From Actinoplanes derwentensis (GTDB lineage: Bacteria > Actinomycetota > Actinomycetes > Mycobacteriales > Micromonosporaceae): a DNA stretch of 64,000 nt. The notes beneath the pieces were generated by a model. That model did not search any database, was not told the origin of the DNA, and saw only the letters and a list, made by a program, of their open reading frames with translations. The stretch is taken from the NCBI RefSeq assembly GCF_900104725.1, contig NZ_LT629758.1, positions 8,208,001-8,272,000 on the forward strand, read 5' to 3'. Position 1 is the first letter of the stretch. Every line of letters begins with the position of its first letter. The position numbers and the translations under genes were made by a program. This document shows, piece by piece, positions 1-64,000 of the stretch.

Positions 1-625
1 CGAGGGTTCGGCGGGTGGGTGGGAGCATCGGCAGGGAAGTGTCGGACGGGGGGATCCAGGCTGTGGTGGAGGCTTCGCCGGAGACGTCTCGGGTGGACTG
101 GGCCTCGGGTAGCAGGGCGGCGAAGAACCAGGTGTCGTAGCGGCGGGGCTCGAACTCCGGGGTGATCCAGCGGGACCAGGGCAGCAGCAGGTCGTCGCGG
201 AGAAGTAGGTCGCGGCTGGCCAGCAAGTCGGTCATCGACAGGGTGCGGGACGCCACGGCTGCGCGGTCGGACTCCCAGTCGTCGGTGTCTGTTGTTGTCA
301 CCGTGCGGTCGGGCTCGGAGCGGGGGCTGGCCAGTAGGACGCCGGTCTCTTCGAAGAGTTCGCGGGCGGCGGCGCCGACGACGGCGTGTGCTTCGGCGGT
401 GGGGAGGCCTAGGCGGGCGGGCCAGTCGGTGCGGATCGTCGCTGGGCGGTCGGACGGGTCGACGACCCCGCCGGGGAAGGCGTAGAGGCCGCCGAAGGTC
501 ATCGTGGCGGCTCGGCGCAGCACGTAGACCTGGAAGGTGTCACCGTGGGGCTGGAGCAGCACGACGGTGGCGGCGGGGCGGGCCGGGACGGGTGGCCCGG
601 TGAACTCTCGTGCACGTTGCGACAT
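1..625 (-). CDS. NUDIX hydrolase, C-terminus off the left edge
   Basis: The leftward frame reads MSQRAREFTGPP and continues through a NUDIX fold. A GGLYAFPGGVVDPSD segment is followed by AARELFEETGVLL, which supplies the REx2EExG core of the NUDIX box. The spacing between the GG and RE halves is longer than in the simple box, as in the NUDT19/CoA-diphosphatase-like branch. Such enzymes cleave nucleoside diphosphate-X substrates, but the substrate cannot be read here. The gene runs off the window, so its C-terminus is missing. An in-frame ATG at 643 is an alternative start, and neither start has a good ribosome site. The gene is divergent from the oxidoreductase at 803. Confidence 0.8.
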   Translation of the reverse strand, partial: MSQRAREFTGPPVPARPAATVVLLQPHGDTFQVYVLRRAATMTFGGLYAFPGGVVDPSDRPATIRTDWPARLGLPTAEAHAVVGAAARELFEETGVLLASPRSEPDRTVTTTDTDDWESDRAAVASRTLSMTDLLASRDLLLRDDLLLPWSRWITPEFEPRRYDTWFFAALLPEAQSTRDVSGEASTTAWIPPSDTSLPMLPPTRRTL

Positions 626-802
626 GGCGGGCGGTAGCGACATCGAGTCGGTCACCGGTCCGATCCTGCCACCGTCGGTGTGTGCGGCGATACGTTATCC
701 ACATCGGCTTGTCCGGGCGGATGGTCCCTGTGGACAACCGGACGGGCCGACCGGGCCGCGGTGCGAGGATTGGTCCGCATCCGACGGTGGGGAGATACGG
801 TA

Positions 803-1786
803 ATGATCATGACCGGACAGAAGGTGCGCTGGGGGATTCTCGGCCCCGGCGGGATCGCCAGTTCATTCGCCGCCGACCTGAGACTGGTGGAGGGCGCTGA
901 GCTCGCCGCAGTCGGCTCGCGCAGTGCCGCCAGCGCGGAGGAGTTCGCGCGGAAGTTCGGGTTCGCCCGGTCGCACGGGTCCTACGCGGACCTGGCCGCC
1001 GACGCCGACGTCGACGTGGTCTATGTGGCGACGCCGCATGCCTTCCACCTGGACGCGGCGATGATGTGCATCGAGGCCGGCAAGGCGGTGCTCGTCGAGA
1101 AACCGGTCACGCTGGACCTGCCGTCGGCCGCGCTGCTGCTGGAGGCGGCCCGGTCGCGTGGGGTGTTCCTGATGGAGGCCATGTGGATGCGCCTCAACCC
1201 GGCCATCCGCAAGATCGCCGAGCTGGTGTCGAGCGGCGCGATCGGTGAGGCCAGAGCGATCCACGCCGACTTCGGGTTGCAGGGGCCGTTCGAGGCGGAG
1301 CACCGGCTGCGTGACCCGAAACTGGGCGGTGGCGCGCTGTTGGACCTGGGCGTCTACCCGATTCACCTGGCACACCTGATCCTCGGGGTGCCGGCGTCGG
1401 CACAGGCCTGGTCACATCTCACCCCGGAGCGGGTGGACGAGACCACGGGTGTGCTCCTGGGTTATGAGGCCGGCGCGGTGGCCGCGTTGACGTGCAGCAT
1501 CAACGGCCCGAGCCGTAACGCCGCCTCGATCACCGGTACGACCGGCCGGATCGATCTGCCCGAGGGCTTCTTCGTGCCGCGTTCGTTCGTGCTGAACCAG
1601 CAGGGTAAGGAACCGGAGACGTTCGAGTTCCCGTTCGAGGGCAGCGGTTACCAGTTCGAGGCGGCCGAGGTGCAGCGCTGCCTGCTCGCCGGGGAGCTGG
1701 AGAGCCCACTGGTGCCGCACTCGACGACGCTCGAGGTGATGGCCCTGCTGGACGCTTTGCGCGATCAGGTCGGGGTCAACTACTGA
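803..1786 (+). CDS. Gfo/Idh/MocA family oxidoreductase
   Basis: A predicted NAD(P)-dependent oxidoreductase of 327 residues. The N-terminus has the Rossmann glycine motif GILGPGGIA, and the family's EKP motif (LVEKPVTLD) supplies the catalytic-site lysine. It then has the usual alpha/beta C-terminal domain (GGGALLDLGVYPIHLAH). It resembles the dihydrodiol dehydrogenase-like branch acting on sugars or polyols, but the substrate is not known. The ATG at 803 is preferred because GGGGAG lies about 8 bases upstream; an ATG at 809 is also in frame. It converges on the phosphate transporter genes with only 19 bases between the stops. Confidence 0.88.
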   Translation: MIMTGQKVRWGILGPGGIASSFAADLRLVEGAELAAVGSRSAASAEEFARKFGFARSHGSYADLAADADVDVVYVATPHAFHLDAAMMCIEAGKAVLVEKPVTLDLPSAALLLEAARSRGVFLMEAMWMRLNPAIRKIAELVSSGAIGEARAIHADFGLQGPFEAEHRLRDPKLGGGALLDLGVYPIHLAHLILGVPASAQAWSHLTPERVDETTGVLLGYEAGAVAALTCSINGPSRNAASITGTTGRIDLPEGFFVPRSFVLNQQGKEPETFEFPFEGSGYQFEAAEVQRCLLAGELESPLVPHSTTLEVMALLDALRDQVGVNY

Positions 1787-1805
1787 AACCGGCCTTGGCC
1801 GAGGC

Positions 1806-2813
1806 TCAGGTGAACAGCGGCCGGACGATGAAGTAGATCACGCAGGAGAAGAAGGCGGCGGCGGGGAATGTCGTGATCCAGGCCATCACGATGTTGCCCG
1901 CCACGTTCCAGCGGACCGCACTGAGTCGTTTGGTCGCGCCCACCCCCATGATCGCCGAGGTGATGGTGTGGGTGGTGGAGATCGGTGCGTGCAGGACCAG
2001 GGCGTTGAAGTAGAGCACCGAGCTGGCCACGGTCTCGGCGGCGAAGCCCTCGGCCGGGCCCAAGTCGATGATCTTGCGGCCGAGGGTGCGGATGATCCGC
2101 CACCCGCCCGCGTAGGTGCCCGCCGCCAGCACCGTGGCCGACGACCAGTAGACCCATTCCGGGATGTCCGTCGACGACGACTGGATGCCGCCGGTGTAAA
2201 GGGCCAGGACCACGATGCCCATGGTCTTCGCAGCGTCCTGCATGCCATGGCCGATCGACATCGCCGCGGCCGAGACGGTCTGTGCCCAGCGGAAACCGCG
2301 GTTGAGACGGCCAGGGTGCCCGCGCCGGAAGATCCACATGATCGCGATCATCATGACGAAACCGAGGGCCAGCCCGACCAGCGGCGACACCACCATCGGG
2401 ATCAGCACCTTGTTGATGATGTTGTCCCACTGGACGCTGCCCACGGTGGCGAAGAGCGTGGCGCCGACCAGGCCGCCGAAGAGCGCGTGCGACGAGCTGG
2501 AGGGCAGCCCGAAATACCAGGTGATCAGGTTCCAGGTGATCGCGCCGAGCACACCGGCGAAGACGACGCCCAGGCTGGGGATGCCGGTCGGCAGGTCGAC
2601 GAGACCGTCACCGACCGTCTTGGCGACCTCGGTGCCCAGGTGCGCGCCGATGAAGTTGCCGACCGCGGCCATGCCGAGGGCGACTCGGGGAGTGAGGGCA
2701 CGGGTGCTGACGCTCGTCGCGATGGCGTTCGCCGCGTCGTGGAAACCGTTCGTGTAATCGAACGCCATCGCGGCGAGAATCACCGCGATGACGGCGACCA
2801 AGGAGGGATCCAC
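1806..2813 (-). CDS. pit: Inorganic phosphate transporter, PiT family
   Basis: A 335-residue polytopic membrane protein. The PiT signature occurs near the N-terminus (DYTNGFHDAANAIAT) and a second copy of the fold is in the C-terminal half (SIGHGMQDAAKTMG, APISTTHTITSAIMG). The family imports phosphate by proton symport, usually as a metal-phosphate complex. It lies 3 bases after the stop of the DUF47 gene, so the two are almost certainly one transcript. This DUF47-pit pairing is common in bacteria. No PhoB-type box was identified. Confidence 0.93.
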   Translation of the reverse strand: MDPSLVAVIAVILAAMAFDYTNGFHDAANAIATSVSTRALTPRVALGMAAVGNFIGAHLGTEVAKTVGDGLVDLPTGIPSLGVVFAGVLGAITWNLITWYFGLPSSSSHALFGGLVGATLFATVGSVQWDNIINKVLIPMVVSPLVGLALGFVMMIAIMWIFRRGHPGRLNRGFRWAQTVSAAAMSIGHGMQDAAKTMGIVVLALYTGGIQSSSTDIPEWVYWSSATVLAAGTYAGGWRIIRTLGRKIIDLGPAEGFAAETVASSVLYFNALVLHAPISTTHTITSAIMGVGATKRLSAVRWNVAGNIVMAWITTFPAAAFFSCVIYFIVRPLFT

Positions 2814-2816
2814 GGT

Positions 2817-3443
2817 CTAGGACTCCTTGACCGCGATGGTCTCGATGGTGTTCGCCACGTGCTCGAAGGCGTCGCAGGCGGCCTCCAGCTCGTCGACGAC
2901 CTCCTTCATCTTGAGCACGGTCAGCGCGTCGTACTCGCCGGAGAAGAGCCGGACCAGCAGCATCCGGTAGGCGCGGTCGCCGTCGTTCTCCAGGCGGTTG
3001 ATCTCGATCCAGTACTCCTCGAGGTTCTTCATCGAGCGCAGCCGCGGCATCGCCTCGGCGGTGATCTTCGCCTGCTGGTCCAGCACGGTGACCAGCTCGT
3101 GCATCTCCCGCGGCAGCGAGGGCAGGGCGGTCAGACCGTAGAGGTAGAGCAGGTTCCCGGCCGCTTCCAGGTGATCCATCACGTCGTCCAGCTGGGAGCC
3201 GAGCGAGTAGATGTCCTCCCGGTCGAACGGGGTGATGAAGGTGGAGTTGATCTTCTTGTAGAGCTCGTGGGTGATCGAGTCGCTGTCGTGTTCCACATCG
3301 GTCAGCCGATCGGCGACAGACTGGACGTCCACACCGGGCAGGGCCAGCTCGTTCAGTAGCTCGGTGCCTTTGACCAGGTTGTACGCGGCCCTGGTGAAGA
3401 GTTCGTAGAAGGCACCCTCGACGGGGCGGAATGAGAACTTCAC
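2817..3443 (-). CDS. DUF47 (PhoU-like) accessory protein of the Pit transporter
   Basis: A 208-residue helical protein starting with GTG (VKFSFRPVEGAFYELFTRAA), with a GAGG ribosome site upstream. Acidic E/D pairs in repeated helical segments (DVEHDSDSITHELYKKINSTFITPFDREDIY, here cited as the DxxEHxxD and DREDI motifs) match the PhoU-like DUF47 family. These proteins are encoded with Pit transporters and are thought to modulate their activity. It is the first gene of the two-gene operon with pit. Confidence 0.9.
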   Translation of the reverse strand: MKFSFRPVEGAFYELFTRAAYNLVKGTELLNELALPGVDVQSVADRLTDVEHDSDSITHELYKKINSTFITPFDREDIYSLGSQLDDVMDHLEAAGNLLYLYGLTALPSLPREMHELVTVLDQQAKITAEAMPRLRSMKNLEEYWIEINRLENDGDRAYRMLLVRLFSGEYDALTVLKMKEVVDELEAACDAFEHVANTIETIAVKES

Positions 3444-3531
3444 GGCGGGGACCTCGATCGACGGGCGCTATATGAATGGATCTCCGAACGCATGCTATCG
3501 GTCCGGAGGGGTTCACCCTTCGCGACGGCCC

Positions 3532-4476
3532 TTAAACCGGCTCGTGACGATTCTCCGGACGTGGCGCGTTCGGCCGCGGGGTGGAACGGACGACTGCCCT
3601 GGTCGGAGCGGGTGCGCGCGGTGGGTCGCTGATCGGGTGACGGCGCAGATGCCGGGCCAGCCCGACCAGATCGGTGTCGGCGATCACGTCCACCCCGGCG
3701 GCGCCCAGTTCGGTCCAGATCGCCGCGCGGTCCTTGCGGGCGCCGTCCGGCAGTCCGGAGAACCGCACGGTTCGGCCCTCCTCGTGAGCGGCCCGGACCA
3801 GGGCGTGCAACTGGTGCCGTTCCTCGGCGGTGATCGAGTCGCGGCCGTCCCAGCCGAACCGGCGGCCCCACGATTCGCTGACCATCGGCACCAGTTCCGG
3901 CGGGGCCGAGCGGGAGCCGAGGTCGTCGAAGTCACCGTCGGCGAACGCGTACCGCACGGGTTCGGCGGCCAGCAACTCCCGGACGTCGACGGCGCCGGTC
4001 ACCGTCACGGTCACCGATCGCGGCTTGAGCACCTCGTGCCGGCAACTGCTCAGCAGGCCGGCGTGGTCCTGGAGTTGCCGGTCCAGCATCCGGTAGGCAC
4101 GCAGCAGCGCCTCCGGGTCCCGGTTCCCGCCGCCGAACTCGATGACCAGCCGGAACGGGGCCCGCTGGTCCGGCCACAGGCGGCCGCCGTTCGCTCCGGC
4201 GCGGGTGAAGAGCGGGGCCAGCACCAGCCGGCGCAGGGTCCGGCCGGGCTGCGGGGCGCCGGGGCCGAGGTAGAGCTCACCGCGCGGTCCCGGAGTCACC
4301 ACGACCGTCATCCCGGACAGTCCGAGTCTGATCACCCCGGGCAGCGGGTCGATCGTCTCCGCGCTGGTCAGCGCGTGTCCGGCGGTCAACCAGGGGTGCT
4401 GTCGGCGGATCAGGGCGACCGCGACCGCGCCACCGGCTCCGGCGAGCCCGGCCAGTCCGCCCGCGATTGTCGCCAT
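3532..4476 (-). CDS. Degenerate PI-PLC-like (AIM6-type) domain protein
   Basis: About 314 residues with an N-terminal hydrophobic segment (ATIAGGLAGLAGAGGAVAV). The body follows the order of the phosphatidylinositol phospholipase C-like / Altered-inheritance-of-mitochondria-6 fold: a TSAETI-like strand, RTLRRLVLAPLF, an LVIEFGG strand, a YRMLDRQLQ helix, SVTVTVTG, RYAFADGDFDDL, ELVPMVSESW, VRFSGLPD, and GVDVIADTDLVGL. The usual N-terminal catalytic HAHND-type histidines and the following VAHD-type segment are not visible, so catalysis is doubtful. The start is uncertain: the AGGAG just before the ATG at 4476 is too close, and a GTG at 4485 is possible. It is divergent from the sigma factor gene. 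Confidence 0.55.
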   Translation of the reverse strand: MATIAGGLAGLAGAGGAVAVALIRRQHPWLTAGHALTSAETIDPLPGVIRLGLSGMTVVVTPGPRGELYLGPGAPQPGRTLRRLVLAPLFTRAGANGGRLWPDQRAPFRLVIEFGGGNRDPEALLRAYRMLDRQLQDHAGLLSSCRHEVLKPRSVTVTVTGAVDVRELLAAEPVRYAFADGDFDDLGSRSAPPELVPMVSESWGRRFGWDGRDSITAEERHQLHALVRAAHEEGRTVRFSGLPDGARKDRAAIWTELGAAGVDVIADTDLVGLARHLRRHPISDPPRAPAPTRAVVRSTPRPNAPRPENRHEPV

Positions 4477-4554
4477 CTCCTGCACCAGACACCATCCGAT
4501 TCGTACAATATGGGTGTTTAATACTGTGGCACAGCCGATAGGCGAGAACGAGCA

Positions 4555-5484
4555 ATGTCGCGCAGAATTCGTGTCATGCCGTCGTCGTCCGTGGCCGATT
4601 TCGAGGCCCACCGTTCCTACCTGACGGCCGTCGCCTACCGGATGCTCGGCAGCCGTGCCGAGGCCGAGGACGCGGTTCAGGAAACCTGGCTGCGCTACGC
4701 GCGGCAGACGGCCGAGGAGATCCGGGACGTCCGGGGGTGGCTGACGACGGTCACCGCACGGATCTGCCTGGACCATCTCAATTCCGCGCGGGTACGCCGG
4801 GACACGTACCCCGGTGAGTGGCTGCCCGCCTTCGTCGTGGAACCCGACGCCGACCCGGCCGACCACGCCGAACTCTCCGATCAGGTCAGCATCGCCCTGC
4901 TGGTGGTGCTGGAGAAGCTCACCCCCGAGCAGCGGGTGGCGTTCGTCCTGCACGACGCGTTCGCGGTGCCGTTCGACGAGGTGGCGGCGGTGCTGGACAG
5001 CACACCGGCGGCGGCCCGGCAGCACGCCTCCCGGGGCCGGAAAGCGGTCGCCGACGGTCAGGTCCGGCACACTGCCGGGCTGCCCGAGCAGCGGCGGGTG
5101 CTGAACGCGTTCCTCGCGGCCGCACGGGACGGCGACATGCGTACTCTCGCTGCGGTTCTGGCACCTGATGTGGTCGCCATCGGCGACGGCGGCGGAGTCG
5201 TCCGTGCCGCGCTGCGTCCCGTTCTCGGCGCCGACCGGGTGGCCCGGTTCTTCACCGGCCTGCTCGCCCACCGGCTGCCCGGAGTCACCGACCTCACGAT
5301 CGAGCCGGTGCTGGTCAACGGGTCGGCCGCGCTCATGCTCAGCGGCCGGAACCCGGACGGAAGCCGACTGCTCGTGGTCGTCGCGGTCACCGTCGACGAG
5401 GGCCGGATCACCGGCGTCTTCAACCAGCAGAACCCGGAGAAGCTAGTTCTTTCTTGCACTCGGCCGATTTCAAGAAAGAACTAG
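4555..5484 (+). CDS. sigJ: ECF41-family RNA polymerase sigma factor (SigJ-type)
   Basis: A 309-residue ECF sigma factor with a fused C-terminal SnoaL-like domain. Region 2 is visible as YLTAVAYRMLGSRAEAEDAVQETWLRY (core AEAEDAVQ) and region 4 as LTPEQRVAFVLHDAFAVPFDEVA. The ECF41 linker and tail signatures are present: a WLP...EP segment after region 2, DGGG in the SnoaL-like domain, and NPEKL at the end in place of NPDKL. In this family the C-terminal domain regulates the sigma in cis instead of an anti-sigma protein. The usual neighbouring carboxymuconolactone decarboxylase-type gene is absent. The ATG at 4576 is an alternative start. Its stop overlaps the stop of the convergent DUF402 gene inside a palindrome. 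Confidence 0.88.
   Translation: MSRRIRVMPSSSVADFEAHRSYLTAVAYRMLGSRAEAEDAVQETWLRYARQTAEEIRDVRGWLTTVTARICLDHLNSARVRRDTYPGEWLPAFVVEPDADPADHAELSDQVSIALLVVLEKLTPEQRVAFVLHDAFAVPFDEVAAVLDSTPAAARQHASRGRKAVADGQVRHTAGLPEQRRVLNAFLAAARDGDMRTLAAVLAPDVVAIGDGGGVVRAALRPVLGADRVARFFTGLLAHRLPGVTDLTIEPVLVNGSAALMLSGRNPDGSRLLVVVAVTVDEGRITGVFNQQNPEKLVLSCTRPISRKN
5443..5484. terminator. Bidirectional hairpin spanning two overlapping stop codons
   Basis: A perfect 14-bp inverted repeat: CTAGTTCTTTCTTG at 5443-5456 and CAAGAAAGAACTAG at 5471-5484, with a 14-nt loop. It is AT-rich in a GC-rich setting and holds the TAG stops of both convergent genes (5482-5484 rightward, 5481-5483 leftward). Probable bidirectional terminator. 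Confidence 0.75.
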
Positions 5485-5990
5485 TCCTGGGTCACTTCGA
5501 GTAGGTGTTTGCGGTAGTGGGTGGCGAACGGTTCGGTGCCGTCGCCGAGCGCCCCGATCAGGTACCGGGAGGCGGCCTCGGCGTGCTCCACCAGATCACT
5601 CGGGTAACCGAACGCCTCCCGGTGCTCGGCGAACTCGTCCTCGTCCCGCAGCTCGACCAGGCCCGACTCGCGGCGCCGGACCGCGTCCAGATCCAGGTCC
5701 ACGATGTGCACCGTGTCACCCTCCCAGCGCGCCGGGGTGGTGATGTCGCAGTAGACCTCACTGGTCCGCGGCGGTGGGTTGAACATGCCCGTCCACCACG
5801 CGTAATGCGGGATGAGCAGCACGAACGGGATCTGCTCCACCGACGGGCGGCCGTGGTAGACCGAGGCGGTGCCCCGCGTCACGCCGACCCAGATGCCGAG
5901 GTCGTCCTCCGCCAGACGGCGGGCCGGGTAGTCACGATGTGCCGAACCGTCGTACTTCGTGTAGATGACCCGGACCATCTCGCTCGGCAT
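5481..5990 (-). CDS. DUF402 domain protein
   Basis: A 169-residue soluble protein of the DUF402 family. The characteristic core is present: SEVYCDITTPARWEGD, then VDLDLDAVRRR, then LRDEDEFAEHREAFGYP. The fold is shared by FomD and by nucleoside tri/diphosphate phosphatases, and the DLDLD and DEDEF acidic residues bind the metal in that family. The substrate here is not known. It converges on the sigma factor gene, overlapping by 4 bases at the stops. The ATG at 5990 is the first in-frame start after a short divergent spacer shared with the helicase gene at 6046. Confidence 0.83.
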   Translation of the reverse strand: MPSEMVRVIYTKYDGSAHRDYPARRLAEDDLGIWVGVTRGTASVYHGRPSVEQIPFVLLIPHYAWWTGMFNPPPRTSEVYCDITTPARWEGDTVHIVDLDLDAVRRRESGLVELRDEDEFAEHREAFGYPSDLVEHAEAASRYLIGALGDGTEPFATHYRKHLLEVTQD

Positions 5991-6045
5991 GGGTGCACCC
6001 TAACGTTGACCCGGTTATGTCGGTGGTGCCGGGTACGGTTCCTGC

Positions 6046-8040
6046 GTGCCCGCAGTCACTAAGAAAAAGGCAACCGCCGAGCAGGTCCTCGCCGCCGCCG
6101 TCGGGGCGGTTCCCGGTGGTTCCGCCCGTCCCGGACAGCAGGCGATGGTCGAGGCCATCGACAAGGCCGTCAAGAACAAGGAGCACCTGCTAGTTCAGGC
6201 CGGCACGGGCACCGGCAAGAGTCTTGGCTATCTCACTCCCGCCCTGCTCGTCGAGGGTCCGGTCGTGGTCTCCACCGCCACCCTGGCGCTGCAGAACCAG
6301 CTGATCGCGCACGACCTGCCCCGGCTCGCCGAGGCGGTGCAGCCGGTGCTCGGGCGCAAGCCCACGTTCGCCGTGCTCAAGGGCCGCCACCACTACCTGT
6401 GCGCGGCGAAACTCGAACACGCCGACGAGCAGGAGCCCAACGACACGCTCTTCGACTCGGCCGCGCCCGCGCCCAAGGCCGTTCAGTGGCTCGGTGAGGC
6501 CGGCAAGATCGGCAAGCAGATCCTGCGGATCCGCAAATGGGCGGAGAAGACCGAGACCGGCGACCGTGACGAGCTCGACCCCGGTGTCGACGAGGTCGTC
6601 TGGCGGCAGGTGTCGATGCCGGCCCGGGACTGCGTCGGGGCGGGCCGGTGTCCGTACGGGGCGGAGTGTTTCGCCGAGGCCTCCCGGGTCCGCGCCCGTG
6701 AGGCCGACATCGTCGTCACCAATCACAGCCTGCTCGCCGTCGACATGATCGCCGAGCGGCAGATCGTCCCACCGCACAAGCTGCTGATCGTCGACGAGGC
6801 CCACGAGCTGGCCGACCGGGTCTCCTCCGCGGCGCAGGCCGAGATCACCCCCGAGTCCGTCGAGCGGGCCGGCCGCCGCGCCCGCACGATGATCACCCCG
6901 GCCGCCGCCGAGCAGCTGGCTCAGGCCGCCGACGAGCTCACCGTCTGCCTCACCGACCTGCCCGCCGAGCGCCTCACCAGCGGGTTGCCCGAGCGCTTGC
7001 GCCTGGCCGTCGCCACCCTGGAGTCGGCCACCCGGTCCGGGCTCTCCTCGATCGGCGAGATCAAGGCCGACGACTCCGACCCGGTCGGCAAACAGCAGGC
7101 CAAAGCGGTCCTCGACGAACTCTCCACCACCGCGCAGCGGCTGCTCGAAGAGAACAAGTTCGACGTGGCCTGGATCGAGAAGTCCGATTTCGGCAGCGGC
7201 CGCCGGGCCCTGGTGGTCGCCCCGCTGTCGGTCGCCGGCACCCTCTCCGAGAGCCTCTACACCGACCGGACCGTGGTGGTGACGTCCGCCACGCTGACCC
7301 TGGGCGGCAAGTTCGACACCGTGGCCCGGTCCCTCGGTCTGCCCGTCGACGGCAAGGCGACCTCCGGTGACGGCTGGACCTCGCTCGACGTGGGTTCGCC
7401 CTTCGACTATCCGAAACAGGGCATTCTGTACGTGGCGGCGCACCTGCCCCGGCCCGCGATGTCCGGGCTGCCCGACGCCGCCGGAGCCGAGCTGTTGCGG
7501 CTGGTCGAGGCGCTCGGCGGGCGCACCCTCGGGCTCTTCTCGTCCCGCAAGGCCGCCACCCAGGCTGCCGAGCTGCTGCGTGCCAAAACGGACCTGCCGA
7601 TCCTGCTCCAGGGCGAGGAGACACTGCCGATTCTGGTACGGAAATTCAAAGAGGACCAGGCGAGCTGTCTCTTCGGCGTGATGTCGCTCTGGCAGGGCGT
7701 CGACGTGCCCGGTGACGCCTGCCAGTTGGTCGTCATCGACCGTCTGCCGTTCCCCCGCCCCGACGAGCCCCTGGCCGCCGCCCGGGCCGCCGCGGTCGAC
7801 GCCTCCGGCGGTTCCGGCTTCACCGCGGTCAGCGTCCCGATCGCCGCCGTTCGCCTGGCGCAGGGCGTCGGCCGCCTGATCCGCTCCACCGGGGACAAGG
7901 GCGTGGTCGCGGTCCTGGACTCCCGTTTGGAGACGGCCCGCGGTTATGGAGCCTTCCTCCGGGGCTCACTCCCGCCGTTCTGGTACACGACCCGCCCCGA
8001 GGTCGCCGAGGGAGCACTCCGCCGCCTCGGCAACAGCTGA
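6046..8040 (+). CDS. dinG: ATP-dependent DNA helicase, DinG/Rad3 (XPD-like) family
   Basis: 664 residues with superfamily 2 helicase motifs: Walker A in QAGTGTGKSLGYLTPAL, the DEAH box in LLIVDEAHELADR, motif III TSATLTLGG, and motif VI VRLAQGVGRLIRS. Four cysteines between motifs Ia and II (LCAAKLEH, and the cluster CVGAGRCPYGAEC) fit the iron-sulphur cluster of XPD/DinG helicases, which unwind with 5'-to-3' polarity in DNA repair. The start is GTG; no ATG lies nearby. A NUDIX gene follows 12 bases after the stop with its own GAGGA site, suggesting a two-gene unit. Confidence 0.9.
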   Translation: MPAVTKKKATAEQVLAAAVGAVPGGSARPGQQAMVEAIDKAVKNKEHLLVQAGTGTGKSLGYLTPALLVEGPVVVSTATLALQNQLIAHDLPRLAEAVQPVLGRKPTFAVLKGRHHYLCAAKLEHADEQEPNDTLFDSAAPAPKAVQWLGEAGKIGKQILRIRKWAEKTETGDRDELDPGVDEVVWRQVSMPARDCVGAGRCPYGAECFAEASRVRAREADIVVTNHSLLAVDMIAERQIVPPHKLLIVDEAHELADRVSSAAQAEITPESVERAGRRARTMITPAAAEQLAQAADELTVCLTDLPAERLTSGLPERLRLAVATLESATRSGLSSIGEIKADDSDPVGKQQAKAVLDELSTTAQRLLEENKFDVAWIEKSDFGSGRRALVVAPLSVAGTLSESLYTDRTVVVTSATLTLGGKFDTVARSLGLPVDGKATSGDGWTSLDVGSPFDYPKQGILYVAAHLPRPAMSGLPDAAGAELLRLVEALGGRTLGLFSSRKAATQAAELLRAKTDLPILLQGEETLPILVRKFKEDQASCLFGVMSLWQGVDVPGDACQLVVIDRLPFPRPDEPLAAARAAAVDASGGSGFTAVSVPIAAVRLAQGVGRLIRSTGDKGVVAVLDSRLETARGYGAFLRGSLPPFWYTTRPEVAEGALRRLGNS

Positions 8041-8052
8041 GAGGACCGCCCG

Positions 8053-8469
8053 TTGATCCACGTCGCCTGCACACTCCTGGTCGACCGCACCGGCGCGCTG
8101 TTGTTGCAGCTGCGCGACGACAAGGCGCCCTACTTCCCGAACGTCTGGGGCCTTCCCGGCGGCGCTATCGAGGAGGGCGAGACGCCGGAGGAGGGCGCGA
8201 TCCGCGAGTTGTGGGAGGAGACCGGGTTGCGCCCGGACGGGCCGCTGCGTCTCTTCGTCCGGCAGGAATTACCCGACCAGGATCGGACGAAGAACTACTT
8301 CTACGCGGCGACCTCAGCGGGGCAGGAGGACGTGGTTCTGGGTGAGGGCGCCGCGATGCTCTTCATCCCGGTGGACGAGGTTCTCGACCGGTCTTTCACC
8401 CCGGGAAGTGCGGAGATGATCGAGCGTTTCCTGGCCTCGCCGGAGTATGCCGCGATCAGGCGACGTTGA
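8053..8469 (+). CDS. NUDIX hydrolase
   Basis: A 138-residue NUDIX protein with a complete box, GGAIEEGETPEEGAIRELWEETGL, in which the G, E, RE and EExG positions are all in register. It hydrolyses a nucleoside diphosphate-linked substrate that cannot be identified. The start is TTG at 8053, supported by GAGGA 8 bases upstream; no ATG or GTG sits near the conserved N-terminal strand. It follows the helicase closely and may be cotranscribed. Its last 14 bases overlap the end of the convergent XRE regulator gene. Confidence 0.9.
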   Translation: MIHVACTLLVDRTGALLLQLRDDKAPYFPNVWGLPGGAIEEGETPEEGAIRELWEETGLRPDGPLRLFVRQELPDQDRTKNYFYAATSAGQEDVVLGEGAAMLFIPVDEVLDRSFTPGSAEMIERFLASPEYAAIRRR

Positions 8470-8788
8470 GCCGGATGTCCCCGATGCGAGCTACGACCTC
8501 GACGTGGCCACCCAGGCCGGTCACATAGACGCGCAGGACGTCGATGGTCATCGAGTCGCCGTTCTCGATCTGGCTGATTCGGGCTTGACTCAGGCCGGTG
8601 GCCTCAGCGAGTTGAACCTGAGTCAGGCCGAGATCCTTGCGAATCTGGGCAAGCCGGGCGCCACTGACCGCAGCAATCATCTGCTCGCGCATCTGGTCTC
8701 GGCGCGAGACGCGATCGGGGCTGTCCCAGTCCGGGTCGGCGGCGCGGGCCTTCGCCTTGACGTCGCGCCAGTTCGTGGCCTCGGTCAT
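8456..8788 (-). CDS. XRE-family helix-turn-helix regulator
   Basis: 110 residues. The C-terminal half holds a clear Xre/Cro HTH (LGLTQVQLAEATGLSQARISQIENG), followed by a short alpha/beta tail of the kind seen in HigA-like single-domain regulators. The N-terminal 40 residues (NWRDVKAKARA) are charged and match the pattern of antitoxin-like proteins. No RelE/HigB-type toxin gene lies next to it, so it is either a solitary regulator or an orphan antitoxin. It converges on the NUDIX gene with a 14-bp overlap. An AT-rich promoter lies upstream. Confidence 0.75.
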   Translation of the reverse strand: MTEATNWRDVKAKARAADPDWDSPDRVSRRDQMREQMIAAVSGARLAQIRKDLGLTQVQLAEATGLSQARISQIENGDSMTIDVLRVYVTGLGGHVEVVARIGDIRLNVA

Positions 8789-8817
8789 CGCGCACCCCCT
8801 GGATCTCCCACACCGGT

Positions 8818-8840
8818 CGATTATAAGAAAATATTATATC
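8818..8840 (-). promoter_or_regulatory. AT-rich promoter candidate for the XRE regulator
   Basis: On the minus strand this stretch reads TATAATATTTTCTTATAA, including a perfect -10-like TATAAT hexamer about 45 bases upstream of the XRE start. It is the most AT-rich spot in the first 20 kb. It could also hold the regulator's own binding site or serve the rightward gene at 8885. Confidence 0.45.
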
Positions 8841-8884
8841 CAGCCGTAGTCGCGAATTCGGGTGAACCTGGTGGACGTGTCACC

Positions 8885-9712
8885 ATGGCTGCCGTGACGG
8901 GGCCGGGGAATGGGTACCCGCCGCCGGCTCCGAAGGGGCGGCGGTGGTGGACCTGGGCGGTGGTGGGTGCCTGGGGGGTTCTGTTGACCGGGGCGGTGTT
9001 CTGGTCGGTTCGTAATGATCCGCCGACCGTGCCGGAGCAGCGGGACATCGGGCAGGCTCTGTCGTCGATGCGGACCGCTACCGGGGCGCTCGTCGAGGTC
9101 GTTCAGGATGAGCGGTGGGTGCTGCGGATCGGGGATCTGCGGGTCACCGAGTGTGCGATCACCCCGGTTCGGGACGGGCTCGAAGCCGAACGGACCGTGA
9201 CGCTCTACGTGGCCGACGGCGAGGCTCGTGAGGCTCTCAGTGGGCTTGCCGAAGGGCTGCCGGAGTCCTATGACGCCGGAGTGGTGGCGACCCGTGGGGG
9301 CACCCGGTTGTCGTTCTTCGCCGACGCGGGGGACTACATCGGGGTCGAGGCCGAGGCGCATTCGTCGGATCAGGTGCTGACGGTGTCGGTCTTCACCGGG
9401 TGCCGGCCGTCGACCGGCGGTCTCGATCGGGGCGATCCGGCTGCGGGGGCGGTACCGGAGATGCTGCGGGAGATCGGTGGCACGGTTCGCGGGGCGGTGG
9501 TCTGCCCTGGTGGCGGGACCGCTGCGACGTTCCAGGCCGACGGGGGTGTGGCTGATCCGGACGGCGAGCCGCGTGGGGTGCCCGCGGGGGCTGAGCCGGT
9601 GTGGAGTGAGCCGGGTGGGTGGGCGTACCGCGCCGGGTCTGAATCGGTCGTGACCACCGCTGACGGTGGGCGGCTCCGGATCTCGGTGACCACCGGCTGC
9701 CGGACGGTCTGA
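8885..9712 (+). CDS. Hypothetical membrane-anchored protein
   Basis: 275 residues of unrecognised family. A proline-rich N-terminus (GNGYPPPAPKGRR) leads into one transmembrane helix (WWTWAVVGAWGVLLTGAVFW, roughly residues 20-40), and the rest should lie outside the cell. The outer part has two similar halves, each ending in a TxSVxTGC motif (VSVFTGCRPS and ISVTTGCRTV). Further cysteines (VTECAITP, VVCPGGG) suggest disulphide pairing. The ATG at 8885 is the first start in the frame before the membrane segment. Function unknown; no neighbour gives a clue. Confidence 0.7.
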   Translation: MAAVTGPGNGYPPPAPKGRRWWTWAVVGAWGVLLTGAVFWSVRNDPPTVPEQRDIGQALSSMRTATGALVEVVQDERWVLRIGDLRVTECAITPVRDGLEAERTVTLYVADGEAREALSGLAEGLPESYDAGVVATRGGTRLSFFADAGDYIGVEAEAHSSDQVLTVSVFTGCRPSTGGLDRGDPAAGAVPEMLREIGGTVRGAVVCPGGGTAATFQADGGVADPDGEPRGVPAGAEPVWSEPGGWAYRAGSESVVTTADGGRLRISVTTGCRTV

Positions 9713-9715
9713 AAG

Positions 9716-10078
9716 CTAGTAGACCAGCGCCTGCGCGCCGTCGGACATGATCTCTTCGACGAAGGCGGCGGCGCCGGCGATGCGGATGCCGGGGATCACG
9801 TCGCCGGGGCCGATGTCGCGGCGGGCGGCGCACTGGGTGCAGGCGGTGATCCGGCCGGTTTCGAGGAGCAGGTCGATCAGGTCGGGCAGTGGAGCGGCGT
9901 GTGGGAGCACGAAGGTGGCGGCCCGGCCGGGCCGGGCGAACCAGGTGGATTCGCCGGTCAGCCAGAACGACACGTCGACTCCGGCGGTCGCGGCGGTCGC
10001 GGCCACGTTGAACGCCTGGTTGCAGCGTTCCGGGGCATCGGCGCCGGCGGTGGCCTTGACGACGAGCAGGCGTGCCAT
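9716..10078 (-). CDS. DsrE family protein
   Basis: 120 residues with the DsrE/F-like alpha/beta fold: MARLLVVKATAGADAPERCNQAF at the N-terminus, FWLTGE in the middle, and a CxxC-type pair in ITACTQCAARRDI, followed by GAAAFVEEIMS at the C-terminus. Relatives take part in sulphur relay or are of unknown function. The start is ATG at 10078. A 12-base element with an alternative in-frame ATG (GCGGCCAGCAT on the plus strand) is repeated just upstream, so a longer N-terminus from 10111 is possible. The gene is divergent from the small membrane peptide and nitrobindin genes. Confidence 0.75.
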   Translation of the reverse strand: MARLLVVKATAGADAPERCNQAFNVAATAATAGVDVSFWLTGESTWFARPGRAATFVLPHAAPLPDLIDLLLETGRITACTQCAARRDIGPGDVIPGIRIAGAAAFVEEIMSDGAQALVY

Positions 10079-10125
10079 AGCGGCCAGCATAGAGCCCGGA
10101 GCGGCCAGCATAAGATGGGCCGGTC

Positions 10126-10230
10126 ATGGTTACGGAAATCGGGTTCGTGAGTCTGCTGGTGGCCGCTCTGGGCGGTCTGGCCGGCGGCTTCGGCTATCTG
10201 GCAATGCGCATTTCGAGGGGACGCTGGTGA
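10126..10230 (+). CDS. 34-residue single-pass membrane peptide
   Basis: A small frame encoding MVTEIGFVSLLVAALGGL followed by AGGFGYLAMRISRGRW. It is one glycine/alanine-rich hydrophobic helix with a basic C-terminal tail, typical of a small membrane protein. Its TGA (10228-10230) overlaps the GTG start of the nitrobindin gene (10227-10229), so the two are probably translationally coupled. It begins 48 bases from the divergent DsrE gene. No known family was recognised. Coding status is inferred from the start, the hydrophobic pattern and the stop/start overlap. Confidence 0.6.
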   Translation: MVTEIGFVSLLVAALGGLAGGFGYLAMRISRGRW

Positions 10231-10826
10231 GCAACGAGACGGAAAACCCGCTGGGACCGCCGCCGTGGCTCAACGCTCCGCCGGTCGAGCGCTATCCCTA
10301 TGAGGACACTCACGACCTGCGGTCCGGTCCGGATCTGCACCCGGCGCTGCTGGGGCTGCTGCCGTTCGTCGGGTTGTGGCGGGGCCGTGGGCAGGGCGGG
10401 TTCCCGCAGGAGAAGGACTACGACTTCGCCCAGGAGATCCGGATCAGCCACGACGGCCGGGATTTCCTGCGGTTCGAGTCGCGCGCCTGGGTGCTCGACG
10501 ATGACTCGAAACCAGCCGGGCAGGCGCTGAACGAGTCCGGGTTCTGGCGTCCGGTGCTGGTCGACGGCCGGCCGGGTGACGAGATGGAAGCCACCATGAT
10601 CCGCCCGGACGGGGTGGCCGAGCTCTATCTGGGCAAGGCGGCCACGACCCGGCTGGAGATGACCGCCGACGCGGTGGCGTACACGCCGTCCGGTCTGCCC
10701 GTGACGGGCGGTCACCGGCTGTTCGGTGTCGTCGAGGGCGCGCTGTTGTACGCCCACGAGATCGCGGTCGGCGACAGTGGCTTGAGGCCGCACATGTCGG
10801 CCCGGCTGCTACGCATCGGTGGCTGA
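10227..10826 (+). CDS. Nitrobindin family heme-binding protein
   Basis: 199 residues of the FABP-like/nitrobindin (DUF1794) beta-barrel family. The GxWxGxG signature is present as VGLWRGRGQGGFP, and the conserved near-C-terminal histidine that ligates heme occurs in GLRPHMSARLLRIGG. Ferric nitrobindins bind and process nitric oxide and peroxynitrite. The GTG start overlaps the stop of the small membrane peptide gene. The last 18 bases overlap the 3' end of the convergent aminotransferase gene. Confidence 0.88.
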   Translation: MSNETENPLGPPPWLNAPPVERYPYEDTHDLRSGPDLHPALLGLLPFVGLWRGRGQGGFPQEKDYDFAQEIRISHDGRDFLRFESRAWVLDDDSKPAGQALNESGFWRPVLVDGRPGDEMEATMIRPDGVAELYLGKAATTRLEMTADAVAYTPSGLPVTGGHRLFGVVEGALLYAHEIAVGDSGLRPHMSARLLRIGG

Positions 10827-11573
10827 GTAACCCAGCAGTTCCAGGAGGCGGGGAGTCCAGGGCGATCGGGTCCGGGACGCCCCGTCCAGGCTGGTCACCT
10901 CGGCCAGCCCGCGCAGTGACGACGCCAGCCAGATCGTGTCGGCGGCGGCCAGTTCGCCGAGCGTGATCATCCGCTCGGCCGGGCGCAGGCCCACCGACGG
11001 CGCCCGGGACAGCAGGTGGGCCGCGGTGATACCGGGCAGGATGCCGGCCTCGACCGGCGGGACCGTGCACAGTTCGTCACCGGTCAGCCAGACCACCGAC
11101 GCGGTCGGCGCTTCCAGGACGTACCCCTCGGTGGAAAGCCCGATGAGGTCGTCGGCACCGTGCCGTGCCGCCCATCGCCGGGCCGCGAAGTTCTCCGCGT
11201 AGGACAGCGACTTGGCCGCCGCGATGGACCATGGCGGACGCCTCCGTACCGAGATGCCGGAGTCGGCGGCGAGCGCCCGGACCCCGTCACGCCGCTCGCG
11301 CAGCACCGAAGCCGGAATCGGCGAGACCGAAATGTCCAGTATCTGACGCGTGTAGATGATCCGCAGGGCACCCGAGTCCGGAAGATCACCCGGCAGTCGC
11401 ACCGACGGCGAAGGCATGTCGAGGATCGCCGCCGAGCGGGCCAGCCGGGCCAGGTGCTCGTCGAGCAGCCACGGCCCGGACGGTCGCAGATGCAGCGTCT
11501 CGAAGACACCGTCGCCGAGCAGGTCGGTGGGCGGGACGAGGATTCGTTCGATCACCCGAACTATGCTCGTCAT
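10809..11573 (-). CDS. Class IV aminotransferase (aminodeoxychorismate lyase-like)
   Basis: 254 residues of the PLP fold type IV family. The catalytic lysine sits in AAAKSLSYAENFAARRWA, and the second cofactor region is EGYVLEAPTASVVWL. The nearby GILPGITA segment is the phosphate-loop motif of branched-chain aminotransferases and 4-amino-4-deoxychorismate lyases. The choice among these cannot be made by eye; the short length and lone position fit PabC-like proteins. The ATG at 11573 abuts the divergent Fur-family start with no spacer, and the 3' end overlaps nitrobindin. Confidence 0.82.
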   Translation of the reverse strand: MTSIVRVIERILVPPTDLLGDGVFETLHLRPSGPWLLDEHLARLARSAAILDMPSPSVRLPGDLPDSGALRIIYTRQILDISVSPIPASVLRERRDGVRALAADSGISVRRRPPWSIAAAKSLSYAENFAARRWAARHGADDLIGLSTEGYVLEAPTASVVWLTGDELCTVPPVEAGILPGITAAHLLSRAPSVGLRPAERMITLGELAAADTIWLASSLRGLAEVTSLDGASRTRSPWTPRLLELLGYSATDA

Positions 11574-11996
11574 GTGTCCGCCACATCGCTAGCCGCCATG
11601 CTCCGCGAGAGGGGCCTGCGACTCACCCCACAGCGCCAGTTGATCCTCGAAGCGGTGCACGAACTCGGTCATGCGACTCCCGAGTCGGTGCACAACGCGG
11701 TCCGTGAGCGGGCCGCCGGGGTCAACATCACCACCGTCTACCGGACCCTTGAGCTGCTCGAAGAGCTGGGCCTGGTGAACCACACGCACCTGTCGCACGG
11801 TTCGCCGACCTATTCCTCGGCCAAGGAGCACCAGCATGTCCACCTGGTGTGCCGGTCGTGCGGGTCGATCTCCGAGATCGACCCGGGGGTGATGGTCCCG
11901 GTCACCGAGCAGCTGCTGCGGGAGCGGGCGTTCCGCGTCGATGTGGGGCACGTCTCGCTCTTCGGAGTGTGCGGCGATTGCAAGGAGGCCGAGTGA
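11574..11996 (+). CDS. Fur family transcriptional regulator
   Basis: 140 residues. The N-terminal winged helix has the family core LRLTPQRQLILEAV and VNITTVYRTLELLEELGL. The dimerisation domain has HVHLVCRSCGS and FGVCGDCKEAE, whose CxxC pairs bind a structural zinc, plus histidines for the sensing site. The metal (iron, zinc or peroxide sensing) cannot be decided. The start is taken as GTG at 11574, which directly abuts the divergent start; ATG at 11598 is the alternative. TATGCT lies 7 bases before the GTG, so a leaderless transcript is plausible. The 3' end overlaps ygfZ. Confidence 0.85.
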   Translation: MSATSLAAMLRERGLRLTPQRQLILEAVHELGHATPESVHNAVRERAAGVNITTVYRTLELLEELGLVNHTHLSHGSPTYSSAKEHQHVHLVCRSCGSISEIDPGVMVPVTEQLLRERAFRVDVGHVSLFGVCGDCKEAE

Positions 11997-13033
11997 CCAC
12001 CGTCATGGTTGAGGATCTGGACCCGGCTTCGGCCGACGCCGGGGTGCCCGCGCACTTCGGCGACCCGATGCGCGAACAGCGCCTGCTGGAGACCGCGGTG
12101 GGCCTGGTCGATCGGTCGAACCGTGCGGTGATCGCGGTTCCCGGTGTGGAGCGGGCGAGCTGGCTGCACACGATCACCACCCAGCACCTGTCTGCGCTGA
12201 AAGCCGACGAGGGCACCGAGCTGCTGGTTCTCTCCCCGAACGGGCACATCGAGCAACATGCCCTCGTCGCCGAGGACGGGACGACGGCGTGGCTGGACAC
12301 CGAGCCCGGCGCGGGTGAGGGTCTCCTGAAGTACCTGGAGATGATGCGCTTCTTCACCCGGGTCGAGCCGCGCGACGCGACCGCGGAGATCGCCGTGCTG
12401 TCGCTGGTCGGGCCGGGCGCGGCCGCGCTGTTCCCGGACCTCGCGGACCCTCGGGTGGGCGCGGTGCCGGATGCCCGATTCGCCGCCGGGTCCGTTCCGG
12501 CCGGGGCGACGAGCCACTATTCGGTACGTGCGTTCGAAGGCGGACTGGCCCGGCGGGTCCCTCTCGGGGTCGACCTGCTGGTGCCGCGCGCGCGCAAGGA
12601 CGAGATCATCGAGAAGCTGAACGTGCCCCGGGCCGGGCTCTGGGCGTACGAGGCGGTGCGGGTCGCCCACCGGATCCCCCGGCTGGGCTGGGAGACCGAC
12701 CACCGGACGATCCCCGCCGAGATCGGCCTGATGGCCACCAGCGTGCACATGGAAAAGGGCTGCTACCGAGGCCAGGAGACGGTCGCCCGGGTCCACAACC
12801 TGGGCCGCCCGCCCCGCCGCCAGGTCCTGCTGCACCTCGACGGCGTCGCCAGTGACCATCCGCCGGCCAGGAACACGCCGGTCGAGCTGGCCGGCCGGGC
12901 CGTCGGTTTCATCGGCACCGCGGTCCGGCATCACGAGCTGGGCATGGTCGCGCTCGCCGTGGTGAAACGAAACGTCCCGGACGACGCCGATCTGTCGGTG
13001 GGGGAGTCGGCGGCCGCCATCGACGCCGGGTGA
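11993..13033 (+). CDS. ygfZ: YgfZ/GcvT-domain folate-binding protein
   Basis: 346 residues of the YgfZ (IBA57-like) family, related to the GcvT aminomethyltransferase and needed for assembly or repair of certain iron-sulphur enzymes. The diagnostic KGCYxGQE motif is present as MEKGCYRGQETVARVHNLGR, with the conserved cysteine. The N-terminal part has LDRSNRAV-type GcvT residues. The GTG start overlaps the Fur-family stop (GTGA), and an ATG at 12005 is also possible. The Fur-ygfZ gene pair recurs in actinobacteria. Its stop overlaps a possible upstream GTG of the next gene. Confidence 0.88.
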   Translation: MTTVMVEDLDPASADAGVPAHFGDPMREQRLLETAVGLVDRSNRAVIAVPGVERASWLHTITTQHLSALKADEGTELLVLSPNGHIEQHALVAEDGTTAWLDTEPGAGEGLLKYLEMMRFFTRVEPRDATAEIAVLSLVGPGAAALFPDLADPRVGAVPDARFAAGSVPAGATSHYSVRAFEGGLARRVPLGVDLLVPRARKDEIIEKLNVPRAGLWAYEAVRVAHRIPRLGWETDHRTIPAEIGLMATSVHMEKGCYRGQETVARVHNLGRPPRRQVLLHLDGVASDHPPARNTPVELAGRAVGFIGTAVRHHELGMVALAVVKRNVPDDADLSVGESAAAIDAG

Positions 13034-13053
13034 CCCATGGCAGTATGCGAGGC

Positions 13054-13824
13054 ATGACCGGGACCTTGATCACCGTCGCCCCGACCGGCGCGGATCGCGG
13101 TAAGGCGGAAGTACCAGCTCTGCCGGTGACCCTGGCCGAGTTGGTGACGACCGCCAAGGAGTGTGAGGCGCTGGGCGCTGCCGTCGTCCACGTGCGCACT
13201 CGGGACCCACAGGACCGGGACGGGCTGCGGGCTGTGGTGGCGGCGCTGCGCGAATCCACCGGTCTGATCGTGCAGCTCGCCACTACCGGTGCTGAGGACC
13301 GGCTGACCGTGGTCGACGCCGGCCCGGACATGGTCTCCATCCCGATGGAATCGCCGGGGACCACCATCAACCTACACACTCGCGCGCAAGAGCGCGGTGT
13401 CGTGCCGGAGTACCGGATCCTCGGCCTGGACCAGCTCAGCCTCCTGGAGCGAGTGCTCACCCGGTACGGTCTCCCGGCCGGTGGCCACATCCATCTCGGC
13501 CTGCGACTGGGCGCGCCCGACGGAGCGCCCGGAACGGCGGCCACCCTCGTCGCGTGTGAGCAGGCGATCCGTGACCTGCCGGCGGGCACCACGTTCTCGG
13601 CCACCGGCATCGGCCGTAGCACCCTGCCGGTGATGCTGGCGTCTCTCGCGACCGGCGGTCATCTCCGGGTCGGCATGCAGGACACCCTGTCGTACGCCGA
13701 GAATCGCCCCGTCGACTCGAACATGCAGCTGGTCGCCCGGGCGGTCGGGTTCGCCCAGCTCGCCCAGCGCCCGCCGCTGACCCCTGCTCAAGCCCGTGAC
13801 CTGCTGGGAGTTCCACCCCGATGA
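13054..13824 (+). CDS. BKACE (3-keto-5-aminohexanoate cleavage enzyme) family protein
   Basis: 256 residues of the DUF849/BKACE TIM-barrel family, which condense or cleave beta-keto acids with acetyl-CoA using a zinc centre. The conserved features are an ITVAPTGA start, HVRTRDP at the end of a barrel strand (usually HxH in this family), VSIPMESPGTTINLHT, and a GGHIHLGLRLG segment. The standard HLHxRD pair reads VHVRTRD, so one of the zinc-binding histidines may differ. ATG at 13054 is preferred because GAGG sits just before it and the protein then starts like its relatives. A GTG at 13030 overlapping the ygfZ stop is the alternative. Confidence 0.75.
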   Translation: MTGTLITVAPTGADRGKAEVPALPVTLAELVTTAKECEALGAAVVHVRTRDPQDRDGLRAVVAALRESTGLIVQLATTGAEDRLTVVDAGPDMVSIPMESPGTTINLHTRAQERGVVPEYRILGLDQLSLLERVLTRYGLPAGGHIHLGLRLGAPDGAPGTAATLVACEQAIRDLPAGTTFSATGIGRSTLPVMLASLATGGHLRVGMQDTLSYAENRPVDSNMQLVARAVGFAQLAQRPPLTPAQARDLLGVPPR

Positions 13825-14729
13825 TCGTTGCTGAAGTCGTCCGTTCCGGTTTTGTGGAGAGCACCCACCACGGTGTCGTCGCCGTGCTCGGTGGTGAATC
13901 CCTCGGGGATGTCGCGAGTCCGTTCTTCCCCCGCTCGTCCAACAAGCCGTTGCAGACCGTCGGCTTGTTGACGTCCGGTCTCGTTCCCCGCGAGGAGGCC
14001 GACCTCGCTCTGATGAGCGGCAGTCACGACGCCGAGCCGTTCCACGTGGAACGAGTGCGGGCGATGCTCGCCGCGGCCGGGCTCGGCCCGGAGGCGCTGC
14101 GCTGCCCGGCCGACCTGCCGCTGAACACGGACGCGCGGGACGCCTGGCTGCGTGGCGGGGGTGCGGCCGAGCCGATCCTGATGAACTGCTCCGGCAAACA
14201 CGCCGGCATGCTCGCCACCTGTGTGGTCAACGGGTGGCCGCTGGAGTCGTACCTCGACGTCGACCACCCGTTGCAGAAGGCGCTCGGAGACGCGGTCAGC
14301 CGTCTCGCCGGTGAGCCGATCGCGGCGCTCGGGGTGGACGGCTGCGGCGCGCCGATCTTCGCAATCTCCCCGCTCGGGCTGGCGCGGGCCTTCCAGCAGC
14401 TGGTCGAGGCCGGACCGGGCACCCCGGAGCGCCGGGTGGCCGATGCGATGCGGGCGAACCCGACGCTGGTGGCGGGCACCGGGACCGATGATTCCGTGCT
14501 GATGGCGGCGGTTCCCGGGCTGCTCGTGAAGAAGGGCGCTGATGGGGTGGCCGCGGCGGCCATGCCCGGTTTCGGAGCGGTCGCCCTCAAGATCTCCGAC
14601 GGTGCCGCCCGGGCCCGGGGGCCGGTGCTGATCGCGGCTCTGCGCCGCCTCGGCCTGGAGATCGGCGACTTCCCCGAGGTGGTTCTCGGTGGTGGCCTGC
14701 CGGTCGGCGAGGTCCGCGCGACCATCTGA
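13821..14729 (+). CDS. ansA: L-asparaginase II family protein
   Basis: 302 residues of the asparaginase II family found in actinobacteria and rhizobia (distinct from the classic EcAII fold). Conserved blocks are VVRSGFVESTHHGVVAVL, FFPRSSNKPLQ, LALMSGSHDAEPFH, NCSGKHAGML, GVDGCGAPIFA and KISDGAARAR. The SGSH, CSGKHA and GCGAP motifs hold the family's catalytic Ser, Lys and Cys residues. It should hydrolyse asparagine to aspartate and ammonia. Its ATG overlaps the stop of the preceding gene (ATGA), indicating translational coupling. Confidence 0.87.
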   Translation: MIVAEVVRSGFVESTHHGVVAVLGGESLGDVASPFFPRSSNKPLQTVGLLTSGLVPREEADLALMSGSHDAEPFHVERVRAMLAAAGLGPEALRCPADLPLNTDARDAWLRGGGAAEPILMNCSGKHAGMLATCVVNGWPLESYLDVDHPLQKALGDAVSRLAGEPIAALGVDGCGAPIFAISPLGLARAFQQLVEAGPGTPERRVADAMRANPTLVAGTGTDDSVLMAAVPGLLVKKGADGVAAAAMPGFGAVALKISDGAARARGPVLIAALRRLGLEIGDFPEVVLGGGLPVGEVRATI

Positions 14730-14770
14730 GCGGGCCCTGAGGGGCGAAAAATCAGGGGTGACTCGGTTCA

Positions 14771-14821
14771 CGCTAGCTAGAGTTAGCATTTTGCTTGCAA
14801 CAGCTAGCACTGCAGGCTAAC
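14771..14821. promoter_or_regulatory. Promoter/operator region with repeated GCTAGC-type half-sites
   Basis: Between ansA and the next gene, GCTAGC occurs at 14772-14777 and 14803-14808. An inverted pair GTTAGC (14782-14787) and GCTAAC (14816-14821) lies in the same stretch, along with TTGCTTGCAA at 14791-14800. The start codon follows at 14830. The cluster looks like an operator, probably for autoregulation by the XRE protein it precedes; that last step is inference. Confidence 0.5.
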
Positions 14822-14829
14822 TTCGAGAT

Positions 14830-15246
14830 ATGGCCGCACCCAAGGATCTGCCTGAGGACATCGGGACCTTCATCCGAGACCTGAGGCAGACCGCGAAGAT
14901 CTCGCTCCGGCAGCTCGCCGACAAGGCCGGGGTGAGCAACCCCTACCTGAGTCAGATCGAGCGCGGCCTGCGTAAACCGAGCGCCGAGGTGCTGGCCCAG
15001 ATCGCCAGTGCCTTGCGAGTGTCGACGCCCGCGATGTACTTGCGGGCCGGACTGCTCGATGGCGAAGGCCAGCAGGGTGTGCTGGCCGCCATCGCGGTCG
15101 ACCCGGAGCTCACGATCGCGCAGAAGCAGTCCCTGACGCAGATCTACGAGACGTTCCGCAACGAGAACGTGCGAAACAGCGCGCAGCCGTCCGAGCCAGC
15201 CGACGCCGCGCCCCGGACCACCCCGATCGCCGAGGAGAAGCCATGA
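14830..15246 (+). CDS. XRE-family regulator, Rv0474-like
   Basis: 138 residues. The N-terminal HTH reads IGTFIRDLRQTAKISLRQLADKAGVSNPYLSQIERGLRKPS, whose key parts are the SLRQLA helix and the NPYLSQIERG recognition helix. The middle (LRVSTPAMYLRAGLLDG, then LTIAQKQSLTQIYETFR) matches the actinobacterial regulator that sits upstream of hbhA in mycobacteria (Rv0474). The next two genes match HbhA and Rv0476, so the synteny supports this assignment. The tail is disordered and Pro/Ala-rich. It probably controls its own operon through the GCTAGC elements upstream. Confidence 0.82.
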   Translation: MAAPKDLPEDIGTFIRDLRQTAKISLRQLADKAGVSNPYLSQIERGLRKPSAEVLAQIASALRVSTPAMYLRAGLLDGEGQQGVLAAIAVDPELTIAQKQSLTQIYETFRNENVRNSAQPSEPADAAPRTTPIAEEKP

Positions 15247-15719
15247 CCGAGCAGACCAAGACCAAGATCCCTGCCCCGCTGTACGCCGCCGCCGGCGCGG
15301 GTGACCTCGCCTACGAGCAGCTCCGCAAGCTGCCCGCCGTGGTGACCGAGCTCAGTGACAAGGCCGCCGCCTCGCTGAAGACCTACAACGAGCAGGCCGG
15401 CACCAAGGCCGCCGAGCTGCGTGGCAAGGCCGAGACCACCGACTTCAACGGTCTGCGCGAGAACGCGGCGAGCGCTGCCGCCAGCTTCGCCCAGATCGCC
15501 TCGGAGCGCGCGATCGCCGTTTACAACGAGCTGGTCGCCCGTGGCGAGCGCGTCGTCGGCACCGGTGTCGTCGAGGCCGCCGAGGTGGTCAACGCCGACA
15601 TCGAGGCCACCGAGCAGCCGAAGGCTGTCGAAGCCGCGGTCGAGGAGGCCAAGGCTGTCGAGGCCGTGCCGACCCCGAAGCCCCGCAAGCGGGTCAAGCC
15701 GGCCGCCCCCGCAGAGTGA
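15243..15719 (+). CDS. HbhA-like heparin-binding hemagglutinin homologue
   Basis: 158 residues. The N-terminus (IPAPLYAAAGAGDLAYEQLRKLP) and a long alanine-rich coiled-coil (EQAGTKAAELRGKAETTDF, YNELVARGERVV) resemble mycobacterial HbhA. The C-terminus is basic and Pro-rich (PKPRKRVKPAAPAE), but far shorter than the lysine-rich KAAPAK repeats of HbhA that bind heparan sulphate, so adhesion is not implied. In non-pathogens such proteins are thought to associate with the membrane or cell division. ATG overlaps the stop of the regulator gene (ATGA). Confidence 0.72.
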   Translation: MTEQTKTKIPAPLYAAAGAGDLAYEQLRKLPAVVTELSDKAAASLKTYNEQAGTKAAELRGKAETTDFNGLRENAASAAASFAQIASERAIAVYNELVARGERVVGTGVVEAAEVVNADIEATEQPKAVEAAVEEAKAVEAVPTPKPRKRVKPAAPAE

Positions 15720-15785
15720 TCAACCTCTGACGACATGCTCAGCGGGCTCCGGCAGCACCGGGGCCCGCGGCATAGACTCTTCCTC

Positions 15786-16100
15786 ATGGCCACAGCAGCG
15801 CCCATCTTCTTCCTCGCCGCCCGTGATTACATAAACCTCGCCGTCCTGCTCGTCTCCTTGGCGGTGCAGGCAGTGGCGCTGATCCACTGCCTGACGCAAC
15901 GTGGTGCGGGTTTCCAGGCGCTCGGCACTCTGCCGAAGGGCGCGTGGGCCGCCATCATCGGCGTCTGCCTGGCGATCACCCTGCTCCTCCGGGGCAGTCT
16001 GCTGATCGTCACGATGATCGGTGTCGCCGCCGCCTTGGTCTACATGCTCGACGTCCGTCCCGGCCTGAAAGACCTGTCGGACGGCAAGGGCTTCTGGTGA
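15786..16100 (+). CDS. DUF2516 membrane protein (Rv0476-like)
   Basis: 104 residues with three to four hydrophobic segments (INLAVLLVSLAVQAVALIHCL, GAWAAIIGVCLAITLLL, LLIVTMIGVAAALVYMLDV) and the conserved end DVRPGLKDLSDGKGFW. This matches DUF2516, which lies directly after hbhA in mycobacteria. Function unknown. It starts at ATG 15786, 66 bases after the HbhA-like stop, and its stop overlaps the GTG of the following hydrolase, so the block is one operon. Confidence 0.8.
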   Translation: MATAAPIFFLAARDYINLAVLLVSLAVQAVALIHCLTQRGAGFQALGTLPKGAWAAIIGVCLAITLLLRGSLLIVTMIGVAAALVYMLDVRPGLKDLSDGKGFW

Positions 16101-16981
16101 TCCGGTTCGGCCCGCCTCCTCCGGACGGCGGCCCGCGGCTGCAGCGCATGGACCGGACCGGGCCACGCACGGGCCGGCCGACGCTGCCGGGTCCGGCGAC
16201 CGAGGTGGTCACCCTTCCTTCTTCTGGGGTACGGGTCGAGCAGCTCACCACCGGCACCGGTGATCCGGTCACCGTGTTCGCGCACGGTCTCGCCGGCGAC
16301 ATCACCGGCACCCGCCCGCTCGGCAGCGCCGTCATCGGCCGCCGGGTGTTCTTCCACTCCCGCGGGCACGGCCGGTCCGACGTGCCGCCCGGGCCGTGGA
16401 GCTTCGCCGACCTGTCCGCCGACCTGCGAGCCGTCGCCGACCTGACCGGCGCCACCCGGGCCGTCGGCGTCAGCATGGGTGCGGCCGCGCTCTGCCGGCT
16501 GATCGCCGAGACTCCCGACCGGTTCGAGCGGGTTGTCCTCTACCTGCCGGCTCCGCTGGACGGCACCCGCGCTCCCGCCTCCGTCCAGCGGCTGGACCGC
16601 CTGATCGCCTCGGTCGAGTCCGGTGAGGCCGCGATGATCGCTGCCGCGGTCGAACTGGAGATTCCCGCCTCGGTCCGCAACACCCCGGCCGGCTGGAGTT
16701 TCCTGCGCCAGCGGGTCGAGCAACTTCAGCGTGACGGCCTGGCCCCCGAGATCGAGTCGGTGTGGTCGGAGCCCGCGGTGCCCGACGAGGCGGCACTGAA
16801 ATCGTTCACCGGCCGGGCCCTGATCCTGGGCTGCCGTGGCGACGAGACCCATCCGGCTGCCTGGTCCGAGCGGATCGCCGCTCTCCTGAACGCCGACCTG
16901 GAGATCTACGACCGCCCCAGCATCATCTGGACCAGCCGAAACGCTCTCCGAGACCGGATCTCGACGTTCCTGAACAGCTAG
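16097..16981 (+). CDS. Alpha/beta hydrolase
   Basis: 294 residues of the alpha/beta hydrolase fold. Visible elements are VTVFAHGLAGDI (oxyanion HG motif), FFHSRGHGRSDVPPG, the nucleophile elbow VGVSMGAAAL (GxSxG), and LILGCRGDETHPAAW near the acid/histidine region. The usual final catalytic histidine is not obvious in the last 30 residues (DRPSIIWTSRNALRD), so activity needs testing. The GTG start at 16097 overlaps the DUF2516 stop; ATG at 16149 is possible. Substrate unknown. Confidence 0.78.
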   Translation: MIRFGPPPPDGGPRLQRMDRTGPRTGRPTLPGPATEVVTLPSSGVRVEQLTTGTGDPVTVFAHGLAGDITGTRPLGSAVIGRRVFFHSRGHGRSDVPPGPWSFADLSADLRAVADLTGATRAVGVSMGAAALCRLIAETPDRFERVVLYLPAPLDGTRAPASVQRLDRLIASVESGEAAMIAAAVELEIPASVRNTPAGWSFLRQRVEQLQRDGLAPEIESVWSEPAVPDEAALKSFTGRALILGCRGDETHPAAWSERIAALLNADLEIYDRPSIIWTSRNALRDRISTFLNS

Positions 16982-17045
16982 GGTTCGCCGTCTCGCCTCG
17001 CCCGGGAGCCGTAACCTTTTGCGCTGTTTGAACGGTACGTTGTAC

Positions 17046-17567
17046 GTGCGCTTGTCCCCTAAATCAGTCTTCTTCGCTCTGGTGGTTGCCGGGCTGCCGT
17101 TCGCCGGGGTGGCCGGCTGGGCCCTGGGGGCTCCCGCCGGTCAGCCGGCAGCGCTCGGTGCTCACGCGGGTCTCGGCGACTCCGGCGGTGAGGGCGGTAT
17201 CGGTTCCGCGCCGGTCGGGACCACCCCGGACCGGGGTGCCGGTTACACCGCCCACCCACCGCGGGCCACGCCCGATCCCGGTTCCTCGGCGGACACCCCG
17301 CTCGGCGGCCCGACCGTGGTCGTGACGACCGTGACGGTCATCCGTTCCGCAGCGCCGGAGACCACCCGGACCACCGAACCACCGCACCTGACCGAACCAC
17401 CGGTCCCGACCCCGACGCAGGTCACCGACCCGCCGGACCCTTCGGACACACCGCCGGTGCCGACGTCCACCACCAGCACCGTCATCCCGGAGCCGTCCGG
17501 TTTCGTCGATGAACAGACCCGGTACTACAACAACTACCGGGGTCCCGCCTGGTGGCGCTTCCGCTGA
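17046..17567 (+). CDS. Hypothetical secreted or membrane-anchored Pro/Thr-rich protein
   Basis: 173 residues of no recognised family. A basic N-terminus (VRLSPKSVFF) leads into a hydrophobic signal or anchor (ALVVAGLPFAGVAGWALGAP). The rest is a disordered Pro/Thr/Ser stretch with many TEPP and PTPT units, like a wall-spanning linker. It ends in an aromatic tail, YYNNYRGPAWWRFR, that may bind a surface or partner. GTG at 17046 is chosen because it places the hydrophobic segment at the N-terminus; TTG at 17019 is in frame upstream. Confidence 0.6.
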   Translation: MRLSPKSVFFALVVAGLPFAGVAGWALGAPAGQPAALGAHAGLGDSGGEGGIGSAPVGTTPDRGAGYTAHPPRATPDPGSSADTPLGGPTVVVTTVTVIRSAAPETTRTTEPPHLTEPPVPTPTQVTDPPDPSDTPPVPTSTTSTVIPEPSGFVDEQTRYYNNYRGPAWWRFR

Positions 17568-17620
17568 AGGCGGTGCCCCCGTCCTGCGAATCTGGCATCC
17601 GGGCTCTAAGCTCCCGAAAC

Positions 17621-18421
17621 GTGAGTGGTGATCTGAGCCGGCCGGTGTCGGTGTTCCGCGAGTTCGCCCTGGGTGCCGGGTTGCTCGGCCGTGGGCTCGG
17701 CCTGGTGCTGCGCAGCCCCCGGCTGCTCCTCATCGGACTGGTGCCCGCGCTGCTCTCCGGGATTCTCTACACGGTCGCGCTGTTCCTGCTGATCCGTTTC
17801 CTGCCGGACCTGGCCGCGCTTGTCACGTGGTTCGCCGACGACTGGGCCGAGTGGCTGCGCCGGACCATGCGGGTGCTCGGCGGTCTCACCGTTCTCGGAT
17901 CCGGCATCCTGCTGTCGGTCCTCACCTTCGCCGCGGTGACGCTGCTGATCGGCGACCCGTTCTACGAGAAGATCTCCGAGCTGGTCGAGGACCGCTTCGG
18001 CGGCGTTCCGGACGCGGTCGCCGCCGGGTTCTGGCAGTCACTGCGGCGTAGCCTCGCCGACTCCCTCAAGCTCATCGGCGTCTCGATCCTGGTCGGCATC
18101 CCGCTGTTCCTGCTCGGCCTGATCCCGGTCATCGGGCAGACCGTGATCCCGGTGCTGGCCGCCGCGATCGGTGGCTGGCTGCTCGCCCTGGAGTTGACCG
18201 GAGTCCCGTTCCAGCGCCGTGGCCAGCGACTACGGCACCGCCGGGTGGTTCTGGCGAAACGCAAGCCGCTGACGCTGGGCTTCGGAGTCGCGGTCTTCCT
18301 GACGTTCCTGATCCCGCTGGGCGCGGTCTTCCTGATGCCGGCCGCGATCGCCGGCGCGACCCTGCTGTCCCGCCGGACCCTGAACCGCCCCATCGAAATC
18401 ACCACAACCGCCTCCCTATAG
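17621..18421 (+). CDS. EI24/CysZ-like polytopic membrane protein
   Basis: 266 residues with the EI24/CysZ-type layout: LGAGLLGRGLGLVLRSPRLLLIGLVPAL at the N-terminus, several long helices, the conserved GDPFYEKISELVEDRFGG loop, a pair of long membrane hairpins (LVGIPLFLLGLIPVIGQTVIPVLAA), and a C-terminal LVGLIP-like hydrophobic helix. CysZ conducts sulphate in proteobacteria; the actinobacterial relatives are uncharacterised. The start is GTG at 17621. Two 43-bp palindromes follow the stop directly. Confidence 0.75.
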   Translation: MSGDLSRPVSVFREFALGAGLLGRGLGLVLRSPRLLLIGLVPALLSGILYTVALFLLIRFLPDLAALVTWFADDWAEWLRRTMRVLGGLTVLGSGILLSVLTFAAVTLLIGDPFYEKISELVEDRFGGVPDAVAAGFWQSLRRSLADSLKLIGVSILVGIPLFLLGLIPVIGQTVIPVLAAAIGGWLLALELTGVPFQRRGQRLRHRRVVLAKRKPLTLGFGVAVFLTFLIPLGAVFLMPAAIAGATLLSRRTLNRPIEITTTASL

Positions 18422-18437
18422 CGCGGTCTCCAGGCCC

Positions 18438-18480
18438 GTGTGGAAAGTTGCGGTGCGATTCGCGCCTCAGTTCTCCACGC
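18438..18480. repeat. 43-bp intergenic palindrome, copy A (diverged)
   Basis: Starts GTGTGGAAAGTTGCGG, has the core GGTGCGATTCGCGCC, and ends AGTTCTCCACGC. It has the same length and layout as the copies at 19183 and 46393 but with more mismatches between its arms. It begins 17 bases after the stop of the EI24-type gene. Confidence 0.7.
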
Positions 18481-18498
18481 GGATGGGGCGTCCGCTTT

Positions 18499-18541
18499 GT
18501 GTGGTGAGTTGCGGTGCGATTCGCGCCTCAACTCTCCACGC
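18499..18541. repeat. 43-bp intergenic palindrome, copy B
   Basis: Reads GTGTGGTGAGTTGCGG, then GTGCGATTCGCGCC, then TCAACTCTCCACGC. It lies 61 bases from copy A, and both are followed by GGATGGGG(T)CGTCCGCTT, so the pair arose by tandem duplication of about 61 bp. Confidence 0.75.
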
Positions 18542-18655
18542 GGATGGGGTCGTCCGCTTGGGCTCGTGGGCGTGTTGCGGGTCGCGTCGAGCGCCTCTTG
18601 TGAGAGTGCGGCGACGGTTCCTGCAGCTTGGAATGGTTGATCGTCAGGGGGCGCT

Positions 18656-19168
18656 GTGGACGTTGAGCTGGTCGAAGGCGACATCACTGTTCAGCTGGTC
18701 GACGTGATCGTCAACGCGGCCAATTCGTCGCTGCTCGGTGGCGGTGGGGTGGACGGGGCGATCCACCGCAAGGGCGGTCCGGCGATTCTGGAGGAGACCC
18801 GGAAACTGCGGGCTTCGCGGTACGGGCGGGGCCTCCCGATCGGACAGGCGGTCGCGACTACGGCGGGCCGGCTTCCGGCGCGCTGGGTGGTGCACACGGT
18901 CGGGCCGGTGTTCAGCGCGGACGAGGACCGATCCGAGTCGTTGCGTTCCTGCTATGTGAACTCGCTGCGGGTCGCCGACGAGCTTGGCGCCGAGACGATC
19001 GCGTTCCCACTGATCTCGGCCGGGATCTACCGGTGGCCGGTGGAGGACGCCGTGCGGCAGGCCCTCGGTGTGATCCGCACGGCTGACCCGGTGAATCTCC
19101 GAACGGCGACCCTGATCCTGTTCGGCGCCGAGACCGCGGCCATCGCCCGCACGGTCGCCGACTCCTGA
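18656..19168 (+). CDS. Macro-domain ADP-ribose hydrolase/deacetylase
   Basis: 170 residues, essentially one macro domain of the MacroD/YmdB type. The ADP-ribose-binding motifs are VEGDITVQ, VNAANSSLLGGGGVDGAIH, and ISAGIYRWPVEDA, and the VHTVGPVF strand is conserved. Family members remove ADP-ribose from proteins or deacetylate O-acetyl-ADP-ribose. The GTG start has AGGGGGC upstream. A perfect 43-bp palindrome begins 15 bases after the stop. Confidence 0.9.
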   Translation: MDVELVEGDITVQLVDVIVNAANSSLLGGGGVDGAIHRKGGPAILEETRKLRASRYGRGLPIGQAVATTAGRLPARWVVHTVGPVFSADEDRSESLRSCYVNSLRVADELGAETIAFPLISAGIYRWPVEDAVRQALGVIRTADPVNLRTATLILFGAETAAIARTVADS

Positions 19169-19182
19169 AACCACGGCCCGGA

Positions 19183-19225
19183 GTGTGGTGACTTGGGGTG
19201 CGAATCGCACCCCAAGTCACCACAC
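19183..19225. repeat. 43-bp intergenic palindrome, copy C (perfect)
   Basis: Two perfect 21-bp arms around a single A: left arm begins GTGTGGTGACTTGGGG and ends GTGCGA, right arm is its exact complement ending TCACCACAC. It lies between the convergent macro-domain and lacI genes and may act as a bidirectional terminator. Confidence 0.85.
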
Positions 19226-19405
19226 GGAACCGGACCGGGGCCAGGCTGGCCGTGAGTGAAGCCGGTTCAAAGGGCTGCCGTGCGGTTACGGACCGCTCAC
19301 GCCCGGCGCACGCGGGGCGGTCCGGGCGGGCCGCCTGCCTCGCGGGGTGGAAGCGGTGGCGTTCGGTAGGCGTACCGAAAAGGTCCGGGTCTTAGGGGTT
19401 CGGGG

Positions 19406-20422
19406 TCACGCTGAGGCGCGGATGATCAGTTCGGTGGGCAGGATGATCGCGGGTTCGACGTCGGGGTCGCCGGCGATCAGGCGCAGCATCTGGCGGGCCA
19501 TCGTGCGGCCGGCTTCGCCGATGGGCTGGCGGACGGTGGTGAGCGGCGGGTCGCTGTAGCGGCTGATGTCGAAGTCGTCGAAGCCGATAACGGCGACGTC
19601 GTCGGGGACGCTGCGGCCGGCGGCCCGGAGTGCCTGGAGTGCGCCGTGGGCCATCAGGTCGGAGGCGGCGAAGACGGCGTCCAGCGCGGGATCCCGGTCG
19701 AGCAGGGCGCGCATCGCGGTGATCCCGGAGTCGCGGGTGAAGTCGCCGGCGGCCACCAGCGGGGGAAGCCCGGCGTCACGCAGCGTGTCGGTGTAGCCGG
19801 TGAGGCGGGCCAGGCCGGCGACCATGTCCTGAGGGCCGGCGATGGTGGCGATGCGGCTGCGACCGGATTCGATCAGGTGTTGGATGGCGGCTGCGACTCC
19901 ACCGGCGTGATCGACGTCGATGTAGGGCACCGGCGGTGTGGCGGTCATCGGGCGACCGGAACAGATCACCGGGATGCCGCGCCGGGCCAGCAGGCCGGGC
20001 AGCGGGTCGGCGCCGTGGATGGAGGCGAACATGACACCGTCGACGTGGCCGGCCACGGCGTAGCGTTCGACCCGCTGGTAGCCGGCCGCGGAGCCGGCCA
20101 TCATCAGGACCAGCTGTTTGTCGGCGGCTTCCAGTTCGGAGCCGACGCCGCGGATGATCGCCGGGAAGAACAGGTCGTCGGAGAAGACCCGGTTCGCGGT
20201 CTCCGGCAGGATCAGCGCGATCGAGTCGGTCTGCCGGGTGACCAGGCTCCGGGCCGCCTGGTTCGGCACATAGCCGAGTTCCTCGACGGCCCGGTTGACC
20301 GCCTCACGGATGGTGGCGGCGACGGTGGTGGAACCGTTGACGACGCGGGACACCGTGGCCCGGGACACCCCGGCCCGCTGGGCAACCGCTTCCAAGGTCG
20401 GCCGTTCCCGCGTCGTCAACAC
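19406..20422 (-). CDS. LacI family transcriptional regulator
   Basis: 338 residues. The N-terminal LacI HTH and hinge are clear (PTLEAVAQRAGVSRATVSRVVNG, then GYVPNQAARSL), followed by a periplasmic-binding-protein-like effector domain (TDSIALILPE, DGVMFASIHGADPLPGLL, DDVAVIGFDDFDISRYSDPPLTTVRQP). It starts at GTG 20422 with AGGAGCGG directly upstream, 13 bases after the stop of the glucosidase gene. It should regulate this operon in response to a beta-glucoside or related sugar; the operator candidate lies before the glucosidase. Confidence 0.9.
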   Translation of the reverse strand: MLTTRERPTLEAVAQRAGVSRATVSRVVNGSTTVAATIREAVNRAVEELGYVPNQAARSLVTRQTDSIALILPETANRVFSDDLFFPAIIRGVGSELEAADKQLVLMMAGSAAGYQRVERYAVAGHVDGVMFASIHGADPLPGLLARRGIPVICSGRPMTATPPVPYIDVDHAGGVAAAIQHLIESGRSRIATIAGPQDMVAGLARLTGYTDTLRDAGLPPLVAAGDFTRDSGITAMRALLDRDPALDAVFAASDLMAHGALQALRAAGRSVPDDVAVIGFDDFDISRYSDPPLTTVRQPIGEAGRTMARQMLRLIAGDPDVEPAIILPTELIIRASA

Positions 20423-20435
20423 CCGCTCCTAGTGA

Positions 20436-21821
20436 CTAAGAAAGCCCGTTGCGCCGGATCACCTCGCGGTACCACTTCGCACTGTCCTTGAGCACACGTT
20501 CTTGCGTCGTGTAGTCGACGTGCACCATACCGAAGCGCTTCGCGTATCCCTCGGCCCATTCGAAGTTGTCCATCAATGACCAGGCGAAGTATCCGCGGAG
20601 GTCGACACCGGACGCCATGGCGTCGAGGCAGGCGCGCAGGTGACCGTCGACGTATTCGATGCGGTCGGCGTCGTGCACACCCTCGGGGTAGGCCGCCCCG
20701 TTCTCGGTGATCATCAGCGGGGTGCCGGGGTAGTCCCGGTGCATGCGGGTGAGCAGGCGGGTCAGTGAGGCCGGCTCGATCTGCCAGCCGATGTCGGTGA
20801 CCGGGCCGACCGGCTTGCGGAAGGCGATGCCCTCGCTGCCGGGGTAGTCGAGGGCACCGGGCTGGCCGGGCTTCGCGGAGACGTACGACGGGGTGTAGAA
20901 GTTGATGCCCAGCACGTCGAGCGGCTGGTGGATGATCTCGGTGTCGCCGTCCTTGATGAAGGACAGATCGGTGATCCGGGAGATGTGCTCCAGGACGTCC
21001 GCCGGGTATTCACCGCGCAGCAGCGGGTCGAAGAAGATCCGGTTGGCGACGCCGTCGATGATCCGGGCGGCCTCGACGTCGGCGGAGTTGGCCGGGTCGA
21101 GCGGGGAGACCTCGCACGGGTTCAGCGTGATGCTGATGTTGCGGGCGCCGGCCGCGCGCAGGGCCCGGGCGGCCAGGCCGTGTGCCAGGTTCAGGTGGTG
21201 CACGGCAGCCAGCGAACCGGCCGGGTCCTGCTTGCCGGGGGCGTGCACGCCGTTGCCGTAACCGAGGTAGGCGCTGCACCACGGCTCGTTCAGGGTGGTC
21301 CAGGTGGCGACCCGGTCACCGAGCCGGCGATGGACGACCTCGGCGTAGTCGGCGAACGCCTCGGCGGTCTCCCGCGAGGTCCAGCCGCCGCGGTCCTCGA
21401 GCGTCTGCGGCAGGTCCCAGTGGTAGAGCGTGACGACCGGGTCGATGCCCTTGCTGAGCAGCTCGTCGGTGAGCCGGTCGTAGAAGTCCAGGCCGCGGAC
21501 GTTCACCGGGCCGGTGCCGTCGGGACGGATCCGCGGCCAGGAGACGGAGAAGCGGTACGCGGCCAGGCCGAGGTCGGCCATCAGCGCGACGTCCTCGACG
21601 TACCGGTGGTAGTGGTCGCACGCGACGTCGCCGGTGTGCCCGCCGAAGACCTTGCCGGGGGTCCGGCTGAACGTGTCCCAGATGGACGGGCCACGGCCGT
21701 CCTCTCGAGCGGCGCCCTCGATCTGGTACGAGGCCGTGGCCGCACCCCAGACGAAGCCTTCGGGGAAACCGGTCCCCGCGGCTGCCGGCTGCGCCGACGT
21801 GGACGTGACGGTTGCCGTCAT
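20436..21821 (-). CDS. GH1 family beta-glucosidase
   Basis: 461 residues of glycoside hydrolase family 1. The N-terminal signature [15 protein letters not shown], the acid/base glutamate in [16 protein letters not shown] and the nucleophile glutamate in [11 protein letters not shown] are all present, as is the [17 protein letters not shown] segment near the end. No signal peptide is seen, so it acts on imported glucosides. ATG at 21821 is chosen because GGAGAAGAC precedes it. It is the first gene of a two-gene operon with the LacI regulator. Confidence 0.92.
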
Positions 21822-21851
21822 GTCTTCTCCGCTCCTGATGATCCGCATTAC

Positions 21852-21863
21852 TTAACCGGTTCA
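21852..21863. promoter_or_regulatory. LacI-type operator candidate
   Basis: TTAACCGGTTCA is a near-palindrome centred on CCGG, the usual centre of LacI-family operators. It lies about 30 bases upstream of the glucosidase start, where binding would block transcription. Confidence 0.6.
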
Positions 21864-21909
21864 TCTTACGGCTTGACGAGCGTGTGACAACGGCACTCGG
21901 TGTGAACTG

Positions 21910-22665
21910 TCAGCCTGTTCGCAGGGCCAGGAAGAGCCGGGGGTCACCGGTGAGCGCCAACTGGTCCGGCGATTTACGGCCCATCAGCGCCAGTTGGAGG
22001 TCACTGACGCTGCCGGTGACCTTCGCCCGGGGGTGATGATCGTCGCTGTCCAGGATGGTGCCGGTGTCCAGCAGCGCGATCCCGGCGCCGCGCAGCCGGA
22101 TGAACCACTCCTGCCCGGCGTCCGTGCCGACCAGGTGCACCACTCCGTGCAGGTCGGTCGGGCCGGTCCGGCGCCCGGCCGGCAGCCAGGTGTCCAGGAT
22201 CTCGCCGACCCCGTCGGTGGCGAGCTTGGTCTCGATCGGAGTGGGCCGCCCGGCGGCCGACTCGGCGTCCCACCGGTGCACCGACAGCTCGTGGGCGATC
22301 CGGCGGTCCCAGAAGTTCGCCCGTTTCGGCTGGGGTGCCCAGTTCCACGCCGGGAAGTCCGGGTCGAGGGCCTCCAGCGTCTCGATCGTGCCGGTCAGCT
22401 CCCGGCGCAGGTGGTCCAGAGTCTCCGGCCAGCCGTCCCGCGGCAGGTCGGGCAGGGGCTCGGGCCGCTCGGTGACACCACGGGCGACGTTGGTCCGCAC
22501 CGTGTACAGAACCGTGGTGACGTGGTGGGCGAGGTCGGCGACGGTCCAGCCCTCGCAGGACGGGACCGCTGGGTCCGGCCCCGTCTCGGCGACGGCGTCC
22601 CAGAGCGCCGGGCCGTCGGCGCGCAACGCCGCGAGCCAGAAATCCTTCGTCGCGTGCAACCTCAT
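21910..22665 (-). CDS. Mycothiol-dependent maleylpyruvate isomerase-like (DinB-fold) protein
   Basis: 251 residues. The first half has the mycothiol-maleylpyruvate isomerase N-terminal fold: VPSCEGWTVADLAHHV with its conserved metal-ligand histidine, and RRIAHELSVHRWDAE with the paired histidines. The second half is the short C-terminal sterol-carrier-like domain (VTGSVSDLQLALMGR). Family members use mycothiol as cofactor, which fits an actinobacterium; the actual reaction is unknown. ATG at 22665 has GGGGAG upstream. It is divergent from murB. Confidence 0.8.
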   Translation of the reverse strand: MRLHATKDFWLAALRADGPALWDAVAETGPDPAVPSCEGWTVADLAHHVTTVLYTVRTNVARGVTERPEPLPDLPRDGWPETLDHLRRELTGTIETLEALDPDFPAWNWAPQPKRANFWDRRIAHELSVHRWDAESAAGRPTPIETKLATDGVGEILDTWLPAGRRTGPTDLHGVVHLVGTDAGQEWFIRLRGAGIALLDTGTILDSDDHHPRAKVTGSVSDLQLALMGRKSPDQLALTGDPRLFLALRTG

Positions 22666-22730
22666 CGCAGTCGTCTCCCCGCTCAGCCGGACCGCCGGTG
22701 AACCCCTCGTCCCGTAGACCTTAGGGTTGT

Positions 22731-23783
22731 GTGGTGACTGATACCCCTTCGGCCCCGGAGAGATTCCTGGCGTCGTATACGACGCTACGCCTTGGTGGGC
22801 CCGCGGGCACAGTGACCACGGCGGTCCATACGGATGAGGCGGTCGAGACGGTGCGTGCGGCCACCGCGGCTGGGCGTCCGTTGTTGATCCTCGCCGGTGG
22901 CAGCAACGTGGTCGTCGGCGACGAGGGCTTCGCGGGCGAGGTCCTGGTGCTGCGCAACCGTGGGATCGAGACGGTCGGCGAAGATCAAGACAGCTTGCTG
23001 GTACGGGTGGCGGCAGGCGAGCCCTGGGACGATTTCGTCGCCACCGCGGTGCACAACGGCTGGTCCGGGGTCGAGTGCCTGTCCGGGATCCCGGGTGCGG
23101 CCGGTTCCACTCCGATCCAGAACGTGGGGGCGTACGGGCAGGAGGTCGCGCACACCATCGAGGCGGTGCACGCCTACGACCGGCTGGCCGCACAGATGCT
23201 GGTGATGACCCCCGAGCAGTGTGGTTTCGGCTATCGGTCCAGCGTCTTCAAGCACAACGACCGCTATCTGGTGACCGCTGTCGACTTCCGGCTGGCGCGT
23301 TCCGGAGACTCGGCCCCGATCCGGTACGCGGAGCTGGCCCGCACGCTCGGTGCCGAAGCCGGGGACCGGGTGCCGGTGACGCAGGCCCGGGACACCGTGC
23401 TGAAACTGCGGGCCGGCAAGGGCATGGTGCTCGACCCGGAGGACCGGGACACCTGGTCGGTCGGCTCGTTCTTCACCAACCCGGTGGTGCCGGCATCGGT
23501 TTTCGCGACGCTCGTCTCCTCGGGCGAGATGCCGCACTGGCCGGGCGCCGACGGCACCGTCAAGATCCCGGCAGCCTGGTTGATCGAGCATGCCGGGTTC
23601 CCCAAAGGCTTCGCCGGTGACCGGGTGGCGATCTCCGGCAAACACACGCTCGCGCTGACCAACCGGGGTGGTGGGACCACGACCGCGCTGCTGGACCTGG
23701 CCCGGGTCATCCGGGACGGGGTGCGCGCGCGGTTCGGTGTCGAGTTGCACCCGGAGCCGGTGCTGATCAACTGCACTCTCTGA
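22731..23783 (+). CDS. murB: UDP-N-acetylmuramate dehydrogenase
   Basis: 350 residues of type I MurB, the FAD enzyme that reduces UDP-GlcNAc-enolpyruvate in peptidoglycan synthesis. Motifs: YTTLRLGGPA, ILAGGSNVVVGDEGF (FAD-binding), SGIPGAAGSTPIQNVGAYGQE, the catalytic serine in WSVGSFFTNPVV, and KIPAAWLIEHAGFPKG. Two adjacent GTG codons (22731 and 22734) could start it; TAGGGT lies only a few bases upstream, so the transcript may be leaderless. It stands apart from the division-wall cluster and converges on a secreted CAP protein gene. Confidence 0.93.
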   Translation: MVTDTPSAPERFLASYTTLRLGGPAGTVTTAVHTDEAVETVRAATAAGRPLLILAGGSNVVVGDEGFAGEVLVLRNRGIETVGEDQDSLLVRVAAGEPWDDFVATAVHNGWSGVECLSGIPGAAGSTPIQNVGAYGQEVAHTIEAVHAYDRLAAQMLVMTPEQCGFGYRSSVFKHNDRYLVTAVDFRLARSGDSAPIRYAELARTLGAEAGDRVPVTQARDTVLKLRAGKGMVLDPEDRDTWSVGSFFTNPVVPASVFATLVSSGEMPHWPGADGTVKIPAAWLIEHAGFPKGFAGDRVAISGKHTLALTNRGGGTTTALLDLARVIRDGVRARFGVELHPEPVLINCTL

Positions 23784-23795
23784 GGCGGGGTCGCT

Positions 23796-23831
23796 CCAGG
23801 CCTCATTCCAGGCCTCATTCCCGGCTTCATT
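23796..23831. repeat. Three tandem 12-bp repeats between convergent genes
   Basis: CCAGGCCTCATT occurs at 23796-23807 and 23808-23819, then CCCGGCTTCATT at 23820-23831. The third copy contains the stop codon of the CAP gene, so slippage here could add or remove C-terminal residues only if the stop is lost. Confidence 0.7.
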
Positions 23832-24318
23832 CCCAGCCGAAGACCTGCGTGTAATAAGGGGTGCCGTCGGCGGCGAAGGCCACGCCGGCACCCATCGCCC
23901 GGGCCTCGCAGTTCAGGATGTTCTTCCGGTGCCCGATGCTGGCCATCCAGGCCCGCACCACGTCGGGCGCGGTCCGGTACCCCCACGCGATGTTCTCCCC
24001 GGCCGGCTTCTCATAACCGGCTTCCTCGCTGCGGTCGGCGAAGGTCGAGCCGTTGCGCCACACGTGACTGAACAGCCGGGTCCGGGCCATGTAGTTGCTC
24101 TGCCGCAGTGAGGCGGTGACCAGCTGGCCGTCGACGGTCAGCGCCGGACAGCCGGCTCGGGTGCGTTCCGTGTTGGTCAGCTGGACGACCTGTGTCATCA
24201 CCGCGCGGGCCCGTTCCTGGACCGGTGTCAGCGGCGGGGTCTCCCGGGCCACTGCCGGGGCGGAGAGAACGAGCAGGGTGGGCGCCGCCGCTAGTGCGGC
24301 GACATGTCTTACCAGCAC
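23827..24318 (-). CDS. Secreted CAP-domain (SCP-like) protein
   Basis: 163 residues. A signal peptide (MLVRHVAALAAAPTLLVLSAPAVA) precedes one CAP domain with the usual order: LTNTERTRAGCPAL, ASLRQSNYMARTRLFSH, AGENIAWGY, VRAWMASIGHRKNIL and YYTQVFGWE. The paired cysteines (RAGC, ILNC) probably form a disulphide. Bacterial CAP proteins are extracellular and of mostly unknown function. No wall-anchor domain is present. ATG at 24318 with a promoter region shared with the flagellar block upstream. Confidence 0.85.
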   Translation of the reverse strand: MLVRHVAALAAAPTLLVLSAPAVARETPPLTPVQERARAVMTQVVQLTNTERTRAGCPALTVDGQLVTASLRQSNYMARTRLFSHVWRNGSTFADRSEEAGYEKPAGENIAWGYRTAPDVVRAWMASIGHRKNILNCEARAMGAGVAFAADGTPYYTQVFGWE

Positions 24319-24695
24319 GGAGCCTCCCGAATGGCGAAACCGGGCACGGATCGGCCCGTCCCGGTTATCGCACCCCGTTGTACGCGGCGTGTCACATCTT
24401 TCTCGAAACGGGCTAAACGTCGTAACGGAGATGTCAGTCTGAAGGGCTGTCCGGAAGGTTGCCCGAGACGGCCTTGATCGAGCTGTTCGGGCGGATCCTC
24501 GCGGACCGGCTCGTACATCCCCGCCCGACGCTAAGCTTTCACTGTCCGTATATAGGCAGTCACATCACGCTATGGTGTGTTCTCGCCCGGACTATTTTTC
24601 CGCCCACCGTCGCGTGGGTGGTGCCATCCGCGTGCCCGGAGGACTGCCATGTCCGCTAGGGGCGCGAGCGCGGGTTGGGGCAGGGGGAGCTGAGA
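24319..24695. other. 377-bp divergent intergenic region before the flagellar island
   Basis: It lies between the leftward CAP gene and the rightward response regulator. It holds an AT-richer patch around 24531-24560 (AAGCTTTCACTGTCC, GTATATAGG) that could contain promoters, an ACTATTTTTCC tract near 24590-24600, and the 14-residue leader frame at 24649. No flagellar CTCA/GCCGAA-type promoter was found here. No RNA gene was recognised. Confidence 0.5.
24649..24693 (+). CDS. Possible 14-residue leader peptide
   Basis: ATG at 24649 is preceded by GGAGG at the ideal spacing and opens MSARGASAGWGRGS, ending in TGA two bases before the response regulator ATG at 24696. Such a placement could couple translation of the regulator to the leader. 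It may be chance: short frames with good ribosome sites are common. Confidence 0.35.
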   Translation: MSARGASAGWGRGS

Positions 24696-25394
24696 ATGAG
24701 TCGCCTACTCGTGGTCGAGGACGATCCGGATATCGCACTCGCTTTGCGGTTGCTGTTCAGCCGGGCCGGTTATGAGGTGGCACATGCCGCCGACGGCCGG
24801 TCCGGGTTGAAGGAGGCCTATGCCGAGCATCCCGATCTGGTGGTGCTCGACGTCGGATTGCCGGAGATGGACGGCTGGCAAGTGCTGGAACGGCTGCGTG
24901 ACGTCTCGGACGTCCCGGTGCTCGTCCTCACCGCACACGGTCAGGAGGCGGAGAAGGTACGCGGCCTGCGGGGCGGTGCCGACGACTACCTGACCAAACC
25001 GTTCGCCAACAATGAACTGCTGGCCCGGGTGGAGGCGTTGTTGCGGCGGTCCTCCAACGGGCAGAACAGCTGGGCCAGTCAGGTCTACGACGACGGCCTC
25101 GTGCATCTCGACCCGACCAAGCGCCGGGTCTACGTCAGGAGTGAGGAGAAGCGTCTCACTCCCACCGAGTTCCGCCTGCTCAACGCCTTGGTGCGGCATG
25201 CCGGCGCGGTTCTCTCGCCGAACCAGTTGCTGACGCAGGCCTGGGACGACCCGACCGGCATCGGCCAGGAACGGGTCAAGTTCGCGGTCCTGCGACTGCG
25301 ACGCAAGCTCGGCTGGTCCGATCCGGACGAATCCCCGATCGAGTCGGTTCGCGGGTTCGGCTATCGCTACCGCCGCCCCGGCGGGGAGTCCTGA
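24696..25394 (+). CDS. OmpR/PhoB-family response regulator
   Basis: 232 residues. An N-terminal receiver domain (LLVVEDDPDIALALRLLF) has the phospho-acceptor Asp52 in VVLDVGLPEMDGWQ and the conserved Lys in DDYLTKPF. A C-terminal winged helix follows (RLTPTEFRLLNALVRHAGAVLSPNQLL, then VKFAVLRLRRKLG and VRGFGYRYR). No cognate histidine kinase gene is adjacent. It lies directly upstream of cheA, so it may regulate or be read through into the chemotaxis operon; cheA has its own promoter in the gap. GGGGGAGC precedes the ATG. Confidence 0.9.
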   Translation: MSRLLVVEDDPDIALALRLLFSRAGYEVAHAADGRSGLKEAYAEHPDLVVLDVGLPEMDGWQVLERLRDVSDVPVLVLTAHGQEAEKVRGLRGGADDYLTKPFANNELLARVEALLRRSSNGQNSWASQVYDDGLVHLDPTKRRVYVRSEEKRLTPTEFRLLNALVRHAGAVLSPNQLLTQAWDDPTGIGQERVKFAVLRLRRKLGWSDPDESPIESVRGFGYRYRRPGGES

Positions 25395-25409
25395 AACCGG
25401 GCGAGTCTT

Positions 25410-25435
25410 CTCAGTTGGCGCCCCCAGGGGCCGAT
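25410..25435 (+). promoter_or_regulatory. Flagellar-type promoter before cheA (CTCA-N16-GCCGAT)
   Basis: CTCA at 25410-25413, then 16 bases, then GCCGAT at 25430-25435, with cheA GTG 35 bases further on. The same pattern recurs before other flagellar operons in the window. Confidence 0.75.
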
Positions 25436-25469
25436 GAGGGCAGTGAAGCCGAGCAGGAGGTAGTAAGAC

Positions 25470-27833
25470 GTGGAAGACCTTGGCGAGATTGTCGGCGAAT
25501 TCCTTCTGGAGAGCCACGAGAACCTGGACCAGATCGACCGGGACCTCGTAAGCCTCGAACAGGAGCCGGACTCTCGCGACCTGATCTCCCGCATCTTCCG
25601 GGCGATCCATACGATTAAGGGCACCAGCGGATTCCTCGCGTTCTCGCGGTTGGAGAAGCTGGCGCACGCCGGTGAGTCTCTCCTCTCCCGCCTCCGCGAC
25701 GGCGTTCAGCCGGTCACCCCGGAGACCATCACCGTCCTGCTGCTCTGCATCGACGGCGTCCGGTCCATCCTCTCCTCCATCGAGGAGAACGGCTCCGAGG
25801 CCGAAGTCGACATCGAGACCATGATCGTCAAGATCCAGGCTCAGATGAACGCGCCCTCGGACGGCGCTCCCACCGCGGCCCCCGTCGCAGCCGCTCCGGC
25901 TGCCGAGGGCGAGGGCGAAGTCCCGGTCAGCGTCGAGCAGGAGGGCGGCGCGGCGATCCGGCCGGCTCCCGAGCCGGTCGAGGACCAGCGCCAGCCGATC
26001 GGCCAGATGCTCGTCGAGGCGGGCGCGGTGCACACCACCGACGTCACCTCGGCCCTGCAACAGCAGATCGAAGGTGACGAGCGCAAGCTCGGCACGATCC
26101 TGCTGGAAGAGGGCAAGACTCAGCCGGCCGCGGTCAACGAGGCTCTGCAGTCGCAGCAGGCACCGAAGCGGAGCATCGCCGACAGCGCGATCCGTGTCGA
26201 CGTCGACCTGCTGGACACCCTGCTGAACATGGTCGGCGAGCTGGTCCTGGCCCGTAACCAGCTGGTCCGCGGCGTGATGGAGGTCGGTGACTCCGGCCTG
26301 GTCCGCAGCGCCCAGCGGCTCGGCATGATCACCAGTGAGCTGCAGGCGGGCATCATGAAGACCCGCATGCAGCCCATCGAGCACATCTGGTCCAAACTGC
26401 CCCGAGTCGTCCGGGACCTGAGCAACTCGCTCGGCAAACAGGTCCAGCTGGTGATGCAGGGCAAGGACACCGAACTCGACCGCAGCCTGCTGGAAGCGGT
26501 CAAGGACCCACTGACTCACCTGGTGCGCAACGCGGTCGACCACGGCATCGAGGATCCGGAGCGCCGAACCGCCGCGGGCAAGGGCACCGAGGGCACCCTG
26601 ACACTGCGGGCGTACCACGAGGGCGGCCACGTCGCGGTCGAGGTCGCGGACGACGGCGCCGGTCTGGACGTCGACCGGATCGCGCAGAAGGCTGTGGAGA
26701 AGGGCCTGCTCCGAGCGGATCAGGTGCCGAACATGGACCGGCGCGACATCATGGCGATGGTCTTCCAGCCCGGCTTCTCCACCGCCGCGAAGGTCACCAA
26801 CGTCTCCGGCCGTGGTGTCGGCATGGACGTGGTGAAGACCAACATCGAGAACATCGGTGGCGCGGTGAGCGTCGACTCCACACCCGGTGAGGGCACGGTG
26901 TGGCGGCTCACGATTCCGCTGACACTCGCCATCATCCAGGCGCTCACCGTCGACTGCGGCGAGCATCGTTACGTCGTACCGCAGGTCGCGGTCCTGGAAT
27001 TGGTCTTCATCGACGGCAACACCACGAAGATCGAGTACGCCTCCGGTGCGCCGGTCTACCGGCTGCGCGGCAAGCTGCTTCCCCTCGTGCGCCTGGACCG
27101 GGCCCTCGGTCTGGAGGTCGGCGGCGACCACGGGGTCTACATCATGGTGCTGCAGGCCGACGGCCGGCGGTTCGGCATGGTCGTGGACCGGGTGCTGAAC
27201 ACCGAAGAAGTCGTGGTCAAGGCCCTCAACACCAGATTCAAGGACATCGGGTTGTACGCCGGGGCCACCATCCTCGGGGACGGCAAGGTCGGGCTGATCC
27301 TGGACGTCTCGTCACTGGCCCGGCGTTCCCATCTGGCCGTCGACTCGGAGCGTGAGAGCGTCGTCGACAAGCGCGGCAACACGTCGGGCAACACCGAACG
27401 CCTGTTGGTCACCGCGGTCGGCGAGCGCCGGGTGGCGATCCCGCTGGACACGGTCACGCGTCTGGAGGAGTTCCCCCGCGACCGGATCGAGCACGCCGGC
27501 TCCCGCGAGGTGGTCCAGTACCGCGGGCAGATTCTGCCTCTGGTGCGGCTGTCGCACCTTCTCGGGGCGTACGGCGAGGAACCCGAGGGCGACACCGTGT
27601 CGGTGGTCGTCTACAGCGAGGGCGGAAGGAGCGTGGCCCTGGTGGTCGACCGGATCGTGGACATCGCCGAGAACTCGACGACCGCACGACGCGATGCGGA
27701 GGAGGACGGCCTGGTCGGCACCGCGGTGATCCAGCAACGGGTCACCGAGCTGCTCGACGTGCGCCGGGCCATCCTCGCCGCCGACCCGAACTTCTACAGC
27801 GATTCCATGGACGACATGCTGGTGGAGGCCTGA
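25470..27833 (+). CDS. cheA: Chemotaxis histidine kinase CheA with two CheW domains
   Basis: 787 residues. P1 (about 1-110) carries the phosphorylated His47 in RAIHTIKGTSGFLAF. Residues about 170-230 hold GQMLVEAGAVHTTDV and KLGTILLEEGK repeats resembling the N-domain of type II/IV ATPases, in the place where CheA usually has its CheY-binding P2. P3/P4 follow: LDTLLNMVGELVLARNQL, HLVRNAVDHGIE (N box), VADDGAGLD (G1), GRGVGMDVVK (G2). Two CheW-like domains end the protein (about 515-640 and 650-775). GTG start with AGGAGG upstream. It phosphorylates CheY and CheB in response to chemoreceptors, none of which is in the window. Confidence 0.93.
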   Translation: MEDLGEIVGEFLLESHENLDQIDRDLVSLEQEPDSRDLISRIFRAIHTIKGTSGFLAFSRLEKLAHAGESLLSRLRDGVQPVTPETITVLLLCIDGVRSILSSIEENGSEAEVDIETMIVKIQAQMNAPSDGAPTAAPVAAAPAAEGEGEVPVSVEQEGGAAIRPAPEPVEDQRQPIGQMLVEAGAVHTTDVTSALQQQIEGDERKLGTILLEEGKTQPAAVNEALQSQQAPKRSIADSAIRVDVDLLDTLLNMVGELVLARNQLVRGVMEVGDSGLVRSAQRLGMITSELQAGIMKTRMQPIEHIWSKLPRVVRDLSNSLGKQVQLVMQGKDTELDRSLLEAVKDPLTHLVRNAVDHGIEDPERRTAAGKGTEGTLTLRAYHEGGHVAVEVADDGAGLDVDRIAQKAVEKGLLRADQVPNMDRRDIMAMVFQPGFSTAAKVTNVSGRGVGMDVVKTNIENIGGAVSVDSTPGEGTVWRLTIPLTLAIIQALTVDCGEHRYVVPQVAVLELVFIDGNTTKIEYASGAPVYRLRGKLLPLVRLDRALGLEVGGDHGVYIMVLQADGRRFGMVVDRVLNTEEVVVKALNTRFKDIGLYAGATILGDGKVGLILDVSSLARRSHLAVDSERESVVDKRGNTSGNTERLLVTAVGERRVAIPLDTVTRLEEFPRDRIEHAGSREVVQYRGQILPLVRLSHLLGAYGEEPEGDTVSVVVYSEGGRSVALVVDRIVDIAENSTTARRDAEEDGLVGTAVIQQRVTELLDVRRAILAADPNFYSDSMDDMLVEA

Positions 27834-27835
27834 TC

Positions 27836-28273
27836 ATGGCGAGTCGTCAGTTCGCCACATTCGAGGTGGACGGCCAGCTCTTCGGCGTCGAGGTGGACAC
27901 GGTGCAGGAGGTGCTCTCGTACAACGAGTACACCCCGGTGCCGCTCGCCCCGCCCGCGGTCGGTGGCTTGTTCAACCTGCGCGGTCAGGTGATCGCCGCG
28001 GTGGACCTGCGGGTGCAGCTCGGGCTGGCCCGGCAGTCCCTGGACGGTCCGGTCATGAACGTCATCCTGCGCGGTGACGGCGAACCGGTCTCCCTGCTCG
28101 TCGACAAGATCGGCGAGGTGGTCGATCTCGAGGACGAGCGGTTCGAGCCACCGCCGGACACGCTGAGCGGGCCCACCCGGGAGTTGGTGGTGGGCACGTT
28201 CAAGCTGGACGGACGGTTGATGCTGGCTCTCGACGTCAATCAGGCCGTCGACACATACCGCGCCACCAACTGA
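27836..28273 (+). CDS. cheW: Chemotaxis coupling protein CheW
   Basis: 145 residues, one CheW domain: FEVDGQLFGVEVDTVQEVL, PLAPPAVGGLFNLRGQVIAAVDLR and LLVDKIGEVVDLEDE. It links CheA to chemoreceptors at the membrane. It starts 2 bases after cheA, with the same frame density and spacing as the rest of the operon, and its TGA overlaps the ATG of the next, unknown gene. Confidence 0.95.
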   Translation: MASRQFATFEVDGQLFGVEVDTVQEVLSYNEYTPVPLAPPAVGGLFNLRGQVIAAVDLRVQLGLARQSLDGPVMNVILRGDGEPVSLLVDKIGEVVDLEDERFEPPPDTLSGPTRELVVGTFKLDGRLMLALDVNQAVDTYRATN

Positions 28274-29145
28274 TGTACAGCCTGGTCAGCGCACCCGTAC
28301 TGGGCTTCGACCTGACCCGCCTGGAGGGCGGGCCGGCCGCTGCCGAGGTGCTGCTGCGTGCTCTGCGCCTGCAGAGCGCGGACCTGCCGATCCTCGCCGG
28401 GCGGCTGCCCGACGAGGACGTCCGGGGGCCGTTGTGGGTCGAGGTGGAGAGCGCCGCTCGCCGGATGCCCACTCTCAAGGGCATGGCGAAGGACGACCCG
28501 GCCGGAAACCTCGCATTGGTCGAGCGTGCGCCGATCGGTTCGGTCGACTCGCTGCTCACCTGCCTGCGTTACGACGTGATGTCGTGGACCTGGACCGGAG
28601 CCGGCCGGGACGCCCGGCAGAGCGAGGACGCGGCCGCAGCGACCGCCCTGCTCTGTGACGCCGCGGTCGCCAGCTACCTGCGGGAGGTGCTGGACGAGGA
28701 CGTCCGGCGCCGGCTCGGTGCCGGGTGGGTGTCGGCGGTGCGGAAACTGCCGGCCGGCGCCCCGATCGACCTGGGACCGCACCACTACACGGTGTCGGCC
28801 CTGCTGGATCGGCTCAGAACGCTGCGGACCGAGGACCGGGAACGGGTCTCGACCGCGGCCGACGACGCCCGGCGGAACACCGCCGGCTGGTCGCCCGCCG
28901 TGCACTCGGCGTCGTGGGCGGCGTACCTCTCGGATCGGGTCCGGACCGCCGCCGCCGCGCAGATGCTGCTCGTGCAGGCGGTGGACACGGCCGGGATTCC
29001 ACTGGCAGACCGTGCCGGAGGGGTCTGGAACATGCTCAGCGGTGCCGTACAGGCATTGGTGGTGCGCGACTTGCTGGACACTGCCACGGCTCATCGGCTG
29101 CTCGCGCCGGTGGTCGCGGCGCTCGGCCCAGCCTGGCTCGGTTGA
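28273..29145 (+). CDS. Unknown protein encoded between cheW and cheB
   Basis: 290 residues, not recognised. It is soluble, Leu/Ala/Arg-rich and predicted mostly helical, with no membrane segment, no receiver fold and no cysteines in obvious pairs (one in TCLRYDV, one in LLCDAAV). Stretches such as LPILAGRLPDEDVRGPLWVEVESAARRMP and WSPAVHSASWAAYLSDRVRTAAAA show no known motif. Its ATG overlaps the cheW stop by one base and cheB starts 13 bases after its stop, so it is fixed within the operon. A chemotaxis-specific adaptor or regulator is plausible but unproven. Confidence 0.75.
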   Translation: MYSLVSAPVLGFDLTRLEGGPAAAEVLLRALRLQSADLPILAGRLPDEDVRGPLWVEVESAARRMPTLKGMAKDDPAGNLALVERAPIGSVDSLLTCLRYDVMSWTWTGAGRDARQSEDAAAATALLCDAAVASYLREVLDEDVRRRLGAGWVSAVRKLPAGAPIDLGPHHYTVSALLDRLRTLRTEDRERVSTAADDARRNTAGWSPAVHSASWAAYLSDRVRTAAAAQMLLVQAVDTAGIPLADRAGGVWNMLSGAVQALVVRDLLDTATAHRLLAPVVAALGPAWLG

Positions 29146-29158
29146 AGGGATTGGTCGC

Positions 29159-30322
29159 ATGATCTCGGTACTCGTCGTCGATGATTCCGTGGTGGTTCGC
29201 CGGCTGATCGTCGATGCTCTCGGCGAGGCGCCCGGCATCCAGGTCGTCGGCACCGCTTCGAACGGGCTGCTCGCCCAAGCGAAGATCGATCAGCTCAAAC
29301 CTGACGTCATCACGATGGATATCGAGATGCCGGAGATGGACGGCATTCAAGCCGTTCGTGAGCTGCGTAAACGTCACAGCACTCCGGTGATCATGTTCAG
29401 TACCCTCTCCGCGGCGGGCGCCACGTCCACCCTGGAGGCTCTCTCCGCCGGTGCCACCGATTACGTGACCAAGCCCAGCAACGTCGGGTCGATCAAGGAG
29501 TCCATCGCGGCGGTACGGGAGCAACTCGTACCCAAGATCCAAGCACTCGGTGGGCGGCGCCGTCCGCCGGCCGGACCGCCCAGCCGCGGCCCCGCGCCCG
29601 CCGGTGGTCTTCGTCCCGGCGCCGCGCCGCTGCGGCCCGGTGGCCCACCGGCCGCACCGGGACGCCCGTCGGCTGCCGGTCCCAGTCCGGCCCGACCCAC
29701 CGCGGTCCGGCGCAGTCCCGGCGGCCGAATCGACCTGCTGGCGATCGGCTCCTCCACCGGCGGTCCGGACGCGCTCACCAAGGTGCTGCTCGGGCTGCCG
29801 GCCGACCTGCCGGTGCCGATCGTCATCACGCAGCACATGCCGCCGGTCTTCACCAAGATGTTCGCCGAGCGGCTGGACCGCAGCATCCCGCTGAAGGTGG
29901 TGGAAGCCGGTGAGGGCATGGAACTCACCGCGGGCACCGTCTACATCGCTCCGGGCGACCGGCATCTGGTCTTCCAACGGCGCGGGACCGCGACGATGAC
30001 GCAGCTCACCAGTGCTCCACCAGAGAACTCGTGCCGCCCGGCCGTGGACGTGATGTTCCGGTCGGTGGCGGCTCTGTACGGCGGATCGGCCTTCGCGGCC
30101 ATCCTTACCGGAATGGGACAAGATGGGAGGAACGGGGCGAAAGTGATGCGGGACGCGGGTTCCGAAGTGCTGGCCCAGGACGAGGCGACCTCGGTGGTCT
30201 GGGGTATGCCCGGCGCCGTGGTCGGTGCCGGCCTGGCCGACGAGATCGTGCCGCTCGACAAGATCGCGGGTGCCCTGCTCAACCGGGTCCGGGTCGGCCG
30301 CTCACCGGCGGTGGCCCGATGA
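29159..30322 (+). CDS. cheB: Chemoreceptor methylesterase CheB
   Basis: 387 residues. The receiver domain (MISVLVVDDSVVVRRLIVDA) has the phospho-acceptor Asp54 in ITMDIEMPEMDG. A Pro/Arg/Gly-rich linker of about 60 residues follows, longer than usual. The C-terminal esterase has the catalytic serine in LLAIGSSTGGPDAL, the histidine in VITQHMPPVFTKMFAERL, and the aspartate in ILTGMGQDGRNGAKVM. It removes methyl or amide groups from receptors after activation by CheA. Its stop overlaps the cheR start (ATGA). Confidence 0.94.
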   Translation: MISVLVVDDSVVVRRLIVDALGEAPGIQVVGTASNGLLAQAKIDQLKPDVITMDIEMPEMDGIQAVRELRKRHSTPVIMFSTLSAAGATSTLEALSAGATDYVTKPSNVGSIKESIAAVREQLVPKIQALGGRRRPPAGPPSRGPAPAGGLRPGAAPLRPGGPPAAPGRPSAAGPSPARPTAVRRSPGGRIDLLAIGSSTGGPDALTKVLLGLPADLPVPIVITQHMPPVFTKMFAERLDRSIPLKVVEAGEGMELTAGTVYIAPGDRHLVFQRRGTATMTQLTSAPPENSCRPAVDVMFRSVAALYGGSAFAAILTGMGQDGRNGAKVMRDAGSEVLAQDEATSVVWGMPGAVVGAGLADEIVPLDKIAGALLNRVRVGRSPAVAR

Positions 30323-31164
30323 CCCTTTCGCAAGCGGAGTTCACCTACGTCTCCAACCTGGTGCGCAAGGAGGCGTCGATCGTTCTCGCCCCAGGCAAGG
30401 AATACCTGGTCGAGGCCCGGCTCATCCCGGTCGCCCGGGTGGTCGGCGCGGCCAATGTCAACGAGTTCATCTCCGACCTGCAGAAGCGTCCCAACCCGGC
30501 GCATCAGCGGAAGATCATCGACGCTCTCACCACGAATGAGACGTCCTTCTTCCGGGACCGCGAGCCGTTCGCCGCGCTCACCGACGTGGTCCTGCCCGAG
30601 TTGATCAAATCCCGGGCGGCCCAGCGCAAGCTGCGGTTCTGGTCAGCGGCCAGCTCCAGCGGACAGGAGGCGTACAGCCTGGCCATCACGCTGCAGGAGA
30701 CGCTGCCCGCCGGGTGGACGTTCGAGATCCAGGGCACCGACATCTCCACCACGATGGTCGAACGCGCGCAGAAGGCCGAGTACAGCCAGGTCGAGGTCAA
30801 CCGCGGACTGGCGGCGACCCAGCTGGTGCAGTACTTCGAGCGGGCCGGCGCGCACTGGCGGATCATCCCGGCACTGCGCAAGAACGTGTCGTTCAAGCAC
30901 ATGAGCCTGACCGCGCCGTTCCCGCCGATGCAGCCGTTCGACGTGATCTTCCTGCGCAATGTCCTCATCTACTTCGACGTGGCCACCAAGCGCCAGGTCC
31001 TGCAGAACGCCGCCAAAATCCTCCGACCGGACGGATGGCTCTTTCTCGGGGCGGCCGAGACCACGATCGGGATCGACGACAACTACGAACGGGTGTCAGC
31101 CGGCCGTACCAGTGCATACCGGACTCGTACCGCGGCGCCCGCCGGCGCCGCGAGAAGGGGATGA
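30319..31164 (+). CDS. cheR: Chemoreceptor methyltransferase CheR
   Basis: 281 residues. The N-terminal helical domain is followed by the SAM-binding methyltransferase core: ALTTNETSFFRDREPF, RFWSAASSSGQEAYSLAI, QGTDISTTMVERAQ, and DVIFLRNVLIYFDVATKRQVL. The GQEAYS and RNVLIYF motifs are diagnostic for CheR. It methylates glutamates on receptors and works against CheB. The start overlaps the cheB stop. Confidence 0.94.
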   Translation: MTLSQAEFTYVSNLVRKEASIVLAPGKEYLVEARLIPVARVVGAANVNEFISDLQKRPNPAHQRKIIDALTTNETSFFRDREPFAALTDVVLPELIKSRAAQRKLRFWSAASSSGQEAYSLAITLQETLPAGWTFEIQGTDISTTMVERAQKAEYSQVEVNRGLAATQLVQYFERAGAHWRIIPALRKNVSFKHMSLTAPFPPMQPFDVIFLRNVLIYFDVATKRQVLQNAAKILRPDGWLFLGAAETTIGIDDNYERVSAGRTSAYRTRTAAPAGAARRG

Positions 31165-31169
31165 CGCCG

Positions 31170-31556
31170 ATGCGCGCCATGGTGATCGACGACTCGCGCG
31201 CGATGCGCATGATCCTGAAGCGCATCGTCACGAAGGTCAACTTCGAGGCGGTGGAGGCCGGTGACGGCAAGGAGGCGATGGACCTCCTGGCAGACATGAC
31301 CGAGGTGCCGGAGCTGGCCCTCATCGACTGGAACATGCCCAACATGAACGGGCTCGAGTTCGTGACCAAGGTCCGTGCCGATCCACGGCTGCGGGAGATG
31401 ACGCTAGTCATGGTCACCACCGAGAGCGAACAGAGCCAGATCGTCCGGGCGCTCGCAGCGGGCGCTCATGAATATGTGATCAAGCCCTTCACCGAAGGCG
31501 CGATGATCGAAAAGCTGGCCCTGCTGGGCCTCGTCCCGACCGGAGCGAACTCATGA
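31170..31556 (+). CDS. cheY: CheY-like response regulator 1
   Basis: 128 residues, a lone receiver domain with MVIDDSRAMRMILKRI, Asp53 in LIDWNMPNMNGLEF, the Thr in MVTTESEQSQ and Lys in YVIKPFTEGAM. ATG at 31170 is preferred since the AAGGGG site ends 9 bases upstream; ATG at 31161 is in frame but has no room for a ribosome site. Likely the main motor-binding CheY or a phosphate sink. Its stop overlaps the cheX start. Confidence 0.92.
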   Translation: MRAMVIDDSRAMRMILKRIVTKVNFEAVEAGDGKEAMDLLADMTEVPELALIDWNMPNMNGLEFVTKVRADPRLREMTLVMVTTESEQSQIVRALAAGAHEYVIKPFTEGAMIEKLALLGLVPTGANS

Positions 31557-32038
31557 GTGTCGAAGTCGAGGTCGACGAGAGCGACCTCGCCGAGATGGTG
31601 GAACAGGTATGGGAGTCGTACCTGGATCCGGAGGGCATCAGCCCACTGATCCAGACGTACGACGAGAACCAGCCGTCCGAGGTGCACTCCTCGGTCTCGA
31701 TCACCGGGTCCTGGACCGGGTACGTCGTCTACGCGTCCTCCCGAGCCGCCGCCCAGCGCGCCGCGGCCGCCTTCCTTGCCATGGGGCTCGAGGAAGTCAG
31801 CGAGGAGGACATGTCCGACACGCTCGGGGAACTGGCGAACATCGTCGGTGGCAACGTCAAGGCGATGTTGCCACCGGGGGCGCAGTTGTCGCTCCCGCAA
31901 GTGGTATTAGCGCCGGAAGCTTCGGCGAGGTACCCGAACACCCAGCGGATCAGCGGTGTGTACGGGTTGTGGGAAGGCGAACCGGTGTCCATATCGATGT
32001 GGCACAGCAGCAGCGACAACAAGGAGGAGGGTGCATGA
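31553..32038 (+). CDS. cheX: CheX-type CheY-P phosphatase
   Basis: 161 residues. The CheX/CheC catalytic helix is present as SDTLGELANIVGGNVKAML, with the ExxN pair (ELAN) followed by GGN. The rest has the alpha/beta CheC-like layout (SSVSITGSWTGYVVYAS). Such proteins dephosphorylate CheY and replace CheZ outside proteobacteria. It sits between two cheY genes, with stop/start overlaps on both sides, so it should act on one or both. Confidence 0.85.
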   Translation: MSVEVEVDESDLAEMVEQVWESYLDPEGISPLIQTYDENQPSEVHSSVSITGSWTGYVVYASSRAAAQRAAAAFLAMGLEEVSEEDMSDTLGELANIVGGNVKAMLPPGAQLSLPQVVLAPEASARYPNTQRISGVYGLWEGEPVSISMWHSSSDNKEEGA

Positions 32039-32397
32039 AGATCCTCATCGCCGATGACAGCCGGGTGATGCGGCAGATCGTCGTCCGGACCCTGCGACAG
32101 GCCGGGTTCGGTGACCACGACCTGATCGAGGCCGCGGACGGCAAGGAGGCTCTCGACAAAGCCGTCGAGGAGAAGCCGGGTCTGGTCATCTCGGACTGGA
32201 ACATGCCGCACCTGACCGGCATCGAGGTGCTGCGTCAGCTTCGTGCCGCCGGCAACAACGTCAAGTTCGGCTTCGTGACCTCGGAGTCGACTCCGGAGAT
32301 GAAGACGGCCGCCGAGGGCGCCGGAGCGGCGTTCTTCATCGTCAAGCCCTTCACCGCTGAGCGATTCGATGAAGTGTTCGCTCCTATTTTGGGATGA
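32035..32397 (+). CDS. CheY-like response regulator 2
   Basis: 120 residues, a second lone receiver with MKILIADDSRVMRQIVVRTL, Asp54 in LVISDWNMPHLTGIEV, Thr in GFVTSESTPEM and Lys in FFIVKPFTAERF. It differs from the first CheY throughout, so it is an old paralogue and not a recent copy. One of the two may bind the motor while the other serves as a phosphate sink or acts on the next gene's product. The start overlaps the cheX stop. Confidence 0.9.
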   Translation: MKILIADDSRVMRQIVVRTLRQAGFGDHDLIEAADGKEALDKAVEEKPGLVISDWNMPHLTGIEVLRQLRAAGNNVKFGFVTSESTPEMKTAAEGAGAAFFIVKPFTAERFDEVFAPILG

Positions 32398-32404
32398 TTA
32401 AGAC

Positions 32405-32893
32405 ATGTCAGACGTCTCGGTTCTTCCCGGCTCTCTAGCCGTACGCAACCTGTTCGAGGACCTTCTCGGACGAGAGGTGATCGTCAGTCCCGGCGACCCG
32501 ATCACCGCTCCTGAGGTGCCCACGTCGACCGTCGCGATCTTCACCGACCCTGGTCAGAAGATCTACGCGGTGATGGGCATGAACCTCGCTCTCGCCGCCA
32601 ACGCGGGCGCCGCTCTCGGCCTGCTCCCGGCGGGTGCAGCCGAGGACAGTATCGACGAGAAACAGCTGTTCCCCAACCTGGCGGAGAACGTCTTCGAGCT
32701 GTGCAACGTGTTCACCAGCCTCCTCAACAAGGAGGGTTCACCGCACCTCAAGCTCTACCAGGTGATCTACCCGAACCAGGAGCTGCCGGGCGACGCCCGC
32801 GCGGTCCTGCTCGCGCTCGGCCGGCGGCTCGACCTGGCGGTCGAGGTCAACCGGTACGGCAAGGGGAAGCTCAGCCTGTCGCTCGCGCCCTGA
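32405..32893 (+). CDS. Unknown protein at the end of the chemotaxis operon, distantly CheX/CheC-like
   Basis: 162 residues. No family is recognised with confidence. The pattern PNLAENVFELCNVFTSLL contains an ExxN pair (ELCN) on a predicted helix, like the active-site helix of CheC/CheX phosphatases. The preceding strand STVAIFTDPGQKIYAVMGMNLALAAN and the closing strands are compatible with half of that fold. It follows the second cheY by 7 bases and precedes the operon terminator. It could be a second CheY-P phosphatase or a binding partner of CheY2; this is inference. Confidence 0.65.
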   Translation: MSDVSVLPGSLAVRNLFEDLLGREVIVSPGDPITAPEVPTSTVAIFTDPGQKIYAVMGMNLALAANAGAALGLLPAGAAEDSIDEKQLFPNLAENVFELCNVFTSLLNKEGSPHLKLYQVIYPNQELPGDARAVLLALGRRLDLAVEVNRYGKGKLSLSLAP

Positions 32894-32921
32894 CCTCGCG
32901 CACACAACTGAACATCTCTGT

Positions 32922-32964
32922 TTTGCGGGCCCACTCCTTCTCGTCGAAGGGGTGGGCCCGCAAA
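32922..32964. terminator. Intrinsic terminator of the chemotaxis operon
   Basis: TTTGCGGGCCCACTCCTTC (32922-32940) pairs with the right arm at 32946-32964 (GAAGGGGTGGGCCCGCAAA) with one G-T pair and a 5-nt loop, followed by TTTG. It separates the chemotaxis genes from flgD. Confidence 0.88.
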
Positions 32965-32971
32965 TTTGTGC

Positions 32972-32997
32972 CTAAGCAAATCCGGGGGCGGGCCGAA
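32972..32997 (+). promoter_or_regulatory. Flagellar-type promoter before flgD (CTAA-N16-GCCGAA)
   Basis: CTAA at 32972-32975, 16 bases, GCCGAA at 32992-32997; one mismatch to the CTCA/GCCGAA pattern. It lies right after the operon terminator and 37 bases before flgD. Confidence 0.7.
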
Positions 32998-33033
32998 GCT
33001 TAGATTGAGCCTGCTACGGGACTGGAGAAGGCA

Positions 33034-33465
33034 ATGACCTCACCGATGTCCGGACCCACCGGCGCCGAACCTTCGAAGGCAGTGGCCGCGGCCAAAGCCA
33101 GCGAAGGCAAGAGCAAGTCGCTGGCCGACAAGGACACCTTCATGAAGCTCCTCGTCGCGCAGCTGAAGTATCAGGACCCCACCAAACCCGCCGACTCGAC
33201 CGCGTTCATGGCGCAGACCGCCCAGTTCACGCAGGTCGAGAAGCTGGAAGACATGGTCGACATGCTGAAGTCACAGCGGATGATCAGCGCCAGCTCGCTC
33301 GTCGGCAAATCGGTCACGTACATGGACGAAACCGGTGTCACACAATCCGGCGTGATCACAGCGGCAAAGCTGAACGGAGACAGCGAACCGACGCTCAAAG
33401 TCGGGAACACGGATGTGCAGCTGTCCAAGGTCACCGAGATCAACACCGATCCGAAGACCGCCTGA
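33034..33465 (+). CDS. flgD: Flagellar hook capping protein FlgD
   Basis: 143 residues, short for the family. The conserved N-terminal assembly region is clear: LADKDTFMKLLVAQLKYQDPTKPADSTAFMAQTAQFTQVEKL (key parts FMKLLVAQLKYQDP and MAQTAQFTQVE). Only a short beta domain follows, so the Ig-like and tudor-like parts of long FlgDs are absent. It caps the growing hook for FlgE polymerisation. flgE follows 30 bases downstream. Confidence 0.92.
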   Translation: MTSPMSGPTGAEPSKAVAAAKASEGKSKSLADKDTFMKLLVAQLKYQDPTKPADSTAFMAQTAQFTQVEKLEDMVDMLKSQRMISASSLVGKSVTYMDETGVTQSGVITAAKLNGDSEPTLKVGNTDVQLSKVTEINTDPKTA

Positions 33466-33495
33466 CTCTGTCTCTCCACACGCTAAGGATCGCTA

Positions 33496-34767
33496 ATGCT
33501 GCGTTCTCTCTACTCGGGTATCAGTGGCCTCAACGCACATCAGAAGATGATCGACGTCACCGGTAACAACATCGCGAACGTCAACACATCCGGCTTCAAG
33601 ACCTCCGCGGTCCAGTTCAACGACACGCTCAGCCAGACGATGGGTACGGGTGGCTCCCCCCAGGACGGCATGGCCGGTACCAACCCGGCCCAGGTCGGTC
33701 TCGGTGTCCGGGTCGGCGGCATCACCCAGAACTTCAGCCAGGGCTCGGCGCAGACCACCGGCAAGGCCGGCGACATGATGATCCAGGGCGACGGCTTCTT
33801 CGTCACCCGCAGCGGTGGTGAGAACCTCTACACCCGGGCCGGCTCGTTCTTCTTCGACGCGAACGGGACCCTGGCCACCGCGACCGGTGAGCCGGTGCAG
33901 GGCTGGACCGCCACTCCGGACGGCAAAGTCAACTCGGCGGCCAAGCCGAGCGACATCCGGATGCCACTGGGCGTGACCATTCCGCCGCAGGTCACCACGA
34001 CGGCCACCCTCAAGGGCAACCTGAGCAGTGACATCACGCCGGACATGAACAACCCGACCAACACTGACGTCGCCTACAAGACCACCATCCCGATCAAGGT
34101 GTACGACTCGCAGGGCGGAACCCACACCGTCACGGCGGAGTTCAGCCGCACCGCCTTCGACAACACCAGCGGTGCGACCAGCTCCACCTGGGGTGTCCGG
34201 CTGCTCGCGGAGGACGGGACCACCGAGATCACCCCGGCCGGCACGCTCACCTTCGAGAACGGCAAGGCCGCCGCGGCACTGGTCGACCCGGTGACCAAGA
34301 AGGCCACCATCCCGCTCGGCCCCTACACCGTCGACGTCACCGACATCACCTCGTACTCGGGCAACACCGACGCCCGGGTGTTCGACACCGACGGGCGGAC
34401 CTCCGGGGCGCTGACCTCGCTGTCGTACACCGTCTCGGACAGCGGCGAGATCGTCGGTGTCTTCTCCAACGGTCTGAAGCAGACGCTGGGCCAGGTCGCG
34501 GTGGCCACCTTCAAGAACGTGAACGGCCTGGAGAAGGTCGGCAACTCGGCGTACCGGACGACTGTCAACTCCGGTTACGCCCAGGTCGGCGAGCCGGGAA
34601 GCGCCGGCATGGGTTCGGTCATCTCCGGCGCGCTGGAGATGTCGAACGTCGACCTGGCCCAGGAGTTCACCAACCTGGTCGTCGCGCAGCGTGGTTTTCA
34701 GGCGAACTCCCGCATCATCACCACCTCTGACGAGATCCTTCAGGAACTCGTCAGCATGAAGCGTTGA
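33496..34767 (+). CDS. flgE: Flagellar hook protein FlgE
   Basis: 423 residues. N-terminal rod/hook signature LYSGISGLNAHQKMIDVTGNNIANVNTSGFK, central beta domains (MIQGDGFFVTRSGGENLYTRAGSF), and C-terminal D0 helix (NVDLAQEFTNLVVAQRGFQANSRIITTSDEILQELVSMKR, key part FTNLVVAQRGFQANSR). It builds the hook between the rod and filament. No separate FlgG or FlgF gene was found in the window, so this is the only full-length member of that family. A hairpin follows the stop. Confidence 0.94.
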   Translation: MLRSLYSGISGLNAHQKMIDVTGNNIANVNTSGFKTSAVQFNDTLSQTMGTGGSPQDGMAGTNPAQVGLGVRVGGITQNFSQGSAQTTGKAGDMMIQGDGFFVTRSGGENLYTRAGSFFFDANGTLATATGEPVQGWTATPDGKVNSAAKPSDIRMPLGVTIPPQVTTTATLKGNLSSDITPDMNNPTNTDVAYKTTIPIKVYDSQGGTHTVTAEFSRTAFDNTSGATSSTWGVRLLAEDGTTEITPAGTLTFENGKAAAALVDPVTKKATIPLGPYTVDVTDITSYSGNTDARVFDTDGRTSGALTSLSYTVSDSGEIVGVFSNGLKQTLGQVAVATFKNVNGLEKVGNSAYRTTVNSGYAQVGEPGSAGMGSVISGALEMSNVDLAQEFTNLVVAQRGFQANSRIITTSDEILQELVSMKR

Positions 34768-34787
34768 TCCCGTAGTCCAACCGCGGC

Positions 34788-34822
34788 GGCCGGGGCCGGG
34801 CACTGAGGTGCCCGACCCGGCC
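34788..34822. terminator. Hairpin after flgE
   Basis: GGCCGGGGCCGGGCAC pairs with GTGCCCGACCCGGCC around a TGAG loop, with small bulges. It sits 21 bases after the flgE stop and before the promoter of the flbD operon. Confidence 0.6.
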
Positions 34823-34878
34823 GTTGCCGTATGTCGAAAATTTCCGGTACTTCGCACCCGGTTGGCGACCGCTTCGAT

Positions 34879-34905
34879 CTCATCAGCAACCGGCAGTCGG
34901 CCGAA
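34879..34905 (+). promoter_or_regulatory. Flagellar-type promoter before flbD/motA (CTCA-N17-GCCGAA)
   Basis: CTCA at 34879-34882, 17 bases, GCCGAA at 34900-34905, a perfect match in both boxes. flbD GTG follows 62 bases later. Confidence 0.82.
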
Positions 34906-34966
34906 GTATCAAGTGACGGGCCACGGAGGGCCCCACCAGTCAAAAGACGCACCAAGGACGGATGTC

Positions 34967-35248
34967 GTGATCCTCGTAACCCGCATCAACGGTGCCGTGT
35001 TCGCTCTGAACCCGGATCTGGTCGAGCGTGTCGAATGCACGCCTGACACGGTCGTCACTCTGGTGGACGGCACCAAGTACATCATCGCCGAGTCGGTACC
35101 CGAATTCATCGACTCGGTTCGTCACTACCGCGCCTCACTCATCGCTCAGGCCAGCCGCCTGGAGCCGGACCCCGCGGTCAAATCCTCGCACTCCTCGGAA
35201 GACGAGCTCGACGCCAAGGTGCTCCAACTGCACCGGAAGGAACGCTGA
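34967..35248 (+). CDS. flbD: FlbD/SwrD family flagellar protein
   Basis: 93 residues. The family core occupies the first 60: VILVTRINGAVFALNPDLVERVECTPDTVVTLVDGTKYIIAES (key parts INGAVFALNPDLVE and TPDTVVTLVDG). This short beta protein (FlbD, SwrD in Bacillus) lies upstream of motA in many Gram-positives and is needed for full stator power. The remaining tail is charged and disordered. GTG start. Note that this FlbD is unrelated to the Caulobacter FlbD regulator of the same name. Confidence 0.85.
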   Translation: MILVTRINGAVFALNPDLVERVECTPDTVVTLVDGTKYIIAESVPEFIDSVRHYRASLIAQASRLEPDPAVKSSHSSEDELDAKVLQLHRKER

Positions 35249-35249
35249 T

Positions 35250-36041
35250 ATGGACCTCGCGAGCATTATCGGTGTCGTTGTCGGCCTGGTGATCGTCTTC
35301 ACCGTCCAGATCCTCGAAGGTGGTTCACCCGCCTCCATCATCCTGATCCCTTCGATGCTCCTGGTCTTCGGCGGTGCCTTCGCGGCAGCCATGGCCGGTG
35401 GCGTCATGAAGGACACCAAGGGATTCGTCGGCCAGGTCAAGAAGGCCTTCACCAGCAAGGTCACCCCGCCTACCGAGCTGGTCGACAACGTCGTGAAGCT
35501 GGCCGAGCGGGCCCGCCGCGAAGGCCTGCTGGCGCTCGAGGACGCGGTCAAGACGGTCGAGCACCCCTTCCTCAAGCGGGGCCTGCAGTTGGCCATCGAC
35601 GGCACCGACCCGGACGAATTGCACGACATCCTGCACGCCGAGGTCGCCGCCAAGAAGAAGGCCGACAAGGCCGGCACGAAGTTCTTCGAGAACATGGGTG
35701 GTTACGCGCCGACGATCGGCATCATCGGCACGGTCATGGGTCTGGTCCACGTTCTCGAGAACCTGGACCAGCCGGAGACGCTCGGTCACTCGATCGCCGC
35801 GGCCTTCGTCGCGACCCTCTGGGGTGTGCTCAGCGCGAACATCATCTGGCTCCCGATGGCGGCCCGGCTCACCCGGCTCAGCGCCATCGAGGCCGAGGAG
35901 ATGGAACTGGTCATCGATGGTGTCCTGGCCATCCAAGCCGGCTCGAACCCGCGCCTGGTCGCCCAGAAGCTGCGCAGCCTGCTTCCCCCGGACGAGATGA
36001 AGAAGGCCGAGTCGGCCACGGCTACCAAGAAAGCGGCTTGA
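35250..36041 (+). CDS. motA: Flagellar motor stator protein MotA
   Basis: 263 residues with four transmembrane helices: DLASIIGVVVGLVIVFTVQ and ASIILIPSMLLVFGGAFAAA at the N-terminus, then a cytoplasmic loop with the conserved charges (LAERARREGLLALED), then the PTIGIIGTVMGLVHVL and FVATLWGVLSANIIWLPMAARL helices. MotA and MotB form the proton channel that drives rotation. It begins one base after the flbD stop, and motB follows 5 bases after its own stop. Confidence 0.94.
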   Translation: MDLASIIGVVVGLVIVFTVQILEGGSPASIILIPSMLLVFGGAFAAAMAGGVMKDTKGFVGQVKKAFTSKVTPPTELVDNVVKLAERARREGLLALEDAVKTVEHPFLKRGLQLAIDGTDPDELHDILHAEVAAKKKADKAGTKFFENMGGYAPTIGIIGTVMGLVHVLENLDQPETLGHSIAAAFVATLWGVLSANIIWLPMAARLTRLSAIEAEEMELVIDGVLAIQAGSNPRLVAQKLRSLLPPDEMKKAESATATKKAA

Positions 36042-36046
36042 TCTAG

Positions 36047-37048
36047 ATGAGTGCTGGCGGGGGCAAGCGTAAGCAGAAGCACGAGGAGCACGAGGAGCAC
36101 GTCAACCACGAGCGCTGGCTCGTGTCGTATGCGGACATGCTGACCCTGCTGTTTGTTCTGTTCGTGGTGCTCTTCTCGATGAGCGACGTGAACCAGAAGA
36201 AGTTCGCGCAACTGGCCCAGGGTCTGTCCCAGGGTTTCGGTGCGCAGAGTGCGGCCTTCACCGGCAACTATGCCCCGCTGGACGGCGCCTCGAACATGGC
36301 CCAGGTGGTGCAGATCGACCCGGGCGCCAACCCCGGTGACGGCACCTCGGGCACCGAGGGTTTGAACAAGTCCCAGCAGGAGGCGGTCGACCGGGCCGTC
36401 AAGGCCGAGGGCCGCAAGCAGGCTTCCGCCAACGCCGAGAAGGCGGCGAAGGAGGCCGAGAACCTGAAGGCCATCGAGCGGAAGATCGCCGACGCTCTGG
36501 CCGCGCAGAAACTGCTCGGCAGCGCGAAGTTCACCATCGACCAGCGGGGTCTGATCGTCACCGTGGTGACCAACGAGGTGGTCTTCGCCGGCAACCGGGC
36601 AGACCTGCGGACCGGTGGCAAGAAGATCCTGAACGCGATCGCACCGACCCTGGCGAAGCTGCCGAACAACATCGAGGTCGACGGTCACACCAACCAGCTC
36701 AACTCGAAGACCACGTTCTATCCGAGTGGCTGGGAGCTCTCCTCGGCCCGCGCCTCGACCACGGTCCGGTTCTTCAGCGAACACGGACTGCCGAAGAAGC
36801 GGCTCAGCGCGGTCGGTTTCTCCGACACCAAGCCGCTGATCGACCCGAAGGACCCGCGCTCGATCACGATGAACCGCCGCGTGGACGTCGTCATCCTCAC
36901 GATGCTGACGGCTGAGCAGGCAGCGCTGCTGCCCTCCGCGGCCGGCTCGGACGGCAAGCTGCACACCGGTCAGACCACGGCCGAGTACGAGGCCGGGAAA
37001 AAGACCGCCGAGACCAAATCCAGCACCAGCACCACCGACCACGACTGA
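36047..37048 (+). CDS. motB: Flagellar motor stator protein MotB
   Basis: 333 residues. The single N-terminal helix holds the ion-binding Asp in HERWLVSYADMLTLLFVLFVVLF, the basic plug region follows, and the C-terminal OmpA-like peptidoglycan-binding domain (VDGHTNQLNSKTT, SGWELSSARASTTVRFF, RLSAVGFSDTKPL, NRRVDVVIL) anchors the stator to the wall. A coiled linker rich in Ala/Lys/Glu joins them. The protein ends in a Lys/Thr/Ser tail. Confidence 0.93.
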   Translation: MSAGGGKRKQKHEEHEEHVNHERWLVSYADMLTLLFVLFVVLFSMSDVNQKKFAQLAQGLSQGFGAQSAAFTGNYAPLDGASNMAQVVQIDPGANPGDGTSGTEGLNKSQQEAVDRAVKAEGRKQASANAEKAAKEAENLKAIERKIADALAAQKLLGSAKFTIDQRGLIVTVVTNEVVFAGNRADLRTGGKKILNAIAPTLAKLPNNIEVDGHTNQLNSKTTFYPSGWELSSARASTTVRFFSEHGLPKKRLSAVGFSDTKPLIDPKDPRSITMNRRVDVVILTMLTAEQAALLPSAAGSDGKLHTGQTTAEYEAGKKTAETKSSTSTTDHD

Positions 37049-37062
37049 CTGGGGGAATTCAA

Positions 37063-37521
37063 ATGGCTGACGAGAAGGACACCACGGCTGTCGAGGCGCC
37101 GAAGAAGTCGAAGAAGATGCTGATGATCATCGTCGCGGCGGTGCTGGTCGTACTGGGTGGTGGTGGGGCCGGGGCGTTCTTCCTGCTTCGTGACAGCACC
37201 GCCGAGGCGGCGGCTCCGAAGAAGGGCATCATCACCGCCGCCGAGAGCACCATCACGGTGAACCTGGCCGACGCGCACTACCTGAAGCTGGGCTTCGCGC
37301 TCCAGCAGACCGAGGACTCCGGTGAGGAGGCGGTCGACCTGAGCGAGGCCTACCAGCTCGCCATCGACGAGTACACCGGCCGCACGGTCACCGAGCTCGC
37401 CACCGCAGAGGGCCGCGCCAAGATCAAGGAAGAGCTGCTGGCCAAGCTGATCAAGGCTTACACCGAGGACGACGTCGAGATGGTCATGGACATCTACTAC
37501 ACCTCCTTCGTCACCCAGTAA
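37063..37521 (+). CDS. fliL: Flagellar basal-body protein FliL
   Basis: 152 residues. A charged cytoplasmic N-terminus, one membrane helix (MLMIIVAAVLVVLGGGGAGAFFLL), then a periplasmic-side domain with the FliL pattern ITVNLADAHYLKLGFALQQT and the C-terminal VEMVMDIYYTSFVTQ. FliL surrounds the stator and supports torque. It is the last gene before a strong terminator. Confidence 0.88.
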   Translation: MADEKDTTAVEAPKKSKKMLMIIVAAVLVVLGGGGAGAFFLLRDSTAEAAAPKKGIITAAESTITVNLADAHYLKLGFALQQTEDSGEEAVDLSEAYQLAIDEYTGRTVTELATAEGRAKIKEELLAKLIKAYTEDDVEMVMDIYYTSFVTQ

Positions 37522-37529
37522 GACCTTCG

Positions 37530-37560
37530 ATGGGCGGGTCTCCTCAGGAGACCCGCCCAT
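37530..37560. terminator. Intrinsic terminator after fliL
   Basis: ATGGGCGGGTCTCC and GGAGACCCGCCCAT form a perfect 14-bp stem with a TCA loop, 9 bases after the fliL stop. The fliM promoter follows it. Confidence 0.9.
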
Positions 37561-37592
37561 AAGCATTAAAAAGGATGAAAATACCGCCACGG

Positions 37593-37618
37593 CTCAGCGG
37601 TTCGGTAAGTGAGCCGAT
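37593..37618 (+). promoter_or_regulatory. Flagellar-type promoter before fliM (CTCA-N16-GCCGAT)
   Basis: CTCA at 37593-37596, 16 bases, GCCGAT at 37613-37618, identical in both boxes to the cheA promoter. The fliM GTG is only 10 bases further on, so the transcript would be nearly leaderless, yet GAGG sits between. Confidence 0.78.
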
Positions 37619-37627
37619 GAGGACGAC

Positions 37628-38575
37628 GTGACCACCGCTTCACGTACCCCCGGCAAGATTGCACGTCGCGGCGGCAGCGGCCCGACCGCGTACGACTTTC
37701 GGCGTCCCATCAAGCTCTCCCGTGAACACGTCCGCACGCTGCAGATCGCGTTCGAGACATACGCACGGAGCTGTGGAACCCTGCTGACCACCCGGCTCCG
37801 GGCGGTCAGCAACGTCAGTCTGATCTCCATCGAGCAGCTTAACTACGACGAGTACGTCGCCGCGCTCGCGAACCCGACGATCATCGCGGTGGTCAACCTC
37901 GACCCGCTGCCCGGCACGGTGCTGCTGGAGATCGCCCAGTCCGCGGTGATGACCGCGATCGACCACATGCTCGGTGGGCCCGGCGGTACCCAGCCGGAAC
38001 GGCCGCTGACCGATGTGGAGATGCCGCTGCTGCGCGGACTGATCGAACGGATGCTCGGCGAACTGCGCTACGGCTTCGAGAGCATGGTGGACCTCACGCC
38101 GAAGCTCAAGGAGATCGAGTACAACGCCCAGTTCCTCCGGGCCCATGCGCCGGGCGACGCCGTGGTGGTGGCGTCGCTCGAGACCAAGATCGGCGCGGAG
38201 GAGTGCATCGCCACGATCTGCCTGCCGTTCAACACCATCCTGCCGGTGCTGTCCAAGACCGAGACGGTGGTGCTGACCGCGGCCGAACGACAGGAGCGGG
38301 ACACCTCCCTGCGGAACCTGACCATCGGACTTTCCGCCGCTCCGATCGACGTAGCAGTGCGATTCCACCCCATTCGGATGCGTACCGATGACATCGTGGA
38401 TCTACGCCCCGGCGACGTCGTCCCGCTCGGACATCCGACCAGCCGGCCGCTCGACGTGACAGTCAACGAGACCGTTTTCGCTCATGCAGTCCCCGGTAAC
38501 CAAGGCGCCCGGCTCGCCTGTCTCGTCGTGCCGTCGCCCCAGGAGAGCTCGCCCAAGGAGTCTGGCCGCCCATGA
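37628..38575 (+). CDS. fliM: Flagellar motor switch protein FliM
   Basis: 315 residues. The middle domain (TAYDFRRPIKLSREHVRTLQIAFETYARS, key part DFRRPIKLSREH, and MTAIDHMLGGPGG) and C-terminal SpoA domain (IDVAVRFHPIRMRTDDIVDLRPGDVVPL) are typical. The N-terminal peptide that binds phosphorylated CheY (LSQxEIDALL type) is missing: the protein begins VTTASRTPGKIARRG. An in-frame stop at 37610-37612 rules out a longer start. Its stop overlaps fliN. Confidence 0.9.
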   Translation: MTTASRTPGKIARRGGSGPTAYDFRRPIKLSREHVRTLQIAFETYARSCGTLLTTRLRAVSNVSLISIEQLNYDEYVAALANPTIIAVVNLDPLPGTVLLEIAQSAVMTAIDHMLGGPGGTQPERPLTDVEMPLLRGLIERMLGELRYGFESMVDLTPKLKEIEYNAQFLRAHAPGDAVVVASLETKIGAEECIATICLPFNTILPVLSKTETVVLTAAERQERDTSLRNLTIGLSAAPIDVAVRFHPIRMRTDDIVDLRPGDVVPLGHPTSRPLDVTVNETVFAHAVPGNQGARLACLVVPSPQESSPKESGRP

Positions 38576-39327
38576 CCGCGCCCACCATGACCGCGCCCCA
38601 GCTCGCGCTCGCCCGCAACGCCGCCGACGCCGCTCTGGCCGTCCTGCCCACCAGCCGTGCCCTGGTGGCCGCCGATCCGGTCGTGCCGGACGCGGGGACG
38701 GTGATCGAGGGCCAGGCGATCACGGCGCGGTTCACCGGAGCCGCCTCCGGCGAGGTCGTGGTGGTGGTCAGCCAGGATCTCGCGGACGCCCTCCGGGAGA
38801 GCCCGCTCGGTGAACTCGACCTGACCGCGGCGGTCCGGCCGGCCCTGGAAGCGGCCGCACGGGTCTTCGGCCCGGTGATCCTCGACCCCGGCCAGCTGAT
38901 GGAGCCCGCGGTCGCACTCAGCGCACTCGCCGCGAAAGAGGGCGCCGTTGCGGTGCCGCTGCGCGACGAGACGGAGGTACGCGCGGTCCTTGGCCTGGCC
39001 CTGAGCCAGTGGCCGAGCGAGGATCCGGGCGCGGTGGACATCGCCCCGCGGATGGCGCCGACCCGGGCGGGCGGTCTCAACCGGAGCGGACTGGACATGC
39101 TGCACGACGTCGAGATGGAGGTCTCGGCCGAACTGGGCCGCACCCGGATGAGCGTGCGAGAACTGCTCAATCTCATCCCCGGTGCGATCGTCGAACTGGA
39201 CCGGGCCGCGGGCAGCCCGGCGGACCTGCTGGTCAACGGCCGGCTGATCGCCCGCGGCGAGGTCGTCGTGGTGGACGAGAACTTCGGCATCCGGATCACC
39301 GAGATCGTCAACCCGGGCGCGGAGTAA
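38572..39327 (+). CDS. fliN: Flagellar motor switch protein FliN (long form)
   Basis: 251 residues, longer than classic FliN. The last 80 residues are the SpoA domain: MLHDVEMEVSAELGRTRMSVRELLNLIPGAIVELDR and DLLVNGRLIARGEVVVVDENFGIRITEIV (key parts GRTRMSVRELL, NGRLIARGEVV). The first 170 residues are an extra alpha/beta region with no CheY-binding EIDALL peptide and no clear CheC catalytic pair, so it is FliY-like only in layout. It completes the C-ring with FliM and FliG. Confidence 0.85.
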   Translation: MTAPTMTAPQLALARNAADAALAVLPTSRALVAADPVVPDAGTVIEGQAITARFTGAASGEVVVVVSQDLADALRESPLGELDLTAAVRPALEAAARVFGPVILDPGQLMEPAVALSALAAKEGAVAVPLRDETEVRAVLGLALSQWPSEDPGAVDIAPRMAPTRAGGLNRSGLDMLHDVEMEVSAELGRTRMSVRELLNLIPGAIVELDRAAGSPADLLVNGRLIARGEVVVVDENFGIRITEIVNPGAE

Positions 39328-39332
39328 CCGTC

Positions 39333-39770
39333 TTGATCCCGCTCACCTTCCGCGTACTTCTGGCTCTCTTCATCGTCCTGGTGTTGATGTGGCTGCTGGC
39401 CAGGCTGGTGCGCCGGCCGTACACGGCCCGTGCCAACGGGCCGCTGGCGGTGCTCGACCGCCAGCAGCTCAGCCGGGGCTCGGCGGTGGCGGTGATCCGG
39501 GTGGCCGACAAGGCGCTGGTCGTCGGGATCACCGAGGAGCAGGTCAGCCTGCTCGGTGAGGCCGACCTGGTGGCGTTCGTGACGGACGAGGAGACGGAGC
39601 AGCATCTCGAGATGGAGGTGGAGGAGGACGGGCTGCACGCCCATCTGAAGCTGCCGGACCGTCATCCCGGGACCCTCGCCGGACGGCTGAACGGATCGGT
39701 GCTCTCGCCGCGGACCTGGACCACGGCACTCGAGACGATCCGCGAGCGGACGTCGAGGCGATGGCCATGA
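39333..39770 (+). CDS. fliO: Flagellar export protein FliO
   Basis: 145 residues. One N-terminal membrane helix (LTFRVLLALFIVLVLMWLLARLV) and a short cytoplasmic beta domain (LAVLDRQQLSRGSAVAVIRVADKALVVGITEEQVSLL, key part VADKALVVGITEEQVSLL) match FliO, the assembly factor for the FliP ring. The start is TTG at 39333 with GGAG 8 bases upstream; no ATG or GTG is available before the membrane helix. Its TGA overlaps the fliP start. Confidence 0.82.
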   Translation: MIPLTFRVLLALFIVLVLMWLLARLVRRPYTARANGPLAVLDRQQLSRGSAVAVIRVADKALVVGITEEQVSLLGEADLVAFVTDEETEQHLEMEVEEDGLHAHLKLPDRHPGTLAGRLNGSVLSPRTWTTALETIRERTSRRWP

Positions 39771-40522
39771 GACGCGCGATCCCACTGCTGATGCTGGCGG
39801 CCACGGTGATCCTTCTCCCGGCCGCCGCCGACGCGGCTCCCGCGCCGACACCGCCCGCCATCAACATCGAACTGAACGGTACGAACCCGGACGGCAGCCG
39901 CCCCGCCGCGTCCCTGGTGATCGTCCTGGGCCTGACCCTGCTCTCGGTGGCACCGGCCCTGCTGCTGCTCTGCACGTGTTTCACCAAGGTCTTCATGGTG
40001 CTCGGCATCACCCGCAACGCGCTCGGCCTGACCAGCATGCCGCCGAACCAGGTGCTCGCCGGCCTGGCCCTGTTCCTGAGCATGTTCATCATGGGCCCGA
40101 CCGTGACCGGCATCAACGAACAGGGCGTCCAGCCCTACCTCAAGGGCGACAAGAACCAGTCCGAGGCGTTCAAGGACGGAATCCAGCCGCTGCGCGAGTT
40201 CATGTCCGGAGTCACCCGCCCGGACGAGGTCGCCCTGCTGGTCAAGGTGTCCGGGGCGAAGAAGCCGGCGAACATGGACGCGGTCCCGCTGACCACGCTG
40301 ATCCCGGCATTCGTCCTCTCCGAGCTGCGGGCCGCGTTCATCATCGGGTTCGTCATCTTCATCCCGTTCCTGATCATCGACCTCGTGGTGTCGGCGTCCC
40401 TGATGTCCCTGGGCATGATGATGCTGCCCCCGGTCACCGTGGCACTGCCGTTCAAACTGCTGCTGTTCGTGCTGGTGGACGGCTGGGCTCTGATCATCAC
40501 CGCGCTGGTGGGGTCGTACTAG
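39767..40522 (+). CDS. fliP: Flagellar export gate protein FliP
   Basis: 251 residues with a signal peptide (MRRAIPLLMLAATVILLPAAADA) and four further membrane segments. FliP signatures: LLLLCTCFTKVFMVLGITRNALG, PPNQVLAGLALFLSMFIMGP, LIPAFVLSELRAAFIIGF and LMSLGMMMLPPVTVALPFKLLLFVLVDGW. ATG at 39767 is preferred since GAGG is then 8 bases upstream; ATG 39761 is also in frame. The next gene is fliR, not fliQ. Confidence 0.93.
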   Translation: MRRAIPLLMLAATVILLPAAADAAPAPTPPAINIELNGTNPDGSRPAASLVIVLGLTLLSVAPALLLLCTCFTKVFMVLGITRNALGLTSMPPNQVLAGLALFLSMFIMGPTVTGINEQGVQPYLKGDKNQSEAFKDGIQPLREFMSGVTRPDEVALLVKVSGAKKPANMDAVPLTTLIPAFVLSELRAAFIIGFVIFIPFLIIDLVVSASLMSLGMMMLPPVTVALPFKLLLFVLVDGWALIITALVGSY

Positions 40523-40526
40523 GGCG

Positions 40527-41291
40527 ATGAATCTCGAAATCGCCACCGCTGAGTTCCTGACGATCATGCTGGGGGCGGTACGAACCGGCGCGTGGATGAT
40601 GCTCTGCCCACCGTTCAACTCCCGCCTCATCCCGGCCCAGGTGAAAGCGCTGCTCTCGGTCGGGCTGACGCTGCCGATGGCGCCCTATCTGAAGAGCACC
40701 ACGCCGTCCTTCGAGACCAAGGACCTGATCTTCAACGTCCTGATGCAGGCCTTCGTCGGCGCCTCACTGGGCTTTCTGACCCTGCTGCTCTTCGCCTCGG
40801 TGCAAGCCGCCGGTGACCTGCTCGACCTGTTCGGTGGCTTCTCGCTGGCCGCGACCTACGACCCGTTCTCGCAGAGCAGCGCCTCGATCTTCGGCCGGTT
40901 CTACAACCTGGTGGCGTTGACCCTGCTCTTCGCCACCGACGGCCACCAGCTGATCCTGCGCGGCTTCCTGCAGAGTTTCCGCACCCTGCCGCTGGACGCC
41001 AGCTTCGACATGGAGACGCTGAGCCGGCTGCTGCTGCGCGGGGTCGGCGAGTTCTTCATGTCCGCGGTCCAGATCGCCGGGCCGCTGATCGCGGTGCTGT
41101 TCCTGGCCGACGTGGCGCTCGGTCTGCTGAACCGGGTGGCTCCGGCGCTGAACGCCTTCCAGCTCGGCTTCCCGATCAAGATCTTTCTGCTCGTCACGCT
41201 CGCCGGTATCGCCATCGGACTGCTGCCGTCAGTGGTGAGCTCGATCGTCGACAAGGCGGTCACTGTGGTGATCCGGCTCAGCGGCGGCTGA
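40527..41291 (+). CDS. fliR: Flagellar export gate protein FliR
   Basis: 254 residues, the normal FliR length, with no FliQ or FlhB fused to it. Multiple membrane helices, with FliR features PPFNSRLIPAQVKALLSVGLTLPM, FASVQAAGDLLDLFGGFSLAATYDP, and LFLADVALGLLNRVAPALNAFQLGFPIKIFL (key parts PAQVKALLS, GLLNRVAPALN). It starts 4 bases after the fliP stop, leaving no room for fliQ. Confidence 0.92.
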   Translation: MNLEIATAEFLTIMLGAVRTGAWMMLCPPFNSRLIPAQVKALLSVGLTLPMAPYLKSTTPSFETKDLIFNVLMQAFVGASLGFLTLLLFASVQAAGDLLDLFGGFSLAATYDPFSQSSASIFGRFYNLVALTLLFATDGHQLILRGFLQSFRTLPLDASFDMETLSRLLLRGVGEFFMSAVQIAGPLIAVLFLADVALGLLNRVAPALNAFQLGFPIKIFLLVTLAGIAIGLLPSVVSSIVDKAVTVVIRLSGG

Positions 41292-41315
41292 GTCCCGGCT
41301 GCGAGGGGGTGTGCC

Positions 41316-42407
41316 GTGTCCGGTGAGAAGACCGAGGAACCGACAGCTCAAAAGCTCAAGAAGGCCAAGCAGGAAGGCCAGATCGGCAAGACCCAGGATC
41401 TCGGTGCCTGGGTGGGGATGCTGGCCGCGAGCGTGATGCTGCCGCGCACCCTGGAAGCGGCGATGGACCACGCGATGGAGTTGATGGAGAAGATCCCGGA
41501 CACCATCGTCAACCCGGACCCGGGCAAGTGCCTCGCCGTCTTCCGGGACGCGCTGATGAGCGCGGCCTGGGCGGTGCTGCCGCTGGCCCTGACCATGATG
41601 GCGGTCGGTGTCGTCGCGGCCGGTGCCCAGGGCGGTATCCGGATCGCCACCAAACTCTTCATCCCCAAGTTCAACCGGCTCAACCCGTTCGCCGGCATCA
41701 AGAAGATGTTCGGCATGCAGTCGCTCTGGGAGGGCGTCAAGGCGCTGGTCAAGACGACCGTGCTGGGCACCGTCCTCTACCTGACGATGAAGGACATCGT
41801 CCCGGTGCTGTTGAGCGCCGGGCGGCTGCCGATGGCCACCCTGCTCGCCACCATCAGCGACGCCGCGATCCAGCTCATCCGGGCGGCGGCGGCGGCCGGC
41901 ATCGTGATGGCCGCGGCCGACTACTTCGTGGTGCGGCGGCGCACCAAGAAGCAGCTGCGGATGAGTAAGGAGGAGGTCAAGCAGGAGTACAAGAACACCG
42001 AGGGCGACCCGCACATCAAGGCCCAGATCCGGGCCAAGCAGATGGCGATGGCCCGGAACCGGCAGATGGCCGACGTGCCCACCGCGGACGTGGTGGTGGT
42101 CAACCCGGTGCACATCGCGATCGCCCTGCGGTACGAGCCGGAGAAGGGCGCGCCCCGGGTGGTCGCCAAGGGCAAGGGCCCGCTCGCCCAGAAGATCCGG
42201 GACATCGCCACCGAGAACCGGGTCCCGATGGTCCAGGACATCCCGCTGGCCCGGGCGATGAACAAGGACTGCGAGATCGGCCAGGAGATTCCCGCCGAGT
42301 TCTTCGGCGCGGTGGCCAAGGTACTGGCGTTCGTGATGAGTCTGAAGGCACGTGGTGCGGCGGCCGGTTTGCACCGCAACCCGAATCCGACCCCAGCTAC
42401 GTCATAA
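41316..42407 (+). CDS. flhB: Flagellar export switch protein FlhB
   Basis: 363 residues. N-terminal EKTEEPTAQKLKKAKQEGQI, four membrane helices, then the cytoplasmic autocleavage domain. The usual NPTH cleavage motif reads NPVH here (VVVVNPVHIAIALRYEPEKG), with the essential Asn-Pro kept and Thr replaced by Val. FlhB switches export from hook to filament substrates with FliK. GTG start with GAGGGGG upstream, 24 bases after fliR. Confidence 0.92.
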   Translation: MSGEKTEEPTAQKLKKAKQEGQIGKTQDLGAWVGMLAASVMLPRTLEAAMDHAMELMEKIPDTIVNPDPGKCLAVFRDALMSAAWAVLPLALTMMAVGVVAAGAQGGIRIATKLFIPKFNRLNPFAGIKKMFGMQSLWEGVKALVKTTVLGTVLYLTMKDIVPVLLSAGRLPMATLLATISDAAIQLIRAAAAAGIVMAAADYFVVRRRTKKQLRMSKEEVKQEYKNTEGDPHIKAQIRAKQMAMARNRQMADVPTADVVVVNPVHIAIALRYEPEKGAPRVVAKGKGPLAQKIRDIATENRVPMVQDIPLARAMNKDCEIGQEIPAEFFGAVAKVLAFVMSLKARGAAAGLHRNPNPTPATS

Positions 42408-42467
42408 CCACCGATTCCGGAGATTTCCTCACATCGCGCCGCGGGAGCAGGGAAGATCAGTCCGTGG

Positions 42468-42493
42468 CTCAGCGACGGTGACTCAACGCCGAA
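42468..42493 (+). promoter_or_regulatory. Flagellar-type promoter before flhA (CTCA-N16-GCCGAA)
   Basis: CTCA at 42468-42471, 16 bases, GCCGAA at 42488-42493, a perfect match. The 161-bp gap between flhB and flhA is otherwise unexplained, so flhA and its two followers probably have their own transcript. Confidence 0.82.
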
Positions 42494-42568
42494 CAGAACG
42501 AAGCCAGGAAGGCGTCGGCAGGGCTCGGATGGCCATCGGACTGCCCATGTTCGGAAGGTGCCCTGAAG

Positions 42569-44620
42569 ATGCAGAAGGTGAGCAGGTTCGCCGTACCCGT
42601 CGGGGTCGTCGGCATCATCCTCATGATGGTCGTTCCCCTCCCGACCTTCCTGCTCGACCTCTTCATCGCCGTGAACATCACGGCCGCCCTACTCGTACTG
42701 CTGATCTCCATGTTCGTCCAGAAACCGCTCGACTTCGCCGTTTTCCCGGCGCTTCTCCTGGTCATGACACTCTTCCGGCTGGCGCTCAACATCAGCGCCA
42801 CCCGTCTGGTGCTGCGGGACGGCGACGCCGGCAAGGTGATCCACGCGTTCGGCAGCTTCGTCGTCGGCGGCAACCTGGTGATCGGCCTGGTGATCTTCTC
42901 GATCCTGGTGATCGTCCAGATGATCGTGGTCACCAAGGGTGCCGAGCGGGTCGCCGAGGTCGGCGCCCGATTCACCCTCGACGCGATGCCCGGCAAGCAG
43001 ATGGCGATCGACGCCGACCTCAACGCCGGCCTGATCGACGACACCGAGGCGAAGAAGCGCCGCGCCGAAGTGGCCTCCGAAGCCGACTTCTACGGCGCCA
43101 TGGACGGTGGTTCCAAGTTCGTCAAGGGCGACGCCATCGCGGCCATCATCATCACGGTGATCAACCTGGTCGGTGGTTTCGCGATCGGCATCCTGCAGGC
43201 CGACATGGCCCCGGTCGACGCGATGAACCACTACAGCATGCTGAGCATCGGCGACGGCCTGGTCTCGCAGATCCCGGCGCTGCTGCTGTCGGTCGCCACC
43301 GGTCTGATCGTGACCCGCTCGGCCACCTCCGGCGACATGGGCACGACCGTCACCACCCAGCTCAGCCAGAACAAACTCGCGCTGCGCATCGGCGGCGGCG
43401 CGGCGCTCTCCCTCTGCATCATCCCCGGTCTGCCGAAGATCCCCTTCCTGCTGGTCGGCACGGCGGTCCTGATGATCGCCCACCGGGTGAAGGAACCGGA
43501 GGAGGCCACCGCCGACGCCGGTGGACCCAAAGCCGCCGCGGACGCCCCGGACCTGCCCGCCCCGGACTCGCCGGAACAACTGCTCGGCGAGATGCGGATC
43601 GATCCGCTCGAACTGGCCCTTGCCCCCGACCTGGTCGACCTGGTCGACCCCGGTAGTGGCGACCTCCTCGACCGGGTCCGCGCCCTGCGCCGCAAGATGG
43701 CCATGGAACTCGGCGTGATCATGCCGCCGGTGCGTACCCGCGACGACCTGGACCTGCCGCTCTCCTCATACGCCATCCGGATCTCCGGGGTCGACGCCGG
43801 CACCGGCCAGGCGCCGCCCGGCACCGTCCTGGCCATCGGTGAGGGACTGCACGCGCTCCCCGGCCGGGCCGGGGTCGAACCGGTCTTCGGCCTGGCCGGC
43901 AAGTGGGTCCCCGCCGAGCTGCACTATCAGGCCGAGATCTCCGGCGCGACGGTGGTGGACCGGGCGTCGGTGATCATCACGCACCTCGCCGAGATCGTCC
44001 GCACCAACGCCAGCCGCCTGCTCGGCCGCGAGGACGTCCGGGCGCTCGCCGACATGGTCAAGCGCACCCACCCGGTCGTCGTCGAGGAGCTGACCCCGGC
44101 GCTGCTGAGCCTCGGCCAGATCCAGAAGGTGCTCCAGGCGCTGCTGGACGAGGGTGTGCCGATCCGCGACCTGGTCCGGATCTTCGAGTCGCTCTCGTTG
44201 CGGGCCAAGGTCACGGTCGACCACGACTCACTCGTCGAGGCGGCGCGCGGCGCCCTCGGCCCGGCCATCGCCGCCCAGTACGCGACCGCCGGCCGGCTCA
44301 CCGTGATCACGCTCGACCCGATGCTCGAGCAGAGCCTGCTCGAATCGCTGCGGCCCAGCGACACCGGCGCTTTCATGGCGATCGACGGCATGCGGGCCGA
44401 GGCGATCGTCAGCGAGTCCGGCCGACTCGCCGAGGCCGCGGAGCAGCAGGGACTCAACCCGGTCCTGGCCTGCTCGCCACAGCTGCGGCTGCCACTGATG
44501 CGACTGCTGCGAGCCGGTTCCCGCCGGATCCAGGTGCTGTCGTACAGCGAAATCTCTGGTTCCACCGCACAGATCGAGACGATAGGGGTGGTGAACGGTG
44601 CCTACGCGGGTGCTGCTTGA
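42569..44620 (+). CDS. flhA: Flagellar export protein FlhA
   Basis: 683 residues. The N-terminal half is the multi-helix membrane domain with LDLFIAVNITAALLVLL, the FHIPEP-like core (RFTLDAMPGKQMAIDADLNAG, key MPGKQMAIDADLN) and the IPALLLSVATGLIVTRS helix. The cytoplasmic half includes HLAEIVRTNASRLLGREDVRAL, which docks chaperone-substrate pairs. It forms the ring of the export gate. The FlhF-like gene overlaps its last 23 bases. Confidence 0.94.
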   Translation: MQKVSRFAVPVGVVGIILMMVVPLPTFLLDLFIAVNITAALLVLLISMFVQKPLDFAVFPALLLVMTLFRLALNISATRLVLRDGDAGKVIHAFGSFVVGGNLVIGLVIFSILVIVQMIVVTKGAERVAEVGARFTLDAMPGKQMAIDADLNAGLIDDTEAKKRRAEVASEADFYGAMDGGSKFVKGDAIAAIIITVINLVGGFAIGILQADMAPVDAMNHYSMLSIGDGLVSQIPALLLSVATGLIVTRSATSGDMGTTVTTQLSQNKLALRIGGGAALSLCIIPGLPKIPFLLVGTAVLMIAHRVKEPEEATADAGGPKAAADAPDLPAPDSPEQLLGEMRIDPLELALAPDLVDLVDPGSGDLLDRVRALRRKMAMELGVIMPPVRTRDDLDLPLSSYAIRISGVDAGTGQAPPGTVLAIGEGLHALPGRAGVEPVFGLAGKWVPAELHYQAEISGATVVDRASVIITHLAEIVRTNASRLLGREDVRALADMVKRTHPVVVEELTPALLSLGQIQKVLQALLDEGVPIRDLVRIFESLSLRAKVTVDHDSLVEAARGALGPAIAAQYATAGRLTVITLDPMLEQSLLESLRPSDTGAFMAIDGMRAEAIVSESGRLAEAAEQQGLNPVLACSPQLRLPLMRLLRAGSRRIQVLSYSEISGSTAQIETIGVVNGAYAGAA

Positions 44621-46121
44621 GGGACCGGCCATCGAGCCGCTGCTGGCTCAGGTCCGCGATGAGTACGGCTCCAGCGTCCGGATCATCTCCGCCGACAAGG
44701 TACGAAGTGGTGGCATCGGGGGCTTCTTCGCGAAGCAGCACTTCGAGCTTTCCGTCGAGGTACCGGATTCAACCGAGGACAGTGATGACATGGCCCAACA
44801 GACCGTTGCCGGTAACGGCGCACAGAACTTCGAGAGTCTGCTCGAGCAGGCGGAATCCCGGGACCGGGTGACCACCGAACGCGGGCCCACCACCGCCGAG
44901 CTACGGTCCCGGCAGGACGGCCGCAACGCCGCACTCGGTGACACCGGGGCCGCGTTCGCCGAGCTGATGGCCGGTCTGGACGTCGCCGGTCACCTCGGCG
45001 AGGGCCGCCCGCCGGCCCGCCACCGCCCGCCCGAGGAGAAGGAGGACACCCCGACGGTGCGCCCGTTCCGCCCGGCGGCGGCCGGTGGTTCCGCGGTCAA
45101 CTCCGGTCAGCAGCGGCCGTTGCCCGCCGCGTTGCCGACGGTGCCGGCCTTCCCGGAGCGCCCGGCGGCCCGGGAACGGGAACGGGAGGCCCTGGAGACC
45201 CGCGAGCCTCGCGAGACCATGACGCCGATCCGTGCGGCGACCGCGTCGCGGGCGGTCACCCCGGCTACCCCGGTCACCCCGTTTCGCACCGCGGAGCCCG
45301 CCGCCGCTCCCATCCGGCCGGGCCGGTCGGCTGCCGAGGTGTACGACGCGGTTCCGGTCTCCCCGGCGCCCGCCGCCGCTCCGGCCCCGGCCCCGGCCGT
45401 CTCGACGAGCCGCGCCGGCGAGCTGGACTCGGTGCAGCGCAACCTGATCACGGTCGGGATGCCGGAGTCGATGGCCCGCAAGATCACCGGTGGGGACACG
45501 TACGCCGGGGTGCTCAGCGTGCTCGCCGCCCGCCCGGCCGCACCCGGCATCCCGGACGGCCCCGGCGAGATCCTGGTGGTAGCCGGTGAGGTGCACACCG
45601 CCGTGTCCATCGGCAAGCACATCCTGGAACAGCTGCACGTGGACCAGACCCACCTGCTCCTGGCCGGGCCGTCCACCGCCGGAACCGGGCTGCACTCGTC
45701 CCGGCTCATCTCCAGCCGCGGCTCGGCCGAGTCCCGGGCGGAGAAGCTGCAGAGCTCCGACCACCCGTGGGTGGTGGTGATCGACGCGCCGGTCGGCGGC
45801 ACCGATCCGTTCTGGGTCAACGACATGTGCGACGCGCTCGGCGCCACCGCGCTCTGGGCCGTCGTCGACGCCACCCGCAAGACCGCCGACACCGCCCGCC
45901 ACCTGCGCAACCTCGGCGACGTCGAGGCGCTCGTGGTGCACAGCGTGGAACTCACCGCCGACCCGGCCTCGGTACTCGGCCTGGACGTGCCGATCTTCTC
46001 GCTGGACGGCAAACCGGCCACCCCGCACGCCTGGGCGGCGATGCTCTGCGCGCGGATCGCGGCCGAGGTGATGCCGCTGGCGGTCATGCCTCGCCGGGTG
46101 ACCCGCTCCGGCCGTCGCTGA
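44598..46121 (+). CDS. FlhF-like protein with a degenerate GTPase domain
   Basis: 507 residues. The first 57 match the FlhF N-terminus (LAQVRDEYGSSVRIISADKV, then GGIGGFFAKQHFELSVEV). A long Pro/Ala/Arg-rich linker (about 60-275) follows. The C-terminal region has the SRP-GTPase layout, but every nucleotide motif is lost: the P-loop position reads ILVVAGEVHTAVSIGKHI without GxxGxGKT, the DTAGR position reads VVIDAPVGGTDPF, and the TKLD position reads VVHSVELT. It follows flhA, where flhF lies in Bacillus, and overlaps it. No flhG was seen. Family assignment is by order and pattern; the loss of GTP binding is read directly. Confidence 0.65.
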   Translation: MPTRVLLEGPAIEPLLAQVRDEYGSSVRIISADKVRSGGIGGFFAKQHFELSVEVPDSTEDSDDMAQQTVAGNGAQNFESLLEQAESRDRVTTERGPTTAELRSRQDGRNAALGDTGAAFAELMAGLDVAGHLGEGRPPARHRPPEEKEDTPTVRPFRPAAAGGSAVNSGQQRPLPAALPTVPAFPERPAAREREREALETREPRETMTPIRAATASRAVTPATPVTPFRTAEPAAAPIRPGRSAAEVYDAVPVSPAPAAAPAPAPAVSTSRAGELDSVQRNLITVGMPESMARKITGGDTYAGVLSVLAARPAAPGIPDGPGEILVVAGEVHTAVSIGKHILEQLHVDQTHLLLAGPSTAGTGLHSSRLISSRGSAESRAEKLQSSDHPWVVVIDAPVGGTDPFWVNDMCDALGATALWAVVDATRKTADTARHLRNLGDVEALVVHSVELTADPASVLGLDVPIFSLDGKPATPHAWAAMLCARIAAEVMPLAVMPRRVTRSGRR

Positions 46122-46136
46122 CCACGGTGCCAGCTG

Positions 46137-46370
46137 ATGATCAAGCCGTCGGTTCTGCTGTTCGCGCTGCTGATCAGCGCGCCGGCCTGGTACCGCCTGC
46201 TCCTGGACGAGGTCGACCTGGTCCAGGTGCTGATCCGGTTCCTGATCGCCGTGCCGATCGCCGCGGTGCTACTGGGCGGGGTCCGGTTCATCCTCGCCGG
46301 ATATCGCAAGGCCGATGAGGAACCGGGATCCGCGGTGACGCCCGAGCCCTACGAGGGCAAGACACCCTGA
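46137..46370 (+). CDS. Small two-helix membrane protein of unknown function
   Basis: 77 residues. Two hydrophobic segments (SVLLFALLISAPAWYRLLL and VLIRFLIAVPIAAVLLGGVRFIL) and a charged tail (YRKADEEPGSAVTPEPYEGKTP). The size and two-helix layout recall FliQ, but the conserved FliQ core (TQIxExTLxFxPK type) is absent and the helices do not match. It begins 15 bases after the FlhF-like stop, so it is probably in the flhA transcript. A 43-bp palindrome follows. Confidence 0.6.
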   Translation: MIKPSVLLFALLISAPAWYRLLLDEVDLVQVLIRFLIAVPIAAVLLGGVRFILAGYRKADEEPGSAVTPEPYEGKTP

Positions 46371-46392
46371 ACGTCCGTGTGATCCAGAAACT

Positions 46393-46435
46393 GCGTGGTG
46401 AGTCGGGGTTCGAATCGAATCCCGACTCACCACGC
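46393..46435. repeat. 43-bp intergenic palindrome, copy D
   Basis: Two 21-bp arms around a single A: left GCGTGGTGAGTCGGGG then TTCGA; right TCGAATCCCGACTC then ACCACGC, with one G-T wobble. It lies between two convergent genes, 22 bases after one stop and 7 before the other. Confidence 0.85.
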
Positions 46436-46442
46436 TGCTGTT

Positions 46443-48506
46443 TCAGGCCTCGACGTCGACCCGGCCGGTGGACGGGTCGATCCGCCGGGTGGTGACCGGA
46501 GCCGGTTCGGGACCGATGTCCGGGCCCTCCCCGCCGCCGCGACCGCCCCGGCGGCCCAGTGCGTCGGCGAACTGCTGCCGGGTCTGCTCCTGCTGGGCGT
46601 TGCCCTGCCGCAGGTCGAGTGTGCAGTTGCCGAAACCGGAGTCCTCCAGCTCGCGGCGCAGCTCGTCGAGAGCCGAGCGCAGCGCGTCGGTGCCGGCCTC
46701 GGTACCGCCGGTGAGCTGCACCGTGATGTCGCCGTTGCGGATCTCCGCCACCACCTGCACCGGGCCCAGGTCGGCCGGATGCAGGTTCACGGTCAGCCGG
46801 TGCACCCCGTCGGCGTCCAGCTTGAGCGGGATGAGCCGGGTGGCGAGCTGATGGGCGGTGGGAGCCGGGGTGGACGGCGCCGCCGGCGGGGTGGCCTGGA
46901 CGTCGGCGACCGTCGCGGTGGGCGCGGTGGCTTGCGGACCGGTCACTCCGGGCAGGCCGGCGGCCGGTGCGGCTGTCGTAGCGCCGGCCTCGGTGGGCCC
47001 GGCGTCCTGGGGGAGGCCGGTGGGGAACGCGCCGTCCCGCGTACCGGCCGGGGTGTCGCCGCTCTGGCCGCTGCTCGATCTGGCCTGGTCACCCTGCCCG
47101 CCCGCACCGGTTGAACCCGCCTCCGGCCCGCTGCCCGGCGCCACGTCACCCGCCGGTGCCGCCTCCGCGGTGGGTTCGGCGGCCGGAGCGGTCTGCTCCC
47201 GGGCCGCTGGTTCGGTGGTCTCCGCGGTGCTGCGCAGACTCTCCGGGCGGACTGTGGCGGCGGCCTCCTGCGCGGCGGACAGAGCCGGGGCCGGCGCGGT
47301 GTCCGAGGTGCCGGTGGGAGCCGTGGCCGGTGACGCGCCGGCGGCGGAACCCGGCGCGGTGGCCGGACCGGGAGCCGAGGCGGTCGCGGTGCCGCCGAGG
47401 GTCTGGCCGGTGGGTTCGGCGCCGGGTGCGGGGCCGGCCGGGGCCGGCGTGGTGCCGGACCGGTCCGCCGGAGCCGGACCAGCGGCCGGAGCCTGGCCGG
47501 TGGCGGCCTGGCTCGCGGCGGCCTGGCCGGTGACGGTGGTGACGGCGGTGGTGGCCGGTGCGGTCGCCTGGTCGGTGGTCGTCGGCGCCACGTCAGCCGC
47601 TGCCTGCGGTTCCGCCGTCGCGGCAACCGGGGCCGAACCGGTCTCCTGGACCGCGGTCGTCTCGCTGGTCTCGACGGGTACCGGGGCGACCGGCAGAGCG
47701 GCAGTCATCGCGGTGACGGTGGCGGTGTTCTCCGGCTTCGGTTCGGTCTCCACACCATCCTCGGCGACCTGTTGGCCCTCAGCGGTGGCCTTCGTGTCGT
47801 CCTTGGCGGCGGCGCTGTACCGGGCCTCGTCGGTGCGCGGGCCGGTGTGGGTGGGACCGGCCTGCTTCGTGTCACGTCCGGCGTCCGGCCGTCGATCAGC
47901 AGCGCGTTGCTCGCCGGTCCGTTCGGTCGCGGTCCGTGCGGCGGCCCGGTCGGTTCCGGCCCGGTCGGTTCCGGTTCGGGAGGGCTCAGATCGGGAGGAG
48001 TCGGGCCGTGAAGCATCAGGCCGGGAGATGGCGGCCCGTGCGCCGGCGGCCCGCGAGAGAGCAGCCCGATCAGCACCAGCCCGTTCATTCCTGGCGCGTG
48101 AGGCATCGGCCCGAGAAGCATCAGCGCGGGAGGCATCGGCCCGTGCGGTATCAGCGCGGGAGGCATCGACCCGTGAGACCGCGGCCCGGGCGACAGCGGC
48201 CCGGGAAAGCGCGGCCCGGGAAAGCGCGGCACGCGACAGCGCCGCCCGAGAGTCAGCGGCCCGCTCGGCGGCGGCGTCCCGCGCGGCGGACTCCGCCCCG
48301 TGCGCGGCGGCCCGACCAGCTGCTGACCGATCGCCCGGCTCCCGTCCGGAGCCCGGCGAAGAAGCTTTCGGGGAGGACTTGTCGGAGCCGATCTCGGCCG
48401 AGAGCGCCGAACCGAAGTCCGCCGACCCGTCCTCACGCCGCCCACCCGGTTTGCGGGCCGGTTCGGCACCCGGCCGGCGGTCGGGACCCGTCACTGAACT
48501 CGACAT
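46443..48506 (-). CDS. fliK: Flagellar hook-length control protein FliK
   Basis: 687 residues. The C-terminal Flg_hook domain (about 565-640) is recognisable: LKLDADGVHRLTVNLHPADLGPVQVVAEI (key LHPADLGPVQV) and LRSALDELRRELEDSGFGNCTLDL. The remainder is a very long Ala/Pro/Thr-rich arm. Within it, residues 82-187 carry Arg at every fifth position. FliK is secreted, measures the hook and switches FlhB. ATG at 48506 has AGGAG upstream; a longer open frame to 49583 overlaps another gene and is rejected. Nearest upstream gene is the P60/SLT protein. Confidence 0.85.
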   Translation of the reverse strand: MSSSVTGPDRRPGAEPARKPGGRREDGSADFGSALSAEIGSDKSSPKASSPGSGREPGDRSAAGRAAAHGAESAARDAAAERAADSRAALSRAALSRAALSRAAVARAAVSRVDASRADTARADASRADASRADASRARNERAGADRAALSRAAGARAAISRPDASRPDSSRSEPSRTGTDRAGTDRAAARTATERTGEQRAADRRPDAGRDTKQAGPTHTGPRTDEARYSAAAKDDTKATAEGQQVAEDGVETEPKPENTATVTAMTAALPVAPVPVETSETTAVQETGSAPVAATAEPQAAADVAPTTTDQATAPATTAVTTVTGQAAASQAATGQAPAAGPAPADRSGTTPAPAGPAPGAEPTGQTLGGTATASAPGPATAPGSAAGASPATAPTGTSDTAPAPALSAAQEAAATVRPESLRSTAETTEPAAREQTAPAAEPTAEAAPAGDVAPGSGPEAGSTGAGGQGDQARSSSGQSGDTPAGTRDGAFPTGLPQDAGPTEAGATTAAPAAGLPGVTGPQATAPTATVADVQATPPAAPSTPAPTAHQLATRLIPLKLDADGVHRLTVNLHPADLGPVQVVAEIRNGDITVQLTGGTEAGTDALRSALDELRRELEDSGFGNCTLDLRQGNAQQEQTRQQFADALGRRGGRGGGEGPDIGPEPAPVTTRRIDPSTGRVDVEA
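47946..48263. repeat. fliK: Pentapeptide-period repeat inside fliK
   Basis: In the protein, Arg occurs at residues 82, 87, 92 and every fifth residue up to 187 (22 in a row), mostly as AALSR, ADASR and later TDRAG units. In the DNA this shows as a 15-bp period with units such as CGGGAGGCATCGGCC on the plus strand. Confidence 0.85.
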
Positions 48507-48538
48507 GCGGTCTCCTCTGCAACTGGAGTCAGAAAGGT

Positions 48539-49528
48539 TCAGCCGCCGAGCGCGGCCAGGGCCTTCTGCACCTTCGGGACGTAGGCCTGGGTCTCGGCGC
48601 TGGGCGGGATGCCGTTGTGCCGGTGTACCGCGCCACCGCCGGCGTTGTAGGCGGCCAGGGCGAGCGGCACCGTCTTGAACTCGCGCAAGTGCGAGGCGAG
48701 CAGTTTGGCCGCGCCGTTGATCGCCTGCGACGGGTCGAAGGCGTCGTCCACGCCGAGGCCCCGGGCGGTGGCCGGCATCAGCTGCATCAGGCCTTGTGCG
48801 CCGACTTTGCTGACGGCTCGCGGGTCGTAGCCGGATTCGACCTTGGCGACCGCGGCGAGCAGTTTGGGGGAGACCCCGTGTCTGGCGCCGGCTTGTTCGA
48901 ACAGGTCGGCGTAGGGCACACCGGTCAGTCCGGACGTGGAGACGGCGCGCAGTCCGGCCGGGCGCAGTGCCGACATGTCCTGGACGGCGGCGGCCGGAAC
49001 GGTGTCGATCACCCGTCGAATGGCGCTGGGTTTCTCGTACACACTCTGGATCTTGACTTGGTCGCCGGGTTTGGGGGCCGCGATCATCTTGTTGTCGCCC
49101 AGATAGATCGCCACATGGTCGACCGGCGAGTTGAAGGCGAGGATGTCGCCGGGTTTCGCGTCGTCGAGACTGGCGACCGGGCGGCCGGTTTTGGCCTGTT
49201 GCCAGGAGTTGCGGGGCAGGTCGATGCCGAGATCCTTGTAGGCGCGCTGGACCAGGCCGGAGCAGTCGAGTCCTCTGCCGGGGTCGGTGCCGCCGAAGAC
49301 GTACGGCGTACCCAGGTATTTCTTGGCCGCCGCGACGACGTCTCCGCCGCTGGTCCCGGCGGCGCCCGCGGTGCCGGTACCCGGTCCGGCGACGCTGGCC
49401 AGTGCGGAGGCGAACGTGGTACCCGAGGTACCACCGGCCGCCGATGTCGAGGCCGGGGCCGGATTGAGCCCGAGCCTCTCCTGCAGTTCGGAGATGCGGG
49501 ACATGACTCCGGTGACGCCCATGCTCAT
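48539..49528 (-). CDS. Bifunctional NlpC/P60 peptidase and lytic transglycosylase, flagellar
   Basis: 329 residues. After a linker of about 60 residues comes an NlpC/P60 domain (VVAAAKKYLGTPYVFGG, catalytic Cys in DCSGLVQRAY, His in VDHVAIYLGD), then a goose-lysozyme-like SLT domain (catalytic Glu in VAKVESGYDPRAV, then GAQGLMQLMPATARGLG, and AAYNAGGGAV). Joining two wall-cutting activities in one gene between fliJ and fliK suggests it opens peptidoglycan for the rod and hook, the role FlgJ has in proteobacteria. No signal peptide is seen, so export may go through the flagellar gate. The start overlaps fliJ (ATGA). Confidence 0.88.
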   Translation of the reverse strand: MSMGVTGVMSRISELQERLGLNPAPASTSAAGGTSGTTFASALASVAGPGTGTAGAAGTSGGDVVAAAKKYLGTPYVFGGTDPGRGLDCSGLVQRAYKDLGIDLPRNSWQQAKTGRPVASLDDAKPGDILAFNSPVDHVAIYLGDNKMIAAPKPGDQVKIQSVYEKPSAIRRVIDTVPAAAVQDMSALRPAGLRAVSTSGLTGVPYADLFEQAGARHGVSPKLLAAVAKVESGYDPRAVSKVGAQGLMQLMPATARGLGVDDAFDPSQAINGAAKLLASHLREFKTVPLALAAYNAGGGAVHRHNGIPPSAETQAYVPKVQKALAALGG

Positions 49529-49968
49529 GCCTCACCCCGGCTTCCGGCGGCGTTGCGCGCCTTGGCGGAGATCGCCAGTTCATCCAGGTTCGACTGGTCG
49601 GTGCTCAGGTCGTGGGCCTTGACGGTGGCGGCGTGCCGTTCGGCCATGAGTTCCACGGCACGCCGTCGTTTCGCTGCGTCGGAGAGGACGGCCATACGTT
49701 CCCGCTCGACCTCTTCTGCTTCGGTCACCATGCGTTGCGCGCCGAAGACGCCGGCCGCGATGGACTGGCGGGCGGCGATGGCGGCGACCATCGCCCGGGC
49801 GGTGCCCTCGGTCGGCGCCTCAGCGCCCATCAGGGACAGTTTGCGGCGTTTCAGCAGGGCTTCGGCTTCCCGGATCTCGGCTCGGGACTGGATCACGGCG
49901 CCCTTGGCGGCGTCCTCCTGTGCCTTGCGTGCGCGCAGGACGGGCGCCAGTCGGAAGAAGCGGTTCAC
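49525..49968 (-). CDS. fliJ: Flagellar export chaperone FliJ
   Basis: 147 residues, helical coiled coil: RFFRLAPVLRARKAQEDAAKGAV, EIREAEALLKRRK, and a long C-terminal helix. This fits FliJ, the central stalk of the FliI-FliH ATPase complex. Start GTG at 49968 with GGAGG 6 bases upstream. It is separated from fliI by 236 bases with their own promoter signal, and it leads a three-gene unit fliJ, P60/SLT, fliK. Confidence 0.85.
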   Translation of the reverse strand: MNRFFRLAPVLRARKAQEDAAKGAVIQSRAEIREAEALLKRRKLSLMGAEAPTEGTARAMVAAIAARQSIAAGVFGAQRMVTEAEEVERERMAVLSDAAKRRRAVELMAERHAATVKAHDLSTDQSNLDELAISAKARNAAGSRGEA

Positions 49969-50204
49969 GTCGGCCTCCTAGGCGGGTCCGAAGGGCCCTC
50001 ACTGACCTCGTCGGTTCGACCACCGATCCGCTGAGAGACTGCACCCGCTTCGCTCCCGAGCCACAAGCCTCAACATCAAGAGCTTGTTGTCGTACGAACA
50101 CCGAAGTCGCCGACCGCAAGAAGCGGGTCCCGTGACGTCCGCGCGAGCAGGGAGCGGGGCCGGGGTCGCCCCGCGACCGCCGGGCGGAAGCGAGGGGTCA
50201 CCGG
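49969..50204. other. Intergenic region between fliI and fliJ
   Basis: 236 bases without a gene. It contains the fliJ promoter candidate at 50010-50035 and, on the fliI side, a short GC-rich hairpin (CGGGGTCGCCCCG, 50161-50173) that could end the flgB-fliI transcript. Nothing else was recognised. Confidence 0.5.
50010..50035 (-). promoter_or_regulatory. Flagellar-type promoter candidate before fliJ (CTCA-N16-ACCGAC)
   Basis: On the minus strand CTCA (50035-50032), 16 bases, ACCGAC (50015-50010). The -35 box is perfect and the -10 has two changes from GCCGAA. fliJ starts 42 bases downstream. Confidence 0.5.
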
Positions 50205-51512
50205 TCAGGTGGTGGCGATCAGGGCACGCAGACTTTCCCAGGCGCCTTCGGCCGTGGTGCGGTCTTCGAGGTCCTGCCGCAGGAACGCGCTGATCCGGTC
50301 CCAGGAACCGTTGGCCCGGTCCGCGTCGGGGTTGGTGCCGGGCACGTAGGCACCGATCTCGACCAGCTCACGAACCTCACGGTGGGCGGCCATCAGACGG
50401 CGCAGCTCGATGGCGTCGGACCGCTGCTCCCGTGTGGTGATCTTGTTGGCGACCCGGGAGATCGAGTCGAGCGCCTGGACCGCCGGGAAGTGCCCGGCGG
50501 TGGCCAGTTTCCGGTCCAGCACGATGTGCCCGTCCAGGATCGACCGGGCCGCGTCGGCGATCGGCTCGTTGTGGTCGTCCCCCTCGACCAGCACCGTGTA
50601 CAGCCCGGTGATGCTGCCTTTGGCGCCCGGCCCGGCGCGTTCCAGCAGCGAGGCGAGCATGGCGAAGACCGACGGCGGGTACCCGCGGGTGGCCGGCGGC
50701 TCCCCGACCGAGAGTCCGACCTCGCGCTGGGCCATCGCCGCACGGGTCACGCTGTCCATCATCAGCAGCACGTCGGCGCCCTCGTCCCGGTAGTACTCGG
50801 CGATCCGGGTGGCCACCGCACCGGCCCGGAGCCGGACCAGCGGCGGGGTGTCCGAGGTGGCGATCACCAGCACCGAGCGGGCCAGGCCCTCCGGCCCGAG
50901 GTCGTGTTCGATGAACTCGCGCACCTCCCGGCCACGTTCGCCGACCAGGGCGACCACGTTCAGTTCGGCGGCGGTGCCCCGGGTGATCTGGCTCATCAGG
51001 GTCGACTTGCCGACGCCGGAACCGGCGAAGATGCCGATGCGCTGGCCTTTGCCGCACGGGATGAGCGTGTCCAGGACCCGGACCCCCAGCGACATCTGCG
51101 CCCCGACGAGCTGCCGTTCCATCGCCGACGGCGGTGACGCGTCGATCGGCACGAGCTGGCCGCGCAGTGGCGGCCCGCCGTCCATCGGGCGGCCCAGGCC
51201 GTCCAGGATGCGCCCGCGCAGGTCCGGGCCGACCGCGACGCGCAGTGGCCCGCCGGTGGTGTAGGCCGGGGTGCCGGTGCCGAGGCCGGCGATCGGGCCG
51301 AGCGGCATGCAGGAGAGCCGTTCCCCGTCGAGGGCGGCCACCTCGGCCAGCACGACGTTCGCACCGGTGCCGATCCGCAGCAGGTCACCGACGTTGGCCT
51401 GCAGACCGCTCACCGTGACCCGCAGCCCCACCGCACCGGTGACCCGGCCGCTGACCAGGGGCCGGGCCGCCTCGATCGCGGTGTGCAGGCGGTGCTGGAA
51501 GAGGTCGGTCAT
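50205..51512 (-). CDS. fliI: Flagellar export ATPase FliI
   Basis: 435 residues. Walker A GIFAGSGVGKSTLM, Walker B region DVLLMMDSVTRAAMAQREVGLSVGEPP, and the ATPase-family motif PPSVFAMLASLLERAG. It is related to the F1 beta subunit and powers substrate release at the flagellar export gate together with FliH and FliJ. It is the last gene of the flgB operon; fliH lies 20 bases upstream. Confidence 0.95.
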   Translation of the reverse strand: MTDLFQHRLHTAIEAARPLVSGRVTGAVGLRVTVSGLQANVGDLLRIGTGANVVLAEVAALDGERLSCMPLGPIAGLGTGTPAYTTGGPLRVAVGPDLRGRILDGLGRPMDGGPPLRGQLVPIDASPPSAMERQLVGAQMSLGVRVLDTLIPCGKGQRIGIFAGSGVGKSTLMSQITRGTAAELNVVALVGERGREVREFIEHDLGPEGLARSVLVIATSDTPPLVRLRAGAVATRIAEYYRDEGADVLLMMDSVTRAAMAQREVGLSVGEPPATRGYPPSVFAMLASLLERAGPGAKGSITGLYTVLVEGDDHNEPIADAARSILDGHIVLDRKLATAGHFPAVQALDSISRVANKITTREQRSDAIELRRLMAAHREVRELVEIGAYVPGTNPDADRANGSWDRISAFLRQDLEDRTTAEGAWESLRALIATT

Positions 51513-51532
51513 GGTTGTTCCCCACTCGGGAG

Positions 51533-52201
51533 TCAGAGGCGCAGTGCTTCGCGGGCCCGGCTCACCGCTGAGGCGATGGTGGCGTCCACGGTCGCGGTGC
51601 CGGTTTCGGCGACCGCGTCCCCGGGCTGGAGACCGGGGTCGGGGCGCAGCCTGATCCGCCGGCCCTCGAAGTCGAAGTCCTCGCCGGAGCCCTCGCCGAC
51701 CAGGTTGCGGTAGTCGTCCGGGTGCAGGTTGACGACCATCGCGCCGTGTTCGGGGGTGGCCGCCATGGCCCGGCGGAGCCCGTCGGCGCCGCGGTCGGGG
51801 TCGTCGCGCAGGTGCCGGCCGATGATCGCCTCGGCCAGGTCCCAGGCGCTGGCGAGCACGACCTCCTGCAGTTCGGTGAAGGTGGGCATGAGCTGGTTCT
51901 CCAGCTCGGTGACGGCCCGGCCGAGAGCGTTGACGGCGCTGTTCAGGGCAGCGCTCCGGTGCCGCTCGTGCGCCTCGGCGGTGGCGACGGCCCGGGCCGC
52001 GGCGGCTTCGGAGGCATCGGCGGCGTCCCGTTTGCCTTGGGCCCAGCCTTCGGCGTAACCAGTGGTCCGGGCATCCTGCCGGGCTTTCGCGGTGGCTTTG
52101 GTGTCGATCGGGGTGTCGTGCCGCAGGTCGACGGCGAACTGCGCGGCGGCGGCGTTATCGGCCGCCACCCCACGCAGCACCCGGTCAGGCGATGAGCTCA
52201 T
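51533..52201 (-). CDS. fliH: Flagellar export regulator FliH
   Basis: 222 residues. An N-terminal variable part, a coiled-coil middle with the FliH-like glycine/alanine stretch (GYAEGWAQGKRDAADASEAAAARAVATAEA, key GYAEGWAQGKRD), and the C-terminal alpha/beta domain (VVLASAWDLAEAIIGRHLRDD, MVVNLHPDDYRNLV, LRPDPGLQPGDAVAET). It binds FliI and anchors it to the C-ring. The start overlaps the fliG stop by 17 bases. Confidence 0.85.
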   Translation of the reverse strand: MSSSPDRVLRGVAADNAAAAQFAVDLRHDTPIDTKATAKARQDARTTGYAEGWAQGKRDAADASEAAAARAVATAEAHERHRSAALNSAVNALGRAVTELENQLMPTFTELQEVVLASAWDLAEAIIGRHLRDDPDRGADGLRRAMAATPEHGAMVVNLHPDDYRNLVGEGSGEDFDFEGRRIRLRPDPGLQPGDAVAETGTATVDATIASAVSRAREALRL

Positions 52202-53210
52202 CGACGTCCCCGCCACGCTGGATCTCGATCTGTCCGGAGTCCTCGAGCGTGCGGATGACCCCGACGATCTTGGCCTGGGCCTCCTCGACCATCTTGACCT
52301 TGACCGGGCCGAGCAGGTCCATCTCTTCGAGCAGGTTCTCCCGGCCGCGTTCGGAGAGGTTCCGGGTGACCTTGTCGCGCACGCCCTCGGGTACACCCTT
52401 GAGCGCGCAGGCCAGGTCGGCCGGCTCCACCTGGCGCAGGATGAGCTGCACCGCGCGGTCTTCCAGGTTGATGATGTCCTCGAACATGAACATCCGGCGC
52501 CGGATCTCCTCGGCGAGTTCCGGGGAACGCGCGTCGAGCGCCTCCAGGATGAGGCGCTCGGTGGTGCGGTCGGCCCGGTTGATGATTTCGACGAGTGGTG
52601 CCAGACCACCGACCGTGGAGAGTTCGTCCGGCTGCAGGACGCTGGACAGCTTGCGCTGCAGGGCCGTCTCGACCTGGCGGATGATGTCCGGCGAGGTGCG
52701 GTCCATGATCGCGATCCGGTGCGCGACCTCGGTCTGCACCTCGATCGGGAGACCGGCCAGGATCGAAGATGCCAGCGCTGAGGGGATGTGCGCCAGGACC
52801 AGGGCGATCGTCTGCGGGTGTTCGTACTGTACGTAGGAGAGCAGTTGCCGCGGGTCCGCGTGGCTGAGGAAGTTGAACGGGATGTCGTTCATCGACGCTT
52901 CGAGCCGGTCGAGGATCAGCGCCGCCCGCTCCTTGCCGAGCGACGCCTCCAGCAGTTCCCGCGCGTAGTCCATGCCACCCGACCCGGCGTATCGGGTGGT
53001 GGCCATGGCATAGAACTCGTCCATCACGTCATCGACCTGGATGTGGTCGAGTTTGCCCAGCCGAGCCACTTCGGCGGAGAGCAGCTCCACCTCTTTCTCG
53101 GTCATGTTCGCCATGACCTCGGCGGCCTGTTCCTTGCCGAACTGCACCAGCATGATCGCGGCCTTGCGGATACCGGTCATGGAGGTCGTGCTGAGCGCCG
53201 GTGTTGTCAA
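52185..53210 (-). CDS. fliG: Flagellar motor switch protein FliG
   Basis: 341 residues of the three-domain FliG: TGIRKAAIMLVQFGKEQAAEVM at the N-terminus, YVQYEHPQTIALVLAHI with the EHPQT motif in the middle, and the C-terminal torque domain MFMFEDIINLEDRAVQLILRQV with the charged residues that contact MotA (KVKMVEEAQAKIVGVIRTLE). It connects FliF to the C-ring. fliF is 17 bases upstream. Confidence 0.95.
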   Translation of the reverse strand: MTTPALSTTSMTGIRKAAIMLVQFGKEQAAEVMANMTEKEVELLSAEVARLGKLDHIQVDDVMDEFYAMATTRYAGSGGMDYARELLEASLGKERAALILDRLEASMNDIPFNFLSHADPRQLLSYVQYEHPQTIALVLAHIPSALASSILAGLPIEVQTEVAHRIAIMDRTSPDIIRQVETALQRKLSSVLQPDELSTVGGLAPLVEIINRADRTTERLILEALDARSPELAEEIRRRMFMFEDIINLEDRAVQLILRQVEPADLACALKGVPEGVRDKVTRNLSERGRENLLEEMDLLGPVKVKMVEEAQAKIVGVIRTLEDSGQIEIQRGGDVDELIA

Positions 53211-53226
53211 CTGATGCTCCTGTGAA

Positions 53227-54840
53227 TCAGCGGTTGGCCGCGTCGGCGGAGATCCAGCTGCGGATCAGGGTCGCGGTCTCTTCGGGCTTCTCCCGGACCA
53301 GGTCCTCGATCTCGCGGTGTCTCTCCTCTCGCGCCTCGTCAGACCTATCGGCAAGTTCCGGCATTTCCAGCGCGTGAGCGTGAATCACGTCCACCTCGGC
53401 CGCCCGCTGGGCCTCCAGGGCCGCCTGCATCTCCTCCAGGTGACGCCGTTCCTCGTCGGTCAGCTGCTGCTGGCGCTTCTTGGAGCGGCGGTTCGCCCGC
53501 CAAGCCAGGTAGATCAACATCAGGACCACGAACAACAGGGCGCCGGTCTGGATCAGCTTGGTCTGTTTGGCCGACGCGTCGGCCTTGGTCGCCGCTTCCA
53601 GCTCCGCCTTGGCCGCCTGAGCCTGGGTGTTGTCGAACGGCATCGCGGCGACCGCGATGGTGTCGCCCCGGGTCGGGTCGATCCCGGCGGCGGCGGCGAT
53701 CAACTGCTGCACCTGGTTCGGGTCGACCGAGCCGGCCACCGTGCTGTCCAGCAGGACCGACACGTTGAGCCGTTTGATACCGCCGGGTGCGGCCCGCCGG
53801 ACCTCCTGCGTCTCGTTGAAGAGGCGGGTCCGGGTCTCGTTCTTCTGCTGATACTGCCCGTTACCGGTGCCGTTGGGCACCTGGACGTTGTCCGGTCCGA
53901 GCACGCCACCCGACCCCGGGCCGCCGGTGCCGTTGTACGTCTCGCTCTGGATGTTCTCCTGCGCGGCCGGCATCGCCGGGTCGGCGGCGTACGTCTTCTT
54001 GGTGGTCTCGGTCTGGTCGAAGTCCAGGGTCGGGGTGGTGGTGACCACCGCGTGTCCCGGTCCGACCAGGTTGTCGAGCATCCGCTGCAGCGAGGAGTTC
54101 AGCCGGCTCTGGAACGTCGCGGTCTGCTGGTCGTTGCCGCCGTCCACGCTGCCCGAACCGACCGAGTTGCCGCCACCGGTGGAGAGCATCCGGCCGTCCG
54201 ACCCGGCGACCGTGACCTGAGTGGGATCGAGCCCTTCGACGCTCGACGCGACCAGGTGCACGATCGACTGCACCTGCTGCTGGTCGAGCGGATTGGTGGA
54301 CTTCGAGGCGACCAGTACCGACGCGGTCGGTTTCGACGCGTCGTCGGAGAAGACGTCCTCCTTGGGCATCACCAAGTGCACGGTCGCGGCCTCGACACCG
54401 TCGATCGCCTTGATCGTGTTGGACAGCTCGCCCTCCAGCGCCCGCTGGTAGTTGGCGTGCTGCATGAAGTCACTGGTGGTGATGCCCTGCTGGTCCAGCA
54501 GCGAATAGCCGGTGTCCTCGTCGTTGGGCAGGCCCTCGCCGGAGAGCTGGAGCCGGAGCTGGTTCACGTCATCGCGCGGCACCAGGATGGTCGCGCCCTC
54601 GTTGGCCAGCTCGTACGAGGTGCCGGCCTTCTGCAACGACTCGACGATGGCGCTGGCGTCCTTGGTGGACAGATTGTTGAAGAGGATCTGGTAGGACGGC
54701 TTGGCCGCCCAGACGGCGAAGAAATAACCGCCGACGGAGAGCGCGAGAACCGCGAACACGGTGACAGCCTTCTGGCCCGGTGTGAAGGACCTGAAGGTGT
54801 CCGTGACGCGGCGTACCGGAGCGGGAAGGCGATCGGTCAT
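53227..54840 (-). CDS. fliF: Flagellar MS-ring protein FliF
   Basis: 537 residues. Two membrane helices (VTVFAVLALSVGGYFFAV near the N-terminus and LIQTGALLFVVLMLIYLAWRAN near 440) enclose the periplasm-side ring domains (YQILFNNLSTKDASAIVESL, MQHANYQRALEGELSNTI, VHLVMPKEDVF). The C-terminal tail (ELADRSDEAREERHREIEDLVREKPEETATLIRSWI, key KPEETATLIRSWI) binds FliG. Founding ring of the basal body. fliE is directly upstream. Confidence 0.95.
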   Translation of the reverse strand: MTDRLPAPVRRVTDTFRSFTPGQKAVTVFAVLALSVGGYFFAVWAAKPSYQILFNNLSTKDASAIVESLQKAGTSYELANEGATILVPRDDVNQLRLQLSGEGLPNDEDTGYSLLDQQGITTSDFMQHANYQRALEGELSNTIKAIDGVEAATVHLVMPKEDVFSDDASKPTASVLVASKSTNPLDQQQVQSIVHLVASSVEGLDPTQVTVAGSDGRMLSTGGGNSVGSGSVDGGNDQQTATFQSRLNSSLQRMLDNLVGPGHAVVTTTPTLDFDQTETTKKTYAADPAMPAAQENIQSETYNGTGGPGSGGVLGPDNVQVPNGTGNGQYQQKNETRTRLFNETQEVRRAAPGGIKRLNVSVLLDSTVAGSVDPNQVQQLIAAAAGIDPTRGDTIAVAAMPFDNTQAQAAKAELEAATKADASAKQTKLIQTGALLFVVLMLIYLAWRANRRSKKRQQQLTDEERRHLEEMQAALEAQRAAEVDVIHAHALEMPELADRSDEAREERHREIEDLVREKPEETATLIRSWISADAANR

Positions 54841-54841
54841 G

Positions 54842-55198
54842 TTATGCCTGCATCCTCATGATCTCCTGGAAGGCCTCGACGGCCTTGTTCCGGACGGCCA
54901 TGGTGAGCTGGAGTCCGAGGGACGCCTCGGTGGCGGCCATCGTGTACTGCGCCGGGTCGACCAGCCGGCCGTCGGCCACCTGCACAGCCAGGTCACCGGC
55001 CTTGGCCTGGGAGGCCTGGACGTTCTCGATGCCCTTGGCGAGCATCCCGGCGAAGTCGTTGTTCGGGCCCTGCGTGGGCGCGCTCTCCGAGCCGCCGAGC
55101 ATGCCGCCGAGGCCGTTGAGCCCGCCGAGGCCGACGCCGCGTTCGCTGATTCCGCCGACGGCGGAGAAGCCGCCGATTGGTCCGATCGGTGAGGTCAT
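54842..55198 (-). CDS. fliE: Flagellar hook-basal body protein FliE
   Basis: 118 residues. The conserved C-terminal half is present: DFAGMLAKGIENVQASQAKAGDLAVQVADGRL and YTMAATEASLGLQLTMAVRNKAVEAFQEIMRMQ (key AEASLGLQLTMAVRNK). The N-terminus is Gly-rich. FliE links the MS ring to the rod and is the first substrate of the export gate. fliF begins 1 base after its stop. Confidence 0.92.
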   Translation of the reverse strand: MTSPIGPIGGFSAVGGISERGVGLGGLNGLGGMLGGSESAPTQGPNNDFAGMLAKGIENVQASQAKAGDLAVQVADGRLVDPAQYTMAATEASLGLQLTMAVRNKAVEAFQEIMRMQA

Positions 55199-55203
55199 GG
55201 TGA

Positions 55204-55596
55204 TCACTTCCCGAGGTTGATCGCGGCGGTGTACGACTCTTTCGCCCGGTCGACGACCGAGAGGTTGGCCTGGTAGGCGCGCTGGGCCATCATCAGCTGG
55301 GCCATCTGGCTGCCCATGTCGATGTCGGGGCGGCGGACGTAGCCCTCGGAGTCGGCGAGCGGGTTGTCCGGCTCGTAGGCGAGGATGCCCTCGGCGCTGC
55401 CGAACTGGACTCCGGCGACCTCGGCCCCGTTGCCGTCCTGGGCGGCGCGCGCCTGGACGTACCGGGCCTGGAAGGCGTTCTCGTTGGTCCGGGTGGTGGT
55501 GTTGAGGTTCGAGAGGTTGTCGGACACCGCGTCCAGCCACTTGCGATAGACCGTGACACCGCTGCCGGCGACCCCGATGGCGTTGAAGGTGCTCAT
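55204..55596 (-). CDS. flgC: Flagellar proximal rod protein FlgC
   Basis: 130 residues: AIGVAGSGVTVYRKWLDAVSDNLSNLNTT, GVQFGSAEGILAYEPDNPLADSEGYVRRPDIDMGSQMAQLMMAQRAYQANLS (key NPLADSEGYVRRP, MAQRAYQAN). Typical FlgC, the inner rod. It is 2 bases after flgB and 5 before fliE. Confidence 0.95.
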   Translation of the reverse strand: MSTFNAIGVAGSGVTVYRKWLDAVSDNLSNLNTTTRTNENAFQARYVQARAAQDGNGAEVAGVQFGSAEGILAYEPDNPLADSEGYVRRPDIDMGSQMAQLMMAQRAYQANLSVVDRAKESYTAAINLGK

Positions 55597-55598
55597 GA

Positions 55599-55946
55599 TC
55601 AGGCTCCCTTGATGGCTTCGCGCAGGGAGCTGTACTTGCCGTCCAGCGCCCGGATGGCGAGGCTGTACCGCATCGACGTGTCGATGTGCTGCAGCGTCTC
55701 TTCATCGAGGTTGACGTTGTTTCCGTTGAGCCGCGTGGGCTCGAGCGACGTCAGCACGCTCGGGGTCACCCCGGCAGGGGACTGGCCCTGGGTGACGGCG
55801 CTCTGCAGCGCCTCCTCGAATTTGACCTTACGGGCCCGGTAACCGGGGGTCTCGATGTTGGCGATGTTGTTGGCGATGGCCTGCTGGCGGGCGGCGAGCC
55901 CGGCGACGGCGACGCGGAGTGACTGTGACGCGCGGTCCTCGAACAA
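55599..55946 (-). CDS. flgB: Flagellar rod protein FlgB
   Basis: 115 residues: LRVAVAGLAARQQAIANNIANIETPGYRARKVKFEEAL (key RQQAIANNIANIETPGY) and STSMRYSLAIRALDGKYSSLREAI-type C-terminus (HIDTSMRYSLAIRALDG). TTG at 55946 is the most likely start, with AGGGGG upstream and no better codon before the conserved helix. It is the first gene of flgB-flgC-fliE-fliF-fliG-fliH-fliI. Confidence 0.88.
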   Translation of the reverse strand: MFEDRASQSLRVAVAGLAARQQAIANNIANIETPGYRARKVKFEEALQSAVTQGQSPAGVTPSVLTSLEPTRLNGNNVNLDEETLQHIDTSMRYSLAIRALDGKYSSLREAIKGA

Positions 55947-56026
55947 GGTGTGCCCCCTGAGTCGGTAGCCGTTCAGGTCGCCGTTCCGTGGCAATTCGGT
56001 GAGCGATCCGTGCTCGTACCCTGCAC

Positions 56027-56052
56027 TTCGGCGTGCTCGTCGATCCGCTGAG
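56027..56052 (-). promoter_or_regulatory. Flagellar-type promoter before flgB (CTCA-N16-GCCGAA)
   Basis: On the minus strand CTCA (56052-56049), 16 bases, GCCGAA (56032-56027): a perfect match in both boxes. It lies between the terminator of the fliD unit and flgB. Confidence 0.82.
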
Positions 56053-56086
56053 TCCCAACCGGTTGCCGAGAGGTTGCACACACAAA

Positions 56087-56110
56087 AAGGCCCCGCGGTC
56101 GCGGGGCCTT
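56087..56110 (-). terminator. Intrinsic terminator of the fliD-fliS unit
   Basis: AAGGCCCCGCG and CGCGGGGCCTT form an 11-bp stem. Read leftward, it is followed by a TTTTT tract, which makes a textbook terminator 16 bases after the stop of the FliT-position gene. Confidence 0.9.
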
Positions 56111-56125
56111 CTCGGGGAACCTGAT

Positions 56126-56464
56126 CTACATCGCGCAATCCAGATAAACGGGTCGTTTGACCGCTTCGCCGGTCTCGATCCGGGACGTCACCGCGATCTG
56201 CTGGCGGTTCGCGGTCAGCCGCCGGGCGATCTCCTCGGCGGCGGCGAGCTGACGGGTCAGGATCTCGTCGGCGCGCGGCTTGAGTTCCAGCGGCAGGGCG
56301 CCCAGCTCGGTCGGTGGCCGCCACTGGTTCGCCGGCGGGGTCTCGGCGAGGCGGCGTTCGTCGGCGAGCATCGACTCGACCGCGAAGACGTCCATCTCCA
56401 GGTCGTCCAGCGCGGACGTCCAGGCCGCCCGCCAGTCGAGGGTGTTTGCCGTCGCGGTGCTCAT
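56126..56464 (-). CDS. Unknown protein in the FliT position after fliS
   Basis: 112 residues, helical, without cysteine pairs or membrane segments (LDWRAAWTSALDDLEMDVFAVESMLADERRL, ADEILTRQLAAAEEIARRLTANRQQIAV). No family was recognised by sequence. Its start overlaps the fliS stop (ATGA), and in other bacteria fliT, the FliD chaperone, follows fliS; the size and helix content fit. The assignment is by context only. Confidence 0.55.
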   Translation of the reverse strand: MSTATANTLDWRAAWTSALDDLEMDVFAVESMLADERRLAETPPANQWRPPTELGALPLELKPRADEILTRQLAAAEEIARRLTANRQQIAVTSRIETGEAVKRPVYLDCAM

Positions 56465-56835
56465 GTCGAGGCCGAGGCTGCTTCGCGCCACGCGTCGCGC
56501 AGCGGTTCGAGCAGGTCACGGCAGCCCGCCACCCGGTCCGCGTCCTGCCGGATGTTCGCCCCGATCAGCTCGGTCAGTACGAATCCGTACAGGCTGGCCA
56601 GCCCGGGCGCGCCGTCCCAGGCGTTCACGTCCAGGGTCACCCGCAACTCCAGCACGATCTCCTGAGCATGGGTGAGCTTGTCGTTCGCCACACTCCGGTC
56701 CTTGCCACGGATCGCCTCCTCGCCCTGCATCAGGTCGAGGATCAGACGGTCATAGAGCATGATCAGCAGCTTGGCGGGTGACGCCGTGCTGATCGAGTCC
56801 TGCAGGTAGCGGTCGCGGAGGTTGGGTGCGCTCAT
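56461..56835 (-). CDS. fliS: Flagellin chaperone FliS
   Basis: 124 residues: LRDRYLQDSISTASPAKLLIMLYDRLILDL (key RYLQDSISTASPAKLLIMLYD) is the FliS signature, followed by four helices. It keeps flagellin unfolded for export. It lies between fliD and the FliT-position gene. Confidence 0.93.
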   Translation of the reverse strand: MSAPNLRDRYLQDSISTASPAKLLIMLYDRLILDLMQGEEAIRGKDRSVANDKLTHAQEIVLELRVTLDVNAWDGAPGLASLYGFVLTELIGANIRQDADRVAGCRDLLEPLRDAWREAASAST

Positions 56836-56876
56836 GGGTGTCCCTCGCTGGAGTCGGATGGTCGTCGTCAACCTCG

Positions 56877-58289
56877 TCAGAGGCCGGCGAGCTGTCCGGA
56901 GAGCCAGCTCGACTGGTTCTTCAAAGTGCCGAGGGAGGTCTCCAGGGCCGCGTACTGCCGCTGGAGTGCCTCCTTCCGGAGGGACAGCCGGACATCCCAG
57001 TTGTCGATCTGCTCGTTGAGCGAGTCGATCTCATTCTTCCGGCCGGTGATCACGTTGGTGACGGTGATCGACTGTTTGTCGCTGAGTGCCCGGACCTGAC
57101 TGCCGAACGCCATGCCGGCTTCCTGGATCTTCCCCGGGTCGTCGGCGTACGCCTTGGCGAACGCGGTCGAGTCGAAGGACAGCTGCCCGTCCCGGCTGAG
57201 GGAGATGCCGAGCTGGTTGAGCGAGCCGAAGTTGACCGTCTCGGTGGTCGGCGTGTTGTTGGCGGTCACCGACTTGTCGTAGGACAGACCACCGCTGATC
57301 AGGCTCAGCACGGCCTGGTTCATCTGCCGGACGGTGAAGTCACCGGTCAGTGGCGAACCGGTCCGGGTGTCCGGGTCGTACGCGGTCTGGGTCTTGATCT
57401 CGGAGAGTGCCGCGTTGGCCGCGTCGACGAGCGCCTGCACCTTGTCGGAGATGGCCTTGGAGTCCGAGGCGGCGTCGATCGTGACACCGGTCTCCTGCTT
57501 GCTGACCGAGATCGTCACACCGGGCATCAGGGCGCTGAACGTGTTGGTGGCACTGGTGACCTTGTACTCGGCCGCGGTGCCCGGGTTCATCGTCAGCACC
57601 GCGTCCTTGGCGGAGGTGGACTCCGGCCCGGTCCCTCCGGTGCCGCTGTTCTCCAGGCCGGCGATCTGGAAACCGTTGGCGGAGCCGGACTTCATACCGG
57701 CGAACTGGACGACACCCTCGCTGCCCGAGGTGGTGACCGTGTAGGCGCGGATGCCGAGGCTCACGCCGTTCGCGTCGGTCGCCGAGTTCATCGCGGAGGT
57801 GAGACTGTCCGCCTTCCGCGGCTCCGGGATCGTGACTTCCACCGGGTCACCGACTGCGGTGAACTGCTCGACGCCGTTCCCGTCGGTGCTCCAGCTGCCC
57901 GGCTGGACCATGATGCTCGTCGGGAATGTCCCCTCGGCGGTGGTGTCGGCGACCTTGAGAACCGTGGTCTGGGACCGGGCCACCGAGCTGACGTCGAACT
58001 TGACGCTGCCGGTCATCCCGGCGAGCCCACCGGCTGCGGTGGCGGTGACACTCGACGAGCTGGAGGTCGTCTTGAGCGCCCGCCACGAACCCAGCGAACC
58101 CAGCGAGTCGGCCGCCGACTTGGTGGCCTTGAGCTTGGCGTTGACCGTCTGATACGAGGTGATGACGTTCTGAGCGGTCTCGACCTTGGTCTTGAGTTTG
58201 GTCTGCGGTGCCGCCTCCACCTGCATCATCTGGGTGATCATCGAGGTGGTGTTGAGGCCACTGGAGAGGCCGTCCACGGAGCTGCCCAC
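56877..58289 (-). CDS. fliD: Flagellar filament cap protein FliD
   Basis: 470 residues: SSVDGLSSGLNTTSMITQMMQVEAAPQTKLKTKVE at the N-terminus (key DGLSSGLNTTSMI), the FliD central domains, and the C-terminal coiled-coil (IDNWDVRLSLRKEALQRQYAALETSLGTLKNQSSWLSGQL). It caps the filament so flagellin can add. It begins the fliD-fliS-FliT-like unit. Confidence 0.94.
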   Translation of the reverse strand: MGSSVDGLSSGLNTTSMITQMMQVEAAPQTKLKTKVETAQNVITSYQTVNAKLKATKSAADSLGSLGSWRALKTTSSSSSVTATAAGGLAGMTGSVKFDVSSVARSQTTVLKVADTTAEGTFPTSIMVQPGSWSTDGNGVEQFTAVGDPVEVTIPEPRKADSLTSAMNSATDANGVSLGIRAYTVTTSGSEGVVQFAGMKSGSANGFQIAGLENSGTGGTGPESTSAKDAVLTMNPGTAAEYKVTSATNTFSALMPGVTISVSKQETGVTIDAASDSKAISDKVQALVDAANAALSEIKTQTAYDPDTRTGSPLTGDFTVRQMNQAVLSLISGGLSYDKSVTANNTPTTETVNFGSLNQLGISLSRDGQLSFDSTAFAKAYADDPGKIQEAGMAFGSQVRALSDKQSITVTNVITGRKNEIDSLNEQIDNWDVRLSLRKEALQRQYAALETSLGTLKNQSSWLSGQLAGL

Positions 58290-58326
58290 GAGAACCCACT
58301 TTCGTGCCGAGGGCGGAAATCGGAGC

Positions 58327-58359
58327 GGGGGCAGTCGGCTGGGTTAGCCGGCTACCCCC
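58327..58359 (-). terminator. Hairpin after fliC
   Basis: On the minus strand GGGGGTAGCCGGCT pairs with AGCCGACTGCCCCC around AACCC, with one mismatch and one wobble in 14 pairs. It ends about 58 bases after the fliC stop and overlaps the zone before fliD. Confidence 0.7.
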
Positions 58360-58364
58360 ACCTG

Positions 58365-58390
58365 TTCGGTCGTTCGCGCTAGATATTCAG
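58365..58390 (-). promoter_or_regulatory. Flagellar-type promoter candidate before fliD (CTGA-N16-ACCGAA)
   Basis: On the minus strand CTGA (58390-58387), 16 bases, ACCGAA (58370-58365); one mismatch in each box. It lies between fliC and the fliC terminator hairpin, about 75 bases before fliD. Confidence 0.45.
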
Positions 58391-58416
58391 TTGCCGACGG
58401 TAGCCATCGGGTTGCG

Positions 58417-59649
58417 TCAGCGGAGCAGCGACAGCACGTTCTGCGAGGCCTGGTTGGCCTGCGACAGCATGGACGTACCGGCCTGGGTCAGGATCTGGTT
58501 GCGGGTGAACTGCACCATCTCCTGGGCCATGTCGGTGTCCCGGATACGCGACTCCGAAGCGGACAGGTTCTCGACCGACACGTTCAGGTTGTTGATCGTG
58601 TGCTCGAACCGGTTCTGGCTGGCACCGAGCTTGGCGCGGTCGTCGGACACCTGCTGGATCGCGGTGTCCAGGACCTCCATGGCCTCGGTCGCGCCGGATT
58701 TGCCGCCGGTCGTGGTGGCCAGCTTGGTCAAGTCGAGGCTGTTGAGGCCCAGCGTCGTCGAGTTGACGGCCCGGATGCCGACGGCCAGGGTCTCCCCCGA
58801 GTTGGCGCCGATCTGGAAGTTGCCCGCGACGGCCTTGGAGTTCGCCGTCGACGCGCCGCTGATGCCGAGGTCACTGGCGGTGAATTCGAAGCCGGTCGTG
58901 CCGGAGGCGCTGAACGTGAGGTCGCCGGTGGCCTTGTCGACCGATGCGGACACCTCGAGGGTGACGTCACCGTTGCCGGAGTCGCGCAGGGCGGCGGCGA
59001 TCGCGTCGTTGACCTTCGCTGCGGCGGCCTGCGGAGCGAGCGTGTCGCCCTTGGAGTCGGTCAGGGTGACGTCGGCGATGTTGATGCTGACGGCCTTGCC
59101 GCCGAGGCTGGTGATCGTCATACCGCTGGACGAGACCGGCGAGTTGCTGGTCGGGTAAGGCTCGTTCGGCGGGTTGGCGGGGGTACCGGCGATGGTCGTG
59201 CCGGTGCTGGACGCCGCCATGCCGAAGTTGCCGTCGAGCAGCTTCGACTTGCCGAACGCGGTGGTGTCACTGACCCGGTCGATCTCGGCGGCCAGCTGGG
59301 TGAACTCGGCGTTCGCGGCTTTCTTCGCGCTGTCGTCGAGGGAGGCGTTGTTGGCCTGGACCGCGAGGTCGCGCATGCGCTGGAGCATCGAGGTGGTCTC
59401 GTTGAGCGCGCCTTCAGCGGTCTGCACGACGCTGATCGCGTCCTGCGCGTTGCGAACGGCGACCTTCAGACCACCGGTCTGCGACCGCAGGCCCTCGGAG
59501 ATCGACAGGCCGGCCGCGTCGTCGGACGCCCGGTTGATGCGGAAACCGCTGGAGAGTTTCTCGAGCGACTTCGACATCTGCCCGTCCGTGACGGACAGGT
59601 TCCGGTAGGCGTTCTGCGCGGCGATGTTCTGGTTGATACGAAGACCCAT
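58417..59649 (-). CDS. fliC: Flagellin
   Basis: 410 residues. N-terminal MGLRINQNIAAQNAYRNLSVTD and SSGFRINRASDDAAGLSISEGLRSQ, C-terminal NRFEHTINNLNVSVENLSASESRIRDTDMAQEMVQFTRNQIL (key ENLSASESRIRDTDMAQEM) and LLR at the end. The central domain is short and Thr/Ser-rich, with STGTTIAGTPANPP. GGAGGAAACATCTAATG gives a strong ribosome site. Only one flagellin gene is present in the window. Confidence 0.96.
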   Translation of the reverse strand: MGLRINQNIAAQNAYRNLSVTDGQMSKSLEKLSSGFRINRASDDAAGLSISEGLRSQTGGLKVAVRNAQDAISVVQTAEGALNETTSMLQRMRDLAVQANNASLDDSAKKAANAEFTQLAAEIDRVSDTTAFGKSKLLDGNFGMAASSTGTTIAGTPANPPNEPYPTSNSPVSSSGMTITSLGGKAVSINIADVTLTDSKGDTLAPQAAAAKVNDAIAAALRDSGNGDVTLEVSASVDKATGDLTFSASGTTGFEFTASDLGISGASTANSKAVAGNFQIGANSGETLAVGIRAVNSTTLGLNSLDLTKLATTTGGKSGATEAMEVLDTAIQQVSDDRAKLGASQNRFEHTINNLNVSVENLSASESRIRDTDMAQEMVQFTRNQILTQAGTSMLSQANQASQNVLSLLR

Positions 59650-59655
59650 TAGATG

Positions 59656-59692
59656 TTTCCTCCTTGACTGGGGTCTTGACCGGCCCATCCGT
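59656..59692 (-). promoter_or_regulatory. CsrA-type sites in the fliC leader
   Basis: The predicted fliC leader (from about 59710) has an ACGGATG site at 59692-59686 and AAGGAGGAAA at 59665-59656, which includes the ribosome site. Two GGA sites, one over the ribosome site, are the layout of the Bacillus hag leader bound by CsrA. Confidence 0.6.
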
Positions 59693-59717
59693 GAGCCGTG
59701 GTCCTACTCCAGATCCC

Positions 59718-59744
59718 TTCGGCGGATCACCGAGAGGCCATGAG
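59718..59744 (-). promoter_or_regulatory. Flagellar-type promoter before fliC (CTCA-N17-GCCGAA)
   Basis: On the minus strand CTCA (59744-59741), 17 bases, GCCGAA (59723-59718): perfect boxes. It gives a leader of about 60 nt. Confidence 0.82.
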
Positions 59745-59805
59745 GATTTTCTGAGACTTTCTCGGTCTTTTACCGCAAACCGGCGAAGTGCCGACCGGAG
59801 AAACG

Positions 59806-59831
59806 CTCAGTGGCACGGCGGATGTGCCGAC
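59806..59831 (+). promoter_or_regulatory. Flagellar-type promoter before flgN (CTCA-N16-GCCGAC)
   Basis: CTCA at 59806-59809, 16 bases, GCCGAC at 59826-59831. It lies back to back with the fliC promoter and 62 bases before the flgN GTG. Confidence 0.78.
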
Positions 59832-59893
59832 CTGTCCGAATGAGCGGGTCTACCGAAGGGGTAAGGCCCGAAAAGCTGTACGACGGAGGACCG

Positions 59894-60379
59894 GTGAGCC
59901 TGATCGACCTGGCCAGTGTCCTCTGGCGCTCACGCGAGCTGCTGGAGATGCTGCTGTTCAAGCTTGAGGAGGAGCAGTTGCTCCTCGCGTCCAACCGGTC
60001 CCGCTGGCTCAGTCACGCCACCCGCGAGGTGGAGGTGGTCCTGGATCAGATCCGGCAGACCGAGGTGATCCGTGCCGCCTACTCACAGGAGGTGGCGCTG
60101 GAACTCGGGCTCTCGCCGGAGGCATCACTCGGCGAACTCGCCGACGCCGCACCAGACCCCTGGTCGGATCTCCTGCACCAACACCGCAAAGCGTTTCTGA
60201 TGTTGACGTCGGAGATCCGGGCCCTGGCCGACGTCAACCGGGAACTGCTCACCGCCGGCCAGCGCGCGGCTCGCGAAACCATGCTCGCGTTCGCGGAGAC
60301 TGTGGAAACGTACGGACCGCAGGGCCAGACCGTCAGCGGCGCCATCAGGCGCCCCACCCTGGTTGATGAGGCGATCTGA
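59894..60379 (+). CDS. flgN: FlgN-type export chaperone
   Basis: 161 residues, helical: LIDLASVLWRSRELLEMLLFKLEEEQLLLASNRSRWLSHATREVEVVL (key LLFKLEEEQLLL) and AETVETYGPQGQTV at the end. FlgN chaperones the hook-filament junction proteins FlgK and FlgL, which are encoded next. GTG at 59894 follows GGAGGA; the TGA overlaps the flgK ATG. Confidence 0.85.
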   Translation: MSLIDLASVLWRSRELLEMLLFKLEEEQLLLASNRSRWLSHATREVEVVLDQIRQTEVIRAAYSQEVALELGLSPEASLGELADAAPDPWSDLLHQHRKAFLMLTSEIRALADVNRELLTAGQRAARETMLAFAETVETYGPQGQTVSGAIRRPTLVDEAI

Positions 60380-61821
60380 TGGGCAGCACATTCGGCGGAC
60401 TCAATACGGCGCTCACTTCGCTCTACGCGCAGCGCCGGGGCCTGGACGTCACGGGCCAGAACATCGCGAACGCCAACACCGAGGGGTACACCCGGCAACG
60501 GGTGGTGATGCAGGCGCAGAACGCCAACAACAACCCCGGCATCTACGCCACCCAGGACGGGGTCGGCAACGGCGTCGCCGTCCAGTCGGTCGAGCGGATG
60601 AACAACTCGGCCCTCGATCAGCGCAGTTTCACTGAGCACGCGAACTCGGCCTACCACAACACGCGAGCCAGCGGGTACACCCTGATGGAGGACGTCTTCG
60701 GCGAACCCAGCGACACCGCCCTGCAGGCTCGGATGCAGGACATGTGGGAGGGCTGGAACTCGGTGTCGTCCAATTTCGACAAGGCGGCACCCAAGTCGGC
60801 GATGCTGGAGCAGGCGGTCACCGTCGCGACGTCGCTGAACGACGCGTCGATGTCGCTGGGCAACCAGTACAAGTCGACCCGCGCCGGGCTGGACACCTAC
60901 GTCGGCGAGGTGAACAAGGCAGCCGACTCGATCGCCAAGCTCAACAAGGAGATCGTGCTGGCCACCCAGGCCGGGCTCACCGCCAACGAACTTCAGGACC
61001 AGCGCAGTACGCAGATCCTCAAGCTCGCCGAGCTGGCCGGCGCCACCGCGACCGAACTGCCGAACGGTGCCACCAGCGTCTTCATCGGCAGCGCGCCGCT
61101 GGTGAGTGAGTTCAACGCCCGTGAGATCTGGGTCACTCCCGGTAGTGCGCAGCGGATGGAGGACCTGGCCACCACCGAGGTCAACGTCCAGTGGAAGGAC
61201 GTCGGCACCGCGGTCGGTCCCGGCGGCAGCATGGGCGCCAACATGGAGATGCTCGCTCGCGGCGGCACCCTGCAGAGCATGTCGAACCGGCTGGACAAGG
61301 TCGCCACCACTCTCGCGGCCGACGTCAACGCCGTCCACAGCGCCGGGTACAGCTCCACCGGGGTCACCGGGCTCGACTTCTTCGTGCAGGGTGACGACGA
61401 TCCGCTCTCCGCGGCGAACATCGTGGTCAACCGGGACCTGCTGTCCGATGTGAACAAGGTCGCGGTCTCCTCCGGCGATCCGACCGGGGTCGGCACCGCC
61501 ACCCGGATCCTGAACGGCAACGTCGCCGACACCCTCGCCGAACTGGCCGACTCGAAGAGCGGTGCCGACTCCGAGTACCAGTCGATGATCGGCGACCTCG
61601 GGGTGGCAGCGCAGTCCTCGATCCGCCGGCGGGACATCCAGAACTCGGTGACCGAGCAGGTCGACGCCGCCCGGAGCGCCGAGTCCGGGGTCAACCTGGA
61701 CGAGGAGATGACCAACCTGCTCACGTACCAGCGCGGGTATGAGGCTGCGTCCCGCGTGCTCACCACCATCGACTCGATGCTCGACCAGCTGATCAACCGG
61801 ACCGGCCTGGTCGGTAGGTAG
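60379..61821 (+). CDS. flgK: Hook-filament junction protein FlgK (HAP1)
   Basis: 480 residues: FGGLNTALTSLYAQRRGLDVTGQNIANANTEGYTRQRVV (key LDVTGQNIANANTEGYTRQ), large middle domain, and C-terminal D0 part ESGVNLDEEMTNLLTYQRGYEAASRVLTTIDSMLDQLIN. It joins the hook to the filament. flgL follows 11 bases downstream. Confidence 0.95.
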   Translation: MGSTFGGLNTALTSLYAQRRGLDVTGQNIANANTEGYTRQRVVMQAQNANNNPGIYATQDGVGNGVAVQSVERMNNSALDQRSFTEHANSAYHNTRASGYTLMEDVFGEPSDTALQARMQDMWEGWNSVSSNFDKAAPKSAMLEQAVTVATSLNDASMSLGNQYKSTRAGLDTYVGEVNKAADSIAKLNKEIVLATQAGLTANELQDQRSTQILKLAELAGATATELPNGATSVFIGSAPLVSEFNAREIWVTPGSAQRMEDLATTEVNVQWKDVGTAVGPGGSMGANMEMLARGGTLQSMSNRLDKVATTLAADVNAVHSAGYSSTGVTGLDFFVQGDDDPLSAANIVVNRDLLSDVNKVAVSSGDPTGVGTATRILNGNVADTLAELADSKSGADSEYQSMIGDLGVAAQSSIRRRDIQNSVTEQVDAARSAESGVNLDEEMTNLLTYQRGYEAASRVLTTIDSMLDQLINRTGLVGR

Positions 61822-61832
61822 GGGGAGAACCG

Positions 61833-62756
61833 ATGACCAGCCCGCGGGTGACCGAGAGCAGTGTCCGTACCCGGACCATGCAGGGTCTGCAACGCAGCCT
61901 GGGCAAGACGCAGGCCGCGCAGGACCAGATCTCCAGTGGCAAGCAACTGCACCGTCCGTCGGACTCGCCGACCGGAACGGTCTCCGCACTCCAGTTGCGG
62001 GGCGAGGTGCGCGCCAACAAGAAGTACTCGGCCAACGCCGACGACGCGATGGGCCGGCTCGGCACTGTTCAGGACACCCTGAAGAGCGTCTACGAGCAGG
62101 TGCAGCGAACCCGCACGCTGACCCTGGAGGCGGCGAGCGCCGGCGGGGGCAGTACCCCGCAGGCGAACATCGCCCGTGCCGAGGAGATCGACGAGATCAA
62201 GAGTCTCGTCGTCCAGTTCGCGAACGCGAAGTACCTGAACCGTCCGGTGTTCGGCGGGTCCACTCCGGACTCGGCCGCCTACGGGACGGGTGGCAGTTAC
62301 ACCGGCGAGGTCGACGGCGAGACGATGCGGACGATCGGCCCCAACGCGCGGGTCCGGGTCGACGTCCGTGGCCCGGAGGTGTTCGGCGCGGAGTTGCAGG
62401 CCGACGGGACGACGCCGAACGAGCAGCAGTTGTTCCGGGTTCTCGACTCGCTCTCCACGGCGATGCGGACCGGTGATGCGGACGGCATTCAGACCGGCCT
62501 GCAGAATCTTGATAAAGCCACTGAAACGCTGAATTCCACTCTTTCGGACGTAGGTGCCCGATATAATCGGGTTACACAGATGAAGCAGTCCGCAGAGGAT
62601 CGCTTGATGTCCGTGTCGTCGCAGCTGTCCGATATCGAGGATGTCGACCTGCCCAAGGCGATCATGGAATTGCAAATGCAGCAGACCTCGTATCAGGCCG
62701 CCCTGGCCGCCACGGCCAAGGTGATCCAGCCCTCGCTCATCGATTTCCTGAGGTGA
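61833..62756 (+). CDS. flgL: Hook-filament junction protein FlgL (HAP3)
   Basis: 307 residues of flagellin-like fold: MQGLQRSLGKTQAAQDQISSGKQLHRPSDSPTGTVSAL (key ISSGKQLHRPSDSPTGT) and IEDVDLPKAIMELQMQQTSYQAALAATAKVIQPSLIDFL at the C-terminus. A small AT-rich patch is seen near 62510-62580, where the coding sequence is unusually rich in ATT/AAT. Its stop overlaps a GTG before fliW. Confidence 0.94.
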   Translation: MTSPRVTESSVRTRTMQGLQRSLGKTQAAQDQISSGKQLHRPSDSPTGTVSALQLRGEVRANKKYSANADDAMGRLGTVQDTLKSVYEQVQRTRTLTLEAASAGGGSTPQANIARAEEIDEIKSLVVQFANAKYLNRPVFGGSTPDSAAYGTGGSYTGEVDGETMRTIGPNARVRVDVRGPEVFGAELQADGTTPNEQQLFRVLDSLSTAMRTGDADGIQTGLQNLDKATETLNSTLSDVGARYNRVTQMKQSAEDRLMSVSSQLSDIEDVDLPKAIMELQMQQTSYQAALAATAKVIQPSLIDFLR

Positions 62757-62758
62757 CC

Positions 62759-63196
62759 ATGACTACTCGCACCGCGTCCCGACCGATTGAGGCCACGATG
62801 ATCGACCCGTCGCTGGGGCTGCCGACCATTACGATGGCCGTCCCCATGCCGGGTTTCCCGTCCCATCGGGAGTTCGTATTGGTGCGCCTCAACGACGACG
62901 GTCTTCTCTACGCGTTGACGTCCGTGGAGGACCCGGAGCTCCGGTTCCTGGTGGCCCCGCCGGAGCCGTTCTTCCCGGATTACGCGCCGGAGATCGAGAA
63001 TCAGGTGTTCGCAGCCCTGAACAGCAAGGACCCGGACCGGTTGCTGCTGCTCACGGTGATCACCGCGAGCGAGCACGAGACGACCGCGAACCTGCTGGCC
63101 CCGATCGTCGTCGACCGCGACAGCATGCGGGCCATGCAGGTGGTCCTCACCGGCACGGACTATCCGGTCCGGGCGATCCTCAATCGGAACTTCTGA
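62759..63196 (+). CDS. fliW: Flagellar assembly factor FliW
   Basis: 145 residues of FliW: GLPTITMAVPMPGFPSHREFVLVRLNDDGLLYALTSVEDPELRFLV (key PGFPSHREFVL and SVEDPELRFLV) and LLLLTVITASEHETTANLLAPIVVD. FliW binds flagellin or CsrA and thereby tunes flagellin translation. ATG at 62759 is chosen since GAGG is 5 bases upstream; GTG 62753 overlaps the flgL stop. csrA follows after a gap with a hairpin and tandem repeats. Confidence 0.92.
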   Translation: MTTRTASRPIEATMIDPSLGLPTITMAVPMPGFPSHREFVLVRLNDDGLLYALTSVEDPELRFLVAPPEPFFPDYAPEIENQVFAALNSKDPDRLLLLTVITASEHETTANLLAPIVVDRDSMRAMQVVLTGTDYPVRAILNRNF

Positions 63197-63209
63197 TCCT
63201 CGCGTACTC

Positions 63210-63243
63210 AAGGCGCGGTCGCGTTCGCTCGCGACCGCGCCTT
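63210..63243. terminator. Strong hairpin between fliW and csrA
   Basis: AAGGCGCGGTCGCG and CGCGACCGCGCCTT form a perfect 14-bp stem with a 6-nt loop, 13 bases after the fliW stop. It would stop or weaken read-through into csrA. Confidence 0.85.
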
Positions 63244-63322
63244 CGCCATGTGGTCCGGTCCGCGAGCGTTTGTCATGTGGTCCGGTCCACGGGCCTTCGC
63301 TATGCGGTCCGGTCCACGGATG
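63242..63322. repeat. Three tandem 27-bp repeats before csrA
   Basis: Units at 63242-63268, 63269-63295 and 63296-63322 each share TTYGYYATGYGGTCCGGTCC. The last one ends in the csrA ribosome site. Each unit holds an ATG, and the frame across them is open into csrA, but csrA itself starts at 63336. Confidence 0.8.
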
Positions 63323-63335
63323 GAGGAGGGCACCG

Positions 63336-63581
63336 ATGCTTGTGCTGACCCGGCGGGCGGGGGAGAGCGTGATGATCGGCGACGACGTCGTCATCACGGT
63401 CCTGGAAGCTCGCGGTGACGTCATCCGGCTGGGCATCCAGGCCCCCCGGGAGGTGCAGGTGCATCGCGAGGAGGTCTACCGCGAACTGCAGGAGGCCAAC
63501 CGGTCGGCCGCCTCGCCGACCGCCGACGCCGTTCACGCGCTCACCCGGATGCTGGACCACCCCGAGAAGGACGCCGAGTAG
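63336..63581 (+). CDS. csrA: Carbon storage regulator CsrA
   Basis: 81 residues. The core MLVLTRRAGESVMIGDDVVITVLEARGDVIRLGIQAPREVQVHREEVYREL is fully conserved (key LTRRAGESVMIG, GIQAPREVQVHREEV), with a longer Ala-rich tail than enteric CsrA. It binds GGA motifs in mRNA, probably the fliC leader, and is antagonised by FliW. ATG at 63336 with GGAGGAGGG upstream; a longer frame through the repeats is rejected. Confidence 0.95.
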   Translation: MLVLTRRAGESVMIGDDVVITVLEARGDVIRLGIQAPREVQVHREEVYRELQEANRSAASPTADAVHALTRMLDHPEKDAE

Positions 63582-63593
63582 GACCGATCGGGA

Positions 63594-63625
63594 GAACGCC
63601 CGCCGCGTGGTCGCGGCGGGCGTTC
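63594..63625. terminator. Terminator after csrA
   Basis: GAACGCCCGCCGCG and CGCGGCGGGCGTTC form a perfect 14-bp stem with a TGGT loop, 12 bases after the csrA stop. It marks the end of the flagellar island. Confidence 0.9.
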
Positions 63626-63739
63626 ACTCGTTCCGGTACGCACCTGTCCTGCACCGGCGGCTGACCCCGGAGACAACGTGCGGCGGGCATCCTCGTGATC
63701 GAGCGGGAGAATCCCGCCTCATTCAGCCGGGGAGTCGAC

Positions 63740-64000
63740 GTGAGCGCAGAGCGCGAATCAGTCATCGGTGGCGGTGCGGTCGGTACGGCCTGCGCGCTCG
63801 ACCTTGCGGTGGACGCCCACGTGCACACCGGCTTCTCGGCGGGCCGGGACGCCGTCGGCGTGGTGGTGTCGGCCGCCGATCAGATCGGCCTCCGCGCGCT
63901 CACCTTCGCCGACCAGGCCGGCCCGGAGACCACCTGGCTCCCGGCGTACGCCGACGCGGTGCGCCGTGCCCGGCACCGCACCGAGATGACCCTGCGGGTG
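63740..64000 (+). CDS. PHP-domain protein, C-terminus off the right edge
   Basis: The first 87 residues of a PHP-domain metal-dependent hydrolase: LAVDAHVHTGFSAGRDAVGVVVSAADQIGLRALTFADQAGPETTW (key DAHVHTGFS with the HxH metal motif, and LTFADQAG). Such proteins are histidinol-phosphatase- or polymerase-like phosphoesterases; the rest is needed to choose. GTG start at 63740 with GGGGAG upstream. Confidence 0.8.
   Translation, partial: MSAERESVIGGGAVGTACALDLAVDAHVHTGFSAGRDAVGVVVSAADQIGLRALTFADQAGPETTWLPAYADAVRRARHRTEMTLRV

Follow-up and report, generated by a model that had tools for sequence, protein, structure and literature searches.

FlhF acts in the building of flagella as a GTP-driven switch, and its GTP cycle is taken to be set off by FlhG. 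Ffh and FtsY are working GTPases of protein targeting. The partner roles of FlhF are treated in two papers (PMC11236974, PMC12826062), the first of which reports that FliG in E. coli is stable only together with FlhF. A 2023 survey records FlhF as lacking in the Acidimicrobiia, Nitriliruptoria, and Actinomycetia (PMC10746217).

The window considered here is a 64,000-nucleotide stretch of the Actinoplanes derwentensis genome. It contains an open reading frame (44598..46121, + strand, GTG start) that encodes a 507-residue protein and overlaps by 23 nucleotides the 3' end of the FlhA reading frame (42569..44620, + strand; FHIPEP match, E = 1.7e-246), which agrees with the preliminary description of a gene placed after flhA. 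The flhA–flhF neighborhood is therefore present, and a P-loop-less gene has flhA no more than 200 bp upstream in all 80 named loci. As one part of the overall explanation that is judged probable below, the Actinoplanes gene would occupy the ancestral place of flhF. Elsewhere in the window, fliG, the expected partner of the amino terminal domain, and fliF, encoding the MS ring, are annotated on the − strand (52185..53210 and 53227..54840, respectively). A small membrane reading frame lies 3' of the gene; a search of 13 named loci gave a clear relative in L258, an unrelated pick in L265, and nothing in the other 11.

The amino terminal region was described earlier as FlhF-type, and this is real. 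The match to TIGR03499, the NCBIfam model of FlhF, is confined to residues 9–94 (E = 2.3e-6) and at 27.8 bits does not reach the curated cut-off of 174.15 bits; TIGR03499 is also the sole NCBIfam match at E ≤ 0.001 in 46 of 49 homologues. A profile comparison with the amino terminus of canonical FlhF gave a probability of 98.0 (E = 2.6e-13). From these two results, a FliG-interaction domain (FID), the head of the B-domain, is assigned to residues 1–58 (44598..44771, + strand), with FliG binding as a prediction. The FID of FlhF (PDB: 9en1) was the only PDB profile match up to E = 1, at an E-value of 0.48 that is not significant by itself. A Pfam match to P5CR_dimer (residues 58–107, E = 0.013) fell below its own cut-off and was dismissed as chance. 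Residues 59–274 (44772..45419, + strand) form a linker recognized by its composition and lower conservation. As had been noted, it is rich in proline and alanine, which make up 33% of its 216 residues compared to 14% and 20% of the flanking domains.

The remainder of the protein, residues 275–495 (45420..46082, + strand), is assigned from an hhalign comparison and a shuffled control as a pseudo-NG domain, that is, a former SRP-type GTPase domain. Across 11 Actinoplanes pairs, dN/dS was 0.06–0.13 for the FID, 0.11–0.54 for the pseudo-NG domain, and 0.24–0.72 for the linker; by these rates, purifying selection is acting within the genus. The pseudo-NG domains of these pairs are 70–93% identical to the window copy, and a T[TR]K..D motif is conserved from family to family, as is the domain's end. 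Such conservation argues against an explanation in which the protein is a decaying remnant whose FID alone still counts, to chaperone FliG or act as an initiator, while the pseudo-NG domain is a passive tail that is disappearing. The reduced carboxy terminal domain of Acidimicrobiia-type copies, a copy shrunken to 295 residues (G044), two genomes inside the class with no copy found (G105 and G195), and the reported dependence of FliG stability on FlhF in E. coli (PMC11236974) all lend it some weight, and it is regarded as unlikely yet deserving of attention. In the census, FlhF could not be read after flhA in eight of 63 genomes (five of family f63, G105, G195, and G425), and in three genomes (G574, G621, and G699) contig ends within about 0.7 kb limited the reading downstream of flhA. 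Since FlhF is unread or shrunken in some flagellated relatives, it seems to be dispensable for having flagellar genes.

The preliminary description held that the P-loop, DTAGR, and TKLD positions of the GTPase are all replaced, quoting the strings AGEVHTAVSIGK, VVIDAPVGG, and VVHSVELT. Each string is present in the translation, and the replacements stand up in two alignments: the lost P-loop site AGEVHTAVSIGK lies at 45582..45617, the former G3 has DAPVGG in place of DTAGR at 45783..45800, and the former G4 has VVHSVELT in place of FTKLDET at 45933..45956 (all + strand), with VHSVELT facing TKLDET. In the hhalign alignment, the P-loop GPTGGGKTTT faces GEVH-----T and thus the lysine of the SIGK sequence does not correspond to the former P-loop lysine. 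The gap shrinks to the G1 threonine column in a second alignment (empty in 88 of 88 rows), where the G1 lysine column is mostly leucine or valine, its five commonest residues, lysine not among them, accounting for 82 of 88 rows. As the two alignments differ, the P-loop gap varies in size with the alignment used, whereas the lysine and threonine are lost in both. A retained motif, ATRKTAD (45870..45890, + strand; canonical T-T-K-x-x-D), has its lysine in 77 and its aspartate in 81 of the 88 pseudo copies aligned.

The P-loop pattern [AG]xxxxGK[ST] was absent from all 29 Actinoplanes copies, all 49 members of the pseudo-copy alignment A3, all 69 full-length named copies (11 truncated copies of 80 left out), and all 19 full-length census copies (four of 23 left out), sets that overlap in part. 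It was present in 14 of 14 canonical FlhF proteins, three of three from family f72 (one of four left out), and 11 of 11 intermediate FlhF proteins (three of 14 left out). With the P-loop likewise missing from every Actinoplanes copy, the motif loss is beyond chance. A DTAG string, matched anywhere in the protein, occurred in one of the 49 (P0172) and one of the 69 (L264). A match to a looser pattern, GPAVTGKA in L308, was rejected as a P-loop: it ends in alanine and the stricter pattern matches nothing. The combination of G1 P-loop, G3 DTAGR, and G4 TKxD expected of FlhF is thus absent from the window protein. A conserved domain with an NG-like order could remain a nucleotide-binding GTPase or ATPase if other residues form a re-invented pocket, but the pattern is missing from every set scanned, the G1 columns have lost both residues, the window protein has no NTPase family match in Pfam (E ≤ 1), and FlhF is the only NTPase family to match the 49 copies in NCBIfam, making such a pocket very improbable.

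By sequence profiles, the carboxy terminal domain is a descendant of the FlhF NG (SRP-GTPase) domain, and the domain order proposed earlier is recovered in the same comparison. A single hhalign comparison of A3 with A5 (six canonical, f72, and intermediate FlhF sequences) gave a probability of 99.0 (E = 3.3e-18). A larger second alignment scored 62 against canonical FlhF and 36 against FtsY/Ffh, compared to 12.5–14.2 against FlhG, FlhA, and a reversed profile as controls. With gappy columns removed from the second alignment pair, the score was 48.8 and none of 200 shuffled profiles was as high (mean 19.1, maximum 27.3). The probability was only 67.8 when the larger alignment was compared solely with intermediate FlhF. 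Compared directly with canonical FlhF, the Acidimicrobiia-type domain scored 13, which shows no link, and its link to the Actinomycetia domain was only weak (score 36.4; shuffled maximum 35.6, none of 100 as high). Among ten chosen proteins, Pfam SRP54 bit scores were graded from 157.7 through 145.4, 81.4, 42.4, 32.3, 22.7, and 16.2 to none in three pseudo copies. A single-sequence PDB search of the window protein returned one chance match. That an unrelated domain was fused to the FlhF FID is scarcely credible given the controlled profile comparisons and these graded intermediates, even though SRP GTPases gave no direct PDB or Pfam match for the pseudo copies tried.

The named P-loop-less copies come from Cellulomonas, Frigoribacterium, Planobispora, the Acidimicrobiia, and the Nitriliruptorales. 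In a tree of FlhA, 47 P-loop-less and three gene-absent rows make up one side of a branch (SH-aLRT 100), and a second tree also gave one change to the P-loop-less state. The remaining flagellated Actinomycetota have an intact FlhF or one that keeps the P-loop with an eroded G3. From these trees, the motifs were most simply lost once, in a common ancestor of the Acidimicrobiia, Nitriliruptoria, and Actinomycetia. A role in placing flagella on spores had been suggested; with P-loop-less genes after flhA in Cellulomonas and Frigoribacterium, which are presumably not sporangial, and in the Acidimicrobiia and Nitriliruptorales, this spore-specific reading was dropped and the change seems to predate zoospores. 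The A3 profile matched 34 of 70 genomes. Shorter Acidimicrobiia-type copies, which were read next to flhA, escaped it, so that a miss is not proof of absence. TIGR03499 matched 295 of 296 genomes of the class, none above the cut-off; we take these matches to be FtsY, Ffh, and their kin, which say little on the pseudo form.

Of 70 genomes searched, 13 gave an FlhG, and each of these has a canonical FlhF. No FlhG match at E ≤ 1e-20 was obtained in the window genome or the other P-loop-less genomes among these 70, which are the genomes that the FlhG search covered. The FlhG partnership seems to be gone from the P-loop-less genomes searched. The association of FlhG with the GTPase amounts to one event on the tree, and as a statistical correlation it was set aside as underpowered, with one independent pair.

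Descent from FlhF, loss of G1, G3, and G4, retention of the FID, a single change on the FlhA tree, and no detected FlhG are what the sequences establish. From these we infer GTP independence and a role with FliG. The pseudo-GTPase named in the preliminary description is thus upheld as FlhF-derived and stripped of its GTP motifs, and it is most likely GTP-independent; the proposed scaffold role is plausible in light of the literature on the FID and FliG. Since the parts that hold GTP are lost and the part predicted to grip the flagellar motor is kept, the protein is probably a fixed tether, not a switch. The explanation judged probable is that it is the flhF product with an NG domain stripped of GTP motifs, tethering or chaperoning FliG without need of a nucleotide. 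With FlhG absent, there would be neither GTPase stimulation nor a GTP-driven release step, so the start-up of basal bodies would have to be limited another way. On balance, and a shade less firmly, FlhF may have been converted once to a pseudo-GTPase after FlhG loss and kept as a GTP-free FliG tether, not lost as recorded for the three classes. If so, no FlhF/FlhG nucleotide switch operates in flagellar start-up in these classes, and the order of decay is outlined by the surviving grades, namely an intact FlhF with FlhG missing, an FlhF with a P-loop and without DTAG, and a P-loop-less FlhF.

The P-loop-less flhF copies correct the published absence call. A natural FlhF that lacks GTP motifs across a lineage suggests that the tether function can be separated from the switch function and makes the role of a non-GTP-binding FlhF directly testable, for example in Actinoplanes missouriensis. 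The graded series also allows study of how the partner was lost and in which order the motifs decayed.

Among known systems, Ffh and FtsY are distant NG-domain kin of the pseudo-NG domain (hhalign score 36, probability 41.6) and differ in having no FID. The intermediate FlhF proteins of other Actinomycetota (families f73, f79, f93, f97, f107, and f110) are alike in having an FID and NG domain encoded after flhA with no FlhG found; in contrast, their 11 full-length copies all keep the P-loop, all have lost DTAG, and in five cases retain TKxDE. Compared to FlhF itself (SRP-type GTPase, TIGR03499; PDB: 2px0, 8r9r; FID: 9en1), the Actinoplanes protein lacks G1, G3, and G4 including the P-loop lysine and threonine, has no FlhG partner found, and scores far below the TIGR03499 cut-off, but it shares the place after flhA, the FID, the linker, an NG-derived carboxy terminal domain, and a T-T/R-K-x-x-D motif common to both.

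The gene that follows flhA in the window (44598-46121, + strand) encodes a protein of 507 aa, in a genome of 10.65 Mb assembled as a single contig; its closest named relative is a protein of Actinoplanes couchii (89% identical). Upstream on the same strand lie motA, motB, fliL, fliM, fliN, fliO, fliP, fliR, flhB and flhA, the end of which overlaps the start of the gene by 23 nt, and further on the opposite strand carries fliK, fliI, fliH, fliG and fliF. The preliminary description of a gene after flhA with an FlhF-type N-terminus and a long Pro/Ala linker is borne out. Residues 1-58 match the FliG-interaction domain (FID) at the N-terminus of canonical FlhF (profile E 2.6e-13), residues 59-274 form a Pro/Ala-rich linker, and residues 275-495 make up the C-terminal domain, termed pseudo-NG after the SRP-type GTPase (NG) domain.

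Directly 3' of pseudo-flhF is a gene for a 76-aa putative membrane protein (46140-46370, + strand). A clear relative lies 3 bp past pseudo-flhF in Couchioplanes (L258), and in genome G105, where no FlhF was read, the ORF directly 3' of flhA resembles it by eye. Facing the flhA operon is a 1046-aa ORF with a FliK C-terminal domain (46443-49583, - strand); this is very long for a hook-length protein.

Plain sequence searches gave no sign of GTPase ancestry for the C-terminal domain. Among 10 chosen proteins, Pfam SRP54 scores fell through 157.7, 145.4, 81.4, 42.4, 32.3, 22.7 and 16.2 bits, and the last three, all pseudo copies, had no match. A profile of 49 pseudo copies, chosen among 196 listed proteins, was compared with one of six canonical, f72 family and intermediate FlhF, and the two aligned over 211 columns (probability 99.0, E 3.3e-18; FlhG control, probability 0.2). 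A larger alignment of 109 copies, which includes the 49, scored 62 against 15 canonical-type FlhF, 42 against intermediate FlhF and 36 against eight FtsY/Ffh sequences, versus control scores of 12.5 for FlhG, 14.2 for FlhA and 13.9 for canonical FlhF with the profile reversed. With gap-rich columns removed, the score was 48.8 versus a mean of 19.1 and a maximum of 27.3 for 200 block-shuffled versions. The profile comparison indicates that the C-terminal domain is in all probability a former GTPase, with the SRP GTPase domain order that had been proposed.

The replacement of the three GTP-binding motifs was likewise recovered: the profile alignment places DAPVGG at the DTAGR (G3) site and VHSVELT at the TKxD (G4) site, and a gap takes five P-loop residues, including the Lys and Thr. 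In a merged alignment, where hhalign retained 88 of the 109 pseudo copies and 12 of the 15 canonical-type FlhF, this gap is one residue, and thus its size depends on the alignment. There, the P-loop lysine column holds Lys in 12/12 canonical rows and mostly Leu or Val in pseudo rows, and the following Thr column is empty in 88/88 pseudo rows. A T-T-K-x-x-D motif is retained in the pseudo copies (Lys 77/88, Asp 81/88). Across 11 Actinoplanes pairs, dN/dS (Nei-Gojobori) was lowest in the FID (0.06-0.13), higher in the pseudo-NG (0.11-0.54) and highest in the linker (0.24-0.72); dS is rough due to high GC, and the safe part is this ranking, seen in all 11.

In a sample of 396 genomes of the phylum, 63 proved to have FlhA, and in each of these the next gene 3' of flhA was read and tallied by family. 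Canonical FlhF follows flhA in 14 (f62, f64, f76) and f72 FlhF in four (three with P-loop and TKxD, one truncated; one of the three readable copies lacks the DTAGR pattern). Intermediate FlhF follows in 14, with G659, cut off before the domain, assigned by its family, and P-loop-less copies in 23, with three truncated copies (G450, G490, G509) and the unread G664 likewise assigned. No FlhF-type gene was seen directly after flhA in the remaining eight (G395, G564, G574, G621 and G699 of f63; G105, G195, G425), nor did the pseudo profile match anywhere in these genomes; the contigs of G574, G621 and G699 end within about 0.7 kb. Among full-length copies (G618 of f72, G659, G671 and G676 of the intermediate class and the four family-assigned P-loop-less copies dropped), canonical, f72, intermediate and P-loop-less proteins carry the P-loop in 14/14, 3/3, 11/11 and 0/19, DTAG in 14/14, 2/3, 0/11 and 0/19, and TKxDE in 14/14, 3/3, 5/11 and 0/19. 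The P-loop is also visible in G671 and G676.

Within Actinoplanes, all 36 genomes have a match, the window's included, and the P-loop, DTAG and TKxDE patterns are absent from 29/29 copies (one of 30, L014, dropped for lack of a start). FlhA occurs in 8 of 24 relatives that belong to the order's other families; seven of these match the pseudo-FlhF protein, and the eighth (G044, locus L332) has a 295-aa FlhF remnant with a degraded FID directly after flhA. Among the 16 without FlhA, the sole match is weak and partial (G058, E 7.4e-4, 75 residues). Of 121 confirmed loci in named genomes, the best 80 span Micromonospora, Couchioplanes, Catenuloplanes, Planobispora, Planomonospora, Cellulomonas, Actinotalea, Kineococcus, Quadrisphaera, Sanguibacter, Frigoribacterium and Cryobacterium, as well as Acidimicrobiia, Nitriliruptorales and others. 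In all 80, flhA is at most 200 bp away; the P-loop is present in 0/69 full-length copies (11 truncated ones dropped, Kineococcus among them). A DTAG string anywhere in the protein occurs in 1/69 of these (L264) and in 1/49 of the profile members (P0172).

On a 418-kb Pseudarthrobacter plasmid, the FID of the pseudo-FlhF family lies at an annotated FlhA gene (NZ_CP061722.1, 293639-293812), which places flagellar genes on a plasmid. A MAG labelled Proteobacteria (L268), perhaps misbinned, has flhA beside a copy that resembles the Cellulomonas and Actinotalea ones.

A first FlhA tree has 86 rows, made up of 61 census genomes, seven order relatives and 18 of the 80 named loci; census rows without a whole FlhA, such as G628, are omitted. 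One branch (SH-aLRT 100) sets apart 50 rows, 47 P-loop-less and three without the gene, the state of truncated rows (e.g., G659, G490, G509, G450, G664, L299, L315) being taken from family or nearest kin. The P-loop-less side includes named rows from Acidimicrobiia, Nitriliruptorales and Actinomycetia genera. On a second tree, computed under a mixture model with 75 rows after removal of near-copies and one long branch, the P-loop split needs one change. The state in which every motif is intact takes no fewer than two changes. Both trees are quick searches and unrooted, and the P-loop-less side is considered derived because of the species order in PMC10746217.

An FlhG profile was built from seven genes adjoining canonical flhF, which match by construction. 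At E<=1e-20, 13 of the 70 genomes searched (63 census, seven order relatives) had an FlhG match, all 13 with canonical FlhF; there was none in the f72, intermediate or P-loop-less genomes. The fourteenth canonical-FlhF genome, G679, gave no match; its completeness is 77% and the contig breaks off shortly after flhF. The f72 FlhF, for which no FlhG was found at this threshold, keeps its P-loop and TKxD. Loss of FlhG before loss of the motifs fits this distribution, but on the tree it counts as a single event. With the FlgG model TIGR02488, 20/70 genomes score above its cut-off, and no P-loop-less genome is among these. Weaker matches are present in 66/70 and are taken to be FlgE and its kin; in one P-loop-less genome such a match reaches 226 bits. 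The pattern is consistent with the published loss of FlgF/FlgG but is no proof of it.

Pseudo-FlhF is most likely a fixed tether. By homology to the Shewanella FID, its FID would sit on FliG, a flexible linker would join it to the pseudo-NG, and the latter, judging by its conservation, may act as a dimer or landmark anchor. Such a tether would work without a GTP step and without FlhG. Since the gene is absent or shrunken in some flagellated relatives, it is suggested that pseudo-FlhF can be done without.

In published work, FlhF is stimulated by the DQAxxLR helix of FlhG (PMC12826062), the B- and N-domains of Pseudomonas FlhF serve flagellar assembly and its G-domain polar placement (PMC12713375), and Actinoplanes spores are described with polar or peritrichous flagella and no mention of FlhF (PMC3569393). 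No report of an FlhF without GTP motifs was found by title or opening of the abstract, in a literature short of most subscription journals. PMC10746217 places the loss of FlgFG in the ancestor shared by Acidimicrobiia, Nitriliruptoria and Actinomycetia, and states that classes without FlgF/FlgG also lack FlhF. According to the present analysis, a gene derived from flhF persisted after flhA in most of the genomes studied, altered to the point that ordinary searches overlook it. As read from its sequences, the lineage-wide, conserved pseudo-GTPase form of FlhF is real, and it corrects the absence of FlhF as called in PMC10746217.
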